Shown piece after piece: positions 1 through 64,000 of a stretch of 64,000 nucleotides of DNA. Position 1 is the stretch's first letter. The number at the start of each line of letters is the position of its first letter. The position numbers were made by a program, and so were the translations under genes. The notes beneath the pieces are model-generated. The model was given only the letters and a program-made list of their open reading frames with translations. It was not told the origin of the DNA and did no database searches. Source of the stretch: Notolepis coatsorum (lineage: Eukaryota > Chordata > Actinopteri > Aulopiformes > Paralepididae); assembly GCA_963971535.1 (NCBI GenBank), contig OZ020593.1, positions 35,188,576-35,252,575 on the forward strand. The letters run 5' to 3'.

Positions 1-110
1 CACTCGACCCATTGGCACAGTGGGGGAGATTATGCTCTCACCAGAGGAGCTAGATCTTAGATCTAAGGATCTTTAATCCTTCAGTGAAATATTAATGAAT
101 ATACATTACA
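1..110. repeat. Duplicated repeat, copy without SINE
   Basis: This stretch matches 1750-2203 on both sides of the SINE there. Shared blocks are the CCCATTGGCACAGTGGGG stretch ending at CTCACCA, and the AGATCTTAGATCTAAGG block that follows. Here the two blocks are separated by only about 8 bases. It therefore serves as the unfilled version of the site. The repeat is not assigned to a family. Confidence 0.75.
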
Positions 111-399
111 ATCCCCATGTTGACATTATTCAATATGTCAATAATAATAATAATTCATTAATGGACCTGGGCCCTGTTTCTCGTACCTGGTTCAACTAAG
201 TCGATCAAGATGTCATTATCCAGATTCAGTTAACCCGATGTTCGAAGCCGGGATTTTCCTGTTCCTCGAAGGTGGATTCAGTCTCGTTAACTCGATTCAG
301 ACTTGAGACTCAGGCTAAGTGCGCGCGGCCGCTTTAGGTGAAAAGCCAGCACGTATCGATGGCAGAGATCCTGATTCTCTAACGGCATTGATTGATTAA

Positions 400-455
400 T
401 TGATTTAAGACTTTATTGACAGATTGCAATACGGCTCAATCGCCTCGCCGACAAG
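400..455 (-). repeat. LINE/SINE 3' tail fragment
   Basis: The complement ends in a CAATCAATCAA-type tail preceded by AATCTGTCAATAAAG. This is a degraded copy of the tail repeat also seen at 7100-7325, 9371-9499, 9584-9663, 14870-15063 and 46785-46960. Confidence 0.5.
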
Positions 456-654
456 TTAAATGCGTTATCTATAGGCTAATTCTAAGTCCCTCATTACCTC
501 AATCAATCAGATTATATTTCTTTAAACTTGCCTGCTGGATTGAATAATCAAATGAGATCTTGCTAGCGAAAATAATTAGTTAAACTGTTATATAGAATTA
601 CGATACGGCTCTCTTACCCATTGATTGATGTATAGTCGATCTTTAACTTATCTC

Positions 655-725
655 CAATGTGGTCTAACGGGTTGTTCTTTTGACTTTCACGCAGACGACC
701 GGGGTTCGAGACCCTAGTCTTTTCC
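655..725 (+). other. tRNA-like sequence
   Basis: GGTCTAACGGG is followed about 40 bases later by GGGTTCGAGACCC, a good pol III B-box-like T-arm. The fold is not convincing as a working tRNA. It is best read as a tRNA-derived SINE head or decayed tRNA pseudogene inside the transposon. Confidence 0.35.
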
Positions 726-879
726 TTCTTTTTGCAATATAGGAATAATTCAATTTGGTGCACGTTGAGAGCTATATAAAGAATGACATCCTCAATGCAT
801 GTAGATTTATAATATTTTAACTTAAAACCAGGCTACTTTGTCGTATAATCATTAATATTATATTCAAAAAAATTATATT

Positions 880-952
880 GGAAACACGGGGTTTTGAACA
901 CCGGTCGCTGGGTTGGCAGGCTTGAGCACTACCGCTGCGCCACTGGAACAGA
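880..952 (-). other. tRNA-like sequence (minus strand)
   Basis: On the minus strand TGGCGCAGCGGTAGTGC (A-box-like) is followed by GTGTTCAAAACCC (B-box-like, one change from GGTTCAAANCC). It is probably a SINE head or tRNA pseudogene carried inside the 169-1544 element, not a functional tRNA. Confidence 0.4.
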
Positions 953-1570
953 TGGGATAAATTCATTGTTTATACATTAATGAACGAGAGACCCGTGTTT
1001 AGAATATTCTTTATTTTGAATGAAGTTTTATTTCTTTATCCTCATTCATTAATGTGACGTCAACGGCTCATTCAATTTCTCAAATCCGTCAAACAGCGCA
1101 TCTCATCAGACATCTTAATCCCAGTTACAATTAAAATAACCACGTCATAATGTGTACATCGCACCGAGCGAGCGCCACGGTATATATAACGTGCATTATT
1201 TAGGACAAAGTGAATTTAGTATCAGCATTTTGGGTCTATTTTACATTTCAAAAGCCCCCTCTGGAAGAATGGAGCATAAAAACGTAATTCAGAATGGTAT
1301 AATGCAGATCGTAGACTGTGGGAATAATTTCAGGAAACGGGCTGTCACTTTTTTGCGGGGGCGTGGCGATGGTTCAGGCTAACTTGAACTTAAACTCTGC
1401 TTTCGACCAGGCTCAAACTTTTGGATCTGTTGTCATGGTGATTTGGAAAATCCACGTACGGGGAATCGGAAAGTCCGGCTTAAGTCAGAATTACCCGAAA
1501 GTTATCCGGCTAACTCAGTTATCCAGGTACGAGGAACGGGGCCCTGGACCTGTCGATTATCAACCATTAA

Positions 1571-1680
1571 CACTATGGTCGCCAAAAACGCCTTACCACG
1601 TCATTCTCCGCCATGCTCATTCTGCCAAAGACGCCGTACCACGTCTTTGATATCAATATTTCAAAAATCTGTGATCGCCT
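1571..1680. mobile_element. piggyBac-like element, terminal fragment
   Basis: A TTAA at 1567-1570 is followed by CACTATGGTCGCC. The next 100 bases match the ends of the elements at 22541-23469 and 15264-16219, including the GCCATGCTCATTC and TCAATATTTCAAAAATCTGT blocks. The other end is missing. Confidence 0.6.
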
Positions 1681-1749
1681 GTGGTTGTAGGACGATATAG
1701 CCAAGCATTAGGTCACACAGGTCATCAGGTCAGAGTATTTCTGGGTTGG

Positions 1750-2203
1750 TCACTCGCCCCATTGGCACAGTGGGGGAGATTATGCTCTCACCACGTGGGG
1801 CGGCGTGGCTCAGGGGTAGAGCGGGGCGTCCAATGATCGAAGGGTTGGTGGTTCGAATCCCGCTCAAGCCCATGTCCATCCCACTGCCGTTGTGTCCTTG
1901 GGCAAGACACTTAACCTACTTGCCTCGTATGCATGTGAATGAATGTTGGTGGTGGTCGGAGGGGCCGTAGGCGATGATTATTCGCCACGCTTCCGTGAGT
2001 CTGCCTCAGGGCAGCTCTGGCTGCAATTGTAGCTTACCACCACCGGTATGACTGTGTATGAACGAATAATGGACTCTGTGAAGCGCTCTGAGTCAGAGAA
2101 GAGCGCTATATAAATCCAATCCATTATTATTATTATTATTATTAGATCTTAGATCTAAGGATCTGTAATCCTTCAGTGAAATATTAATGAATAAACATTA
2201 CAC
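1750..2203. repeat. Duplicated repeat, copy carrying a SINE
   Basis: The left part (1750-1797) and right part (2144-2203) match positions 1-110. The SINE at about 1798-2143 separates them. Confidence 0.75.
1798..2143 (+). mobile_element. tRNA-derived fish SINE with L2-type tail
   Basis: The head contains TGGCTCAGGGGTAGAGC (A box) and GGTTCGAATCCC (B box), the internal pol III promoter of a tRNA-derived SINE. The body includes the CCTTGGGCAAGACACTTAACC block and a CAGGGCAGCTCTGGCTGCAA block, both familiar from teleost SINEs. The 3' end reads AGCGCTATATAAATCC and then (ATT)n. The same AGCGCTATATAAAT plus (ATT)n end closes the intact L2 LINE at 47397-51757 on its sense strand, so this SINE was probably moved by L2 machinery. 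It has no coding capacity. Confidence 0.85.
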
Positions 2204-2457
2204 CAGTCCTACTGTATGGATGTGAAACATGGAAGATGAACAAGGGAGACAACAAATCAGTCAACGTGTTCCATAACAGATGCCTCAGAATAATCCTCAG
2301 AACAACATATCAATGACTTGGGCACCAGAAGGGAAAGGAAGAAAAGGAAGACCAAAGACTACCTGGAGACGCACAGTAGAGAAAGAAAGAAAGGAGGCAG
2401 GGTGGAGCTCATGGCCTGAAGCAAGAACAGCAGCTGACGGGAGAAGTGGAAACGCTA
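2201..2457 (+). pseudogene. Non-LTR reverse transcriptase C-terminal fragment
   Basis: One frame (2201-2310) encodes VLLYGCETWKMNKGDN and FHNRCLRIILR, the post-RT segment common in LINE polymerases. It jumps directly to TWAPEGKGRKGRPKTTWRRT (about 2315-2376) in another frame. The roughly 50 residues that normally lie between are missing, so this is an internally deleted, frame-broken remnant. It has no start and no upstream RT domain. It lies on the opposite strand to the L2 fragment that follows. Confidence 0.7.
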
Positions 2458-2990
2458 ATAATAATATAATAATAGATTTCATTTGTAATGCGCTTTACAG
2501 TTGCGGGGCAACTCTCAGAGCGCTACAGTTAAAGGGACTTAAAAGCTAACGAGAATAAAGGAAAGAAAGAATATAAAAATAGGCAAGACTAAAACATAAA
2601 ATAGCAGAGAAACATAGAATAATAAAACTGATAAAATAAATTGGTAAAAGAACATAAAATGTGTGGAGCAAAAAATTTGATAAAAGGTCAACAGAAGGCT
2701 CTACTAAAAAGGTGGGTTTTGAGGCCTTTCTTAAAAACGTCCACAGTCTGTGGTGCTCTCAGGTAGTCAGGGAGAGCATTCCACAGACTGGGAGCAGAGG
2801 AGCAAAAAGCCCGATCTCCCATAGTGCATAGATTTGTCCTTGGGCGCTGGAGGAGGTTTGCCTGGCCAGAGCGGAGATGTCGAGAGGAGGAGTAAGGGGT
2901 GATGAGTTCTTTGAGGTATAGGGGGGCGTTTCCGTAGAGGCATTTGTGGGTGAGCAGGGAGACGCTCTGTGAAGGCCTTATGTGCCACTA
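2457..2990 (-). pseudogene. L2-type LINE, 3' fragment
   Basis: On the minus strand the upper part encodes the end of an L2-type ORF2. The order of motifs matches the intact element at 47639-51067: IGLFAPLLPVCGMLSL corresponds to the GDRAF..APRLWNSLP segment, and a short basic tail follows. A 3' UTR and a (TTA)n-like tail lie at 2457-2480. The 5' part is absent and the frame is interrupted. Confidence 0.7.
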
Positions 2991-3018
2991 GGCACGAAGT
3001 GGATCGGTAACAGGTAAC

Positions 3019-3021
<3 letters not shown>

Positions 3022-3050
<29 letters not shown>
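3022..3050. repeat. (TG)n microsatellite
   Basis: An uninterrupted TG dinucleotide run of about 14 units. Confidence 0.95.
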
Positions 3051-3053
<3 letters not shown>

Positions 3054-3467
3054 TGCCATTCTGGCACCCCTATTCCTCTTGCTCAGTGTTGGTAGGTCAG
3101 GGTTCAGGTGTGTCCCGGCATCATTCCTGCACCACTGATTGGTTGCCAGCAAGCAATTCGATTTCATGCCAAATTAACTAATTTGTTAGTCCAGGGAATT
3201 TGTGGTAAACTAGACCAGGTCGATGTCCTCGACCTGTGACCATAGCAGCACAACTCTCCTTCTCTAGGCACACAGGTGGGCCTGATCAACTCATCTAAGC
3301 CTTGAGTAATACATTGAAGTTAAGTTTATTTGATCTGGACATTACAGTAGCATTAGATTTATGCACAAAAGACCAGATGCACTAAGTTTAGTGTTTGTAG
3401 TGAAACGCTCATTTACAACACCCGTCCACAGGAGGCTTTTATAGAAAAGTTCAAATGATATATATCA
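3051..3467. other. No recognised feature
   Basis: No frame, inverted repeat or family match is visible here. The stretch separates L2 debris from a hAT fragment. Confidence 0.5.
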
Positions 3468-4145
3468 GGGGTCAGCAACCTTTTTGACATGAAGTGCCAG
3501 TTTGAAATATAGTTGTAACTAGTGTGCCTGTGCCATATCAACAATATTCCATGCATCGTAAATTCTTTTTCTCATAATCAGGTATTTTTAATGATAATTT
3601 ATTATCTGGGAGCTGTAGTTGGTCACTTTAAGCTGCACACCGGAGCATCTTTTAATCCAGCTGTTTGCTGTTCTGATATTTTCTGACATTTCGTTGATGC
3701 GTCGCTCGACACTTCAAGCTGACATGGGGATATCTTTTATCCTTGATTTGATTGTCTCTTTGTTTGGCAAGCCTTCAAACTAAACATCTGAGCTACAGAG
3801 AAAAGCCTCCTTGATATACTCGCCATCAGTGAATGGCTTTCCACATTTCGCGATGCAATGAGCAATGTGATAGCTTGCTTCAGTTGCGTGGTTTTTAGCA
3901 GTCGTGAACACTTTGAGGGTGCTGGCTTGCTTTCCATACCTGGCCACGGCACGTTTAATCGATCTTAACTTTTTTGATGCTTCGTCTCAAAATGGCGTTT
4001 CACACCTGACGTTCTGCAAACTACATTTTCTAAACATAAAGTACACACAGCACGGTCCTTCTGATACACAAACCCGTAGTCGTCTGTCCACGAGGGCTGG
4101 AATGCCCGAATTTCCTTTGCTTTAACTTTAACTATCTCTCTCATG
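3468..4145 (-). pseudogene. hAT element fragment with GTF2IRD2-like coding
   Basis: The left end starts with CAGGGGTCAGCAACC, a typical hAT terminus, and its first 130 bases recur at 57808-57935. On the minus strand from about 4145 to 3740 the broken frames encode a BED-type region (FMFRKCSLQNVRC), then KNHATEASYHIAHCIAKCGK, DGEYIKEAFLCSSDV and a FEGLPNKETIKSRI-like segment. I associate this series with GTF2IRD2-like hAT transposases. At least one frameshift and one stop interrupt it. The catalytic core and dimerisation domain are absent. Confidence 0.65.
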
Positions 4146-4435
4146 GTTGTTGCGGCCTAGCTCACTAGCCGAAGCCTGTCCTGTTAGCCGGTAGCTATCT
4201 GTTCTATTAGCCAAAGCTAGCTCTCCTCGTGGCTGCTTGCCCTCCAGGCCCGGAGGAGGCTGGAGCTCTATCCTGTCTGGCTGCTATCCAACACCCTTCT
4301 GTCTCTTTTACCGGAAGAATACCAGCTATAAAGTATATAGCATACATATGACTGTATATGTCAGGGGTGGCCAACCCGCGGCTCGCGAGCCGCATGCGGC
4401 TCTCTGCCCATCAATGTGTGGCTCTTCCATCCATA

Positions 4436-4441
<6 letters not shown>

Positions 4442-4479
<38 letters not shown>

Positions 4480-4500
4480 TTACCTTTTTTTTTTTATGTC
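4442..4500. repeat. (AT)n and T-rich simple repeat
   Basis: An AT dinucleotide tract is followed by a run of T inside the hAT element. Confidence 0.9.
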
Positions 4501-5364
4501 ACTCATTCCATAAGGATGTAGAATAAACATTTACAATTTTCTTTTTAATGGTCCATTTGCATGTTCTTGGTATCTGAATCTAGGGACATATATGGATCAG
4601 TGTCAGAAATAGTGTGTCTGTTACTAGGCTTGAGTAAATTGTAATGAACCAAAGGAGAATATCAATTCTATTTAAAAAAAATTATCTTTGACTGTGAATA
4701 ACACCATGCTAAAATTGACCAGACCTGAAAAATCTAAGCAAATGAATAAAGGGAAGATGATTAAACAGAAGGTTTTGTAGATACAGTACTGAATTCTGCC
4801 ATCTTTTTTATAATGTAAATTTCTCCACCATTTTTCATCATATTGCAACACAGTTTTTTGCAAGACGTTCACAGAAAGGTAGAGAAACTAACTGCGTTCC
4901 GTTTTATGGCAATAACGTTCAGGTTTGTGGGAGATAATCCCAAAAAATAAGAGAAATTAAAAAGTAAATTCAGAAGTCAGATGATTGACAGGGGCTGGTG
5001 TGAGCTGGGTAGGGTAGTTTTTCTAAATTTGAAAGCCCTGAGTCTCTTCCTTCAAAAGACTACACTCACTTTTGGATGTGCCACTTCCTCCTGTCAATAT
5101 GCGCCGGTTTCCGACTCAATGCCCTGAGATTTCTATAATCTTATATTTCACTAATAACAGTTAAAATAATTGGTAAACAAACGTAATGCTGAAAATATAC
5201 ACTTTTACTGTATATCTCGGGCTTAAGAGGTTAACCCTGTGAGGCCCAAATTAAAAAGACATTAGCAACTTCAGAGGCCAGAGGGTGGGACATATAAACA
5301 CATTTACTATCAAATAGCATTGTGAGGCTGAACAACAGGACCAATTGACTATACATGTGCTTAA

Positions 5365-5782
5365 AGGGGAACTATCTTATAAATGGCCTTTTTCAGTGTT
5401 TACCATTGTTTCTTAGCTATGTGGACTTATATTAATAGGATCTATGTCTCTAATTCTCATATTGGCGCATTCTTCCAATTCTCCTCTCACAATATTCACC
5501 CTCACTGAACTGAGTCATCTGAAAATGTGCTGTGATGTCAGAGATTTCTCAGCTGCATAATAATGTGGCAGTTGATGTGGCAGTTGGCACCAGGCCACAC
5601 AGTGGTTGGAGCCCAGCCTCAAAACGGCTTAAGATCTTGAGTTAGAAAAATGCGGTTTTTAGTACTTGATTAGAAATACAAAACAATGCATTTTTTTTGA
5701 AAAAAACCTAGGTGTTCCATAGACTCACAGGAATTGTGTAAAAGTGCCCAAATAGTGAAAGAAATAGTAAAACAGTTCCCCT
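5365..5782. mobile_element. TTAA-flanked MITE, Kolobok-type ends (copy 1)
   Basis: The element starts AGGGGAACTATCTTATAAAT and ends CAGTTCCCCT, with TTAA on both sides (5361-5364 and 5783-5786). TTAA target sites with AGGG termini fit Kolobok elements; piggyBac ends are CCC- or CACT-like. The interior (418 bp) is non-coding. It is closely related to 24035-24453 and more distantly to 31378-32232. Confidence 0.75.
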
Positions 5783-6244
5783 TTAACATTTTTTAAATAA
5801 ACATTATTTTTTTAAATGGCTAAAAGTGATTTTGTAATTTTGCAACCGTGGGTCTCACACAGGGTACTTTTAACCCTGTGAGGCCCAAATAAAAAAGACA
5901 TTAGCAACTTCAGAGGCCAGAGGGTGAGACCTATAAACACATGAAGGGTGCCGTGACTGAAATAAAAGGTTGAGAAACGCTGGTATATGGTGTGGCTCTT
6001 TGTGGTACCACAGTAATTTTTGTGGCTCTTAGTCTCTGACTGGTTGGCCACCCCTGGTATATGTAATAATAACAATGTATAGAGTTTGCTTAATTTATAT
6101 TTTCATGACACATGGGCCTCATGCATGAAGCGATATAAGAACAGATTTCGTTCTTAACTAGCATTTCCTCTTACTTTGTTCTTACCTGGGATTCAGCAAA
6201 GTTTTCTTATTGTTGCTTTTTTCTCAGGCAAGAACAAATTATAA

Positions 6245-6660
6245 GAGTGGTCGAGCACCAGCTTGGCTGGCCGTTCACACTAATACAATTGGCAGTATTA
6301 GAGGGTGGGAGAAGCTGGCGGGGTGGGTCCGGGTCGTTGTAAACAGCGATTCCTACAGTTCGGTCGGGGCGCCTGCTAAGAGCGGATAGGATCTAAGTGG
6401 GGTAGTGTGATCCTTCCACACGCTACGCCCTCTCAGTGAGAATCCGCGCTTCCAGGTGAAAAGAAGCAGTTGATTGCCTAGACGTGTGTCGGAGGAAGCA
6501 CGTGATAGCCTCCACTCTCCCAGACCGACTGTGGGGGGTAAGTGCGCAGCGACCAGGAAGGGGATTGGGAATTGGCATAACGACTAACATTGGGATGGGA
6601 GAAAAATCTGAGGAAAAAGGAGGGGGAAAAAGATCAATAAAAAATAAAAATAAAATAAGT
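6245..6660 (+). mobile_element. SINE of the GTCGTTCA family, 5'-truncated copy
   Basis: The copy starts in the GGCCGTTCACACTAATAC block and runs through the GGGTCGTTGTAAACAGCGA block to an A-rich tail after GGGATGGGAGAAAAAT. Fuller copies with a tRNA-like head are at 10860-11345 and 61288-61440; a diverged copy is at 17305-17735. Confidence 0.7.
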
Positions 6661-6751
6661 GGTCGAGACTAGAGTGGTCATGACATTTATGACATGACAT
6701 ACAGATATGCAGTACTGTATACGTAGCATATAATGCATATTTAGAGATCGT

Positions 6752-6850
6752 CTATATCAGTGGTTCCCAAACTTCTGTTTTATGCGGACCACTAGATTGT
6801 TATCAAGAACATTTGCGGACCACCTCGTATGCAAACAGTAAAACATAAAT
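6752..6850. mobile_element. hAT terminal fragment
   Basis: The CAGTGGTTCCCAAACTTCTG start and the repeated GCGGACCAC phrase are typical of a widespread hAT terminus. The element is truncated and no partner end is seen nearby. Confidence 0.5.
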
Positions 6851-7099
6851 AAATAAACATCTGACTTAAACCCAGTAACACACAAGACCCTCTTCTTGGA
6901 CCAAGTAGGTTTCGTCGATAATCCAATGTACAGTTACCCCCACCCGCCTACCCATCCCCCCCACCCCACCACTTCCAATGTACAGTCCCCCACCCCACCT
7001 ACCCAACCCCCCCCCCCCTCCAATGTACAGTTTCTACATCAAATGTATATACTCTTTTTTATTTGTTTTACTCTTTTTGTATCACAAACAGTACTGTAT

Positions 7100-7325
7100 T
7101 TGTAGATCTGGTATGTCATAAATGTATAGATGTAGCAGTACTGTCTATCTGTATGTCATGTATGTCATATATGTTATGATGAATTGAAAATGGGGGACCC
7201 TGATGTAAACAAGATGAAAGTCTTTCTCTGGTCTCCATCCCTTTAACAATTGTGTGTATTGAGCTGTACTGTATTGTACCCATTCTGCAATCTGTTAATA
7301 CAATTTTCAATCAATCAATCAATCA
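7100..7325 (+). repeat. LINE/SINE 3' tail repeat, copy A
   Basis: A 3' segment containing GGGGGACCCTGATGTAAACA, then TTAACAATTG, ATTGAGCTGTACTG and CCCATTCTGCAATCTGTTAA, and ending in (CAAT)n. The family lacks coding here and seems to be the 3' end of a retroposon. Two short copies form the gaps in the Myb-like gene. Confidence 0.8.
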
Positions 7326-7917
7326 AGACCCGCGTCGCGGGCACTGCATTCCATTCTCAGAATGGATTTGAGAGAGATGTGTCATCCAGTTTGACTTGGA
7401 GCACGCACTGTACTATGCGCACTGCCAGTCATCAGGCTATATATGCGGAGATATTCAGACTAGATCTATTTGCAGAGCCAGATGAGTGGCAACCTGTGCG
7501 ATTGGCTCTTGACAACGCACAGTCATTGACAAAGCCTACAGTACTTTGCTGGAACGATTAATTTTGCACGTACTGTATACAGTACGTGTGTATGCGCGCA
7601 CTGCGGGCGGTGGCCATAAGCGTGCAACTAGCCAACTACTATTATATTACTATATTAATACAGTATATTCCACTATATAGCTATAGGTGCTGTATGATGA
7701 CAATACATTTGATTCCTATATAATTTTGATCCATCGCAAAGCGCTCCAGTGCTTGAATATAGCCGGGGGATCCGATGCGGACCCACGGCTCTCTCGTATT
7801 ATAATGAGCCCGCCAGGTGTGTCTCTGTATGCAAATGACTTGGGCGAGAACCCGCATCCAGTTTAGAATGAGTGGGATTCACCATTCAAAAAACCTGGGT
7901 AAAAACAGATTTGGACT
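7326..7917. other. No recognised feature
   Basis: No frame longer than about 100 codons, no recognisable domain and no terminal repeats. The sequence between the tail repeat and the next TTAA element is unassigned. Confidence 0.4.
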
Positions 7918-7921
7918 TTAA

Positions 7922-8817
7922 CACTTTCAGAGCCCAAGCTTAATCTTGATTTACCGGTTGAATGCCCACCATCCACTTCAATGTTAGCGTTAAAAACGCC
8001 TAATCTATGTTTTAAATTATGTGTCTAATCTGCCCGTCGCTTATCAATGACTAGTTTTCCAGTCAACATTGTCGAAGCGGATTGTTTTTTTATCGATTCA
8101 TTTTCGTTTTATAGCATTTTGAAAAGCCCTCGTTTTCAAGGAAAATATAAATGTTCCATGATAAACGCCCTTTACTGGAATATTCTGGAATACACAAAAA
8201 CGTTGTAATTTTTCGGCCTATTTAGGAATCGTTTTCAAATAAACGCTAGATCATCGATAGTATATGTGTACGTATGCACGCTGGGGCCGCAAGCTGAAAA
8301 TTGATTCTCTGATTTCCTCAAAGCGATCGCGCACACAGAGACACATCACACATAGGGCAAACGCTTATATCTCAGCGAATACAACTCTGATTATCCCAAG
8401 ACTGGTAAAATAGATTCCTTACCTCAGATCAGATGTTCTCCAAAAAGGTCATTCCAATTCCTGATCGCCATTCCAAAAATCGATCACTACTGTCTACTAT
8501 CGATTGGCTACTGTGAATATATATTCCAGGCTGATTCCCGTCCCGCGATGACTTCCATGTTGAGCAGATGGCTTGCCTGCTCACGGAGCCAGCTGGCCCC
8601 GCCTCTACATATCACTGATCCCAGGTCAGTCTAAGCGACTGACGTTCAGTTACACAGGGAGACATAGGGGGCGCTTTTTTCCATTCTGAGCTGCTGGAGG
8701 AACTGCTGTACCAACGGGAGACTCTGTTGATGAAATATGAAATCAGATCGCGAATAAAAAGATTTAACGATAATACACGTCGTGGGCATTCAGGCATTGA
8801 GCTGATAAAACGTCACC
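7922..8817. mobile_element. piggyBac-like element, 3' end damaged
   Basis: TTAA (7918-7921) is followed by CACTTTCAGAGCCC. The body matches the complete element at 53518-54441 over most of its length, including GCCCACCATCCACTTCAATG-like and AAGCGGATTGTTTTTTTATC blocks. The minus strand has a GGTAAG splice-donor-like site near 8415-8420. The terminal block is lost near a 21-base G run at 8820-8841. Confidence 0.75.
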
Positions 8818-9235
8818 GTGGGGGGGGGGGGGGGGGGGGGGTGTCGCCGCCGCCAGATGATTTCCAATTTTTTTTTTTTATGCAGTCAGGTCACTGAACT
8901 TAGAAGCAGGCCAGGCCAGTGGGTCTCATTCCTGAAGAATTTCCAAAGAATTATTTTGGAAGACTTATCTTGGAACCGACTGAGACAGAATCAATGGGTC
9001 TCATTCCCGAAAATCTTTCAAAGATATATTCTGGAAGACTTATCTTGGAACCACTGAGACATAATCTATGACAAGTACACTCTGAGTCCTGAACGTGCTG
9101 GCAATATGTCTTAAGTGGCTGAAACGGTCGCAGAAATGATATGATCTGATATCTGCTTGGAGAATGGCATTCTGTCGTAAACTCCAAAGCGCGTTCCCGT
9201 TCAGGTCATATGCATACAAACCACGCCCCCGACAG

Positions 9236-9246
9236 TCCTTATAAAG
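9236..9246 (+). promoter_or_regulatory. Candidate TATA box of the Myb-like gene
   Basis: CCTTATAAAG lies about 40 bases before the ATG at 9281. The equivalent block in unit B has CCTTATAAGG (about 14222). Position and conservation in both units support a core promoter, but this is inference. Confidence 0.4.
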
Positions 9247-9280
9247 CAGTCAATTGGGCAGTGTGCAAATCCTTGCTGAA

Positions 9281-10796
9281 ATGTCAAAGCAACGCTCTGA
9301 CACGGTAGGAAGTGGAGGCGCACCTGCCTCTAAGCAACGGCGTAAGAATTTCACCAATGCTGAAATGGAGGTGGGGAACCCTTGCAAACAAGACAAACGT
9401 ATTCCTCTGGTCTGCATCCCCTTAACAATTGTGGGTATTGAGCTGTACTGTATTGTAAATTCTGCAATCTGTTAATAAAGTTTCCATTCATTAATTCAGG
9501 TACTGATATCGGGAGTGGAGAATTATAAGGGGGTTATCTTCAGTAGCGTCAGCTCCGGTTACAGGGGCACCCACAAACGGGAGGTATGTATTGTATGTAT
9601 TGAGCTGTACTGTACTGTACCCATTCTGCAATCTGTTAATAAACCTTTCAATCAATCAATCAGGCATGGGCCCAAATCACCGGAGAGGTGAACGCTGTAT
9701 CCGGCGAGGGGCGCACAGCCACCGAGGTGAAAAAAAAATGGGTCGACACAAAGTCGGCCTGCAAGCACCGGATCGCCAAGCACACGAGAGACATGCTGGC
9801 ACCTGGTGGAGGACCAGCAGGCCCGGCCCTGTCCGACCTGGACCTGCGTGTCCAGGCCATTATAGGCACCACAGCGATCGCGGGTGTAGACGGTGCGGAC
9901 AGGAACGAGACGACGCACGGGGCTGGGCACCGTCTCCTGTTCTCAGCAGCCAGCATGTCTCCCGTCCCCGAAGGATCCGATACCGACACAGACGGTAAGC
10001 GTCCCTCCCACAACAGGTGCATCCCAATAAATTAGAACAGGGAATATATTGATTGCCTCCATGCACAGTAAATCGTGCAGTGTCAAATGAAGGGAGTGTT
10101 AACACTTTACTCTATTTAGAGTTGATTTAACATTAATTGTAGTTGGGAACAAATACGCAAGATGTACTGTGTGCCGCGCCGCATGGATTCATGCAAATCA
10201 AGTATTGAGATCCACCTGTAATATCTAATTGAAACATGCATGTGCAATCAGTGCGTCAAGCATTGCATGATCGCAACCCCCACGTCAATCACAATTAATC
10301 ACCCCAATTCATTCCCAGATGCAACTGACTCAGAGCCCCCCCCGGAGCTGTCCCTCCCGTCCACCAGTGCTGGCCCGTCCACCAGTGCTGGCCCGTCCAA
10401 CAGTGCCCGTCCCCCAGGGGTGCCAGGGGTGCACCCAGCCATGGAGGTCACATGGGCGAGGCGATGCTGGTGGAGCAGGAGCGGCAAAACAGCGTCCTGG
10501 AGCGGCTCGCTGCCGGCCAGGAGTGGGCCGCTGCCGGCCAGGACCGGACCGCTGCCAGCCTGGAGCAGATCGCTGCCAGCCTGGAGCGGGTCACTGCCAG
10601 TCTGGAGCGGGCCACCGCCAGCCAGGACAGAACCGCTGCCAGCCTGGAGCGGGTCGCTGCCAGCCAGGAGCAGACCGCTGCCAGCCTGGAGCGGGCCGCT
10701 TCCAGCCTGGAGCGCCTTGCCATCATCAGCGAGTGGGTCGCTACCACAATGGAGCGGGGTTTGGCAGCGCCAGACCAACAATTGCCCCCACAATAA
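9281..10796 (+). CDS. Myb/SANT-like DNA-binding protein of a Harbinger element (four exons, one frameshift)
   Basis: PIF/Harbinger elements encode a Myb/SANT-like (NAIF1-like) DNA-binding partner of the nuclease. The proposed exons are 9281-9370, 9500-9583, 9664-9994 and 10319-10796. Exon 1 encodes the start with RRKNFTNAEME; exon 2 continues VLISGVEN; exon 3 has NAVSGEGRTATEVKKKW, the third helix of the Myb/SANT-like domain. All gaps have GT-AG ends, and the first two are phase 0. Exon 4 is rich in LER and AAS repeats (roughly 11-residue periods), predicted helical or coiled coil, ending at TAA 10796. A +1/-1 shift between about 10441 and 10460 separates the start of exon 4 from the LVEQERQ frame, so this copy may be inactive. 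The first two gaps are filled by retroposon tail sequence. It converges on the HARBI1-type gene. Confidence 0.72.
9371..9499 (+). repeat. Retroposon tail forming intron 1 of the Myb-like gene
   Basis: The whole 129-bp gap matches the tail repeat at 7100-7325 and 14870-15063. It starts GTGGGGAACCC and ends TTAATTCAG. The exon edges read GGAG|GTGGGG and TTCAG|GTACTG. AGGT is present at both junctions, consistent with a 4-bp target duplication that supplies both splice sites. Removing it gives the frame AEME-VLIS without change. Confidence 0.75.
9584..9663 (+). repeat. Retroposon tail forming intron 2 of the Myb-like gene
   Basis: This 80-bp gap is a shorter copy of the same tail repeat: it starts GTATGTATTG, includes ATTGAGCTGTACTG and CCCATTCTGCAATCTG, and ends CAATCAATCAG. 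AGG flanks both junctions. Its removal joins THKRE to AWAQITGE in frame. The donor GAG|GTATGT is close to consensus. Confidence 0.75.
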
Positions 10797-10859
10797 ACAT
10801 CCCTGACACCCTTTGAGTATTACTGAGTGATGTGTTTAGTTATTGGTATACATTGAGGG

Positions 10860-11345
10860 CGGCTACGTGGCGTAGTGGGCAAGGCGCTCGCCACGAATGA
10901 CAGAGACGCTGGGCTTGCCTGTTCGAGCCCAGCGCTCCACATTGCTTTCAGTTTAGCTGGTCGTTCATACTAATACACATTGGCCGTATTAGGGGGTGGG
11001 AAACTGATGGGTGGGGATCGGGCGTTGTGGACAGCGACTCCTACAGGTCGGTTGGTGCGCCTGCGCAGTAGAATCAGGAAGTGTCTGGGGCAGCGTGAGC
11101 CTCCCACGCGTTACTCCTCGACACTGAGAGATCGAGCTGCGCAGGTGAAAAGATGCGACTGCTGTTACCTCAAGTACCGGAGGGGACTTGTGCTATGTAT
11201 GACTTAGTCCACATTGCAGCCGGCTTGTGGGAGGCAAGAAACAGCGTTCGTGACAGGGGAGGGTTGAATTGGATCATACGAAATTGGGATGGGAGAAAAT
11301 ATAGAAAATGGGAGAAAAAGTGGATAAAAAAGTTATTGGTATACA
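10860..11345 (+). mobile_element. SINE of the GTCGTTCA family, near full-length
   Basis: The tRNA-like head has GTGGCGTAGTGGGCAAGGCG and a B-box-like TGTTCGAGCCC. The body carries GGTCGTTCATACTAATACA and GGACAGCGACTCCTACAGG. It ends A-rich after GGGATGGGAGAAAATATAG. It sits between the 3' ends of the two convergent Harbinger genes, so it inserted after the element formed. Confidence 0.8.
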
Positions 11346-11420
11346 TTGTAAACTGCATCGAATAATGACAGAAGCAAGCAAGTCGAATTCAGGTCCAGAT
11401 TTAATTCACCTATAAATAGG

Positions 11421-11469
11421 AATTAATTGCACGCATGTGAATAATCTATTCACATGCGTGCAATTAATT
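11421..11469. repeat. Perfect 23-bp-arm palindrome
   Basis: Arms 11421-11443 and 11447-11469 are exact inverted repeats with a 3-base spacer (ATC). The core is CACGCATGTGAATA and its complement. It lies in the intergenic space between two convergent genes. It could be a relic foldback insertion or a recombination-derived hairpin; a role in ending transcription is only a guess. Confidence 0.9.
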
Positions 11470-11494
11470 GCTGTCGGACTTGTTAGGGATTAGC

Positions 11495-11984
11495 CTATCC
11501 CTGGTCGTGAGTTCTTAATTGATTTAGTTGTGGACCAGTCGGCCGAAAGACGAAGCGGAGACAGAGTATTTCTCAAACGGAGCTTTTATTCATTAGAGAA
11601 GAAGACAGTCAAGTCACCCCGCGCGGGCACATCACCAGTAGACAAAAGAGGCAGAATGTCCATATTACATGTCACTTTATACACTCTTGAGAAAGGGGAG
11701 GGGGGTGTGTGTGTATGTCTCTGTGTGTGTATGTATGGGTGTTTGTGTGGTGTGTGCTGAAGGGAGGGACATGATTTTGCATGTATAACTGCCAAGGGAA
11801 CTAGGATTTTGCATGTTCCGCTACATGATTTTGCATGTGTGTACCCGGGGCCCTGTGTAGAAGGAACCTCTAGCTAGAGGTCATCAGGTCACGCCACATG
11901 CAGGGGGAGAGAGACACAGAGAGCCGTGTGCAGCCTAAGCACAGATATCAGATATTACCAGGCATCATCAATGAACTAAATCTA
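11495..11984. other. Unassigned intergenic stretch with GT-rich repeat
   Basis: A GT-rich microsatellite lies at 11704-11760, and CATGATTTTGCATGT-like phrases occur three times at about 11769-11840. The sequence has an LTR-like feel, but I see no paired ends. Confidence 0.35.
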
Positions 11985-13373
11985 TCAGACTAAGACAGCA
12001 CGCCTATTATCCGGGCCCATTAATGGGTCAGGATGCATGTCCTGGTCAGGTGGTTGTTGAGGTGGCTGGAGGGGTAGTGGGACACCATGCTTCTCCGCAA
12101 TGTTGTGCAGGACGCAGCAGGCCATGATAATCGTACACACCTGGAAAGAATGAATAAGCCACAATAAATGACATGCAACATATGATTGTATTGGGCTGAG
12201 GTGGGCACTCATACATGTTTTAACACGGCACGGCCAAAACAATTTATCAGCTGTTGCCTTCATCCACACCTTATCCGGCTTGTACAGCAGCTTGCCACCT
12301 GCTGCGTCCAAACACATCCAGCGTCTCTTTATTGACCCAATTGTGCGCTCCACGGTGGACCGGGTGCGCGCATGGCGCTCGTTATACGCCGCCTCCTGCG
12401 CGGCGTGAGGGTTGGCGACTGGGGTCATCAGCCATGGGGCCAGTGCATATCCACGGTCTCCTAATAAAACAAGTCATTAGAGGAATAGAAGCCTATACTG
12501 GTGCAAGAACAATTCTATACTCACAGATACTTACCAATTAGCCATGCGTCTCTTGCGTCTCCTTGTTCGAGGAGCATACCCACTTCGCTGTTCTGGAGGA
12601 TGTACGAGTCGTGCGCACCTCCTGGGAAACGGGCGACGACGTTCAACAGCTGGTTGTTGGCGTCGCAGATGACCTAATAATAAATAATAATTATAAATTC
12701 TATTTGAAGAGAGAAGCAAAAGAAATGATAGATATAGTAACACAGGAAAAAAGAAAAAACAAGTAAGATGAGAAAAGGAAGCAAGGTGCTGTCCAATTGG
12801 ATGAAGTGGTAACAAGAGAGTAAACAAAAAATAGAAACATACCTGTACATTGATAGAATGGTACTGCTTCCAATTAAGGTATGGGAATGGGTCTGGGAAA
12901 GGTGCCAGGATGCGCACGTGGGTGCAGTCAATAGCGCCGATGATGTTTGGCAGCCCAGCGATGGCATGGAATGCCGTCTTCACTGGGATCTGCTCTTGGG
13001 CGGAAAAGGGGAATCTGATGTACTGTGTGGTCAACTCCACGATGCCAGCCAAGACCCGTGGGATGCAGCGGCTGATGGAGGTCTGGGATATGCCCACCCT
13101 GTCTCCTAGCTCCCTCTGGAATGTTCCAGTTGCTAGGAAGCCCAAGGTGGACAGTACCTAGACGTGCGGTGGCACAGGGTTGGAGCGTCTGGTCTGGCTC
13201 CTCAGTGCTGGCTCCAGCGTCTCGGACAGCTCCATTAGCACAGGTCTTGGCAGCCTGAAGCGTCCCAGCAGGTACGCGTCACTCTCGGCGAAGAGATCAG
13301 CGTGGTCCCTGTACTGGCGCTCCCTATTCATTGCGCGTTCGTATCGAGCATAATTATGCTGGATGTTACCCAT
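11985..13373 (-). pseudogene. HARBI1-type nuclease (PIF/Harbinger transposase), four exons, one nonsense codon
   Basis: This encodes the DDE nuclease that cuts and joins Harbinger DNA in the nucleus. Exons on the minus strand are 13373-12843, 12673-12535, 12460-12270 and 12140-11985, giving about 338 codons, close to the usual 350. All introns are GT-AG. The series is ERAMNRERQYRDHADLFAES near the start, LGFLATGTFQRELGDRVGIS (helix-turn-helix-like), NIIGAIDCTHVRI (first catalytic Asp), VICDANNQLLNVVARFPGG then AHDS (second Asp), and ERTIGSIKRRW near the third acidic position. I start at ATG 13373, ahead of the conserved region; the frame is open further up but without an ATG in a better place. 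One in-frame TAG (13160-13158) falls between PPHV and VLSTLG, where a Gln is usual. Otherwise the frame is intact, so loss is recent. Confidence 0.82.
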
Positions 13374-14639
13374 AATTGTGTGTGTAAGCCTTGGGTGCAG
13401 AGTTGACCATTTAAGCATGGCACGATTAATCACTGTTAATTGGATGCCAGGGTTCAATGTACATGATTGCTGTTCAAGTGCACCTGCAAGGTCAGGTTTA
13501 TTTGTCACACGCAACATCGTACCGGTAAGATGAGCAGTGGAATGTTTATCCACTGGCTCTTATAATGTATACAATAAGCAAATGTCCCAAACTATAAATG
13601 AGAACAACAATAAAATTATAACAGAATTATGTGGCTGATGTATTTATTTATTCCGAGTAATTTGCAGTGTGTGTAGTGCTATTATTTATTTTTCCGACAT
13701 CAAATAACGTAATTTCTTATCATACAAATATTGTCATATTTATTTTAATTATGATTAAGTAATTAATTCCAATGAGGCCTGTAGCGTTAAGGTGAAGGAA
13801 TCACTATGAGAACACTGTCTGTCAAGTTATAATAAAATTTAAATTAGTCAATCAATCATGAGATTTGATCATGGGCTGAGAGCATATTTAAGTGTGCTCC
13901 TCAGCTCTCTTAAATCTGCTCTCAGCCACGATCAAATAAGATTTCAGGAAAATTTGGGGACTCCCACTCCCACCCCTAATATATCTTAAATGGGCCGAAA
14001 TCTGGCTAAGATGAAATATTTTGTTGTAACTTCGTTCGAGAATGAGACCCAATGACAAGTTCACTCTGAGTCCTGAACGTGCTGGTAATATGGCTTAAGT
14101 GGCTGAAACGGTCGCACAAATTATATGATCTGATATCTGCTTGGAGAATGGCATTCTGTCTTAAACTCGAAACGCGCATTCCCGTTCAGGTCATTTGCAT
14201 ACAAAACACCGCCTCCAGAGCTCCTTATAAGGCAACTAGTGACGCAGCTGTGTGAAAATGGAATGGCGGAAGTGCTTTGCGAGTCTTGCGAGCCATCAAA
14301 ACTAGATTCGATTAATGTATTGGCATCATATACAGCTCGTGGTACACCTGCCGCAGCGCACACGCACACACACACACGCAGTACTGTATATGAATGAAAT
14401 ATAATATATATAGCCTACGGCGGGCGTAATGAATGAACGCAGTATGGCTTATTATTCCATAATTAAGCCTATACTGTTCATTCGTAGGCGCACACAAGAC
14501 TTGTTATGGAATATTAATGCAGTCTATTTCCACCGATTAGCTTTAGTTCTTATTTATTTATCCACTGTCATTTCAGTGTTGGTGTATAGGCTATATAGTG
14601 TATTTCAATATAAGTTTAATTGATTAATGATATATTCGA

Positions 14640-15063
14640 AGGAATGCAGGTTTATAGCTATATCAACCCCCTCCAATGTACAGTAAATGACCAAGTATGG
14701 TTTTGTCAATATTCCAATGTACAGTTTTGCTTGTACAGTGTAAGTCTATCCCCCACCTACCCCTCCTACCCAACCTCCTCCAACAGTTTATACGTCAAAT
14801 GTACTCTCTTTTCTGGACTCTTTGTATCACAAACAGTAGGCCTACTGTATTTGCAAATCTGGTATGTCATAAATGTATAGATGTAGCAGTACTGTCTATC
14901 TGTGTCGTGTGTGTCATATATGTTATGATGAATTGAAAATGGGGGACCCTGATGTAAACAAGACGAAAGTCTTTCTCTGGTCTGCCCTTAACAATTGTAT
15001 GTAATTGATCTGTACTGTACCCATTCTGCAATCTGTTAATAAAGTTTTCAATCAATCAATCAA
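14640..15063 (+). repeat. LINE/SINE 3' tail repeat, copy D
   Basis: This is a longer copy of the tail repeat: CCAATGTACAG phrases, the GGGGGACCCTGATGTAAACA block, then TTAACAATTGTATG, CCCATTCTGCAATCTGTTAA and (CAAT)n. It resembles 6900-7325 through its whole length, including the C-rich spacer. Confidence 0.8.
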
Positions 15064-15263
15064 ACAAAGGTCTGTCCCATTGTATACCAATCAATGGGAT
15101 ACATTGCATGTTGACCTGCATTCTTTCAAATGTATATAAGTAATCATTAAAACAGATGTGTAACAAATAAGAAATACAAATTCCACAGAAGGCATTAAAT
15201 AATTATAATTTTCAATCATTTCACAATAATTGCATAATTGTGTTTGAATATCTGAGTAATTAA

Positions 15264-16219
15264 CCCTTTCTCTGCCATGCTTATATCCATCCTTATACCG
15301 TCCTCTGCCAGCTCTATTTGTCTATGGAGATGTTCCCCTTCTTTGCAGGGCTATAACTTTTTAAATTGTATTGCTAAATTGACATTACTATGGCCCATTC
15401 AACCCCAAGTATCTATCGTTTAGGATGTAGCAACGTTCTACTTTTTCATTCACATATTCATACTAAAATACGGTCTAAAGTATAAATATGTTATATGTTT
15501 TTATCGTTTTCTGCAGCATTCTGCAGAACGTGATTTATAGCCCTAAATACATATATTACATCATCAAATGTAGTTTGATACCGATTGACGTCATATTAAA
15601 ACTTTCAATTGTGCAAGGTCCTAAGCATCATGCCTCATCATCTGCTGGTAACCGGGGGGGGGGGGGGGTTTATAAGTCTGTGGCCGACGTTAAATCATTT
15701 ATGTAGTATGGGCGATACATAGATCACAGCAGTTTATATGGATCATATTATTCAAACACGCTAAAACTTACCGCAGCTTCCTCTGACCGTTGGGTGGTCC
15801 GCGTGGAGCAGAAAGTTCTCGATTATGGGATGTTGATATATGCGATCCATTTCCAGGTTGTATAATAATATATACGTCCAAATCATGTTGTTTATAGAGT
15901 TATTTGCAACCGATCGATGTCCAGTGTATCAAGATGGAGTCCTGCTAACGATAGCGAATGCCCGGATGAAATATGGGCGAGCACCACTTCCGGCGGGTCA
16001 CTTCCTGTTTGGGCGATCCGCCGATCGGCCACCAGATGGCGCTCTTGAACTGTTGGAGAGTTGAGAGGAGATCAACAGGAGATCTCAAGACTCCGTGGGT
16101 AAAATATGATTGCCATCACAGAATTTTTAAATATTGATCTCAAAGACGCCTTACGGCGTCATTGGCAGATTACGCATGGCGGAGAATGACGTGGAAACTC
16201 GTCCTTGGCGAATAAAGGG
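15264..16219. mobile_element. piggyBac-like non-autonomous element (CCCTTT ends)
   Basis: The ends CCCTTTCTCTGCC and the complement of CCCTTTATTCGCC are flanked by TTAA (15260-15263 and 16220-16223). The minus strand holds a short reading frame starting MDRIYQHPIIENFLLHAD that ends at a GGTAAG donor-like site near 15770. The inverted relative at 22541-23469 has the parallel MDRAFLHPIIESGLLHAD before GGTAAG. There is no downstream transposase. A 16-base G run occurs at 15654-15668. Confidence 0.75.
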
Positions 16220-16638
16220 TTAAAGTAATTATACATTTGTCCAAAATAGCTGGTTCAGATATGGTTAAGCAGCTGCCCTGTGATCAGATGAATCCATATT
16301 ATTTATTTTTCCGACATCAAATGCGTAATTTCTTATCGTACAAATATTGTCATATTTATTTTAATTATGATTAAGTAATTAATTCCAAGGAGGCCTGTAG
16401 CGTTGACATGAAGGAATCACTATGAGAACACAGTCTGTCAAGTTAATAAAATTTTCAATTACTCAATCAATCATAAGACTGCTCCTCAGCACTCTTAAAT
16501 CTGCTCTCAGCCACGATCAAATCTGATCTCAGGAAAATTTGGGGACTCCCGCTCCCAGCCCTAATATGTCTTAAATGGGCAGAAATCTGCCTAAGAGGAA
16601 CATTTTTGTCGTAAATTCGTTCGGGAATGAGACCCAGT

Positions 16639-17230
16639 GTTTCTAGTTGCAGCAGCGCAATAGTTAGATAAGGTGGGGAACAACCAGGAGATCACTGCAA
16701 CTAAAACAAGTTGGAGAACTATCTCTCTCTCTTGCTCACACACAAAAATGTGATTGGTAAGACCCTTACAAAAAACAAAAAATCCATCAAAATCAGTGTT
16801 GCTAATCATTGACACATGCTAGCCTGTAATAATCCCCCCCAGAAAAATCTACTTTGCATTTGATATATTGCAAATACAGTATATGCCATCACACACACTG
16901 GCATTTAAAGGGTTAGAATTATAAAATGAATATGTGGTGTTATGATCAGGGCTGAAGTTGAATAAAAGATTTATGAAAGAAAAAGTGGTATTTCAACATA
17001 TAGTAATATTTTTATGGCGTTTTTGAAGAGGACAATCTAGTCCCTTATGGTAAGAATGAGTATTCTTTTCAATCTGACATTACAAAAAAACTGAATCCAT
17101 CAAAATCAGTGTTGTTGCTAATCATATATGCTAGCCTGTTTTTTAACAATAATTTGTGATGCCATCACAAACACTGCCATTTAAGGATACAAATAAAAAA
17201 AAGTCCTACACCAGAATGCAGGAAATGAAG
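16639..17230. repeat. Decayed element with internal direct repeat
   Basis: A block at about 16765-16915 (ATCCATCAAAATCAGTGTTG, GCTAGCCTG, GATGCCATCACA) recurs at about 17095-17190. Related sequence is at 43785-44035 and 45365-45415. It is probably a relic of one DNA transposon family. No coding is left. Confidence 0.5.
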
Positions 17231-17237
17231 TCTTCGT

Positions 17238-17735
17238 TACGCTTCACCAATGAGAGTCCTCGCTGCCAGGTGAAAAAAGAGCCCGGCTTAGCGTCAGAAA
17301 AAGCCGCGCCAGGCGGTCGGATGGCGTAGCGGAGATTGCGCTCGTCACCAATGCAAGAGGCTTGGGCCGATCGTCATACTAACTCGTTTGGCTGAGTTAG
17401 CGGGAGGGAAGTCGAGGGTGGTAATCTGGCGTTGTGGACAGCGACGCCTACAGGTCAGGTCTGGGCGCCTGCTCAGCGAAAGGCAGGAAATGGTGAAGGC
17501 AGCGTGACCGCCCACGCGTTACGCTTCACCAATGAGAGTCCTCGCTGCCAGGTGAAAAAAGAGCCACTGGCTGTCTCTGCATGTGTTGGAGGAAGCGTGT
17601 GGTAGACTTCAGGGTTCCCTTGTACCGACCAGTAGGGGGAACATGCGCACAACTACCAGGTAGGGGAGGGGGGGAATTGACATAACGACTAAATTGGGAT
17701 GGGGAGAAAAATAGAAAATCGGGCGGAGAAAAAGA
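17238..17735 (+). mobile_element. SINE of the GTCGTTCA family, diverged copy with partial duplication
   Basis: The body at 17305-17735 has GTTGTGGACAGCGACGCCTA and the GGGATGGGGAGAAAAATAG end. A 45-base block (CCAATGAGAGTCCTCGCTGC) appears both before the SINE (17238-17285) and inside it (17519-17568). Confidence 0.7.
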
Positions 17736-17879
17736 GAAAAAAATGCCAAAAGCCGTGCAATCCCTTTGTGAATTCGTCCCTGTGTTTCAGAGCTATTTGC
17801 GCAGGTTTAGCATCAGAAAAAGCCATGCAATCTTTGTGAAATCACCCCTGAGTGTTTTTTCCCCACCAGCCTGAGTGGT

Positions 17880-17945
17880 CGAACCAGCAACCTTCTGGTC
17901 ACAAGCCCACGTATCTAACCTTTAGGCCAATGCTGCCCCATTAAC
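17880..17945 (-). mobile_element. tRNA-derived SINE head (minus strand)
   Basis: The minus strand reads GGGGCAGCATTGGCCTAAAG, then GTGACCAGAAGG and TTGCTGGTTCGACC, a well-known teleost SINE head with A-box and B-box. The 3' body cannot be followed. Confidence 0.6.
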
Positions 17946-20640
17946 ATTTGTCCACACATTTTTATGATAACCTCTATTGAGTGTCTAAGGATTACAGAAA
18001 TTATACTTGGTTTTATACTTACTGGAGAAAATTCAAAGAACATGATTCTCACTGTGCTGCACGGTCTCCAGGTGCGTATAGGCTCTGTGCGTATAATGGC
18101 GTCCTCCACTCCAATGTCTAGCGAGTCACTCACCTGGGGCTTGAGGTGTTTGTTAATCAAACCAAACATATTAAAGTAGGCTATAGAGCTACTCAGGAAT
18201 TTCCCCTGCCTGTTATATTGGATGTCTGTGATACATGCGTGGCATGATTGCTTGGTCGCTATTGGAACCATTGCAGCACAAGGAACGTTTTTCTTTTCTT
18301 TACAAAAGGTTTTCATCTCACCAGAGTCAGCCTACCTCCCTCTGCCGTACGTGCAAGGCTTAATTAACTTAGCTCGCTTTCCACTGTCTCATGACTACTG
18401 TGTTGCACCGCGATTATCTCTGTCATGTACGAGAGCCCTCCGAAAGATTAGCTCTAACAAAAGTGTGAAATAAGTTATAAATATCCTGCAGTTTGGCTTC
18501 GAAGAATGAGAGTTGTCATCCCTTACACGACTTCTCCTTTTTATCAAGGTAGATCCGCCCCCCTTTACACCTTTTTTTTTTCCCCACCTTTTTTTTCTTT
18601 TGATGTGTTTCACGCTCGGTGTAATTGATTCCACTCGCCTCCGTCATGCTTTTGCCCACAATTTGCAGTGCATTATGCCGTCCTGAACTTCTCTGAACCC
18701 GCAGCATAATGGAAACGCTGTAGGGCATGTGAAGTGTGCATTATCACCTTGGTCTTGCACATAATCAAGCTGGCACAGGAACACAGAAGGGCAGCAAGAG
18801 GAAGGATGTTCAGGAATAGGAGCGTAGGTGTTTTGGTGAGGTGGGAGAGAGAGAGAGGATGAGGCGGTTCATTGTTTGCATCTTACTGTATAAGCTTCTG
18901 TTGTGAGAAGTAACCCCCCCCCCCCCCCCTTACAATACTGGGGTTTTGCTTTTTCTATGCTCTGGCCCGGTAATACCCATTATTTTACTCTGTAAAGGAA
19001 TGCATTTTCTAACAAAGAAAAGTACAAAAGAAGGAAGGGTCATCACGTCACTGTGTCGTGCGTGAATGCACGTTGTTGCCAAGTGTGGAAACTTTCAGTT
19101 CGGCCGACATTGAGTTGAATGGGAGCACCATTCATGTCATTTAAACAGGTTATTATCTCGCATGTCAGAATCATCAGTAATTTGTTGCATTGTTAACTAG
19201 CTAATGTTTATATTGGTTGATGTATATTTCCTCAGATAGCTGGTATATTTAGAATTTAAATACAGGCCTCAATTAAACTGACACCAATGTCTGGCATAGA
19301 ACACTGGTATTCTGACATGATGACTTTCTTTTATAGTTTCCTCAACGTTAATTGGCAAGGGGACAGAAGTTCAATTGCTCAGCCAATATGAATGTTACAG
19401 TAGAAAATTGCACGTATTGTTCTGGAAGCAGAAGGGAATATCAAACATTAACGTGTGATGTCCAAGAGGGGTAATTATTACTTTGCGCTCCACCCTCTTT
19501 CAAAATGGTTGGCAAACGAGCGAAGATGAAAGCAATTATGTTGCTTGTGTCCACAAATTAAAAAGTGCAGCGCCATTCGTCTTCCTCCACGCTTTGTTTC
19601 TGCTAACGCTGCCCTTCACTGTAAGGCAGACTCTTTTCCCCCTGACAGCAGGAAACCGTCTCCTTCCACACACAAAAAAAATACATTAATAAGTAAATGG
19701 TTGTGTTTATTCTGCCATTCCCCTAATTGCAGCGATTCAGTGATATTTCCAAGATGAAACAAGTGATGAATTTGGCTTGACAAGCAGAGAGGCGTTATGT
19801 ATGGAGAGGAAAATGTGTTCTGTTTTCCCTTCTTTTTTCCCCACACGAGTAAAGCCCTGCCTCCCCATGAGCATTTGGGGGATTATTAGAGGAGTGTGAC
19901 CATCCACCCATCGTTCCACCATCCGCCCCAACGCCAAAAGGCAGGATCCTGGAACGTCTCCTCTCTATGAAGCATTAAAGGTATATTAAAGTATCAAACA
20001 CATCACAGTGGGGCTATACTCTCCAAAATGAATATGATCAAAAAAAATCAACGACATTGTAACGAGTACTGCTTCATTGTCTGACGTCCAGGCCAAAGCC
20101 GAGGCTGGTATTACCTTCTGCCAAGGTATTGTTTGTCGTCCTGGGTCCAACCTCGGCTATTGCCAGCTGTGCATCTATTTAGGTTTACATTAGTGCTTTC
20201 TGTAGTTTCGATCAAAATGTGCATCCTCCGATGAAACTGCTGATGACTGAGACTTCAAACAGAATACATACAATACATAAAGGACAAAAAAAGAGGCTGT
20301 TCTCACTTTGCCACTCATATACAGTGCTTGTTTGAAAAACAAACATACTACATACAGTGAAGGATCACACACAGACTTTACACAGCACATGCTGTGCCAA
20401 AGGCATCAGAAGCATACTGTAGATGCCTTTAATTAGTTCTAGAATATGGTTCACACGGATGCATGCACACACACACACACACGCACGCACAACCCATAGC
20501 TTTACACTAACAGTAACCCAGAAACAGGTTAGCCTGCAGGAGGAGGAGGATAAAACAAAGTGACTGTGTTCTTGGTACTAATGGTTTACACTGTACAACC
20601 CGCCATGTTTTTCAAAGTCAGCTTGGGGCGGATAAGTCAT
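17946..20640. other. Largely single-copy-looking noncoding stretch
   Basis: No family match to the rest of the window, no domain and no splice-consistent coding series. Open frames such as 17915-18316 (-) have no recognisable content. A C run lies at 18913-18929 and a CA microsatellite at about 20468-20485. A GC-balanced stretch at 20085-20175 (CCAGGCCAAAGCCGAGGCTG) is the best local candidate for conserved noncoding DNA. Confidence 0.4.
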
Positions 20641-21484
20641 TTGTTTAATGGTTTCTGCCCAGCATGAAGCCGGCGGTCTATTTTTAAAGGCGGGCACCGA
20701 CGGACCAGGACCACGCCCGCAGAGCGCCAAGCACAAACCCCCACCCTATCCATCCCCCCACCCCTACACCCAAAAAAGTACAGTCACCCGATGTTCTGTG
20801 GCGTATATCGTCTCGGTGAGGGCATTACAGAGGGCTGCGTTTCAACTCGAGACTCGAGACTGAGGGAAAAGTGGAGGGGCTGGAAGAGAGAGATGAGAGC
20901 ATGAGGGAGAGACATTGTACACACAGCCGACTCTCTTACTTTGCTTGAATCAAAGACCTCCATCTTCTCTCTCTCTCTCTCTCTCTCTCCCCCTCTGTGT
21001 CTCATCCCTGGTGGCTTGCTGCTGTATGTGGTCTTGGAGCCATTTCACTGTGACCTACTCGGTGTGGTTGAGTGGAGCATCTGTCGGCATGGAGATTTGG
21101 TGGAGGTGGGGGAGCAGGGGTGGGGGTGACTGATGTAACTCAATAGAGCTCTGCTACCACCTAGAGGTCAACGGGATAAGTGGCATTGCATTAAATCTAA
21201 AGAGTCACAGAAGCCGCAGACTATACTAACCTTTGCCGTGGGTTGAGGATATTGCAATGCTGTTGTTGTTTTTTGTGTTTTGTTTTGAACAGATGTGATT
21301 TAAATTTCCAGACGTTTCTGATGAACAGCTGTTTGACATCAGTTTGATAGAGCTGGTGGAAGGAACTGTGTTTCTCGCTTTCCCTCAGCTTCAATAGGAG
21401 CTGCTCTTGGAGGTGTGGTAGAACCAAGATAAGTGGAACACAATACTTCAAAAACTAAAATGATTACAAGGACTAACCTATGAA
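20641..21484. other. Noncoding stretch with (CT)n
   Basis: A (CT)n tract lies at 20964-20990. No gene or element is recognised. The complement of 20880-20960 is purine-rich. Confidence 0.4.
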
Positions 21485-21900
21485 CTCTGTTGCTTATACT
21501 CAATCCCTACGTATCTGCTGCCTACAACTGTCTAACACTGTATTCATAAATACCTACCTCATTGTACTCATATACCTACCTCAATCTATAGTATATCCAT
21601 ATAACACTGTATAATAGCAAAATACAATACATATACAGGCATCTATATATATATATATATACACACTTTTATCTATAGCTGTATATATTCCATACCTAGC
21701 TAACCACTGGCTAGTATGGTTTACTACCATAGTGTACTGTATTAGGTACATAGTACATACATACTAGCATATTTACTCTGTAGCTTTGTCATATATACTC
21801 CACATAATCACATGATACACTGTGTACTGCTGTGCACTTGACTGTTACTTTGTACTGCATTTAGTTGTACTGTACTTGTGCAATGACAATAAATGGAATC
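21485..21900 (+). repeat. LINE 3' UTR and tail (Rex1/CR1-like)
   Basis: The stretch is rich in TACCTACC and CTGTATA phrases and ends TTGTGCAATGACAATAAATG, the typical end of a Rex1-like LINE 3' UTR with a polyadenylation-like AATAAA. A related stretch, without the end, is at 38228-38455. Confidence 0.6.
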
Positions 21901-21919
21901 TAATATAAGAAAAACAACT

Positions 21920-22170
21920 GGAACTAGTAAGTAAAGAGAGAGAGATAGGGGGGGGAGAGAGAGGAAGGGGAGAGAGATGAGAGCAAGAGACACAACACAG
22001 AAAGCAGAGAGCAGGGGGCAAATGTCCATGGCAAGGGTAGAATAGCAGGAGAGAAGAGGAGAGACAGTTTGTGGTCTGACAAGAGGGGTAGCATGTTACA
22101 CAGAGCAGGGTAGAACAGGAGAGACAGTCTATGGTCTGGCAAGAGGGGTCGAATGTTACAGTCATCCACA
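21920..22170. repeat. GA-rich low-complexity with short duplication
   Basis: A GAGAGA-rich stretch and a roughly 70-base duplication (the GAGAGACAGTTTGTGGTCTG and GAGAGACAGTCTATGGTCTG phrases). No element ends are seen. Confidence 0.6.
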
Positions 22171-22536
22171 TACTAGTACTACAAGTATTGCAGTCCTTGC
22201 CAGTTAATACATAGCAATGTGTTATCCTGTCGGGTGGCTAAAACGGCAATTGCTATTTTTTTGGGCCCATCAATTTCTAGCACACAAACCCATATTCTCA
22301 CTATAGTATCCCTTCATCGGTAGTCAGGATAGTGTGACCATGCTCCTAACTGAGGTTCCGGGTCATTGATTAAAAAAAAAACAGATGGGTCAAACCTCAG
22401 CTTTACCAACCCCGGTATCACATAGGGCTGATTATCCTGCAGCATTGACTCTGTCCCCTAATGGAATATGTGGAGTCCAACTGTGCCCGCTGAATGCAGC
22501 ATCCGCTGTCGCAAACACACTCACAGACTCTAAGTA
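22171..22536. other. No recognised feature
   Basis: Noncoding sequence without internal repeats or matches elsewhere in the window. Confidence 0.4.
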
Positions 22537-22540
22537 TTAA

Positions 22541-23469
22541 CACTTTAACCGCCGAAAACCGCCATGCTCATTCCGCCGAGGACGCCTTAACTCGTCTTTG
22601 ATGTCAATATTTCAAAAATCTGTCATCGAAATCATATTTCCTTTCCAGGGCCCTGAGACACAAGTGTGATCTCCTCTCAACTCTCTAGCGGTTCAAGAGC
22701 GCCATCTGGTGGCCGATCGGCAGATCGCCAACCGGATATTAACCTTTGAACCAGTAGTACTCATGCAAATGTGGTCCGGCCACTCTCTATAGCTCCCGCG
22801 ACTCTATCTTGAAACACTGGATAATAGATCGCTCGCCCTAACTCAATAAACAACGTTATTTGGACGTATATACTATTATACAACCTGGAAATGGATCGGG
22901 CATTTCTACATCCCATAATCGAAAGCGGTCTACTCCACGCTGATCGTCCAAATGGCGCGAGGAACGGTAAGATTCAGCGTTATATTCTAACATGTTCAAT
23001 ATAAACTGCTATGATGAACATATGACCCACTCTGGATGAATCATCTAACGTTGCCCACGGAATTATAAACGATCCCCCGCCCATCCGGTCATCAACAGAT
23101 CATACGTAGATCATTCTAGAAGTACGTCCAGTTGAAATTTTTCATCTCGCGCCGATCGCTACCAAACTGTATTTCATCATCAATATAATGCATTTAGGGC
23201 TATAAATCACGTTCTGAAGAAAGCTGCAGAAAACGATAAAAACATACTTATACTTTAGACCATATTTTAGTATGAATATGTGAATGAAAAAGTTTAACAT
23301 TGCTACACCCTGAACAATACATATAGGACATTGAATGGGCCATAATAATGGCAATGTAGCCATAGAATTTAAAAAGTTATAGCCCTGCAAAGAAGGGGAA
23401 CTTCTCCATAGACAAATAGAGCTGGCGAGGGATGGTAAATTATGAATTTAACCCATGGCGATCAAAGTG
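22541..23469. mobile_element. piggyBac-like non-autonomous element (CACTTT ends)
   Basis: CACTTTAACCGCC and the complement of CACTTTGATCGCC form the ends, with TTAA at 22537-22540 and 23470-23473. On the plus strand a short frame MDRAFLHPIIESGLLHADRP (from about 22891) runs into GGTAAG at 22970, a splice-donor consensus. The element is inverted relative to 15264-16219 but shares several blocks with it. Confidence 0.8.
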
Positions 23470-23769
23470 TTAAGAGGCAGGAAGCCAGGCCTTGCCACTG
23501 GGACCAGAGATTGAGAGGTGCTCAATTCACTGGGCTTGCAAAACAAACACACATGCAGCTACACACATATTGGGGTTCTTATACAGTGTTTGTTTTAGAT
23601 AGCACCCAGCATCACACTTTGAGCAAACGCAGGGGTACAACGCAGCATGCATGCACATAGACATGATGACGTATCCCGATTATTTAAATGACTGTCACAC
23701 CACTCTCCCCACCGCCTCCTCATTTTCCCATGAATTCAATTATGGCTCTGCATACTCACTCACTCTATC

Positions 23770-23825
23770 TCTCTCTCTCTCTCTCTCTCACACACATATT
23801 CATACACACACACACACACACAAAG
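23770..23825. repeat. (CT)n / (CA)n compound microsatellite
   Basis: A CT tract is followed by CA-rich repeats. Confidence 0.9.
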
Positions 23826-24034
23826 GCAGTCAAATACAAATACACAACATTCACATCCACATCGTACAGACACACACAACACACAGCATGGCTGCATATC
23901 AGTATTTTTCTTTGGCTCACGGCATGTCTGTAAGCTTTGCAGTCAGAGTAATAACACCAATTCCTCTCAGTGTTTCCCACAGGATTTGGGACTATGGGGG
24001 GTGAACCTCTGACCTTTTTTTTGGTACATTTTAA

Positions 24035-24453
24035 AGGGGAACTATCTTATAAATGGCCTTTTTGAGTGTTTAGCATTGTTTCCTAGCTATGTGAACTTAT
24101 ATTAATATGATCTATGTCTCAAAATTCTCATATTGGCGCATTCTTCCAATTCTCCTCTCACAATATTCACCCTCACTGAACTGAGTCATTTGAAAATGTG
24201 CGCGATTTGTGATGTCAGAGAGACACCGCTGCATGTTAATGGAGACGTGCAGAATGAGCTGCACACAGTTCTGCTGCCCAGGCTCAAAACGGCTCGAGAT
24301 CTTGAGGTAGAAAAATGCTGTTTTTGAGGACTTGATTAGAAATACAAAACAATGAATAAAAAAAAGATATATATTACAGAGGTGTTCCATAGACTCACAG
24401 GAATTGTGTAAAAGTGCCCAAATAGTGAAAGAAATAGTAAAATAGTTAGTTAA
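24035..24453. mobile_element. TTAA MITE, Kolobok-type (copy 2, right end lost)
   Basis: It begins TTAA then AGGGGAACTATCTTATAAAT and matches 5365-5782 throughout, including the CATATTGGCGCATTCTTCC block. The final AGTTCCCCT is replaced by AGTTAGTTAA, so the right end is eroded. Confidence 0.7.
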
Positions 24454-24539
24454 ATGCATCAATCTGGTGCACTTTGAGAGCAAAATAAAGAGGCTAGATC
24501 TATGATGAACTTAGTGCTCAAAACACAAAATCGACTAGA

Positions 24540-24724
24540 CTAGTGCTTCCCAATCCTCTCCTCGAAGCACCCCAGCAGTTCAATGTATTTGTTAAATTCC
24601 ACCACCAGCACACCTGATTCAACTTAACTAGCCCTTTATTAGTTGAATCAGGTGTGCTGGTGGTGGAATTTAACAAATACATGGAACGGCTGGGGTGTCT
24701 CGAGGAGAGGTTTGGGAACCACTG
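24540..24724. mobile_element. Foldback hAT MITE
   Basis: Almost the whole element is an inverted repeat: GTATTTGTTAAATTCCACCA and CCAGCACACCTGATTCAA recur as complements in the right half. The ends, TAGTGCTTCCC and the complement of CAGTGGTTCCC, are hAT-like. The centre is a short AACTAGCCCTTTATT spacer. Confidence 0.75.
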
Positions 24725-25006
24725 TGAGCATACATTTGAGCCATCAAAGAAATGAAGCAAAAGTGGTTACCTGTGTTGAACTGGTTTCTTTTTTAGAAAA
24801 AAAATATATATAGTGGATTACTATTACGACTACTACCACTGCCAATACTTCTGATACATCCCTATTGGCAAACTTTATATTTAAAAAAAATAGTAAAAAA
24901 AAAGAAAATAAATATATATATATATATAAAAAATTCATTATACAACTGTGGCGGGACTAATTGTGGCGGGCCGCCACAGTCTAGGTAATTAATGGGAAAC
25001 CCTGCC

Positions 25007-25941
25007 TCTAAATGGTTTGAAACCTGGTCACCAAATAGGACCAACACGCCACCACTTGTTTTTAATAGCTTTCTTTTTACCAAATTATTGGAGGGAAGGG
25101 CTAGAAAAAAATAAACAATTTCCCTTCTCCAGGTACAGTATATGTATTGACCAACGTACAAAAATAGTACAGTGTTTCCATCTGCCAGCTGGAGGGGGTA
25201 CAGCCTGCTCGTCTCAAATAAAGCCAAGGCACATAACCCCATAGAACAGCTGCGGTGGGAGATAAAACTTCACGAGTCAGGTGAGAGGAGTTCGGTAATA
25301 GGATTGCCTGAAGCTGGAGATGTCGACACCGCGGAGCACCGGGTGATAATCTCAACTCCCTCCCCCCTGTCACTCCCCCGCCTCGCTCTTCAACCTGCCG
25401 AGACATGATTGGTATGCGTGCCTCCGGGCGTCGTCGCATGCGCACGTTGGAGAACTCGATGTAAGACTCTGCCGCTTTGCTAAATTGTTGATGGTGGAGG
25501 ACAAAAAGCCAATCAGTTGGAATATGTCTCGATGATGCTCTTTTGGGGGCGCTTGACGCGGCTTCCTCCAAGGCATGGCTCAGGATGGGGAGGAAACACC
25601 TGGGTTATGGTAATGAAGGTGTGCACACTTGACTGTGGAGTGCAAATTGGTTTGATAGTCAATTTGAATAATGGCATAAGTAGATGCACATGTCGCTTGC
25701 AAAGCCAGAAGTAGGAATTTTTTGATAGAGATACAGAAATGTAGAGTATTAACATGAGTTTATAAAAACCCTTTACATGTGAACAGCTTTTACTGTAGAT
25801 AGAAATGGATGATCCCATGTTGTAGAAACTTGAGTGAAACTTCTTATGCAAGTTTATCCTCAAATGTAACTAGCTGTGTTTTAACTGTGTGGTAAACCTG
25901 GGTTTATCAACGTTAGTTAGTAAGCAGTGCAATCTTGCTAA
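25007..25941. other. No recognised feature
   Basis: Several open frames overlap on both strands (for example 25101-25571, minus) but they have no recognisable domain and disagree in frame. No element ends are seen. Confidence 0.35.
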
Positions 25942-26186
25942 CTAGCTAGCCAACGTTAGCTCTCATAACGAGCCAGTTAGCCAGCGCCAGGTACAGTAGC
26001 TAGCCAACGTTAGCTCTCATAACGAGCCAGTTAGCCAGCGCCAGGTACAGTAGCTAGCCAACGTTAGCTCTCATAACGAGCCAGTTAGCCAGCGCCAGGT
26101 ACAGTAGCTACCAACGTTAGCTCTCATAACGAGGCAGTTAGCCAGCGCCAGGTACAGTAGCTACCAGCGTTAGCTCTCATAACGAG
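25942..26186. repeat. 54-bp tandem repeat array, left part
   Basis: About five units of 54 bp, each with CCAACGTTAGCTCTCATAAC, GAGCCAGTTAGCC and AGCGCCAGGTACAG. The array is split by the LTR element (26187-29236) and resumes at 29237-29303. Confidence 0.9.
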
Positions 26187-26482
26187 TGTTATGTACCATG
26201 AGCTTGATCACTCCTGTGTCACTGGGCATGCAGGTGAGGGCTGCTAATTAGCTAATTGCTGCTGATTGGTTACCTGCTGGCAGGTTAAAACCAGTCCCTG
26301 AGACACACATGCACTCTGACTGTGGCTAGAGGAGTGTGGAAACAGAGAGTTGTCACGTTCTCCCATTCTTTGTTCTTTAGTTTGTATCAGTATTTCATTG
26401 TTAGAGTAGTCTTTTGGGTTAAACACGGGTTTTGGTGTCTGCTTGCACAAAGGTTGCGTCCCTTTGAGCCAGGGTCGTAACA
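26187..26482 (+). repeat. 5' LTR
   Basis: TG...CA ends. It differs from the 3' LTR at about 26235 (GGGCTGC versus GGGTTGC) and about 26448 (CACAAAGG versus CACATAGG). Confidence 0.88.
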
Positions 26483-26484
26483 GT

Positions 26485-26502
26485 TGGGCGCTCGTCCGGG
26501 AG
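26485..26502 (+). promoter_or_regulatory. Primer binding site, tRNA-Pro-like
   Basis: TGGGCGCTCGTCCGGGAG, two bases past the LTR end, matches the site complementary to the 3' end of tRNA-Pro with about two differences. Confidence 0.65.
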
Positions 26503-27410
26503 TGAATTTGGAAACAAATACCCCTAGAATTAGTTTGGTGTTTTTTTTGTTTTGCATGGTGTGTCGTGGTGCTATAGTGTGGGTGGTGTTCGTTACATGT
26601 TGTGTAACGTGGGGGCTTGAGCCGATCATCAAACAGGTGAGTATGCCCTTATTTGTTTGTAATTTGATGTGACTACTTATTGCTGTTAAAATATATAGTT
26701 TAGTGGACACCACATGTAGGTAGGGACATTATTTTCTGGTTGTTTGTTAGCTTCCTGTGCACCACATACTCCTGGGGCAGTCAGAGAAGTGATTAGCACC
26801 ATCTACTTGTCTTGTACCATACCATATACTTGACGGGTGGATGGTCAATATGATCTTTGGCTGGTAGCAGGTGTGGTTGAAGAGGGTTAGTAGAGAATAT
26901 CTAGACAGCGCCTCTATAACAGACGGTCCTGCACAGTAGCGCAGCGACCGGAACAGGAAGTTGAGACGCTACTTGTAAATACACCTGCAGTCGTCCGAGA
27001 CTTATTTGTATATTGTTTTCTTCTTTATTAAACTGGATGGAACAAATGGAATATCGTTCTTATTTATATACAAATATCTGGATGTAGTCCAACGGATGAA
27101 CGGATATGATCAGTGGACTGTGGATCAGAGGAGGACGACGAGGTGCGCAAACAGACCGGAGAAAGTCGGATAGTCGACGGAGCCGTCGGCAAACAACACG
27201 GCACCTTGTCGACTTAAAGGACCAGGACACTGTTAACGTCGACAATTGGTATGGATTTTTTTTTGCTTTCATTGGATTATAGTGGACTTTTATTATTAGT
27301 TCCAACGGAAGATGCCAAAAGGGATTATTTTTTTGGAGCTACAGCTGTAGTCTGAAGTAATTTTTATACATTGGAAGCAAGCTATTAATTATTCATCCAA
27401 ATAACTGACA

Positions 27411-28104
27411 ATGATGCTTATAAATGCAGAGTGCCCTATTGAGGATTGTGACTATGTAGCTGAGCATGTAGCGGCGGCCGTGGTGGCGGCCATGTTAAGT
27501 GTACACGCCACTATACATCGCAGGCGCAGCCCCCTGGGCGCCGGGCACAAATGCTAAAATGGAGAAGCTAAAGCGTCCCTCCATAGCACTGGCCGGAACG
27601 GGCGAGGCCTGGTCATACTTCGTAACCCGCTGGGGTGAGTATAAAACAGGCACTAAGCTGGTCGGGCCCGACATAGTTTCACAGCTACTGGAGTGCTGCG
27701 AGGAGGATCTGAGGAAGGACCTCACACGCGCGGCAGGCAGGAGCCTAGCGGGCAACGACGAGGAGGACGTCCTCGCTGCCATGAAGGCACTCGCCGTTTG
27801 CGCAGAGAACACCATGGTAGCTCGGGCAGCCCTGTCTAACATGCAGCAGGGTTATGAAGAGCCCATCCGGTCGTTCCACGCCCGCATCAAGGGGCAGGCG
27901 GACACGTGCAAGTACCAGATGAAATGCACTAGGACAGGGTGCGACCAAGTCAACGACTTCACGGAAGAGATCCTACGTGACGTGATTGCCCGTGGCATTG
28001 CAGATTCGGAAATACAGCTCGACCTGCTCGGTGAGAAGAACCAGAACATGCCACTAAAGGACATGATCGAGTATATCGAGGCTAAGGAGAATATAGTTAT
28101 TTAG
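27411..28104 (+). pseudogene. Gag-like protein of the LTR element, one frameshift
   Basis: The frame starts ATG 27411 with a CPIEDC motif, followed by SVHATIH, forming a C2H2-type zinc-binding start seen in this gag family. Near 27520 the frame shifts, and the rest (from AAPWAPGTNAKM) reads to TAG 28104. The second part has EAWSYFVTRWGEYK, LECCEEDLRKDL, ENTMVARAALSNM and IRSFHARIKGQA, then LDLLGEKNQNMPLKDMIEYI. This is the capsid-like part; the nucleocapsid zinc knuckles and pol are missing. About 230 codons if the frameshift is ignored. Packaging or capsid function is known for the family, not shown here. Confidence 0.75.
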
Positions 28105-28379
28105 TTAGATCTACAGGGCATTAGCTTAAGGGTAGGTAGGATAGGGGGCCAGAAAACACAGGTAGTGTGGTAGGGCCTGTTGTAGTGTTTTTTAGGGTAG
28201 ACGTTTTGACTGCAGTTTAGATGTAGAAGCTGTAAGTAGTCATATCAGGTTAGAAGGGGCACCTGTTTGTTTGTTGTATTTATTTTGTTTGTTTTGAGTG
28301 TACCTCAGTGTTGGATAGCCTACCTGTTAGCACCTGACCTCCTGCGCGTATGACACATCTATTTATTTCAGGGTGGTTG

Positions 28380-28822
28380 TTTTTTTATTTAATTTTTTGC
28401 AAAATAGACTGCACAGTGCAATACTCCAATTCAGCCATTGGCAATTCAGCCGTTGTGTGGGGGGCGCTGTTGAGCGGGCCTGTGACCGGACCTGAAATCG
28501 CCCCTGGCTCTGCGGCTCTGCAGCTGCATGCTATTCGCAAATCCAGCATGAGCCAGCTCCCGCTGCAGCTGTCGTTATCAGAACACTACACACATATCAT
28601 AATGTTTACAGCAAACTGTAGTTGATCACCAGGTATGTTTTATTAACGTAGAATAATTCATATATATATATATGCGCGCACTGACAGTCGGCTAATTGAC
28701 ATTTCCTGTGAAAAAAATTAAATCCTCTCGTCCCGTTTGCGTCCCAAAAAAGATTTCTGTTCGTCCCAAATCAATATTTGATCGTCCCCGGGACGACGGG
28801 ACATCGTTAGTCTCGAGCCCTG
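28380..28822 (-). mobile_element. Probable DNA transposon remnant inside the LTR element
   Basis: On the minus strand from 28822 the sequence begins CAGGGCTCGAGACTAACG, a hAT-like terminus, followed by repeated CGGGACGA phrases. The other end was not fixed, and no duplication was found. Confidence 0.4.
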
Positions 28823-28929
28823 GCCGGCCCGTTATCGCTGTTGTGGTAGTGGCCCTGACAACTAATGGGTCACAATATTTTTTGTTTATGGGTTTGATGT
28901 GTAGTGGTTGCCTCTTGGGCAACCATTTT

Positions 28930-28940
28930 GGTGGGGGAGG
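28930..28940 (+). promoter_or_regulatory. Polypurine tract
   Basis: GGTGGGGGAGG lies directly before the 3' LTR, where plus-strand synthesis is primed in LTR elements. Confidence 0.6.
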
Positions 28941-29236
28941 TGTTATGTACCATGAGCTTGATCACTCCTGTGTCACTGGGCATGCAGGTGAGGGTTGCTA
29001 ATTAGCTAATTGCTGCTGATTGGTTACCTGCTGGCAGGTTAAAACCAGTCCCTGAGACACACATGCACTCTGACTGTGGCTAGAGGAGTGTGGAAACAGA
29101 GAGTTGTCACGTTCTCCCATTCTTTGTTCTTTAGTTTGTATCAGTATTTCATTGTTAGAGTAGTCTTTTGGGTTAAACACGGGTTTTGGTGTCTGCTTGC
29201 ACATAGGTTGCGTCCCTTTGAGCCAGGGTCGTAACA
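28941..29236 (+). repeat. 3' LTR
   Basis: Same length and ends as the 5' LTR; followed by ACGAG and then the rest of the 54-bp array. Confidence 0.88.
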
Positions 29237-29303
29237 ACGAGCCAGTTAGCCAGCGCCAGGTACAGTAGCTAGCCAACGTTAGCTCTCATAACGAGCCAGT
29301 TAT
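29237..29303. repeat. 54-bp tandem repeat array, right part
   Basis: About 1.2 further units of the array found at 25942-26186, ending at CCAGTTATAGG, where the transposase-like coding sequence begins. Confidence 0.85.
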
Positions 29304-30950
29304 AGGCAGAGAAGCTCTTGGAGGGTATCAACAGATCCCTGTCACCTCTGGACCCCAAGAAGCTCCTGCAAATATCGATGGACGGCCTTACAGTGAATTG
29401 GAAGTTCTTAAGAATATTCCAAGAGGACAAGAGCAAAGAGGACCCAGATGCACCAAAGCTCATCAACCTGGGATGTTGTGGTCTGCATGTTGTGCATGGA
29501 AGTTTCCAGACCGGAGAGAGGGAAACAGGTTGGAAAATCGGAGATGTGCTGAGAGCGCTTTGGCAGGTGTTCTATGACTCGTCAGCAAGGCGAGAGGATT
29601 TCAGTGAGCTGACTAAAACTGCAAGATTTCCTCTGAAGTTCTGTGCCACTCGATGGGTCGAAGACTTGCAAGTTGTTGAGCGGGCAATCGAAGTGTGGCC
29701 AGCTGTGATGGCGTACATCCACAGCCACAAGAAACTTCCGAAGAGTAAAGTGCCAACATCTGCGTCCTACTTGACAGTCAAGAAGGCAACCGAAGACCCT
29801 CTTTTCCTGGCTAAACTTGAGTTTTTCGCTTTTGTTGCAAGACAGCTATAGCCTTTTTTGGAGGTATTTCAGACAGATGCCCCAATGGTGCCATTCTTGG
29901 CAAAGGAGCTCCAAAGCACCCTGACAGGCCTGCTGTCATGCTTTATCAAGAGAGAAGAGCTGGCAAAGATCAAGACACTGGCAAAGAAGCAAATCCATGT
30001 CCCTCTCAAACACCTGGACATAGGATTTTCAACCAAGCAGGCTTTGCAGAAGGCATCTGAGAAGCTCCAGGAAAATCCAGTGAAAATTGTGGAGTTCAAA
30101 AAAGAATGTGTCTCCTTACTCGCAATGACCTGCAAGAAAATTATGGAGAGAAGTCCTCTCATGTATCCAGCTGTGCGGCATATGAGGTCCCTTGACCCTG
30201 TGATGATTGTGACAGAAACCGAAAGTACAACAGCAATGTTTGAGAAACTCCTTCAGGTTCTCCTCAATGCTGGATGGTGCCCTGCCACAGAGTGTGACAA
30301 AGTCCTTTCTCAGTATAAAGCATTCTCACTCGATGTCAACACAAAACACAAAGCAGAGTTCCAAGAATTTGTTTACAGCTGCAGACTTGATGAATTCTTC
30401 GGAAGATATCTCAGTGGCAAAGAAGAGTATGCAGAACTGTGGAACATCATGAAATGTCTCTTCACTCTGTCATGGACAAGCTGCAGTAGAAAGGGGGTAC
30501 TCTGTTAACAAGGATATGCTTGTTGAAAACCTACAGGAGAAGATGCTAATAGCAATGTGCTTGGTCCACGATGCAATGGCTGGGCACACAGATGAAGCTC
30601 TTCCAAAAGACCTCAAGCAACACTGCAGAGGAGCAAGGACAAGATATGAGATGTATCTGGAAGACCAGAAGAAGTTGAGAGAGCAAACCACCAAAGAGAA
30701 GAAAAGAAAGGAGCTCTGCCAGGAAATCCAGAAGGTGAAAACAAAGCGGCAAAAGGTAATGACTAGTGCTGAAACAATGGAGAAAGAAGCACATGAAATG
30801 GCAGTCATGGCAGAGAAGAAGCACGATTTTACACTGCTGTCAAAATCAAATGCCTATCGGAAAGGGGTTGCTGATAAAAAGGAAGGGATGGCAGCTCTAG
30901 ACAAAGCCCTGAAAGAGCTGCAAGAGTCTGTCAATAAGTTAAAGCAATGA
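29304..30950 (+). pseudogene. hAT-like transposase-derived gene, 5'-truncated, stop and frameshift
   Basis: Three collinear segments form one product of about 545 residues. Segment 1 (to 29851) has LLQISMDGLTVNWKFL, CGLHVVHGSFQTGE and LKFCATRWVEDLQVVERAIE. A TAG at 29849-29851 stands where Gln would fit. Segment 2 has VFQTDAPMVPFLAKEL and later LDEFFGRYLSGKEEY. A frameshift near 30480 leads into AAVERGYSVNKDMLVENLQE, a hAT-style C-terminal block, and a Lys/Glu-rich coiled coil ending at TGA 30950. The family is known to me from many fish predictions as a hAT-related transposase without a firm name. No ATG is evident: the frame is open only from the edge of the tandem array, so the N-terminus is lost. 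The low number of lesions suggests recent decay. Confidence 0.65.
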
Positions 30951-31203
30951 GGTATGCTATGCGCAATAGCCTTTATGGATGTATGAAAGATTGTAATATT
31001 TATTGGTCAGATAAAGACAAATATAACACAATTTTAGGTTATGGAGATGACCAATTTTTTACTCAAAATAACATTCTATTTCAGATCTTCAGACTGTAGA
31101 GAGGAGGAGTAAGAGGAGTGGAGAGGGGCATTGAGCATGACCTCAGAGTTGCTTTGTCTACCATCACCCCAGACTTTGAGACTCTTGTCAGGAGCAAATA
31201 ACA

Positions 31204-31377
31204 TCCCCAGTTATCCCATTAGTTCCCTGGGATGTTAAGCTAAGAAGTCTGCTAAGAAGGATATATTATTTATTATTATTATTATTTTATTTCATTGTGT
31301 TTTTAGCCCTTAGTTGCACTTTTGTTGCAACCCCAGTTATCCCATTAGTTCCCCCAAACTTAGGTCTGTTATGTTAA
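31204..31377. repeat. Direct repeat flanking the TTAA element, left copy
   Basis: A block starting TTAAGCTAAGAAGTCTGCTA and running through CCCAGTTATCCCATTAGTTC recurs at 32233-32347 (AAGCTAAGAAATCTGCTAAG). The CCCAGTTATCCCATTAGTTC phrase occurs three times in all. Confidence 0.8.
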
Positions 31378-31640
31378 AGGTGACATGTACTATAAATGTC
31401 ATTTTTCAGTCTCTAGCATTGTATTATAGTAATAGGAGTTCATATCAATGTGTTTTAGTGTCTAAATACCATATTGGCGGATTGCTCTGATTCAGCTCAG
31501 CCCCTTTCCTCCTCCAGTAAATCAGGCCATTTTAATTTGAACGTCTGAGTCACGTCATTCGGACGCTGGGTAGCGCACAGTGATGCGATTGGCTCTGTGG
31601 TTGGAGCTAATGCCTGCCTACTTCCTCATACTGCGAGGCA

Positions 31641-31853
31641 GATTGAAACCCGACACCTCTGCATACTCTGGAGGGAGAGAGAGAGATAGAGAGGGAGAGA
31701 CAGAGAGAGGGAGACAGAGAGAGAGGGAGGGAGCACTTGGTGTGTTTTACACCAAGTGCTCCCTCCCTCTCTCTCTCTGTCTCCCTCTCTCTCTGTCTCT
31801 CCCTCTATCTCTCTCTCTCCCTCCAGAGTATGCAGAGGTGTCGGGTTTCAATC
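31641..31853. repeat. 213-bp GA/CT near-perfect palindrome
   Basis: The arms 31641-31743 and 31749-31853 are inverted copies separated by GTTTT. Unique edges (GATTGAAACCCGACACCTCT and GCACTTGGTGT) match exactly in both arms; differences are confined to lengths of the GA runs. Confidence 0.92.
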
Positions 31854-31920
31854 TTCCCCGCAGGGAGAGAAAAAATGAAAGGAAGAGACGGACGGCCTGT
31901 CTTTTTTTTCCTCTCTCTCG

Positions 31921-31969
31921 CACCCCCCCCCCCCCCCCTCTCTCTCTCTCTATCTCTCTCTGTCTACCT
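31921..31969. repeat. C run and (CT)n
   Basis: A run of about 16 C followed by CT repeats. Confidence 0.9.
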
Positions 31970-32479
31970 CTCTCTGTCTATTCATTCATTTTCATTCATT
32001 CATTCCAGTCGCAGACTGTGTGGACTGACTGTCACTCAAAGTGCTTAAGGGGGCGGAGCCAGGCCATAACAGCCTGAAATCTTGGAGCTGAAAAATGATG
32101 GTTTTGAGTACTTGATTAGAAATATAAAACAATGCATTTTTTTGAAAGAAACCTTACAGATGTCTTCAATAGACTAACAGGAATTGTGTAAAGTTGCCCA
32201 AATAGTGCTAGGAATAGCAGTACATAGCCCCTTTAAGCTAAGAAATCTGCTAAGAAGCATATTATTTATTATTATTTTATTTCATTGGGTTTTTAGCCCT
32301 AGTTGCACTTTTGTTGCAACCCCAGTTATCCCATTAGTTCCCCCAAGGGAGGAGGAAGAGAAGAGGCCGCAAAGATGGAAGAGGAGGATGACAGAGGAAA
32401 AGGGAGAACAGTGGAGAGGAGTTGAGAAGAGTAGGAAGAGAAGACAGGAGCGGACACGAGGGGAGGTGTGGAGAGAAGA

Positions 32480-33250
32480 GGACAGTCAAGTCAAGAGTTT
32501 TAATTGTCACGGCATACAAGTATACAATGAAATCTTGCCCGCAACGATGTGCAATACAGTGGTACAACATATAATAGAATCCAATAAAAAAAAACATTGT
32601 GCAATAACAGGTAACATGGTGTGACATCTCGGTATCTGTACATAGTTATTTACAGAGCATATAGGACATGCTAGGTAGCTTTGGTAGTGCAATACACTGT
32701 TCCTGTTGTTATACTAATTTAAAGTGGCCTTTCCTTTTGGCCATAAGTGTGGGCGTGTGCGGCATGAGTGTGTGTCTGCTCATGTTAAAGTGTTAAAGTG
32801 GCTGCTAGTGTGTGAGCGTGCACAGCGTGCGTGTCGTGTGTGTGTTCATGTGTGCTTGTGTGTGGATAGTTCAGTGTTCTGTGGCACTCAATGTTCATTG
32901 TTCAATGCTCTGATGGCCTGGGGGAAGAAGCTGAGCCTAAGCCTCTCTGTCCTAGTAGCTGGGGTTCGCAGGCGTCTGCCTGACCTCAGCAGCTGGAACA
33001 GGCTGTTATTGGGGTGGTGTGGGTCTTTCATTATTCTGCAGGCTCTGGATTTGCACCTCTTGTTGTATAGAACCTGCAGGGGAGGTAGTGCAATACCCGT
33101 GGTACGCTCGGCTGAGCGCACCACTCTCTGTAGGGCCTTCTTGTCCTGTGCCGTGCTGTTTCCATACCAGGCAGTGATGTTTCCGGTCAAGATGCTCTCT
33201 ACAGCTCCTGAGTAGAAGGACTGGAGTATCTTCCCCGACAGGATGAGATA
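32480..33250 (-). pseudogene. Rex1/CR1-like LINE, 3' fragment
   Basis: On the minus strand from about 33250 to 32885 the frame encodes [40 protein letters not shown] and PHHPNNSLFQLLRSGRRLRT, the end of a Rex1-like polymerase. It matches 57255-57590 closely. The 3' UTR follows to about 32480. The RT catalytic region is absent, so it is a 5'-truncated insertion. Confidence 0.8.
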
Positions 33251-33586
33251 GGAGAGGAGTGGAAGAAAGAACATATATCAATCCCAGTGCTCATGTGTTC
33301 CAGTTCAATAAATTGTTCATCTACAGCTTGTTGCATTATTTCATGCATTGATATTATCAATAAGACATCATCTCTAAGCATTTACAATGTAGACTTGACT
33401 GGCACATCTTTTAAATCAAGTAAGTAGTCAGGTGCCCTAGGGGGTTGTGTGTGAGGGGAGGGGGGTGCGGATGGGGGCGGAAAGCTTCAGGGGCCTATAG
33501 ATCATCACTTAATATGGTACCTGGAAAATCAGGAGGTAGCATGGAAAAAAATTTCAAGGCAAGCGTGGGAACCCTGATTATACATT
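33251..33586. other. No recognised feature
   Basis: Short noncoding stretch without recognisable repeats, with G-rich sequence at 33445-33475. Confidence 0.4.
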
Positions 33587-33613
33587 ATCGATTGGCGTTT
33601 CGTCCCTATACAC
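33587..33613. mobile_element. piggyBac-like element, left remnant before hAT insertion
   Basis: ATTGGCGTTTCGTCCCT matches the element at 52775-54543 (near 53000). The match continues only after the hAT insertion, at about 37244. The left TTAA end of this copy is missing. Confidence 0.6.
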
Positions 33614-34321
33614 TAGGGATGTGCATCTCCATCACTGAGGCCGATGCGATGCGCATCTCGATACGGTGCCAACGATACGATACATTAACGATACATTTGA
33701 AGCACCGGGCGATGCGATACGATTCACCCCTGTTGAGATACGATACGATACAATTTGATTCAACATAGTGCGATACGATGCGATTCAACACGATGCAAAA
33801 TAATGATAAACTGTTATGGTATGCCAGAGGATTTGGTTGTATTCCTTATATGCAGCTTATATTATTATTAAAAATTAAATAATCTACTGTAAGACAATTT
33901 ATATAAAAACTCTTGGGTGCCTAAGACTTTTGCACAGTACTGTGTTTTCTATCCACTTTAGCTAAAAACACACACACAATTTATATATACACACTACTGT
34001 GAGACAATAATAATCACACACAAAGGGATAATGGCTTATAGCAGACTTAATGATTTTATAATATTTCAGATAATGAAATTAAATGTTTATCATCAACTAT
34101 CCAGTTAGTATTTATATTGTAACGTTTGGCCACTTTTAATCATTGAACGTAGAGAGAGAGCGCGCGCGTTTGAGCGTTCTGATGTTCCGTAGCTAACCAC
34201 ACCATGATGGCATTTTGTCAACACAGTTGGAACCTGGAGTTTCAAGTTTCAAGTTTCTTTGGAGGAAGCGATATTGCCAATAAATGTGAAGTTGTCTTTG
34301 AACCTGTTGTCAAGCGTCGTC

Positions 34322-34345
34322 AATATACCCCCCCCCCCCCCCCAT
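34322..34345. repeat. C run
   Basis: A run of about 17 C. Confidence 0.9.
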
Positions 34346-34394
34346 TTCCTCGCTAATGGAACTGGTGTTGCGGAGTCACGTTAGTTAGTTTGAT

Positions 34395-34526
34395 AGTTTA
34401 GCGTTAGCCACTGGCTAGTTTAGCGTTAGCCGCTGGCTAGTTTAGCGTTAGCGGCTGGCTAGTTTAGCGTTAGCCGCTGGCTAGTTTAGCGTTAGCCGCT
34501 GGCTAGTTTAGCGTTAGCCGCTGGCT
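34395..34526. repeat. 22-bp tandem repeat
   Basis: Six units of TAGTTTAGCGTTAGCCGCTG plus GC, with single-base variation in two units. Confidence 0.92.
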
Positions 34527-35103
34527 AACATTAGCCAGTTGGTAAATTCAATTGATGTCTCGACTTCCCTGTTTGTTGATAACTGTGACACGGCTCTTGC
34601 CTTCCGTAGTAGCGAAGCAAAGATAGTCTCTGCTGCTGAGTGCTGACAGAAGTGGATCAGAGGAAATTATATGAATGAATCGGTTTTGACCGATGCAAAG
34701 ACGCTAACAACAGATGCATCGCGAGTTCAACCTGAATTGTAGCCGCCGCATTTTTCCCACCAATGCACTCGCATCTTGAACGTTTACAGGGCATGTGAGC
34801 GGAGCGGAGTGCTCGAAAAATCCGCTCTTCGCTCTAGATGTCTGGTTCCGCTCCCATCCGCTCATGTTGGCCCGCCCCCCCAAGTCGCTCACCGCTCACC
34901 TTCATTTACGAATCAAGCGCTCCACATCGCTCCACAGCATTTTAATTTTTTTTGGAGCATGATGTAAATTAGCTTGATTTGACCAAACTACAACAGTCTA
35001 CACCCCCTGGGCCCCTTAACAATTGTTTGTATTGAGCCGTATTGTAATTGTACCCATTCTGCAATGTTAAATAACGTTGTTTATCCATTCACTAGCTCTA
35101 CTA

Positions 35104-36626
35104 TAGCCCATGTGCTGCACACAGCAGCATCACACCTGGACAAGAGGCAGGGGAACTATGTGAGAATGCTATTCATCGACTACAGCTCGGCATTCAATAC
35201 CATAGTCCCCTCCATACTCATAGCCAAGCTCAGGGACCTGGGCTTGGGCTATGACCTCTGCCAGTGGGTCTTGGACTTCCTGACTGGCAGACCCCAGGTG
35301 GTGAGAGCAGGCAACTGCACCTCCTCATCCATCACCCTCAACATAGGGGCCCCCCAGGGCTGTGTTCTGAGTCCCCTCCTCTACTCCCTGTACACACACG
35401 ACTGTGTGGCTCAGCGGAGTAGCAATACAATCATCAAATTTGCTGACGACACAGTGGTGGTGGGCCTGATCTCTGCCAACGACGAGAGGGCCTACCTGGA
35501 AGAGGTCAAGGTCCTGGCGGGATGGTGCCAGGAAAACAGCCTCTCCCTGAACGTCAGCAAAACAAAGGAGATGATTGTGGACTTCAGGAGGTCGGGGGTC
35601 AAGGACTACAGCCCCCTCAGCATCGACGGGGCACCGGTTGAGAGAGTCAACAGCTTTAAGTACCTCAGAGCCTACATATCCGAGGACTTGACATGGACCA
35701 CACACATTGACAGTGTTGTGAAGAAGGCACGACAACGCCTCTACTTCCTCAGGCGCCTAAGGAAGTTCCAAGTCAGCCAGAAGATCCTTAAGAACTTCTA
35801 CTCATGTACAATAGAGAGCATCTTGACCGGCAACATCACCTCCTGGTTTGGGAATAGCACTGCACAAGACCGAAGCAGACTACAAAGAGTGACACGTTCA
35901 GCCGAACGCACAATTGGAGGGGGGCTCCCCACCCTCCAGAACATTTACAACAAGCGTTGCAAGGGCAAGGCTAAGAGAATCATTAAAGACTCCAGTCACC
36001 CGAACAACTGCCTCTTTGAACTGCTGCGGTCAGGCAAGCGATACCGGAGTCTCAAGGCGAGCACAGAAAGACTCAGAAGAAGGTTCTATCCCCAGGCCAT
36101 CAGGCTGCTAAACGAACAATGAATGAACACTACACAACAACAACCACCAAACGCACATAGCACACACATCCACACGCACACACTCACTTTAAACAAACAC
36201 ACTGTAGCACCCACTCCACACACTTTATAGCACACACCCACTTTAAACAAACACACTGTAGCACCCACTCCCCACACTTTATATTTATGGATGAAGGATT
36301 GCACTACAACTCGTACACCTTACTGTAAATTGTACCTAAAATTGTACCTCATCCCATTTCTGCTTTGCACTAGATAGTACTGTACATTAGTACACTGCAT
36401 AGTATTGTGTATTGTATATTATATGGTAACTCAGAACATTGTACATATGTCTATACCGAACACTGTGACCTCATTTTTCTTCTTCTAAATTCATGCTATA
36501 TTATGTTATTATGTTATTTGATACTATCTTGTCTAGCACAGTCTCTGGAGCGTAACAGTAAGAAGCATTTTGTATGAAAGTATTCTGTACTTCTGTATGA
36601 CAACTATTAAAGAACTTGAACTTGAA
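35104..36626 (+). mobile_element. Rex1/CR1-like LINE, 5'-truncated, young
   Basis: The insertion is bounded by CTACTA on both sides (35098-35103 and 36627-36632). It includes an unbroken polymerase frame, a CA-rich 3' UTR with a roughly 50-bp duplication (36180-36290), and ends with AACTTGAACTTGAA-like repeats. Confidence 0.85.
35107..36122 (+). CDS. Rex1-like reverse transcriptase, C-terminal two thirds
   Basis: Non-LTR reverse transcriptase copies element RNA at a nicked target. The frame is open through the insertion edge; its first LINE-derived residues are [16 protein letters not shown]. The RT motifs are [12 protein letters not shown] (first Asp), [32 protein letters not shown] (catalytic FADD) and [13 protein letters not shown]. 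The thumb and C-terminal region follow, with [19 protein letters not shown] and [16 protein letters not shown], ending ...AIRLLNEQ at TGA 36122. The endonuclease domain and N-terminal fingers are missing, so no start codon belongs to it. With no stop in about 340 codons, this copy is recent. Confidence 0.85.
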
Positions 36627-36705
36627 CTACTAAGCGATGGTAGCTAGCCTAGCCACAATGCTATGGTCGCTGCCATTCACGTTAGCATGTAAGCTAACGA
36701 CAACA

Positions 36706-36927
36706 GGAGCATGATGTAAATTAGCTTGATTTGACCAAACTACAACAGTCTACACCCCCTGGGCCCCTTAACAATTGTTTGTATTGAGCCGTATTGTAAT
36801 TGTACCCATTCTGCAATGTTAAATAACATTGTTTATCCATTCACTAGCTCTACTAAGCGATGGTAGCTAGCCTAGCCACAATGCTATGGTCGCTGCCATT
36901 CATGTTAGCATGTAAGCTAACGACAAC
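36706..36927. repeat. Tandem duplicate of hAT interior
   Basis: Second copy of the block GGAGCATGATGTAAATTAGC to AGCTAACGACAAC; about two differences from the copy interrupted by the LINE. Confidence 0.85.
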
Positions 36928-37243
36928 AACAATGGCGGAATATACTTTTGTCTAGCAGGATGTGAGTGACGGTTCACCCTTCTCATTGGTTGAAAATGGC
37001 CTTCATGTTTGTACATCGCCACCTGTTGCTTTGGCATTGTACTACATGTATATTACATCAGTGTTAAACCACTGTGAGCGGCCCGGAGCGGATTGGAGCG
37101 GAGGAGAACTCTCGCTCCGGACGTCGTGCCGACCCATTTTAAAACCCACTCCGTCAAAACCGCCCGCTCCGCTCCCCGCGCCGCTCACATGCCCTGCGGT
37201 GCACCGATGCGAATCGGTGAATCTTAACATCACTACTATACAG

Positions 37244-38019
37244 GCTATATTAAAATGTTCAAATGCATATGATCGCTATGCGTGAAGGAAAGGGGGGGGG
37301 GGGGTCGTTTATGATTCCTTGATTGTCACTAACAGCTTTCTTTAGTAAGACACCATACGTTGATCGGACAGATTGCAATGAAATAAATGGACAATCGAGC
37401 TAGAAATAGCGTCAGACTCAAAATGCATATTGTCGGTATCATGGTCCACCATGAATGCATGAAAGGGTGGGGGGGACATTGTTTCTGATTATTGATTACC
37501 AATAACGGCATTAGCCTCAGTAGCCTCATTCGCTGACCGGGTGGACGGCTATCAAAGCAAGGCCCGACCAAGCTAAAATTGACGTCAAATCGCTCTTACC
37601 TGTGGCCGGTTGGACTGCAAAAAGGATTTCCCAGTTATCGATCGTCATCTGGTAGATCCATATGTCCATTGGCTGATGCTATATTCCTTTACTGCATACT
37701 GAATTCAGCGTCCCAAAAACTATTCCAGGCGATCGGCTACACGCATAGCTTTAGGCTAACAGAAAAGTCCATTCATGATAAAAAAAAAAAACACCGGTCT
37801 GTAACAGGGAACACTGCATTATCGAGACAGCACCCCTACGAGGATCTGGCCGGTAATGCACTTTTCCGAATTCCAAGAGTAGGGTAAATCTGCAGTGCCG
37901 CTCTGTGACATTGAGTAGGATATTACAATGGAATAAAAGCCAAAACAACCTTACCACGTATATATACGTAGTTGGCCCTCAAGCGTTGGATCCGAAACAC
38001 GTGGTTGGCCCTGAATGTG
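37244..38019. mobile_element. piggyBac-like element, right part (CACATT end)
   Basis: This continues from 33613 after removing the hAT. It matches 53040-53500 (GAATGCATGAAAGGG, CCAATAACGGCATT, AGGATCTGGCCGGTA). The right end is the complement of CACATTCAGGGCCAACC, followed by TTAA (38020-38023). On the minus strand a short frame MTIDNWEILFAVQPATG ends at a GGTAAG donor-like site near 37598. Confidence 0.75.
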
Positions 38020-38023
38020 TTAA

Positions 38024-38227
38024 GAGCAATTACCTTGTATTTACAACAACAACAAACACACAAAACAGCGGTTAGGTCACATCATCACCCCGCTAGGGTT
38101 TGGGTAAAGTAGTCCAACAACATGAGCTAGAGCACTGAGATGAACATGTTGGCCGATACCTACATTTCTGTTTTGGCCGATAACTGATATTACCGATGTC
38201 GATATGATCTGTATAAAACAAGTTTAT
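38024..38227. other. No recognised feature
   Basis: A short AT-rich noncoding stretch with an ACAACAACAAACACACAA phrase. Confidence 0.4.
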
Positions 38228-38455
38228 ATGATAATCTACTGCCTTCACTGCCTACAACTGCCTTACACTGTAATCATAACTACCTACTTCAATCTATATA
38301 GCTGCATATATTCCTGTTTATATTCCTACATAATTATGTTCCTGTTGATCTATTCCTGTGTATATAATCACTGTATATTTACTATATCTATATCTCTATA
38401 TGTCCCATGCATACTCCTATTAGTTATACCACTGGCCAGTATGGCTTACTATTAT
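38228..38455 (+). repeat. LINE 3' UTR-like stretch
   Basis: It resembles 21485-21720 (CTGCCTACAACTG, ACACTGTAATCATAACTACC, CCACTGGCCAGTATGGCTTA). It is truncated before the terminal AATAAA block. Confidence 0.5.
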
Positions 38456-38458
38456 TTA

Positions 38459-38604
38459 AGCATTACATCACACGCAGGAGTGTGTTATACTCATTAGATC
38501 ATGCCTAGGGGTGGTTGTTAGGACCGACGCGCAGCGGAGGGTCGTTAGACCCCCCTAGGCGTGATCTAATGAGTATAACACACGACTTCAAGTGATGTAA
38601 TGCT
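38459..38604. repeat. Foldback element
   Basis: The arms (AGCATTACATCAC, GTGTTATACTCATTAGATCA, TGCCTAGGGG) recur as complements to 38604 around a GC-rich centre (ACCGACGCGCAGCGGAGG). It could be a foldback MITE. No target duplication was identified. Confidence 0.8.
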
Positions 38605-38815
38605 TTTATACAATGGCCGAATTCACCCAACCATATTGCTATACAATAAACACACAGTAATTGAAGCATAATGGAGATTTATTCACAAAACCATCCACAG
38701 AGAAAGTAGATCCAATAGTAGATCCAAGTCTAAAAAAAATATATAATCGATGGCCATTTAAATATTTTTATTTTTAAGTCCGCGATTTTTCTTTTGTTTC
38801 ACAATGGGTCATGAC

Positions 38816-39375
38816 TAGTGCTGTTAGGCGATAAAAAAAATGCATCTAATTAATTACAGGATTTGTAATTAATTAATCTAATTAATCGCATTTTAATCGC
38901 ATAACCATTTTATGCCTGATATTCTATATTCTATAATCATATTTCAATTTGCATGTGTCTGGATGGAAGAATTCAGTACTGTATCTACAAAACCTTCTGT
39001 TTAATCATCTTCCATCTATTAATTTGCTTAGATTTTTCAGGTCTGGTCAATTTGAGCATAGTGTTATTCACAGTCAAATTTTTTTTTATTGATATTCTCA
39101 TTTGGTTCATTACAATTTACTCAAGCCTAGTAACAGACACAGTATTTCTGACACTGGGAATACATTCCCTGAGATCCATAGATGTCCCTAGAATCAGATA
39201 CCAAGAACATGCAAATGGACCATATAAAAAAAAGTCTGTAAATGTGTATTCTACGTTCTTACAAAAATGTATATAAAAAAATAAAAAATGCAATTCATTT
39301 TGAGTAAATGTTCATAACGCGATAATTTGCTGTGTAATTAATTAATCTAATTAACGTGATAAACTGACAGCCCTA
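38816..39375. mobile_element. Non-autonomous hAT element with perfect 8-bp duplication
   Basis: GTCATGAC flanks both ends (38808-38815 and 39376-39383). The ends are TAGTGCTGTTAGGCGAT and the complement of TAGGGCTGTCAGTTTATC, with TAATTAATCTAATTAA stretches next to both. The interior is homologous, inverted, to 4560-4870. Confidence 0.88.
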
Positions 39376-39671
39376 GTCATGACAAACCAATTACATAATC
39401 CAACATATGTGTAACGAATTAACATATTCCAGTTGACTATCTTTTTTGGAGGATTCGTTAAAAATATATTCATACTTCCATTTGTCTATCTATGACGGAC
39501 TCATTCAGACTCATTAAAAAAAAGTATTCAGTTGTGGGAGGGATCTGGTGTCACATGGAGTGTGTTATACGAAATAACAACGGCTAAGCTAGTCTTCCTG
39601 GGGTCCACACAGAAAAACAACACAAAACATAACAATACATGAGATACATATGACAATCACAATTCACTTAA

Positions 39672-40199
39672 AGGGGAACTCCAACATTTTGGGAAATTAG
39701 CTTATTTAACATCTTCCCTGGAGTTAGACAAGAAGATACATACCTTTTTTGTCTGTGTGCGTGCATTTTAGCTTTGGGAATAGACGCTCCGTTAGCATAG
39801 CTTAGCTTCAATGGGGGAGGGTTAGAGCCTTACAGTGAGAGCTTTGTCAGACTTTGCAATCAAAAGTTAGGGGGCTAATAACCCTTGCCATAATTTCAGT
39901 GCGCCCCCTAACTTTTTTATTGCAAGGTCTGACATTGACCCCCTTTTCAGGAGTTGACCTAGAGCCCACCAAGGTCATGCATATCAAGTTTGGTCAATGT
40001 CAGACCTTGCAATACACTGTAAGGCACTGTAAGGCTCTAACCCTCCCCCACTTCCAGTGATGAAGCTAAGCTATGCTAACGGAGCGTCTATTCCCAAAGC
40101 TAAAATGCACGCACAGAGACAAAAAATGTATGTATCTTCTTGTCTAACTCCAGGGAAGATGTTAAATAAGCTAATTTCCCAAAATGTTGGAGTTCCCCT
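39672..40199. mobile_element. Long-armed TTAA MITE, Kolobok-type ends
   Basis: TTAA flanks both ends (39668-39671 and 40200-40203). The element starts AGGGGAACTCCAACATTTTG and its right end is the complement. The inverted arms extend about 160-170 bp (39672-39830 and 40027-40199). Confidence 0.88.
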
Positions 40200-41169
40200 T
40201 TAATTAACAATGATAATCTAAAAATAGTAAAACATTGTAGACATCTTTATAAACATCAGAATATTTTCAGAAAAGGTTATTACATTCATGAGTAAATATT
40301 TCATTATTACATTCCTACAGTAGGTATTTCCACTCCATTCAATTTACTTATGTTCAGTGGGCAGTTATTCCAATGATTGATGGCACGATAAACAACCGTC
40401 CTTTTTAAAGCATTTTATTTTGGACGTGGTAACATAATCTGTCCATCATCGGCTGACCTAGTAAAATAAGAATGAACCTGACTGCATCTGACAATTTGTT
40501 TGTATAAGAAAACAGGTGGAGACGAAAAGTCAGTGTTCCTGACAAATGTAACCGTGTTGAAAACCAGCCTATTCTCTACCGTTAACCATGAGAGTTGACG
40601 GTGCATACTGATAGTGTTTGTGTGAGGAATCCTGCACGCAGCCTAACGAGGGGGCGTGCCGTTTTTCACCTTCACGCACCTGTTGGGAGTTTGCGATCAG
40701 CTCGGGAGAGTACTTGTATTGCAGACTCCCCTCCACTCCTTGTCGGTCGTTCTTGTTGCTACCATCAACTGCCGCGTCTCCGGCGTGAGACGTCGTGCCA
40801 GCCTTCACCACCTGTCGCCGTTTGCCTGGAGTGGGACACCGCCTTCGCTCTCTAATACTCTACGGGAGGATTCCAGTGTTCCCACTCCAGACGTCGAGCC
40901 GGCTATTACCCAGCTCCCTCTTCATGATCCCCGTTTCCTTGGAACCCCTGTGTTCTCCTGCCGCGTCTCCGGCGTGAGACGACGTGCCACCCGTCACCAT
41001 CTGTCACCGTTTGCCTGGAGTGGGACACCGCCTTCGCTCTCTAATACTCTACGGGAGGATTCCAGTGTTCCCACTCCAGACGTCAAGCCGGCTACTTCCC
41101 AACTCCCTCTTCGTGGTCCTGGTTCCTGGGGTGAGGCTCGCCATCGCTCCCTATTACTCCCCGGGAGGA

Positions 41170-42996
41170 TGAATGAATGAATGACCTTTATTTATATAGC
41201 ACCCTTCACAGCACGAATGCACAGGGTGCTTTACACTACAGCTTAATATAAAAACACAATAAAACAATCAGAAATAAATGACAACAAACAAACAGCAGTT
41301 AAAAAACAGTGAAACCAGATAGAAAAAGTAGAATAAAAGAATTTGGATAAAATCATGAGTCACTAATTAAAACAAACCTATAGAACAGTGAGGACAAGAA
41401 AAGCCGCCTATGCATGATCAAAAGCCTGCCTGAACAAATGTGTTTTTTAGTTGTTTTTTAAAAGAGTTTTCAGAGGGGGCAGTTCGCAGGTCCAGGGGGA
41501 GAGCGTTCCAGAGCCTTGGTGCTGTCACCTCGAAGGCTCGATCACCCCTTGTTTTTAGCCTGGACCTGGGGATCACCAGGAGGTGCTGATCGGCAGATCT
41601 GAGTGAGCGGGTGTTGGTGTAGGGATGGATGAGTTCTGTGATGTAGATAGGGGCCTGACCGTGAAGTGCTCTGAAAGTGAAAGTGAGGACTTTGAAGTGA
41701 ATTCTATAGTGTACCGGGAGCCAGTGCAGGGATACCAAAATGGGAGTGATGTGACATGATTTTTTTGACCTTGTGAGTAGCCTGGCTGCAGCATTTTGGA
41801 CCATTTGTAGTTTATCTGTGGATGATTTGGTGAGACAGGTGAAAAGTGAGTTGCAGTAGTCAAGCCTAGAGGAAATAAAAGCATGCACGGATAGTTCTAG
41901 TTCAGAGTGAGATATGATGGTGCGCAGTTTTGCAATGTTTCTGAGGTGAAAGAAGCAGGTGCGTGTGAGTGTTTTGACATGTTTGTCTAGGTTCATGGCC
42001 TGGTCAAAGACAACACCCAGGTTTCTCAGGTGGGGACGTATGTTGTCTTTAAGGGACCCCAAGTGAGTGGCCACTCTAGCTGCAGTCTTTTCAGCTGCTA
42101 CGATCAGCACCTCCGTTTTATTTGCATTTAACTGGAGGAAGTTACTCCCCATCCAGCTCTCAATGCCGAGCAGGCACTCCTGGAGAAGGCTGAGTTTCTC
42201 CAAGTTGTTGGGTTTAAAAGAGCAGAGTAGTTGTATGTCGTCTGCGTAGCAGTGATATTTAATGCCGGTGAATTTATTGATGAGGAGGCCTAGGGGAAGC
42301 ATATAAATGGCAAAGAGGAGTGGTCCTAGCACCGATCCCTGTGGTACCCCACATGAGAGGGGGGTGGGGTCAGATTTAAAAGGACCCACAGCCACCGAGA
42401 ACGTTCTCTCCCTCAGATAAGAGGCAAACCAGTTTAGAGCGCTCCCAGAGATGCCCACCCACTCCCTGAGCCTGTCCAAAAGGATGTTGTGGTTGACCGT
42501 GTCAAACGCTGCGCTCAGGTCTAACAGGACCAGAACAGAGCATTCACCAGAGTCAGCAGACATCAGGAGATAATTGGATACTCTGAGAAGGGCAGATTCA
42601 GTGAAGTGGAGTTTGCGGAAGCCAGATTGGAATTTGTCACAGATGTTATTTTGTGACATGTGGGTGGTGAGCTGGTTGGCTACAACCTTTTCTAACACCT
42701 TTGATGCAAAGGGCAGCTTGGAGATGGGTCTGAAATTATTATGGATGGTGGGGTCTAGGTTGGGCTTTTTAAGGAGTGGCTGTACGACTGCCTCCTTAAA
42801 ATAGATTGGGACAGAACCAGAGGCTAGGGATGAGTTTATGATAGTGACTAGACTGGGGCCAACAGAGCAGAAAACTTCCTTAAACATGGATGTAGGAAGG
42901 ATGTCTAGGGGGCTCGAGGAGGTCTTCATGGAGGTGACTAAGATGGTGAGATCATCCAGAGAGACAGGTGAGAAATCGCTCAGGGATGCAAGGATG
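41170..42996 (-). mobile_element. L2-type LINE, 5'-truncated
   Basis: A minus-strand insertion in the solo LTR. The 3' end has GTGCTATATAAATAAAGG and then (ATTC)n at 41170-41195. It differs in sequence and tail from the full-length L2 at 47397-51757, so at least two L2 lineages are present. Confidence 0.82.
41418..42929 (-). CDS. L2-type ORF2, reverse transcriptase part
   Basis: A 503-codon unbroken frame. Order: VVQPLLKKPNLDPTIHNNFR and PISKLPFASKVLEKVVANQL at the RT start, QSGFRKLHFTESALLRVSNY, VLLDLSAAFDTVNHNILLDR (first catalytic Asp), CGVPQGSVLGPLLFAIYMLP, KYHCYADDIQLL (catalytic YADD) and LNANKTEVLIV. C-terminal to RT are FISSRLDYCNSLFTCLT, PILVSLHWLPVHYRIHFKVL and GDRAFEVTAPRLWNALPLDL. 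The endonuclease domain is missing through 5' truncation, so it cannot move itself. The ATG at 42929 is internal to the ancestral frame and probably not a real start. Confidence 0.85.
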   Translation of the reverse strand: MKTSSSPLDILPTSMFKEVFCSVGPSLVTIINSSLASGSVPIYFKEAVVQPLLKKPNLDPTIHNNFRPISKLPFASKVLEKVVANQLTTHMSQNNICDKFQSGFRKLHFTESALLRVSNYLLMSADSGECSVLVLLDLSAAFDTVNHNILLDRLREWVGISGSALNWFASYLRERTFSVAVGPFKSDPTPLSCGVPQGSVLGPLLFAIYMLPLGLLINKFTGIKYHCYADDIQLLCSFKPNNLEKLSLLQECLLGIESWMGSNFLQLNANKTEVLIVAAEKTAARVATHLGSLKDNIRPHLRNLGVVFDQAMNLDKHVKTLTRTCFFHLRNIAKLRTIISHSELELSVHAFISSRLDYCNSLFTCLTKSSTDKLQMVQNAAARLLTRSKKSCHITPILVSLHWLPVHYRIHFKVLTFTFRALHGQAPIYITELIHPYTNTRSLRSADQHLLVIPRSRLKTRGDRAFEVTAPRLWNALPLDLRTAPSENSFKKQLKNTFVQAGF

Positions 42997-43480
42997 GCGT
43001 GTTCTCATCCCGTTCCCCTCGGACCCCCTGTGTGCTGCATTGCCCGTGGGCAGCGTCTGGTCTGGAGGAGGAGGATTCATTGGCAGAGCTGAGCCGCAGA
43101 GCCCTACTCGGTTGTAGGGACGAAGAGGATCCCTGTTACTTTTTCCCAGCCTGTTCGCCCGTTAAAGCCACAGTGCGGCCTTTTTGTGTTCATGGACGTT
43201 TGATGTTTTTACCCCCTTAAAGGCTGAGTGCCGCTTTTTTTGTATTAAATAAATAATGCCCTGTTTTTGGCTAACTCTCATACCTGTCTTGTGTTGTGCT
43301 ATTGGGGTCGGTTTCAAACCATAACAGTTTGTTCTCATGGAACAATGTAAGACTAACCTTGCAACTCTGTTCTGGGCAATTTGCAATTTCTTTAGTTGAC
43401 CTTTAGATACAGAGGACCATACTGGTGCACAATAAACCAGGTGACATAAAAATTTGGATTTCGCCACCTTTGTAGTTTGT

Positions 43481-44439
43481 AGTGTTCTTATAGAATATAG
43501 TATAGTCCAAGTGATATTGTGTAGATGCATACACAAAGGGTGGATGAGAGAGGGATAAAACAAAGAAAAAGAAAGGCCCTTACAGGAGATGCTGCTAAAT
43601 CCGGCAACATTTTTCAAATGTTTTCTTGCACCAAGGTCAAGGAACCAGCAGGTTAGTCAGTGATAAAAATAAACATGTGGATGTTAGCTAGCTAACGTTA
43701 CCATGCAATGCATCATCTCCCCTGTCAAAAGCCCAATGTTAAATCTGCCAAGAAACAAATAAATAATTTAACCCTTGTGTCTGAAAACTAAAGTGTTATA
43801 CTCTTACCATATTAGGGGACTAAATTGAAAAATGCCATAAAAAAATTATATGTTGAAATAATTTCCCACTTTCTTTTCCATAAATATTTTATTCAACTTC
43901 AGATTAAAAATGAAATACTCCCACTTTTCTGAAAGGAGTTGTTAAATCTGACATTACAAAAAACAATATGTGGTGGTTATGATCGGGGCTGAAGTTGAAT
44001 AAACAATTTATGAAAGCGAAAGTAAAACAAATTCCGAGATAATTCAAAGATTACACACCTTTGCCACATATTGGCTACAAACATAATCACTGCAAAGTTA
44101 TCAAAAAAATAAGAATGATCAGACACAAGGGTTAAGTTGTTGTTCCCTTTCTAATTTCCTCAAAAACATCTAGTCTAGTTAATGTGATCAATATTATTTG
44201 ACAATTGATGTTTTTGTTGGAAATTTCAGTCAGTGAGCTCATACTTTGAGCTCATTTTATAGTTAAAATGATTGAGACAACGCAATCTTCTGTCTTCGTT
44301 GTGCATGCATGCGTGTGCTCACCACACGCGATACATGTGTCACTATTCTGGCAGTGGCTACTGTTATTATAGTATTGTTAATGAAAGGTCTGTTATTTAA
44401 TGTTTGTGTAAAGGACTATTTTAACTGTTGATGGGTAGT
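43481..44439. other. Unassigned stretch with a decayed transposon piece
   Basis: 43785-44035 resembles 16920-17090 (GGGCTGAAGTTGAATAAA, TCTGACATTACAAAAAA). Otherwise AT-rich, noncoding and without element ends. Confidence 0.4.
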
Positions 44440-44447
44440 GCATCAGT

Positions 44448-45138
44448 CAGGCCATGTGAGCGGCGCGCGGAGCGGGCGGTTTTGACGTGAGCGAGGAGTG
44501 GGTTTTAAAATGAGTCGGCGCGATGTCCGGAGCGAGAGTTCTCCTCCGCTCCAATCCACTCCAGGCCGCTCACAGTGGTTTAACACTGTATGTAATATAT
44601 ACATGCAGTACAATGCCAAAGCAACAGATGGCGATGTACAAACATGAAGGCCATTTTCAACCAATGAGAAGGGTGAACCTGTGATATCCTGTTCAGGCTT
44701 TGTCACTCACTCCTGTTAGAAAAAGTATCAACGCCATTGTTGTTGTCGTTAGCTTACATGCTAACGTTAATGGCAGCGACCATAGCATTGTGGCTCGGCT
44801 AGCCTATCATCGCTTAATAGAGCTAGTGAATGGATAAACAACGTTATTTAACATTGCAGAATGGGTACAATTACAATGCGGCTCAATACAAACAATTGTT
44901 AAGGGGCCCAGGGGGTGTAGACTGTTGTAATTTGAGCTAATTTACACCATATTCCAAAAAAAAAAATAAAAAAATCTGCCGAGCGATCTGGCGCGGGGAG
45001 CGCTCGATTCAAGGTGAGCGGGGAGCGAGCGGAGAGCGACTTGGGGGCGGGGTCAACATGAGCGATTAGCGGAGTGGACCAAGCTTTAAAGAGCGAAGAG
45101 CGGATTTCTCGGCCGCGCCGATCCGCTCACGTGGCCTG
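44448..45138. mobile_element. Non-autonomous hAT element with perfect 8-bp duplication
   Basis: GCATCAGT flanks both ends (44440-44447 and 45139-45146). The ends are CAGGCCATGTGAGCGG and the complement CCGCTCACGTGGCCTG. GAGCGG sub-repeats cluster near both ends. The interior contains an inverted copy of the tail-repeat segment (44826-44925) that is also inside 34787-37196, so that segment was captured before the family spread. Confidence 0.9.
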
Positions 45139-45146
45139 GCATCAGT

Positions 45147-46379
45147 AAAGTGAATATGGTATTGTGCTCTTGCTCTGTTTGAATAGGTGGAGAGAGAGTG
45201 GTTAACTGTATTATAATAGTAAATAAAAAAATATGTTGTGCTCTTGCTTTTTTCTTTTTGAAGGTGGAGAGAGTAGCATTGCTAGTGCCACAACAGTTTT
45301 ATTTGAGGTTCATAACAGTACATTGTACTAAGCAATTGTTGGCTCATTAGTTTGTGATTCACATGCACTAAAATTCACCAGAATGCAGGAAATTAAGTCT
45401 TTGTAACAAAAAAAAAATCCTGGTGGGGGACCCCCTGCTTAAAAAGTGGCCTGACTGGGGCTATATTTCGCGCTATATCTCCCGGTATGAATTATTTCCC
45501 CAGTCCGGCCCTGCTCCGTGGACATAATCAGCCGCTGTGGAAGTGAATGCAATTCCATCCAATATTGGCTGCACTTTTGCAGTGAAAACAAAAATCTATC
45601 AGTGTTTAATTAAGGAGAAAGATAGATGCCTCTTATATTTCACCCACACAGTGACCTCACTGATGTCAAGATGAAAGCACTTACACATGCGTCTACACAA
45701 AATGTATTCGGATGCTTCAATCCACCAAGCCACTCAGGTCTGATCTCAATCTGTTTTTATCTTGACCTCTAGAGACATGCAGACCGGATCGAGCAACGTC
45801 CCGTCACACGGACACGCTTCACTCCTCTCACCGTAGGAGTCCGCTGGCGAAATCGATGACTTCAATCAAGTGACGATAACAAGTTTCAAGTTCATGTTTC
45901 TTTATTAGTTGATAACGACTGAGGCCGTGAGGAAAACCCGCCAGGGTGCTGCCAAGACACTCTGAAAAAGTGATATTAGACCCAGCCCCTGCCAAGGATC
46001 AAACAGTGACCCACCAGTTCATCAAATACTCCAAGCAGGGCATTCATAAAACATGCTTTCCTCAGCTAGCTCCTGGCATGGGTTCAAATGTAATAATTCA
46101 TATGCTGTATATTTTATGACCCTGGCTGGTTAGGGGCTGTATTAAGGGGTTGTCAGTAGCGTGAGATATTGCAGAGCGTGGGAGTATGGCCATTAATTTC
46201 CGAGCACAGAGGATTTATTGCATGTGTAATAATGGTTTTATTATGCATTACTGACCATTACCACATCACCGCCACCATCACTAACAACAAATAGAAGGGA
46301 GCCTAACGCAGCCTCAAAAACCCTGAACAAGGGAGTGGGATCGACGATGGGACTGGATTTGCAGAACACACTTGTTATT
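45147..46379. other. Largely single-copy-looking noncoding stretch
   Basis: 45365-45415 (CACCAGAATGCAGGAAATTA) matches transposon debris at 17210. The rest has no match in the window. 46040-46290 has homeodomain-type TAAT cores (AATAATGGTTTTATTATGCA) and mixed composition, and could be conserved noncoding DNA. Confidence 0.35.
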
Positions 46380-46769
46380 GTGTTATGACATTAGGAGGAT
46401 ACGGTGAAAGGTGTTGGCATGAACTGTTTCACCTGGGATAGACCTGTGAGAGAAACTGTCTCCCCCTCCCCCACTATTCTAATACCCTTCCTTTGTGTCT
46501 CCAGCACTCCCCTTCTCTGTCTTCCTGTAACACTCCCTCCTTCCGGTCTCCCTCCCCCGCCCCTCCCTTTGAGTCACCTTTCCCTTCCGAACGTGTATAA
46601 AAGTCTACTCACGAGACCTCTCAGGGAACCTGGGTTTCCCGGCCAGTGACCCGTTGAGTCCTCTAACCTAACTCCTGATCTAAATTGTATTCGATATTCT
46701 GTTATAGCTATTAAACGTGTAACAACCATGACTATTTGACCAGCACATTCTTGCTTCCACGTCCACGAC
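46380..46769 (+). mobile_element. Possible solo LTR
   Basis: The stretch runs from TGTTATGACATTAGG to TTCCACGTCCACGACA. It has CGTGTATAAAAGTC (TATA-like, 46594-46604) and a later ATTAAACG region. Promoter-like order and TG/CA ends suggest an LTR, but I see no target duplication or second copy. Confidence 0.35.
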
Positions 46770-46784
46770 AGGCCCCATGTTCAA

Positions 46785-46965
46785 TCATGAATGAATGAAA
46801 ACTTTATTTAACAGATTGCAGAATGGGTACAATACAGTATGGCTCAATACATACAATTGTTAAGGGGATGCAGACCTGAGAAAGACGTTTGTCTTGTTTC
46901 CATCAGGGTCCCCCATTTTCAATTCATATAGACATTTATGACATACACAACATACATGACATTTA
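46785..46965 (-). repeat. LINE/SINE 3' tail repeat, copy H
   Basis: The complement has the GGGGGACCCTGATG block, AGGTCTGCATCCCCTTAACA, CCCATTCTGCAATCTGTTAA and an ATTCATTC tail. It is the same family as the Myb-gene introns. Confidence 0.8.
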
Positions 46966-46996
46966 TGGCATAGGGACATATAGGTATTTAGTACTG

Positions 46997-46998
<2 letters not shown>

Positions 46999-47036
<38 letters not shown>
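46999..47036. repeat. (TA)n microsatellite
   Basis: An uninterrupted TA dinucleotide run of about 18 units. Confidence 0.95.
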
Positions 47037-47037
<1 letters not shown>

Positions 47038-47077
47038 CAAATGTGGGGCAAATATGGGGCAATCCCCAGTAAAAGGA

Positions 47078-47218
47078 ATGGGGACACGTGTTTTAACTTT
47101 TTTGGGCGACCTCTTGATACAAGGACTAATACTACACAACATGTAAAAAAGGGAATGGGGACACGTGTTTTAACTTTTTTGGGCGACCTCTTGATACAAG
47201 GACTAATACTACACAATA
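47078..47218. repeat. Two-unit tandem repeat
   Basis: A unit of about 73 bp with AATGGGGACACGTGTTTTAA, TTTTTTGGGCGACCTCTTG and ACAAGGACTAATACTACAC occurs twice, nearly identical. Confidence 0.88.
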
Positions 47219-47353
47219 AATAAATAAAAATAAATACGTAAAAACTATATTTGCTATATTTTATGGCTGTTAAATGTTTGTCAATGTTTGTACATTTTGT
47301 AAACACTGGAGAAAGACCTATATTCAAAAAGAAAAATGTATGCGCACACCTTA

Positions 47354-47396
47354 ACACATTGAGTGCCACGCCCCTTCCGGGAAGTGGCCACTTCCA
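47354..47396. mobile_element. piggyBac-like left terminus, before the L2 insertion
   Basis: TTAA (47350-47353) and CACATTGAGTGCCACG resemble the ends of 38019 and 52775. Sequence beyond the L2 (51758-52340) has internal similarity to this superfamily. The L2 may have landed near the left end of such an element. Confidence 0.45.
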
Positions 47397-47638
47397 TAAT
47401 AATAATAATAATAATAATTCATTTAATTTATATAGCGCTTCTCAATAACCCGAAGTCGCTGACAGTAGTCGGGAGCAGGGGTACAAACAAAGAGGCGAAA
47501 GCAAAGAAACAAAACAAAACAACAAAGAAACAAAACAAAGGAACATGAGACCATGGGGGGAACGGGGGAGACAGCCTGATGGCACAAAAAAAAAAAAGAC
47601 TAGAGACATATCGATCAGGTTGGAGGGGAGGGGGGGGT

Positions 47639-50600
47639 TTAGGGGTGGGGGGGGTTGAAGGCAAGGGAGAACAGGTGGGTTTTGAGGCGAGCTTTGAAGG
47701 TGGAGAGTGTAGGGGAGTCTCTGATGGACTGGGGGAGGGAGTTCCAGAGTCGGGGTGCAGTGCGAGAGAAGGCCCGATCTCCGAAGTTTTTGAGCTTGGA
47801 TGTCGGGACAGTGAGGGAGGCAGTGGAGGAGGACCGGAGGGAACGGGTTGGGCGGTAGGGGAGAAGGAGATCAGTCAGGTAGGGGGGGGCCAGGCTGTGG
47901 AGGGCTTTGAAGGTGAGGAGTAGTGTTTTGAAGTTAATGCGGTGTTTGATCGGGAGCCAGTGGAGGGAGTGGAGGACAGGAGTGATGTGTTCGCGGGACC
48001 GGGTGTTAGTGAGGAGGCGGGCGGCTGAATTTTGGACCATTTGCAGTTTATGGAGGGAGCGGGAGGTGATACCAGTGAGGAGGGAGTTGCAGTAGTCCAG
48101 GCGGGAGGAGATGAAGGCGTGAATGAGGGATTCAGCAGCGGGGGGGGAGAGGCAGTGACGGATTTTTGCGATGTTGCGGAGGTGAAAGTAGGATGTTTTG
48201 ACGATGGAGCGGACGTGGGGGTCAAATGAGAGGGTGGGGTCAAGGAGGACACCAAGGTTGCGGACTAGGGGGGAGGGGGTGATGGTGGAGTCGTTGATGG
48301 TGAGTGTGATGGGTCCGGATCTGGTGAGGGTGGTTTTGGTGCCAATGATGAGGAGTTCAGTCTTGTCACTGTTCAGTTTGAGGAAGTTGTGGGTCATCCA
48401 AGTTTGGAGTTCGGTGATGCATGATTCAATGTGACTGAGGGGTGGGCTGTGGGGGGATTGTGTACTGATGTATATTTGGGTGTCGTCAGCGTAACAGTGG
48501 AAGTTGAGGTGGTATTTGCGGATGATGTGACCAAGGGGGAGAATGTAGCAGATGAAGAGCAGGGGGCCAAGGACTGAGCCTTGGGGGACCCCCTGTGTGA
48601 CTGGGGAGGGGGGGGAGGTGTGGCCGGAGAGGGAGATGAATTGGTGTCTGTCAGTGAGGTAGGAGGAGAACCAGTCAAGTGCTGTGCCCTCAACACCCAG
48701 TTGGTGCAGCCTTTGGAGGAGGATGGAGTGACACACTGTGTCAAAGGCTGCACTGAGATCGAGTAGGATCAGGATGTTGAGGGCACCGGAGTCAGCGGAG
48801 ATGAGGAGGTCGTTGATGACCTTTACCAGTGCAGTTTCGGTGCTGTGAGCGGGACGGAAGCCAGACTGAAGGGGTTCATATAGGGTGTTGGACTGGAGAT
48901 GGGAGTGGAGTTGGGAGGCAGCAATACGTTCCAGTGTTTTTGAGAAAAAAGGAAGATTGGATATGGGGCGGTAGTTGGAGAGGGTGGATGGGTCGAGAGT
49001 GGGTTTTTTGAGGACAGGGGTGACAGCGGCGAGTTTGTAGGGGGAGGGGACGTGGCCTAGGGATAGTGACTGGTTGAAAAGGGGGGTGAGGTGGGGGATG
49101 AGAGCAGGGAGGCAGGCTTTGGTGAGAGTAGTGGGTAGGGGGTCAAGGGAGCAGGTAGTGGTCTTGGAGGTAGTCATGAGGTCCATGATGAAGGAGGAGT
49201 CAACTGGGGCGAAGGCAGTAAAAGGGGTGGGAGGGATGGAGTCAGGTGGGGGAAAAATGTTGGTGGGGGGGGCGAGGGTGGGGGAATTGGCGATGCGGGC
49301 AGTCAGTGAGCTGTTGATTAAAGATACTTTATTATTAAAGAAGAGGAGAAACGAGTTGCAGAGGTCAGGGGAGGAGAGTGAGTTATTGTCCGGGGGTTGT
49401 AAGAGTTTCTTGACAGTGGAGAAGAGGGTCCGGGGGTTGCGGTTGCTGCTGTTGATGATGGTGGAGTAGTGGGCAGATTTGGCAGCTTGGAGTGCATCAC
49501 GGTAGGAGGAGACGTGCTGTTTGTGGAGGTCGGCGTGGATGGTGAGGCGGGTTTTTTTATAGAGGCGTTCGAGTTGACGGCCGGTCTGCTTCATGGAGCG
49601 GAGTTCCGGAGTGTACCAGGGGGAGGAGGTGGTGAATGAGACAGTGATGGTTTTCAGGGGTGCCAGTGAGTCGAGGGAGTCAGAGAGAGTAGAGTTGAGG
49701 AGGAGGGCATAGTCGTCGGGGTTAGAGGGGGCGGAGTCAGGGGGAAAGGCAGAGGATATGGATTGAGACAGTGTGAGAGGGTCAATGGATTTTATGTTAC
49801 GGAAAGAGATGGTGCGTTTGATGGAGTGGTGGGGTGGGGGAAGGGGAGCAGAGAAAAGGATGCAGTAGTGGTCAGAGAGTGGGAATGGGATGGGGTGAGG
49901 ATTGGATATGGGTAGGGAGGCAGAGCAAACAAGGTCAAGTGTGTGGCCTTTGTTGTGGGTGGGGAAGTTGATGTGCTGGGTGAGGCTAAAACAGTCAAGG
50001 AGGGAGAGGAAGTCAGGAGTGAGGTTTGAGTTTGGTTGGTCAACATGGATGTTGAGGTCACCAGTAAGTAGGAGGCGGGTGGAGAGAGTGGAGGCTATGG
50101 TCAGGAGATCAGAAAGTTCAGTTAAAAAAGAGGGATGAGGCTTTGGAGGGCGGTAGAGGAGTAGTGCAGTGATAGAGTTGGGGAGGGAGAGGGCAAGGTA
50201 TTCGAAGGATAGCATGGGAGGGAGGTTTAGGTGCAGTTCAGTGATGGATAGGGAGAGTTTGTGAAAAACGGCAAGACCCCCCCCTCGGCCAGAGAGGCGG
50301 GGCTTGGCGATGAAGCTGTAATTTGGGGGGGTAGCTTGGTTGAGGGAGTAGAAGTCCAAGGGCTGTTGCCAGGTTTCAGTGAGGAGGAGTAGGTCCAGGT
50401 TGTTGTCCAGTAGTAGTTCATAGATCAGAGGTGATTTGTTAGAGAGAGAACGGGTGTTGAGGAGAGCAAGGGAGATGGATGGGGGAGCAGGGAGGAAGGA
50501 GCGAAGGTTATCGAGGTTAGCGGTGCGGCGGGTGGGGGTGGCAGGGGGGCGAGAGGTAGTCCAGGAAGAGGGGATGTATGAGCCGTCAGGGAGGTGGAGA

Positions 50601-51067
50601 GTCCGGTTTCGATTTAGGCGGGGGCCTCTGTGGATGTTGCGACGGCGACAGTGAATGCCAGCGTTTCTGGCAGCAGTGGCAGCGGGGAGGCGGTAGTTGT
50701 TGTTGAGCGAGTGAAGATCAGCAGGAGTATATGAGAGGCGGCAGGGGGGTGGGGGGGGGCAGTGAAAAATGGGGGGAGGGGGGGTTGTGAGAATCCAAGG
50801 GGAAAGCGGTAGGAGAAGCAGGAGTCCAAGTTGGGTGTAGAATAGGAGCAGGAGTGGGTTAAAAGTTGGTAGTAGCTGGAGGGCGGAGAGTTGGAGTAGA
50901 ATGTTGAGCAGATCACTCCGGGGCTGCAGCTGGACAATGGGAGCACTCCAGAGTTGCAGCTGGATACTGGGAGAGAGAGTGTTGTTGTTTTGAAGCAGCG
51001 TGTAGTAGCCGGCTCCAGACCAAGCCCGCGTAGCGGGCCGACCTGACCGCGCCATACCAGCAGCCAA
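47639..51067 (-). CDS. L2-type ORF2: endonuclease plus reverse transcriptase, intact
   Basis: 1142 codons. Residues 1-200 are low complexity, rich in Leu, Pro and Thr, with no recognised domain. An APE-type endonuclease follows from about 205 (LALLNTRSLSNKS, LLLLTETWQQP with the catalytic Glu, LLLTGDLNIHVDQP, and a GHTLDLVCS..SDHYCIL end). RT then runs from about 640 (LDPSTLSNYRPISNLPFFSK, LLDLSAAFDTVCHSILLQRL, TQGVPQGSVLGPLLFICYIL, NFHCYADDTQIYI, LNSDKTELLIIG). The C-terminal block has SSRLDYCNSLLTGI, GDRAFSRTAPRLWNSLPQSI and KTHLFSLAF, ending NPPHP. The enzyme nicks DNA and primes cDNA synthesis at the nick, in the nucleus. Which upstream ATG is used is uncertain; I keep the longest frame. 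A 298-codon frame overlapping the 5' end is not supported as ORF1. Confidence 0.88.
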   Translation of the reverse strand: MAAGMARSGRPATRAWSGAGYYTLLQNNNTLSPSIQLQLWSAPIVQLQPRSDLLNILLQLSALQLLPTFNPLLLLFYTQLGLLLLLPLSPWILTTPPPPIFHCPPPPPCRLSYTPADLHSLNNNYRLPAATAARNAGIHCRRRNIHRGPRLNRNRTLHLPDGSYIPSSWTTSRPPATPTRRTANLDNLRSFLPAPPSISLALLNTRSLSNKSPLIYELLLDNNLDLLLLTETWQQPLDFYSLNQATPPNYSFIAKPRLSGRGGGLAVFHKLSLSITELHLNLPPMLSFEYLALSLPNSITALLLYRPPKPHPSFLTELSDLLTIASTLSTRLLLTGDLNIHVDQPNSNLTPDFLSLLDCFSLTQHINFPTHNKGHTLDLVCSASLPISNPHPIPFPLSDHYCILFSAPLPPPHHSIKRTISFRNIKSIDPLTLSQSISSAFPPDSAPSNPDDYALLLNSTLSDSLDSLAPLKTITVSFTTSSPWYTPELRSMKQTGRQLERLYKKTRLTIHADLHKQHVSSYRDALQAAKSAHYSTIINSSNRNPRTLFSTVKKLLQPPDNNSLSSPDLCNSFLLFFNNKVSLINSSLTARIANSPTLAPPTNIFPPPDSIPPTPFTAFAPVDSSFIMDLMTTSKTTTCSLDPLPTTLTKACLPALIPHLTPLFNQSLSLGHVPSPYKLAAVTPVLKKPTLDPSTLSNYRPISNLPFFSKTLERIAASQLHSHLQSNTLYEPLQSGFRPAHSTETALVKVINDLLISADSGALNILILLDLSAAFDTVCHSILLQRLHQLGVEGTALDWFSSYLTDRHQFISLSGHTSPPSPVTQGVPQGSVLGPLLFICYILPLGHIIRKYHLNFHCYADDTQIYISTQSPHSPPLSHIESCITELQTWMTHNFLKLNSDKTELLIIGTKTTLTRSGPITLTINDSTITPSPLVRNLGVLLDPTLSFDPHVRSIVKTSYFHLRNIAKIRHCLSPPAAESLIHAFISSRLDYCNSLLTGITSRSLHKLQMVQNSAARLLTNTRSREHITPVLHSLHWLPIKHRINFKTLLLTFKALHSLAPPYLTDLLLPYRPTRSLRSSSTASLTVPTSKLKNFGDRAFSRTAPRLWNSLPQSIRDSPTLSTFKARLKTHLFSLAFNPPHP

Positions 51068-51611
51068 GACCGAGAGGAGAGTGAGGGCAGTAGTATAGTA
51101 TCGCCGACACTCACCCGAGGAGATGGGGAACCCGCAAACCAGCGCGAGGGAGTGGTGTCGCCCTCGCGGGAAGGGAGTAGTAGGATAGCACGGCCAGGCA
51201 GGCAGTGCCAGCAGCGGGTGGCTGGTTTAGCCGACAGCAGACAGCCAGGAGCAGACGCACAGGACCGGTCCGGAGGACAGGTAAGGTTTTGTCTGGGAGA
51301 AAAATGTGTAGATCCGGGAGTTTGTTTTCCAGTGGCAAGGTTTGTAGTCCAGTTTGAGATCCAGTGATGGTGGGAACGGTGAGAGTACAGTCGGCAGGTC
51401 CAGAGAGCAGGGGGGGAAGAGAGGACGTGAAATGTTTGTAGAGAGTCAGGACGGGCGCAGGAGAGGACGGGAGAGACAAGCAGCGTCGACGGTAGAAAAC
51501 AAAATAACAAATAGAGTACAAGGAATGGACGTGGGGGAAACGGGTAACAGGGCTGGGATACAGTTTAAACAGGTAAATAGAGATACGGACAGAAGCGGCA
51601 GTCACAGGTTA

Positions 51612-51757
51612 ACGCCAGCAATGCTCTGGATCCGAGAAAAAACAAGAAAAACAGCTGAGTGACGCGGGACAGAAAATTGCGACTGCTCAATGCTCTGGAT
51701 CCGAGAAAAAACAAGAAAAACAGATGAGTGACGCGGGACAGAAAATTGCGACCGCCC
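51612..51757 (-). promoter_or_regulatory. Tandem 72-bp units at the L2 5' end
   Basis: CAATGCTCTGGATCCGAG, AAAAAACAAGAAAAAC, GTGACGCGGGACAG and AAAATTGCGAC occur twice in order (51618-51689 and 51690-51757). Repeated monomers at a LINE 5' end commonly act as promoters; that role is inferred here. Confidence 0.6.
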
Positions 51758-52480
51758 ATTAACCCCATGTAAACGTAGTTGTAGTTTGTAGAACTAAACC
51801 TATATTTTATAGTATCACTTTGGGTCTAATAACGCCCTCGAGTCTCATTGAGCTACTTCTGGTCAACGTGCAAAAAACTGATTCTTTTTTCATCCGTACA
51901 TTTCCGTTTGATACCGTTTTGAATATGAACATAGTCTGGCCGCTTCTGAGCAATTCCAGGGAAAAGACACGAAAACAAAGTTTTTGTGTAATTCAATAAA
52001 CACGTTGTCATTTTTCGCCTGATTATTGGATCTTCCTGAAATCAACGCTAGATTATCACTATTATCCTTTGTGGTGCACGCATGCAATGTGGTTTAGACC
52101 GGCGCGCCCCCCTCCCCCTCCTGCATCCCAACGGCAGAACAGCCAGACACATAAACACACATATATATCAACGCAAGCTTTCATATATAGTGTCCTTACC
52201 TGGTCTCTGAAGTAATGAAAAAAAAAGAATCCAATAATCTCATCGCCATTCCAGTTATCCACAGCGATCGTCCCTCCGACGTTATTGGGCATTGCTCTTC
52301 AACGGGCGGGCGGGGTCAGTTGTCCAAGCCATCCCTATAAGCGTGTGTTTTGCCGGAGTGTTTAGGACCCGCCCCCACGCCGCAGCTCGGTATAGAAAAT
52401 AAATGGGATATAAGTGGGACCCAGTGGACGAAGAATTAAATAATATTAGCAGGGACACGTTTCTAAATGAGTTTTTTAGA
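51758..52480. mobile_element. piggyBac-like element, interior
   Basis: Blocks such as AAATCAACGCTAGATTATC and TTCAATAAACACGTTG resemble 53800-53840. The minus strand has NWNGDEIIGFF-type coding before a GGTAAG donor-like site (about 52195-52200), parallel to the other members. The ends are not clear. Confidence 0.5.
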
Positions 52481-52770
52481 CTGGATTTTAAAAATGAAAG
52501 GAAGTGAATGGTTATCGCAGAAGCCCAGAGGCTTCACGGTAGCGTCATGCCTGGGACATGTCCCAGTCTGCACATAACTGGCCCGCCGCACATAATGACA
52601 CACAATTTTCCTACGTACTTGTGTGTTTGCTCAAATTCGCTCAAAATAAAGCATAACATATAATCACAGTCCAAGCACACCTTCTAGCTTGTTGTAGTAT
52701 CATACAGTATAGTCTGGTAAGAAATGCAAACAAGAAAACAAACCCCATAGCTAAATGTGTACTTAACCTC
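52481..52770. other. No recognised feature
   Basis: AT-rich noncoding sequence with no obvious element ends. Confidence 0.4.
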
Positions 52771-52774
52771 TTTA

Positions 52775-54543
52775 CACATTCGGGGCCATTCGATTTCCCC
52801 ATCTAGCTATAGCATGGCCAGGTTTTCATGACATTTTATATTATAGCTATGGATACAATACCATGGTCATTTGACAGTAACTATCTTCCGTTCAAGATGC
52901 AAAAAATTCTCGTGGTGAATATGAGTATAATTTCGGAATGATCCGGGCTAATTCCTGGGAGGCTAGCTATAGGGCGCAACGTGAATTCTACTAAACCCAT
53001 TGGCGTTTCGTCCCTGGACACGCTATTATTTTCAAATCAAATGCATATGATAGGTATTATGTTTCATCATGAATGCATGAAAGGGGGGGGGGCGGGTCGT
53101 TTCTGATTAATTGATTGCCAATAACGGCATTCGTTATTACCACAACACACGCCGATCAGGGGGATGGGTGTGAAAACCATGCACAATCAAGCTGAAATTT
53201 ACGTCAGATTGTCCTTACCTGTGGTCGGTGGTATTCCAAAAATAATATTCCAATTATTTGATCCCCATCTGGTCCATGACATAACCCACCACAACATATG
53301 GATCGGGGGTCCCGAAAATGATTCAATGTGATCGAGTGAAGCCCTAGGTTTCCCCTTACTAGAAAAGTCCGTCCGGTGACATTTGAGTGTTACACCCGGT
53401 CTGGAACAGGGTTTACTGCACTCTCGATACTGCCTACTAGCAGGATCTGGCCGGTACTGCACCTTCTAGCAGGATCTGGCCGGTACTGCACCTTCGGAGT
53501 CCCAGTATACCTTTTAACACTTTCAGTGCCCAGCAGGGGGCGCACTTTTAGTGCTTGAATGCCCACCATCCACTGCAATGTTAGCATTAATATCGCCTAA
53601 TCTATGTTTTAAACTGTGTCTAATCTGCCCGTCGCATTATCAATGACCCATTTCCAGTCAACATTGTCGAAGCGGATTGTTTTTTTATCGGTTCATTTCC
53701 GTTTTATAGCATTTTGAAAAGCCCTTGTTTTCACGGAAAAAATAAGAGATTCCATGATAATCGCCCTTTACTGGAATATTCTAGAACGTTGTAATTTTTC
53801 TGCCTATTTATGAATCGTTTTCAAATAAACGCTAGATTATCGATAGTATATGTGTACGTGTGCACGCTGGTGCCGCGTGCTGAAAATCGATTCTCTCAGT
53901 TCCTGATCGCTCTTACAGTGAAACAGCCATATCACATTATAGGGGAAAAGCTTATATCTCCGTGAAAAAAGGTCTGATTATCCTAAGACTGGTAAAATAG
54001 ATTCCTTACCTGAGATCAGATGGTATCCAAATGGATTATTCCAATTCCTGATCGCCATTCCGAAAATCGATCCTTTTATTGATCCAATGCTAAGTACTGT
54101 AAAACACAGTAACCACGCTGTCCTGAGGGTCCAGCATGAAGTTGATCGGCTCCGGTTACATGCGTGAGAAGTAAAATGTGGAGTCAGAGTTTATTTTTTT
54201 CTCATGCATTTTCATTGAGTCCAATCCAAAAGGGTGAATTACCATCTGGGAGACGATAGGGGGGCGCTTTTTTCACATCTGAGCGCCTGGGGTGGCTGAT
54301 TTACCAACGGTAGACTCGGTTGATGAAATATGAATTCAGATCGCTAATAAAAAAAAACGAGAAAAAAACGAATATTCTCGTTATGGGCGTTCAACCCGCG
54401 GGGGGTAAACCTGAGAAATCTCGGTTTGGGCATTCAAAGTGTTAATGGCAACATACGTCCTGACATTGAATAGGATATTAAAATTGAAAAAAAAAAGGAA
54501 AACGATCCAAAAACGTATATATACGTGAATGGCCCCGAAAGTG
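52775..54543. mobile_element. piggyBac-like element (CACATTCGGGGCC ends) with a nested relative
   Basis: CACATTCGGGGCCATTC at the left and the complement of CACTTTCGGGGCCATTC at the right. The right flank is TTAA (54544-54547); the left is TTTA (52771-52774), one change. A second family member (53518-54441) sits inside. The minus strand has a short frame MSWTRWGSNNWNIIFGIP ending at GGTAAG near 53215. It matches 37244-38019. Confidence 0.8.
53518..54441. mobile_element. piggyBac-like element nested in 52775-54543
   Basis: CACTTTCAGTGCCC and the complement of CACTTTGAATGCCC, with TTAA at both sides (53514-53517 and 54442-54445). The minus strand encodes MAIRNWNNPFGYHLIS before GGTAAG (about 54010). 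It is the complete relative of 7922-8817. Confidence 0.85.
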
Positions 54544-54547
54544 TTAA

Positions 54548-54760
54548 GTATCGGGCAAAATACTTTATAAAAATTTCTGCGCATTGCACCGGAAAACGGA
54601 CGATTTAGACGCAAGGACATGACACCGTCATGAAATCATTGTAGTCCTAAGAAAGAGGAGACCCAGGCCTTTCGATGGACTACCCAAACTACACTACCCA
54701 GCTCACATCAGCCACAGTCAAAGCTGCAGCTGCTTGACGTGAAAAGAAAATATTCACATG
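54548..54760. repeat. Old dispersed repeat
   Basis: The complement of 54600-54725 resembles 4975-5100 (GTGTGAGCTGGGTAGGGTAG and CCTGGGTCTCCTCTTTC phrases). The family is not identified. Confidence 0.45.
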
Positions 54761-55197
54761 ACAATAGATGACTTGTAGATGAGGTAATACTGCTGAAACT
54801 TACAATAGATGACTTGTAGATGAGGTAAGACTGCTGAAACTGGGGAGCTCCAGTAGCTCACCGCGTATCTCGGCGCTATTTCGGCGTCGGGGACAACCGT
54901 GCGCGTCACGGATCTGGGGTACACGAGTTCGACTCCCGGACTCGCCGTATTTTGTCAGAGTGTCTTCCCCTGATCTATATCCCATTCAACCTGTTTCTGT
55001 CGGTCATGCTTGACCAGAAAAAGCGATAAACGCTAAAAAAATGAAGTTAAAAAAAAAAGACTGCTGAAACTTACAATAGATGACTTGTAGATGAGGTAAG
55101 ACTGCTGAAACTTACAATATATGACTTGTAGATGAGGTAAGACTGCTGAAACTTACAATAGATGACTTGTAGATGAGGTAAGACTGCTGAAACTTGA
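54761..55197. repeat. 41-bp tandem repeat interrupted by a SINE
   Basis: Units contain ACAATAGATGACTTGTAGAT, GAGGTAAGACTGCTGAAACT. There are about two units before (54761-54841) and three and a half after (55057-55197) the SINE. Confidence 0.9.
54842..55056 (+). mobile_element. tRNA-derived SINE inside the 41-bp array
   Basis: The head has GGGGAGCTCCAGTAGCTCAC and a B-box-like GAGTTCGACTCCCGG; it ends AAATGAAGTTAAAAAAAAA. AAGACTGCTGAAACT is at both edges (54827-54841 and 55057-55071), a 15-base duplication, although the array itself could provide it. Confidence 0.7.
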
Positions 55198-56600
55198 CAA
55201 GTTCGACTAAAGTGAAATATCCCTATAGGACAGGCATTTGGTGTATAAAGGAGGTGTGTGAAGACTTGTGTAGAGGAGAGGAGGCTCGGCCGGGAGGCCC
55301 TGTGGTGCATGGAAGCAAATCAAATAAAATCCCTGACAGTATATGCTGCCATCACCATGTGTTCTCAAACTGTGGGTAGGTGTGGACCCCGTTGTGTCCC
55401 CTGTGTTCAGAGGCGGCAACTTTGATGCATATTATGGGTTGCCCACAATCCACCACGACGCTATGTGGAGAGCTGGGGATTCACAAATGTTTTTTTTTTG
55501 GTCTCTTATTTACCACCATTCACAACCACATGCCATGCCATTCGTTTTTGCGATGGAACGCTGCCTCGCTCGCTCTGTCAAAAGTAAACTTGTGGCAGCA
55601 CTTTGCCCTCGTCTGTCAGCTTCTGGCTGTATTTTTGCCGATCAACCAACACATTGTTAGAAAGCTATTGTGGCAACCCCAAGCCACCATTGGGCTTGGT
55701 AATTAAAGGGCGTTATGTGCCGGCACAATGGCTATGATCTGCCCATATTTGGACTTCCGCTTCCAAGCACACCTGCAGCTAGTAGGCCATCAAGACCAGC
55801 TAGCCAAACGCAATGGGATGCACTTTTTGAGGGAAGTGAGGGAATAGGGGGCAAGGGACACATGCACACTCTCACATCAGGAGAGAGGAGACACACAGCT
55901 AAGCGGAGAAGCCGCCCGGCAGACAGTAAGGTTAAAGGTGAGTAAGTGAGATAAATGACAGGAGGGTATTTGTGTTTGGTTTCAAAATAAAGCAAACTAT
56001 TATTTTTAGAACCGCAACAGGTTTGTCTGTTGTTTTATTCTGCAACCCCTACACTTGGAATTGCCACACTCAACCAATGTAGGAGCGGCTGAGGGGATTG
56101 GAGCTCACATCAAAGGGGCTCTGGGTCTGTCAAAGTTGGCAATGTTGTTTGGGGGCCATTATGGGCCATGTTCTACATGCTTACTTTGTAGCTCCACAGC
56201 ACAACTGTTTATAGGCCTTTCAGACTCTCCTTTGGCAAAGCTATTCTTCAATGAGCGCTTATCCCGTGTGTTTGTTTGTTGATTAGATAAGGGAGAATGA
56301 ACACTTGAAATGGGGAGGCTACTGAGTGTAGGAGGTTCATTGCTGGGATATAAAAGCTACAGTACAGAACATCATAAAATGACGTACCCGCTGGTTTGTT
56401 GTAGAAAATATGTATTTGGAGGGTGTTGAATGCACAAGAAAATAATATGAATACCTCAAATACAGTATCATCATCCATCAATAACATTAAGTATAGGCTA
56501 CATTAGTACAGAACATAAAGTCAGAACCCCAGGGCTGACATGAAGATAAGGGGATGCTCTGATGTTAAACAAGGTAAGTTCAAGTTTATTTGTCTTACAC
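55198..56600. other. Unassigned, single-copy-looking stretch
   Basis: A frame at 55380-55706 (+) encodes HNHMPCHSFLRWNAASLALS and a hydrophobic VNLWQHFALVCQLLAVFLPI segment; I do not recognise it. GAGGTAA and GGTGAGTAAG could be splice donors but no exon series emerges. TATA-like GTATAAAGG is at 55240. No match to other repeats here. Confidence 0.35.
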
Positions 56601-56611
56601 AGCACCCGCTC

Positions 56612-57592
56612 TCACCTAGACTGCCAGAAGGGGGGCTATGTGAGACTGTTGTTTATTGACTAGCTCAGCGTTCAACACCATAGTCCCCACCAGACTGGTG
56701 GACAAGCTGATCGAGCTGGGTCTGAGCTCCGCTCTGAGCGCCTGGATACTGGACTTTCTGAGTGAGAGGCCCCAGACGGTCAGGGTGGGGGGGTCAGACC
56801 TCCAACACCATCACCCTGAGTATCGGGTCCCCCCAGGGCTGTGTCCTGAGCCCCCTGCTGTATTCACTATACACACATGATTGTGTGGCCAAGTTCAGCT
56901 CCAACTCCATAGTGAAGTTTGCGGACGACACAGTGGTGGTGGGGCTGATCTCTGACTACGACGAGAAGGCCTACCGGGAGGAGGTTGATGTACTGGAACG
57001 CTGGTGTCAGGACAACAGCCTGCTCCTGAACATTGGTAAAACCAAGGAGCTGATTGTGGATTTTAGGAGAACACAGCAGGGGACACACACACCACTGAGG
57101 ATAAACGGGGCTACCGTGGACAGGGTGAGCAGCTTCAAGTACCTGGGGGTCCACATCTCAGAAGACCTGACATGGACAACACACATAGACTCAGTCGTAA
57201 AGAAGGCAAAACAGCGCCTCTATCACCTGAGACAGTTAAGGAAGTTCAGAGTATCGGGGAAGATACTCCAGTCCTTCTACTCCGGAGCTGTAGAGAGCAT
57301 CTTGACCGGAAACATCACTGCCTGGTATGGAAACAGCAAGGTACAGGACAAGAAGGCCCTACAGAGAGTGGTGCGCTCAGCTGAGCGTACTACGGGTATT
57401 GCACTACCACCCCTGCAGGTCTTATATAACAAGAGGTGCAAATCCTGCAGAATAATGAAAGACCCTCACCACCCCAACAACAGCCTGTTCAAGCTGCTGA
57501 GGTCAGGCAAACGCCTGCGAACACCAGCAACTAGGACAGAGAGACTTCTCAGAGACAGCTCAGCTTCTTCCCCCAGGCCATCAGAGTCTTGA
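56612..57592 (+). pseudogene. Rex1/CR1-like LINE polymerase, frameshifted
   Basis: It starts near the CGGCATTC-equivalent region, with LLFID then a 2-base loss creating TAG near 56662, [20 protein letters not shown], a shift near 56795 in a G run, [34 protein letters not shown] and LNIGKTKELIVDFRR, down to TAQ-like VQDKKALQRVVRSAERTT. It ends at about 57592 with a further shift. It corresponds to 35150-36120 and to 32885-33250 (-). The 3' UTR is CA-rich and truncated at about 57800 by hAT sequence. Confidence 0.82.
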
Positions 57593-57807
57593 ACACTGAA
57601 CTCTCCACACACAAGCACACATGAGCACACACACAACACACACACTGTATACGCTCACACACTAACAGTCACTTTAGCATGAACACACACACACAGTCCC
57701 CGGTCACAGTCACACGCTCACACTCAACGGTCACTTTACACATTGGAAAGGTCACTTTAAAAAATTAAAAATATAAATAGAAAAGAACGGGAGTGGTTCT
57801 TGTATAG

Positions 57808-58215
57808 CAGGGGTCAGCAACCTTTTTGACATGAAGTTTGAAATATAGTTGTAACTAGTGTGCCATATCAACAATATTCCATGCATCGTAAATCTTTTTT
57901 CTCATAATCAGGTCTTTTTAATGAACATTTTTACTTTATTACATCATTATTGTTATTGTTATTATTAACAATATTATTATGATGGTTGTATCAACCCTAA
58001 ATCTGAGTTGGGGGGGGGGGGGGAATGCAATGCAGACAAACAGCTGCATACATTGCGACCATTTCACTCACATTTGCCCATTCATTTTTGGACACATCCA
58101 AAATGCCACGTGGGCTGCCTCCGCCATCGGTGTGTGTACTGTACGTGTGCTGTGTCGTAGCTCCACCTACAGGCCTAATGGAGAACACCACAATGTGTGA
58201 ATGAATGGGTGAATG
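57808..58215. mobile_element. hAT fragment related to 3468-4145
   Basis: CAGGGGTCAGCAACCTTTTT followed by GACATGAAG and CAATATTCCATGCATCGTAA. It matches 3468-3600 and then diverges. A 16-base G run occurs at 58009-58023. No coding is seen. Confidence 0.65.
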
Positions 58216-58690
58216 TGAGGTATAACGTGTAAAGAGGTTTCGATTGATCGCAAGACTACACTGTAAATAAAAACAATAAGTTACCAGAACTTAAAAAGAT
58301 TGAGTTCAGTTACTGTGCATTAAGGTTTTCAGTTTTCAATTATTGTCATTGTTTTAAGAACACAAGTTGACTTGGTAATACTCACATTTTGAGTAAAAAA
58401 AAAAGGCTTTTAACATGTGCAATGTTAAAATGAAATAGAAAAATAAATAGTACAATTTGTTGATTAATCCCACTGGTCACAGTGGTGACCGTAATAATGT
58501 TTTTGTTATAAGGCTCTGAAAATTTTACTGAATGATGTATCAATGTATTTCCAGCTAAATTGAAATAATAAAGGGTCTCAATTAAATATGTGTAGTGTCA
58601 CATAACCAGAGCTGTTTACATCCTGGCTGTACAATGAGAAGAAGATGGCTGCATCAAAGCTCCCACAAAAACAGTTAGTAAAAGCACTAT
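58216..58690. other. Unassigned AT-rich stretch
   Basis: It begins with ACTACACTGTAAATAAAAAC and later has AAGTTGACTTGG, phrases seen in a common fish DNA repeat. No matching end is found. Confidence 0.3.
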
Positions 58691-58695
58691 ATAAG

Positions 58696-58795
58696 CTCAG
58701 AACACAGCTCAGAATACAGGACACAGCTCAGAACACAGCTCAGGACACAGCTCAGAACACAGGACACAGCTCAGAACACAGCTCAGAACACAGCT
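58696..58795. repeat. Short tandem repeat, CAGCTCAGAACA units
   Basis: About eight units of 12 bp (CTCAGAACACAG and CTCAGGACACAG) in mixed order, ending at CAGCTTCATC. Confidence 0.9.
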
Positions 58796-58799
58796 TCAT

Positions 58800-60200
58800 C
58801 TAACGAGGCATCGCAAGGTTTAACTGAGGCTAACGTTAACATGATGGCACACACACAGTGCACACACAAAGCACACCCTCCTCCTCCAATCCCTCCACCG
58901 GAGCAAGGCCAGCTATAGAGAAAGAGAGAGAGACATGACGTACTGTACTGTAGCTCACGTTACCAAGCAATTGTGTGCAAGGTTCAGCACCACATACACA
59001 GTGGACAGCTCCCCTAGCCCTACACATACCATGAACATGCCACATACAGGGCACGAAATAAACTTTTTGACTCACCGGCCAGTGGCGGGTAGATGGGAAA
59101 AATCTACCCCCCAAGCATATTTCTTACCAGCCAAAAAAAACGCATTTTTGTGTCACTGTCATGTACCAAGGTCTAATGACCACATAGACTAGAAACTGAA
59201 GCAGGCTGCACATGAACAAAAACAACCCCCTCAGTAGATGCTTTTAAAGCACGGTCCCGGCAGATAGGAAAACAACACAAACGCGCGTTCAAAAGGTAAA
59301 TTATATTTATTAGCTGTGGCAGGAATTCAAACCTCCACCTGTAATATGAATATATAACAAAGGGAAAAAAACAACCCACAAACAATTAACAAACAGGGAG
59401 AAGGGTAAGGGGAGAACACACAAGATAATTATAATTAAGTTGAGCACCAAAGCACTAACAGTGTCGCAGGACACCAGCCAACTAGGTTGGCACTGGGAAC
59501 CACCCAGCCATCAAACAATACAGATATATATACTTCCACTTAAGAAGTGGCAAGTGGCTCTGAGGCCCACAACAATAGTATATATTCTTACTTAGGTGTG
59601 GCTAAAATAGGCAGAAGGCCCAATACATATATATATATACTCACCTGGTAGCTGCACCAACACAAATACAATGCCTACCAGGTAAATGGTGTGAACAACA
59701 TGAACACACAGTGAATCAGTCCGACACAATAGTGGACAGTGTTATAATAACTATTCCACACAAACAACAGTGGACAGTGTTATAATAACTATTCCACACA
59801 AACAGTGGTAAACAATGGCAACCTCCAACTCTATGGTCACTGGCAAATGACTCCATGAGGCGCCCGGACGTGTGTGCTGTCAGGTATTTGTCCACCCGTC
59901 CCTCTCGAGGTGATTGCCATCAGCTGTCATTCATTAGGCAATCAGCACTCTTCAGTGTAGGGACGGGCGGCACCTGACAAGAGAAAAAGAGACAGCACAC
60001 ACACACACACATCACATCCAAAACATAACATATTTACATATACTAACCTGATGTTCAGATGGTGTCATAAATATAGTAATAATGGTAAACTGTCAACTGA
60101 TTAACAGACTGTTAACAGATTAATAGTCAACGCGGTTTCATTGCTGGGTTAAGTACTTCTATTCTATTCACATAATACGCTTACTTCATATATCTACTCC
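58800..60200. other. Unassigned stretch with a duplicated block
   Basis: GGACAGTGTTATAATAACTA plus TTCCACACAAACA occurs twice (about 59730-59805). Microsatellites: (TA)n at 59628-59640 and (CA)n at 59996-60012. GCACGAAATAAACTTTTTGA at 59057 resembles a dispersed DNA element end. No gene recognised. Confidence 0.35.
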
Positions 60201-60311
60201 ATTCACATATATGCCTACCACTTGTATCTATTGCTATGTCCGCCTACTACAATCTCATGAGCTGTCTAACGCCTGTCCCGTCTCCCTGTCTTCCTATGAC
60301 TTGCTGTCCTG

Positions 60312-60575
60312 GAGTGTTGACCGGAGTGTTGGACGTCCCGTGACGAAGGCCGGGAGATTGCGACCCCCTCTGCGTGCCCCCCTGTCTCCGGAGGTCTCGT
60401 AGTGGTGACCGGAGTGCCGGATGTCCCGCGATGATGTCGGGGAGTTCGCGACCCTCTCTGCGCCACCCCCCTTCCCCCTGTCTCCGGCTGTCCCTGAGCA
60501 ACGACCGGAGTGTTGAATGTCCCGTGACTAAGACGGGGAGGACGTGACCCTCTTGCGCCGCCCCTGTGCCTCAAA
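60312..60575. repeat. Tandem repeat of about 92 bp
   Basis: Three diverged units with GACCGGAGTGTTGGACGTCC, GGGAGATTGCGACCC and CCCCTGTCTCCGG. Open frames across this on both strands are by-products of the repeat. Confidence 0.8.
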
Positions 60576-60739
60576 TAGATCCGCTATCAACTCTATCTTT
60601 AATCTTTCAAAATGTTCAGTTGCTATCGCTATTAGCTCTATCTTTAATTTTTCAAAATGTACAGTTGCTATTGCATGCACTCATCTGTGTTTCACCACAC
60701 ACATGAGTGCATGCTTACCAACTGTCCGTCTGCAACACT

Positions 60740-61065
60740 ACTATCACCGACATCTAAGAAGGGAGATCCCCCCTTGAACGGCCCTTCTAAGGTTTCTCTC
60801 CTCCACATTGCCTGTGGAGCTTTTTTTCCTATTGTTAGGTTTTAGTGAGTTTTTCCTTACCTTCGCGTGGGCTATGTCTGGGAGTGCTTGCATTCTTTCA
60901 TTTATTTGCATTCATCTAAAAAAATGTTGGACCCTATGGTGTTCTTGTTCTGTTCTTGACTTATTGTTATGTTGTCTTCTTGACTTGTTTAAAGAAGACC
61001 TGTACGGCCCATGGGGACATTAACGTGTGTTGTCGGGCCCTATAAATAAATTTGATTTGATTTAA
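60740..61065 (+). repeat. LINE 3' UTR end
   Basis: CCTTCTAAGGTTTCTCTCCTCC, AGTGAGTTTTTCCTTACC and a CCCTATAAATAAATTTGATT tail with TTGATTTGATTT units resemble 3' ends of a widespread fish LINE. No polymerase coding is attached. Confidence 0.5.
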
Positions 61066-61287
61066 TGACCAACCCACGTACCCATGTACGTCACAGTCAC
61101 ATATAAAAAAAAATCAGTACATTTCAAGTAGATAAGGTATTATGTTGAAGAATACACTTAAATAAGAGGCCAGAGTAAAATTTGAAGCAAATTATTTTAA
61201 TATATTGATTGATTACTTAATCAATACAAGATGTCAATATTAAACTTAAATTGTAACCTAATGTTAACATCAAACAGAACATAATAA

Positions 61288-61440
61288 AGTGGCGCAGTGG
61301 GCAAGGCGCTCGCCACTAGTGCAGGAGATGCTGGGTTCGAGCCCAGCTCTCGGCATTGCTACCAGCCTGGATGGTCGTTCATACTAACACAATTGGCAGT
61401 GTTAGGGGTGGGAAAGCTGGTGGGTGGGTCCTGGTCGTTG
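61288..61440 (+). mobile_element. SINE of the GTCGTTCA family, 3'-truncated copy
   Basis: The best-preserved head: GTGGCGCAGTGGGCAAGGCG and B-box GGGTTCGAGCCCAG. The body stops after GGTCCTGGTCGTTGTAAA and continues into an A-rich tract. Confidence 0.75.
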
Positions 61441-61503
61441 TAAAAAAAATAATAATAATAAAATGTGTAAAATAAATAAAAAATAAATAAAACTTAAACC
61501 TCC

Positions 61504-63755
61504 TCATTTCTCAATCATGTCCTCATCAGAGTCCACAATCTCCACCCTCTTTGCCCGGTCACGTCCGTCGATAAAGTCCGGTCTCCTACTCCTGACGCAG
61601 TCCTGGTGCCACAGATTCACAGCTTTTGTGGGGTCATACTCACTGATCTCTGGAGAGGACAGCTGGACCTCCAGGAGATCTGACAGTCTGTCAGACTTTA
61701 GGCTGGACCGCCAGTCTGTTTTTACCTGTTTCGTTATACTGAACCCTCTCTCACATTCAGCTGTGGATGCAGGGAAGGACAGGACCAGGTCGACCAATGC
61801 CAGTAAATCAGGGCAGGAATAGAGATGGCTCCTGTTGACCGTGAGCCAGGACATCTTCTGCAGGGACTGGGCCTCCTAGTACAGCAGTGCCTTCAGGACA
61901 GTCCACTGGTCAGGGATCCTTTCTGCAAAAATTCCAGAGGTCTCCAGGACTGGCTTGAAGTGGTTTCGATTTCGATTTCAGTTTCTCCAAAATCTAGAAT
62001 TGGATAAATATTACAGAAAGCATAGTTTTAATTCTCAAAGATTCAAACTATAATAATATGATCATGAACCAGGCTGACTGCACTGCCCTGTTTTAAACAT
62101 AATTAGAAAGCAACCTACCTGCTGCTACGTCTGCTGACTCTGGCCAGTTGGTGAAGCTGACCACCTTGGTGGCACACAGCAACCCGTCACTGACGTCCTG
62201 GAACCGGTCGGTCAGACTCTCCTGTAGCTTGTCAAGCATTTTCTCCTGTGAAGTGACGATGGTCTTGCTCCACTTGCTGTCACTTCTGGTCAGTGGAATT
62301 CCCTCATAGCTGTTGGCCATTGTGGCTTTCATCATGGGCCCTTGTCTGAAGATAAAAGACTAATTTTACTATTTACATTTCTGAATTCACATTTCACTCA
62401 CACAATCATTTCTCTTAATTCTCTTAAGGTACACATTTATTTTGCAGCTTAAATAAACATACCTGGTTTTGTACTTCTTAAGTACTGCCTGTGTTGAGCA
62501 CAAGGAGCTGTGTGCCTCCGCTATGGTGACAGTGGACCTCTGCAGACAGGCAGACAGGCTGCTCAGGTGTGTGAGTGTGTCATGCAGGAAGCCACAGAAG
62601 CGGACAACAGCAGCATCCCAGGCAGTACTGTAGTAGCCTCTGGCCTTGGCCTGCTGGGCACCTCTAACATTTTGGGCATCAGGAGATTGAATCTGAAATA
62701 CATTAAGAACAAAGACATACAAATAAACAATTAATTGCTGTGGGGGGGGGGGGGGGGGGGGGGGTATGGCAGATTTGATCAATGCATAAAACATGGAAAC
62801 ATGTTACTAATTCTAAGCATGTTTGTTGTTATTTACTTTATTTATATTTATTTTAGAATACTGTTTTGGAGTATTAATTTTTGTTAAGAATATAGGACAG
62901 GCATATATAAGCATTATGCTTCAGTCTGTACCTTTTCAGTCACTGTAAAATCAAATATTGTTAAATGATGGTGTATATTGCATTGTGTGAGATGATGACT
63001 GAATAAACTACTACTACTACTACATTACATATTTATGTTAACTTTTGGAGTACTACTTAGCATAGAAATCTAGAGCCACTACCTGTTCCAAGTGCTGGAC
63101 AAGCCCCTGGTAACCACGCAGGAAATGGTCCAGGGCACGCAGTAGGTGTCCCGCCAATTCTGGTGGGGACCAGTGCTGTGTGCCCAAGAGCCTGGAAGCT
63201 GTTTAGCAGGTTGGCCCTGTTCAGTGGACTGGTGTGGTAGAAGGTGTAGAGCCCACTGATGAGGTCTTCTACTTTCTGGAACATCACATTGGAGCGGATG
63301 GAATCGGCAAAGGCCAGTTCAAGGCGGTGTGCTATACAGTGGATCCCGATGATGTAGGCCTTGTCCCCCTTCAGCCGGCTGACCACACCGTTCATGGCTC
63401 CGGTCATCACAGCCGCTCCATCTGTTGCCAGAGCAACCAACTTGCTCCCCCACTCCTCACACACTCCATCCATGATGACACTGATGGCATTGGTTATGTG
63501 TGACGCGTCTGTCTTCTCCACTGACTTGATGCCAACAAACGTTGTCTCAATCTTGCCCTTGTGACAGAATCTGACATACACTAATTCCTCTTCGTCTGAC
63601 AAGATGGAGAGACATTTTATGTTTTTTTTAAATTCTCTCTGGCGTGGTTTCTCTCAGCCTCTGCAACATGGTGCATGAACTCTCTGGCCTGCTTCTCATT
63701 TCTATATGTTGAGCCCACAGCAATGCCTTTCTTTTCATCCAAACTGCAAAAATCC
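61504..63755 (-). pseudogene. hAT-derived ZNF862-like gene, at least five exons, degraded
   Basis: Minus-strand exons, in order: 63755-63603 (GSTYRNEKQAREFMHHVAEA), 63600 to about 63075 (EEELVYVRFCHKGKIETTFV, KLVALATDGAAVMTGAMNGV, IGIHCIAHRLELAFADSI, TSPLNRANLLNSF), 62692-62463, 62345-62119 and about 61990-61504. The last has VLSFPASTAECERGFSITKQ, the hAT dimerisation block, ending DEDMIEK at 61504. Introns have GT-AG edges. Lesions: a frameshift in an A run near 63630, loss of about eight residues after SILSD where GSTDS is usual (including a catalytic-region Asp), loss of the RW part of GGTRW near 63150, and a TAG at about 61876. It is not a processed copy, because introns remain. It continues past 63755 toward the window edge, where the zinc-finger N-terminus should lie. 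Confidence 0.75.
62743..62764. repeat. G run
   Basis: About 22 consecutive G in an intron of the hAT-derived pseudogene. Confidence 0.9.
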
Positions 63756-64000
63756 AACAAACAAACAAATTAATTCAATACAATGAATAAGGTTATCTAA
63801 TATACAGTATAGCTGCCTGGAACTATTCAAACATTTCAGTACATAATAACAGTATACTGTATAATGAGTTATTTGATTGAAAACACAACATAAACAAGGC
63901 TATGCTAAATAAATGACCAGATCAGTTCACAGTTGTGAGTCTCACGTTATTACAAGAATACTCTACATGCATTGTGCTTCATTAACAGGTTTCATATAGT
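63756..64000. other. Probable intron of the hAT-derived pseudogene
   Basis: The minus strand reads GGATTTTTGCAG just before exon sequence at 63755, a good acceptor. The rest is AT-rich and noncoding to the window edge. Confidence 0.45.

Follow-up and report, generated by a model that had tools for sequence, protein, structure and literature searches.

Two of the three introns in the Myb-like gene of a Harbinger DNA transposon are very probably the 3′ tails of a retroposon, gained stepwise at AGG(T) sites and then spread with the transposon. We characterized the gene in a 64,000-nucleotide stretch of genomic DNA (hereafter the window; G000:C27:35188576–35252575) and in further copies (loci with L numbers) from the genome searched (3.42 Gb), whose transposon proteins suggest a fish-like vertebrate. 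The Harbinger element in the window carries the Myb-like gene on the plus strand (9281–10796) and a transposase on the minus strand (approximately 11985–13559), that is, the DDE transposase beside a Myb-like gene (PF13359 and PF13873) that identifies PIF/Harbinger elements. The parts of the element are as follows.

9281–9370 (+): exon 1 of the Myb-like gene, with an ATG at 9281 and an open frame ending in AEME; PF13873 spans exons 1–3
9371–9499 (+): intron 1, 129 nt, GT–AG, phase 0; a 5′-truncated retroposon tail (by tail homology), the first gained
9500–9583 (+): exon 2 of the Myb-like gene, 84 nt
9584–9663 (+): intron 2, 80 nt, GT–AG, phase 0; a more strongly truncated retroposon tail, the second gained
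9664–9994 (+): exon 3 of the Myb-like gene
9995–10318 (+): intron 3, phase 1, ordinary and ancestral; its 5′ part is also present in L054 and L055, which are without introns 1 and 2
10319–10796 (+): exon 4, with heptad (21-bp) repeats
11985–13559 (−): Harbinger transposase, with DDE_Tnp_4 in a single exon and one premature stop in the window copy

The original prediction had described 9371–9499 and 9584–9663 as phase 0 gaps that start with GT, end with AG and on excision restore AEME-VLIS and THKRE-AWAQ, and each of these points was confirmed. After removal of the three putative introns, residues 20–97 of the protein match positions 1–78 of the 78 of Myb_DNA-bind_5 (Pfam; E = 3.3e-20). Retention of intron 1 would stop translation after 64 residues, and retention of intron 2 would shift the frame and end the protein after 93 residues; introns 1 and 2 thus combine GT–AG ends with restoration of a conserved reading frame on removal, as expected of spliceosomal introns. 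In exon 4 of the window copy, the frame is shifted between the first part and the coiled-coil part. Of 1309 candidate protein homologues elsewhere, sought for an outside comparison of introns, not one reached E ≤ 0.001. Repeats at 7799–7855 and 14174–14230 (70% complementary) lie around the element. Two pairs of direct copies were also observed (89–94% identity for both): the promoter block at 9068–9188 recurs at 14052–14172, and a neighbouring block at 13708–14054 and 16324–16639 is likewise duplicated, the copies being located on the far side of the element. The segment at 10860–10945 resembles a tRNA-type Pol III promoter, and ARAGORN and Rfam returned no match for it.

Introns 1 and 2 align to the 3′ tail of a repeat (BLAST and alignment) that occurs in the window at about the following positions; within the second and third copies the aligned parts are 14825–15063 and 46961–46788 (minus strand).

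7080–7325 (+): longer copy of the tail family, with an (ATCA)n end
14640–15063 (+): longer copy of the tail family
46785–46965 (−): copy with an (ATTC)n end, the closest to intron 1 within the window

The claim that the gaps consist entirely of this tail holds for intron 1, which is retroposon tail over its length, and has to be narrowed for intron 2, in which only positions 7–79 of 80 are retroposon. This part of intron 2 is 100% identical to tails on contigs C30 and C1; the first six bases, GTATGT, are absent from both of these source copies as read. The truncated tail in intron 2 therefore starts at ATTG, and the preceding GTATGT is not retroposon sequence. Intron-2 positions 7–79 or 7–80 were matched at 100% without the first six bases at 7 of the 40 scored places, and the two of these that were read both run on upstream (5′) into the retroposon. 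All tail copies end in an AATAAA-like motif followed by (ATCA)n or (ATTC)n, and their 5′ starting points differ; a common 3′ end with a simple-repeat tail and variable 5′ truncation is the anatomy of a non-LTR-type retroposon. At several positions the intron-1 sequences of L049 and L051 are nearer to the repeat than that of the window. The longer tail gave 1799 first-look candidates genome-wide, and the 40 of these that were scored each match at 96% or higher; an exact tail pattern was matched 0 times in viral and 0 times in prokaryote contigs. Rfam and tRNA scans of the window gave 0 matches and hence no tRNA-derived head, folding of the longest tail copy gave no special RNA structure (z = −0.08) and no coding region was found in the tail copies.

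A LINE in the window (41150–43004, minus strand; RVT_1, E = 5.9e-35; 3′ end AATAAAGGTCATTCATTCATTCATC) has an AATAAA + (ATTC)n tail similar to that of the intron-making repeat, and on this resemblance only is a candidate source of its reverse transcriptase. A related tail is present at 35012–35094, 36764–36846 and 44824–44906, each time within a larger shared repeat, and one of the three adjoins a LINE reverse-transcriptase frame (34983–36119).

Short duplications of the target flank both inserts, as proposed originally (AGGT doubled at the first, AGG at the second).

9369–9372 (+): AGGT, 5′ copy; exon-1 matches end at query position 106 and exon-2 matches start at 103, a 4-nt overlap
9498–9501 (+): AGGT, 3′ copy, from the same 4-nt overlap of exon-1 and exon-2 matches
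9582–9588 (+): AGG, 5′ copy, possibly of a 7-bp AGG(C/T)ATG duplication; exon-2 matches reach query position 193 with a mismatch and exon-3 matches start at 187
9662–9668 (+): AGGCATG, 3′ copy, from joined-exon matches and reading of the DNA

Empty sites contain one AGGT or AGG (AGGT is single in the empty L047), whereas filled sites have two, flanking the insert. The target-site duplication is thus AGGT at intron 1 and, at intron 2, AGG or an imperfect 7 bp (left copy AGGTATG, right copy AGGCATG), which leaves two readings for intron 2: a duplicated AGG accompanied by five additional bases, or 7 bp in which a single change created the GT. A doubled AGG is expected at any intron positioned at AG|G, and at intron 2 it is weak evidence when taken alone. 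The ancestral GC donor for intron 2 that an AGG(C/T)ATG duplication suggests had 0 matches genome-wide.

Myb-like copies without the insertions, for which the original prediction had proposed a search, were found. Among 40 scored places matched by a 317-nt query of joined exons, 8 are unbroken across the intron-2 site and 32 break there. Reading of the DNA identified three copies without either intron (L047, L052 and L056) and four with intron 1 and without intron 2 (L048, L049, L051 and L053; L051 also has a 9-nt gap there), and no copy read has an intron of unrelated sequence at either position. Among the matches listed in a protein search, the domain is unbroken across both sites at C27:52998347 (74%), C27:50009906 (63%), C1:306651700 (59%), C23:132208781 (58%), C1:306642996 (53%) and many places at about 40%. 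The copies without introns 1 and 2 join the exons exactly, and L054 and L055, which adjoin L047 and L052, contain the 5′ part of intron 3, indicating that these two copies do not derive from spliced mRNA and are not retrocopies. Exact searches of the whole genome found 44 filled intron-2 donor-side junctions (window included) and 17 empty ones, with 0 matches to reversed-pattern controls. A tree built from exon 2 plus the initial portion of exon 3 (23 copies: 16 with both introns, 4 with intron 1 only and 3 with none; rooted by us on L056) recovered the both-introns clade with a support of 92, this clade plus two intron-1-only copies with 86 and all intron-1 carriers with 97. L038 and L042 were left out of the tree, and L050, which has no homology upstream of exon 2, was dropped before the counts. 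The order of gain is none, then intron 1, then both; the introns are absent in the outgroup copies and the insertions are polarized. The empty-site copies, the intron-1-only copies and this order bear out the proposal that insertion of retroposon tails at AGG(T), a proto-splice site, gave rise to new introns.

The inserts spread after they were gained. Each of the 40 intron-1 matches that were scored spans the whole intron, at 97–100%. We fetched 38 loci besides the window, choosing them by intron-1 similarity, so intron-1 divergence in this set is biased low. Intron 2 is present in 21 of the 38, L038 and L042 have an empty intron-2 site, and in L016 intron 2 is displaced by other sequence (alignment). 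The introns therefore arose in elements that continued to move, and the many intron copies are the product of Harbinger amplification. At least 14 of the 38 loci (L010, L011, L017–L022, L027, L029–L031, L033 and L035) keep intron 1 and have lost the sequence after exon 2, exon 3 included, through internal deletion, some of them retaining the transposase; carriers with an incomplete Myb-like gene indicate that part of the spread was in trans.

These deleted derivatives favour a reading in which the inserts were gained and inherited but not usefully spliced: the Myb-like gene would have been non-functional from the first insertion onwards, with intact elements moving its copies in trans. The broken window copy (exon 4 frame shift, transposase stop) fits the same reading, which we nevertheless consider improbable, given how exons 2 and 3 have evolved. 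In the 15 full copies with both introns, which form four subfamilies (W, A, B and D), these exons contain no in-frame stop (15/15; three copies have gaps of 29, 1 and 1 nt), and the exon tree dates the divergence of the subfamilies after the gain of intron 2. Values of pN/pS are 0.20–0.40 between and 0.24–1.02 within subfamilies, compared with neutral 2.5% bounds, simulated with 24 changes, of 0.44, 0.34 and 0.30 for CpG factors of 1, 6 and 12. Three comparisons lie below all of these bounds (W–A, 0.23; A–B, 0.26; A–D, 0.20); the other three (W–B, W–D and B–D, 0.39–0.40) do so for the first bound alone, when CpG hypermutability is left out of the model. Changes fixed on the three internal splits are 13 synonymous and 9 nonsynonymous (P = 0.004 against an expectation of 30% synonymous and 0.018 against 35%); the A branch (8:4, P = 0.0095) is alone significant, the others being 2:2 and 3:3. 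L009 was left out of the fixed-change test owing to its 29-nt gap, and L045 was left out of the CpG table. Exon evolution after both gains was thus biased towards synonymous change.

Since the exons diverged after both gains according to the tree, and since retention would truncate the domain, splicing is the simplest reading, and introns 1 and 2 are probably spliced. GT–AG is kept in 37 of 38 copies for intron 1 and in 18 of 21 for intron 2, the miss in L015 being an alignment gap. Scored with a consensus matrix, the donors rank in the top 1.4% of GTs in the window; for the acceptors the ranks among AGs are the top 2.3% and the top 6.5%, and both kinds of site are similar to those of intron 3. 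The main weakness of the case for splicing is the low divergence of the introns relative to synonymous sites, which simple shared history does not predict: between subfamilies, introns 1–3 differ by approximately 1–3% in aligned positions where kept, as against 7–23% at synonymous sites of exons 2–3. Exon histories may accordingly differ from intron histories, a point in favour of a gene that died with the first insertion.

Different parts of the element have diverged to different degrees, in a mosaic, the introns differing less than the synonymous exon sites (window 9371–10318, L009–L046), and that of the promoter block is 9–12% for L009, L012, L028, L038, L042 and L046. CpG decay was rejected as the sole cause of the difference between exons and introns, given fixed non-CpG changes at 8 of 343 exon and 5 of 468 intron sites (exons 2–3 and introns 1–3, W versus A). 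Recombination between subfamilies could be guessed to lie behind the mosaic.

The original prediction had left room for a dead gene hit twice by chance, with coincidental GT–AG ends, and had argued that two cases in one gene make chance less likely. Retroposon tails are indeed common, as the number of first-look candidates for the longer tail shows. When insertions were simulated on the sense strand of the Myb-like gene, those exactly undone by a GT–AG splice amounted to 1 in 656 without target duplication, 1 in 31 with duplications of 3–4 bp and 1 in 13 with 5–15 bp, so a single exact case is unremarkable if duplications are long. Under a looser test (some GT–AG within 15 nt of the edges and an open frame), 59–76% of simulated insertions passed, and only exactness counts. 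What makes coincidence so remote as to be negligible is that dozens of dispersed copies have inserts at identical positions and in nested order: both the intron-1-only copies and the spread of the two inserts contradict it, and the many copies that share the inserts kept diverging with synonymous-biased exon changes. It is the empty-site copies and the tree, not the simulation, that carry the case for intron gain. Retroposons do land in introns, and older introns at both places could in principle have been overwritten by such insertions; this is hardly credible, as the intron sequence that is not retroposon amounts to about 7 nt at most, and the intron-less copies join their exons exactly and yet keep intron 3. 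We accordingly retain stepwise gain of retroposon tails as the preferred reading.

The retroposon does not seem to seek AGG. The search for other tail copies in the DNA retrieved for the analysis yielded 34 rows, from which four Harbinger intron-2 rows were removed; the remaining 30 were grouped by eye into 21 events, and in 0 of the 21 does AGG directly follow the tail insertion. No preference for proto-splice targets is thus visible in these events, and the landing place together with selection on a working gene, rather than a specialized introner or a site preference, explains both AGG cases. L009 provides a natural control: around 3635 a copy of the tail family interrupts a transposase exon, lacks an AG at the 3′ edge and is an ordinary non-intron insertion. 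By the definition of the introner survey, introns of a family (at least four) resemble one another over their whole length and occupy several independent positions in genes; here there are two positions in one gene. The suggestion of an introner-like family is thus upheld in that two introns arose de novo from tails, and not in the strict sense of an introner, a family producing introns in many genes. On a broader view, which we regard as doubtful, the tail would bring a complete acceptor with it (UUAAU resembling a branch point, pyrimidines and the AUCA end), and any 5′-truncated copy landing in sense orientation at AGG(T) would become an intron, whatever the gene; the repeat would then be an unspecialized, genome-wide retroposon-based introner, with transposon genes the first place where it has been seen.

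The gains most probably proceeded as follows. A retroposon was copied from RNA, presumably by target-primed reverse transcription and often with loss of its 5′ end. Its 3′ tail entered the Myb-like gene, then with a single intron, of an active Harbinger DNA transposon on two occasions, each time in sense orientation and at AGG(T). Through the short target duplication the left edge would read AG|GT and the right edge AG|G, the remainder of each intron coming from the tail: UUAAU, which resembles a branch point, then a stretch rich in pyrimidines and, leading into AG, (AUCA)n or (AUUC)n. The tail does supply TTAAT approximately 25 nt before the AG, as well as a stretch fairly rich in pyrimidines, and judging from its sequence and position TTAAT may serve as the branch point. 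The first insert became intron 1 and a later one intron 2, and Harbinger continued to transpose with its inserts, such that copies now bear one or both.

The origin of new introns is a long-standing question; gains in vertebrates are rare and their sources are mostly erased. The rice catalase insert of Iwamoto is reportedly SINE-like. In the portions of the literature compared here, transposon insertion at AGGT is a proposed route of intron gain with evidence graded as indirect, and cases are listed from Oryza, Drosophila, Oikopleura and Zea, with rice catalase (Iwamoto 1998) cited as a transposon insertion (PMC3443670). As in those cases, a duplicated AGGT gives donor and acceptor and leaves the coding sequence unchanged; the Harbinger case differs in that one genome contains two successive steps, sites with and without the inserts, and source copies that are identical. 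Introns 3 and 5 of notothenioid slc26a2 are likewise new introns of transposon-like sequence, intron 3 having GT–AG in direct and inverted repeats, but they involve NTE-1, which has terminal inverted repeats (DNA-transposon-like), in a host gene (PMC12357937), whereas the Harbinger introns are retroposon tails in a transposon gene. In the sections of the 2022 survey considered here, introners form families whose similar introns recur at several loci and mostly bear DNA-transposon signatures; no gain pattern in vertebrates is reported (PMC9860276). Both there and here mobile DNA makes spliceable insertions with splice sites partly from target duplication, but the Harbinger case concerns one gene and an unspecialized repeat with variable 5′ truncation. 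Novel introns in GPCR and serpin genes of ray-finned fish were also gained at proto-splice sites, and one table row gives a NonLTR/RTE stretch inside a new intron (PMC3151243 and PMC2746811); unlike the Harbinger case, the parts of these two studies compared report no repeats in the new serpin introns and, in neither, a whole intron that is a retroposon tail. Teleost PIF/Harbinger elements share the transposase plus Myb-like gene, but introns of the latter are not among the topics covered in the corresponding part of that source (PMC9179366). We found no report in the open-licence literature of a vertebrate transposon gene in which an intron consists of a retroposon tail. Insertion at AGGT is thus known as a proposal; new are a clean, polarized two-step case, a retroposon tail as the donor and a transposon's own gene as the recipient.

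The source, the empty site, both successive steps and their outcome are all present in one genome, with the repeat source of intron 2 still identical, and the multicopy nature of the recipient gene allows every step to be re-tested many times. No specialized intron-making element is needed, an ordinary retroposon tail being enough, and one transposon can pass introns to another, which then multiplies them.
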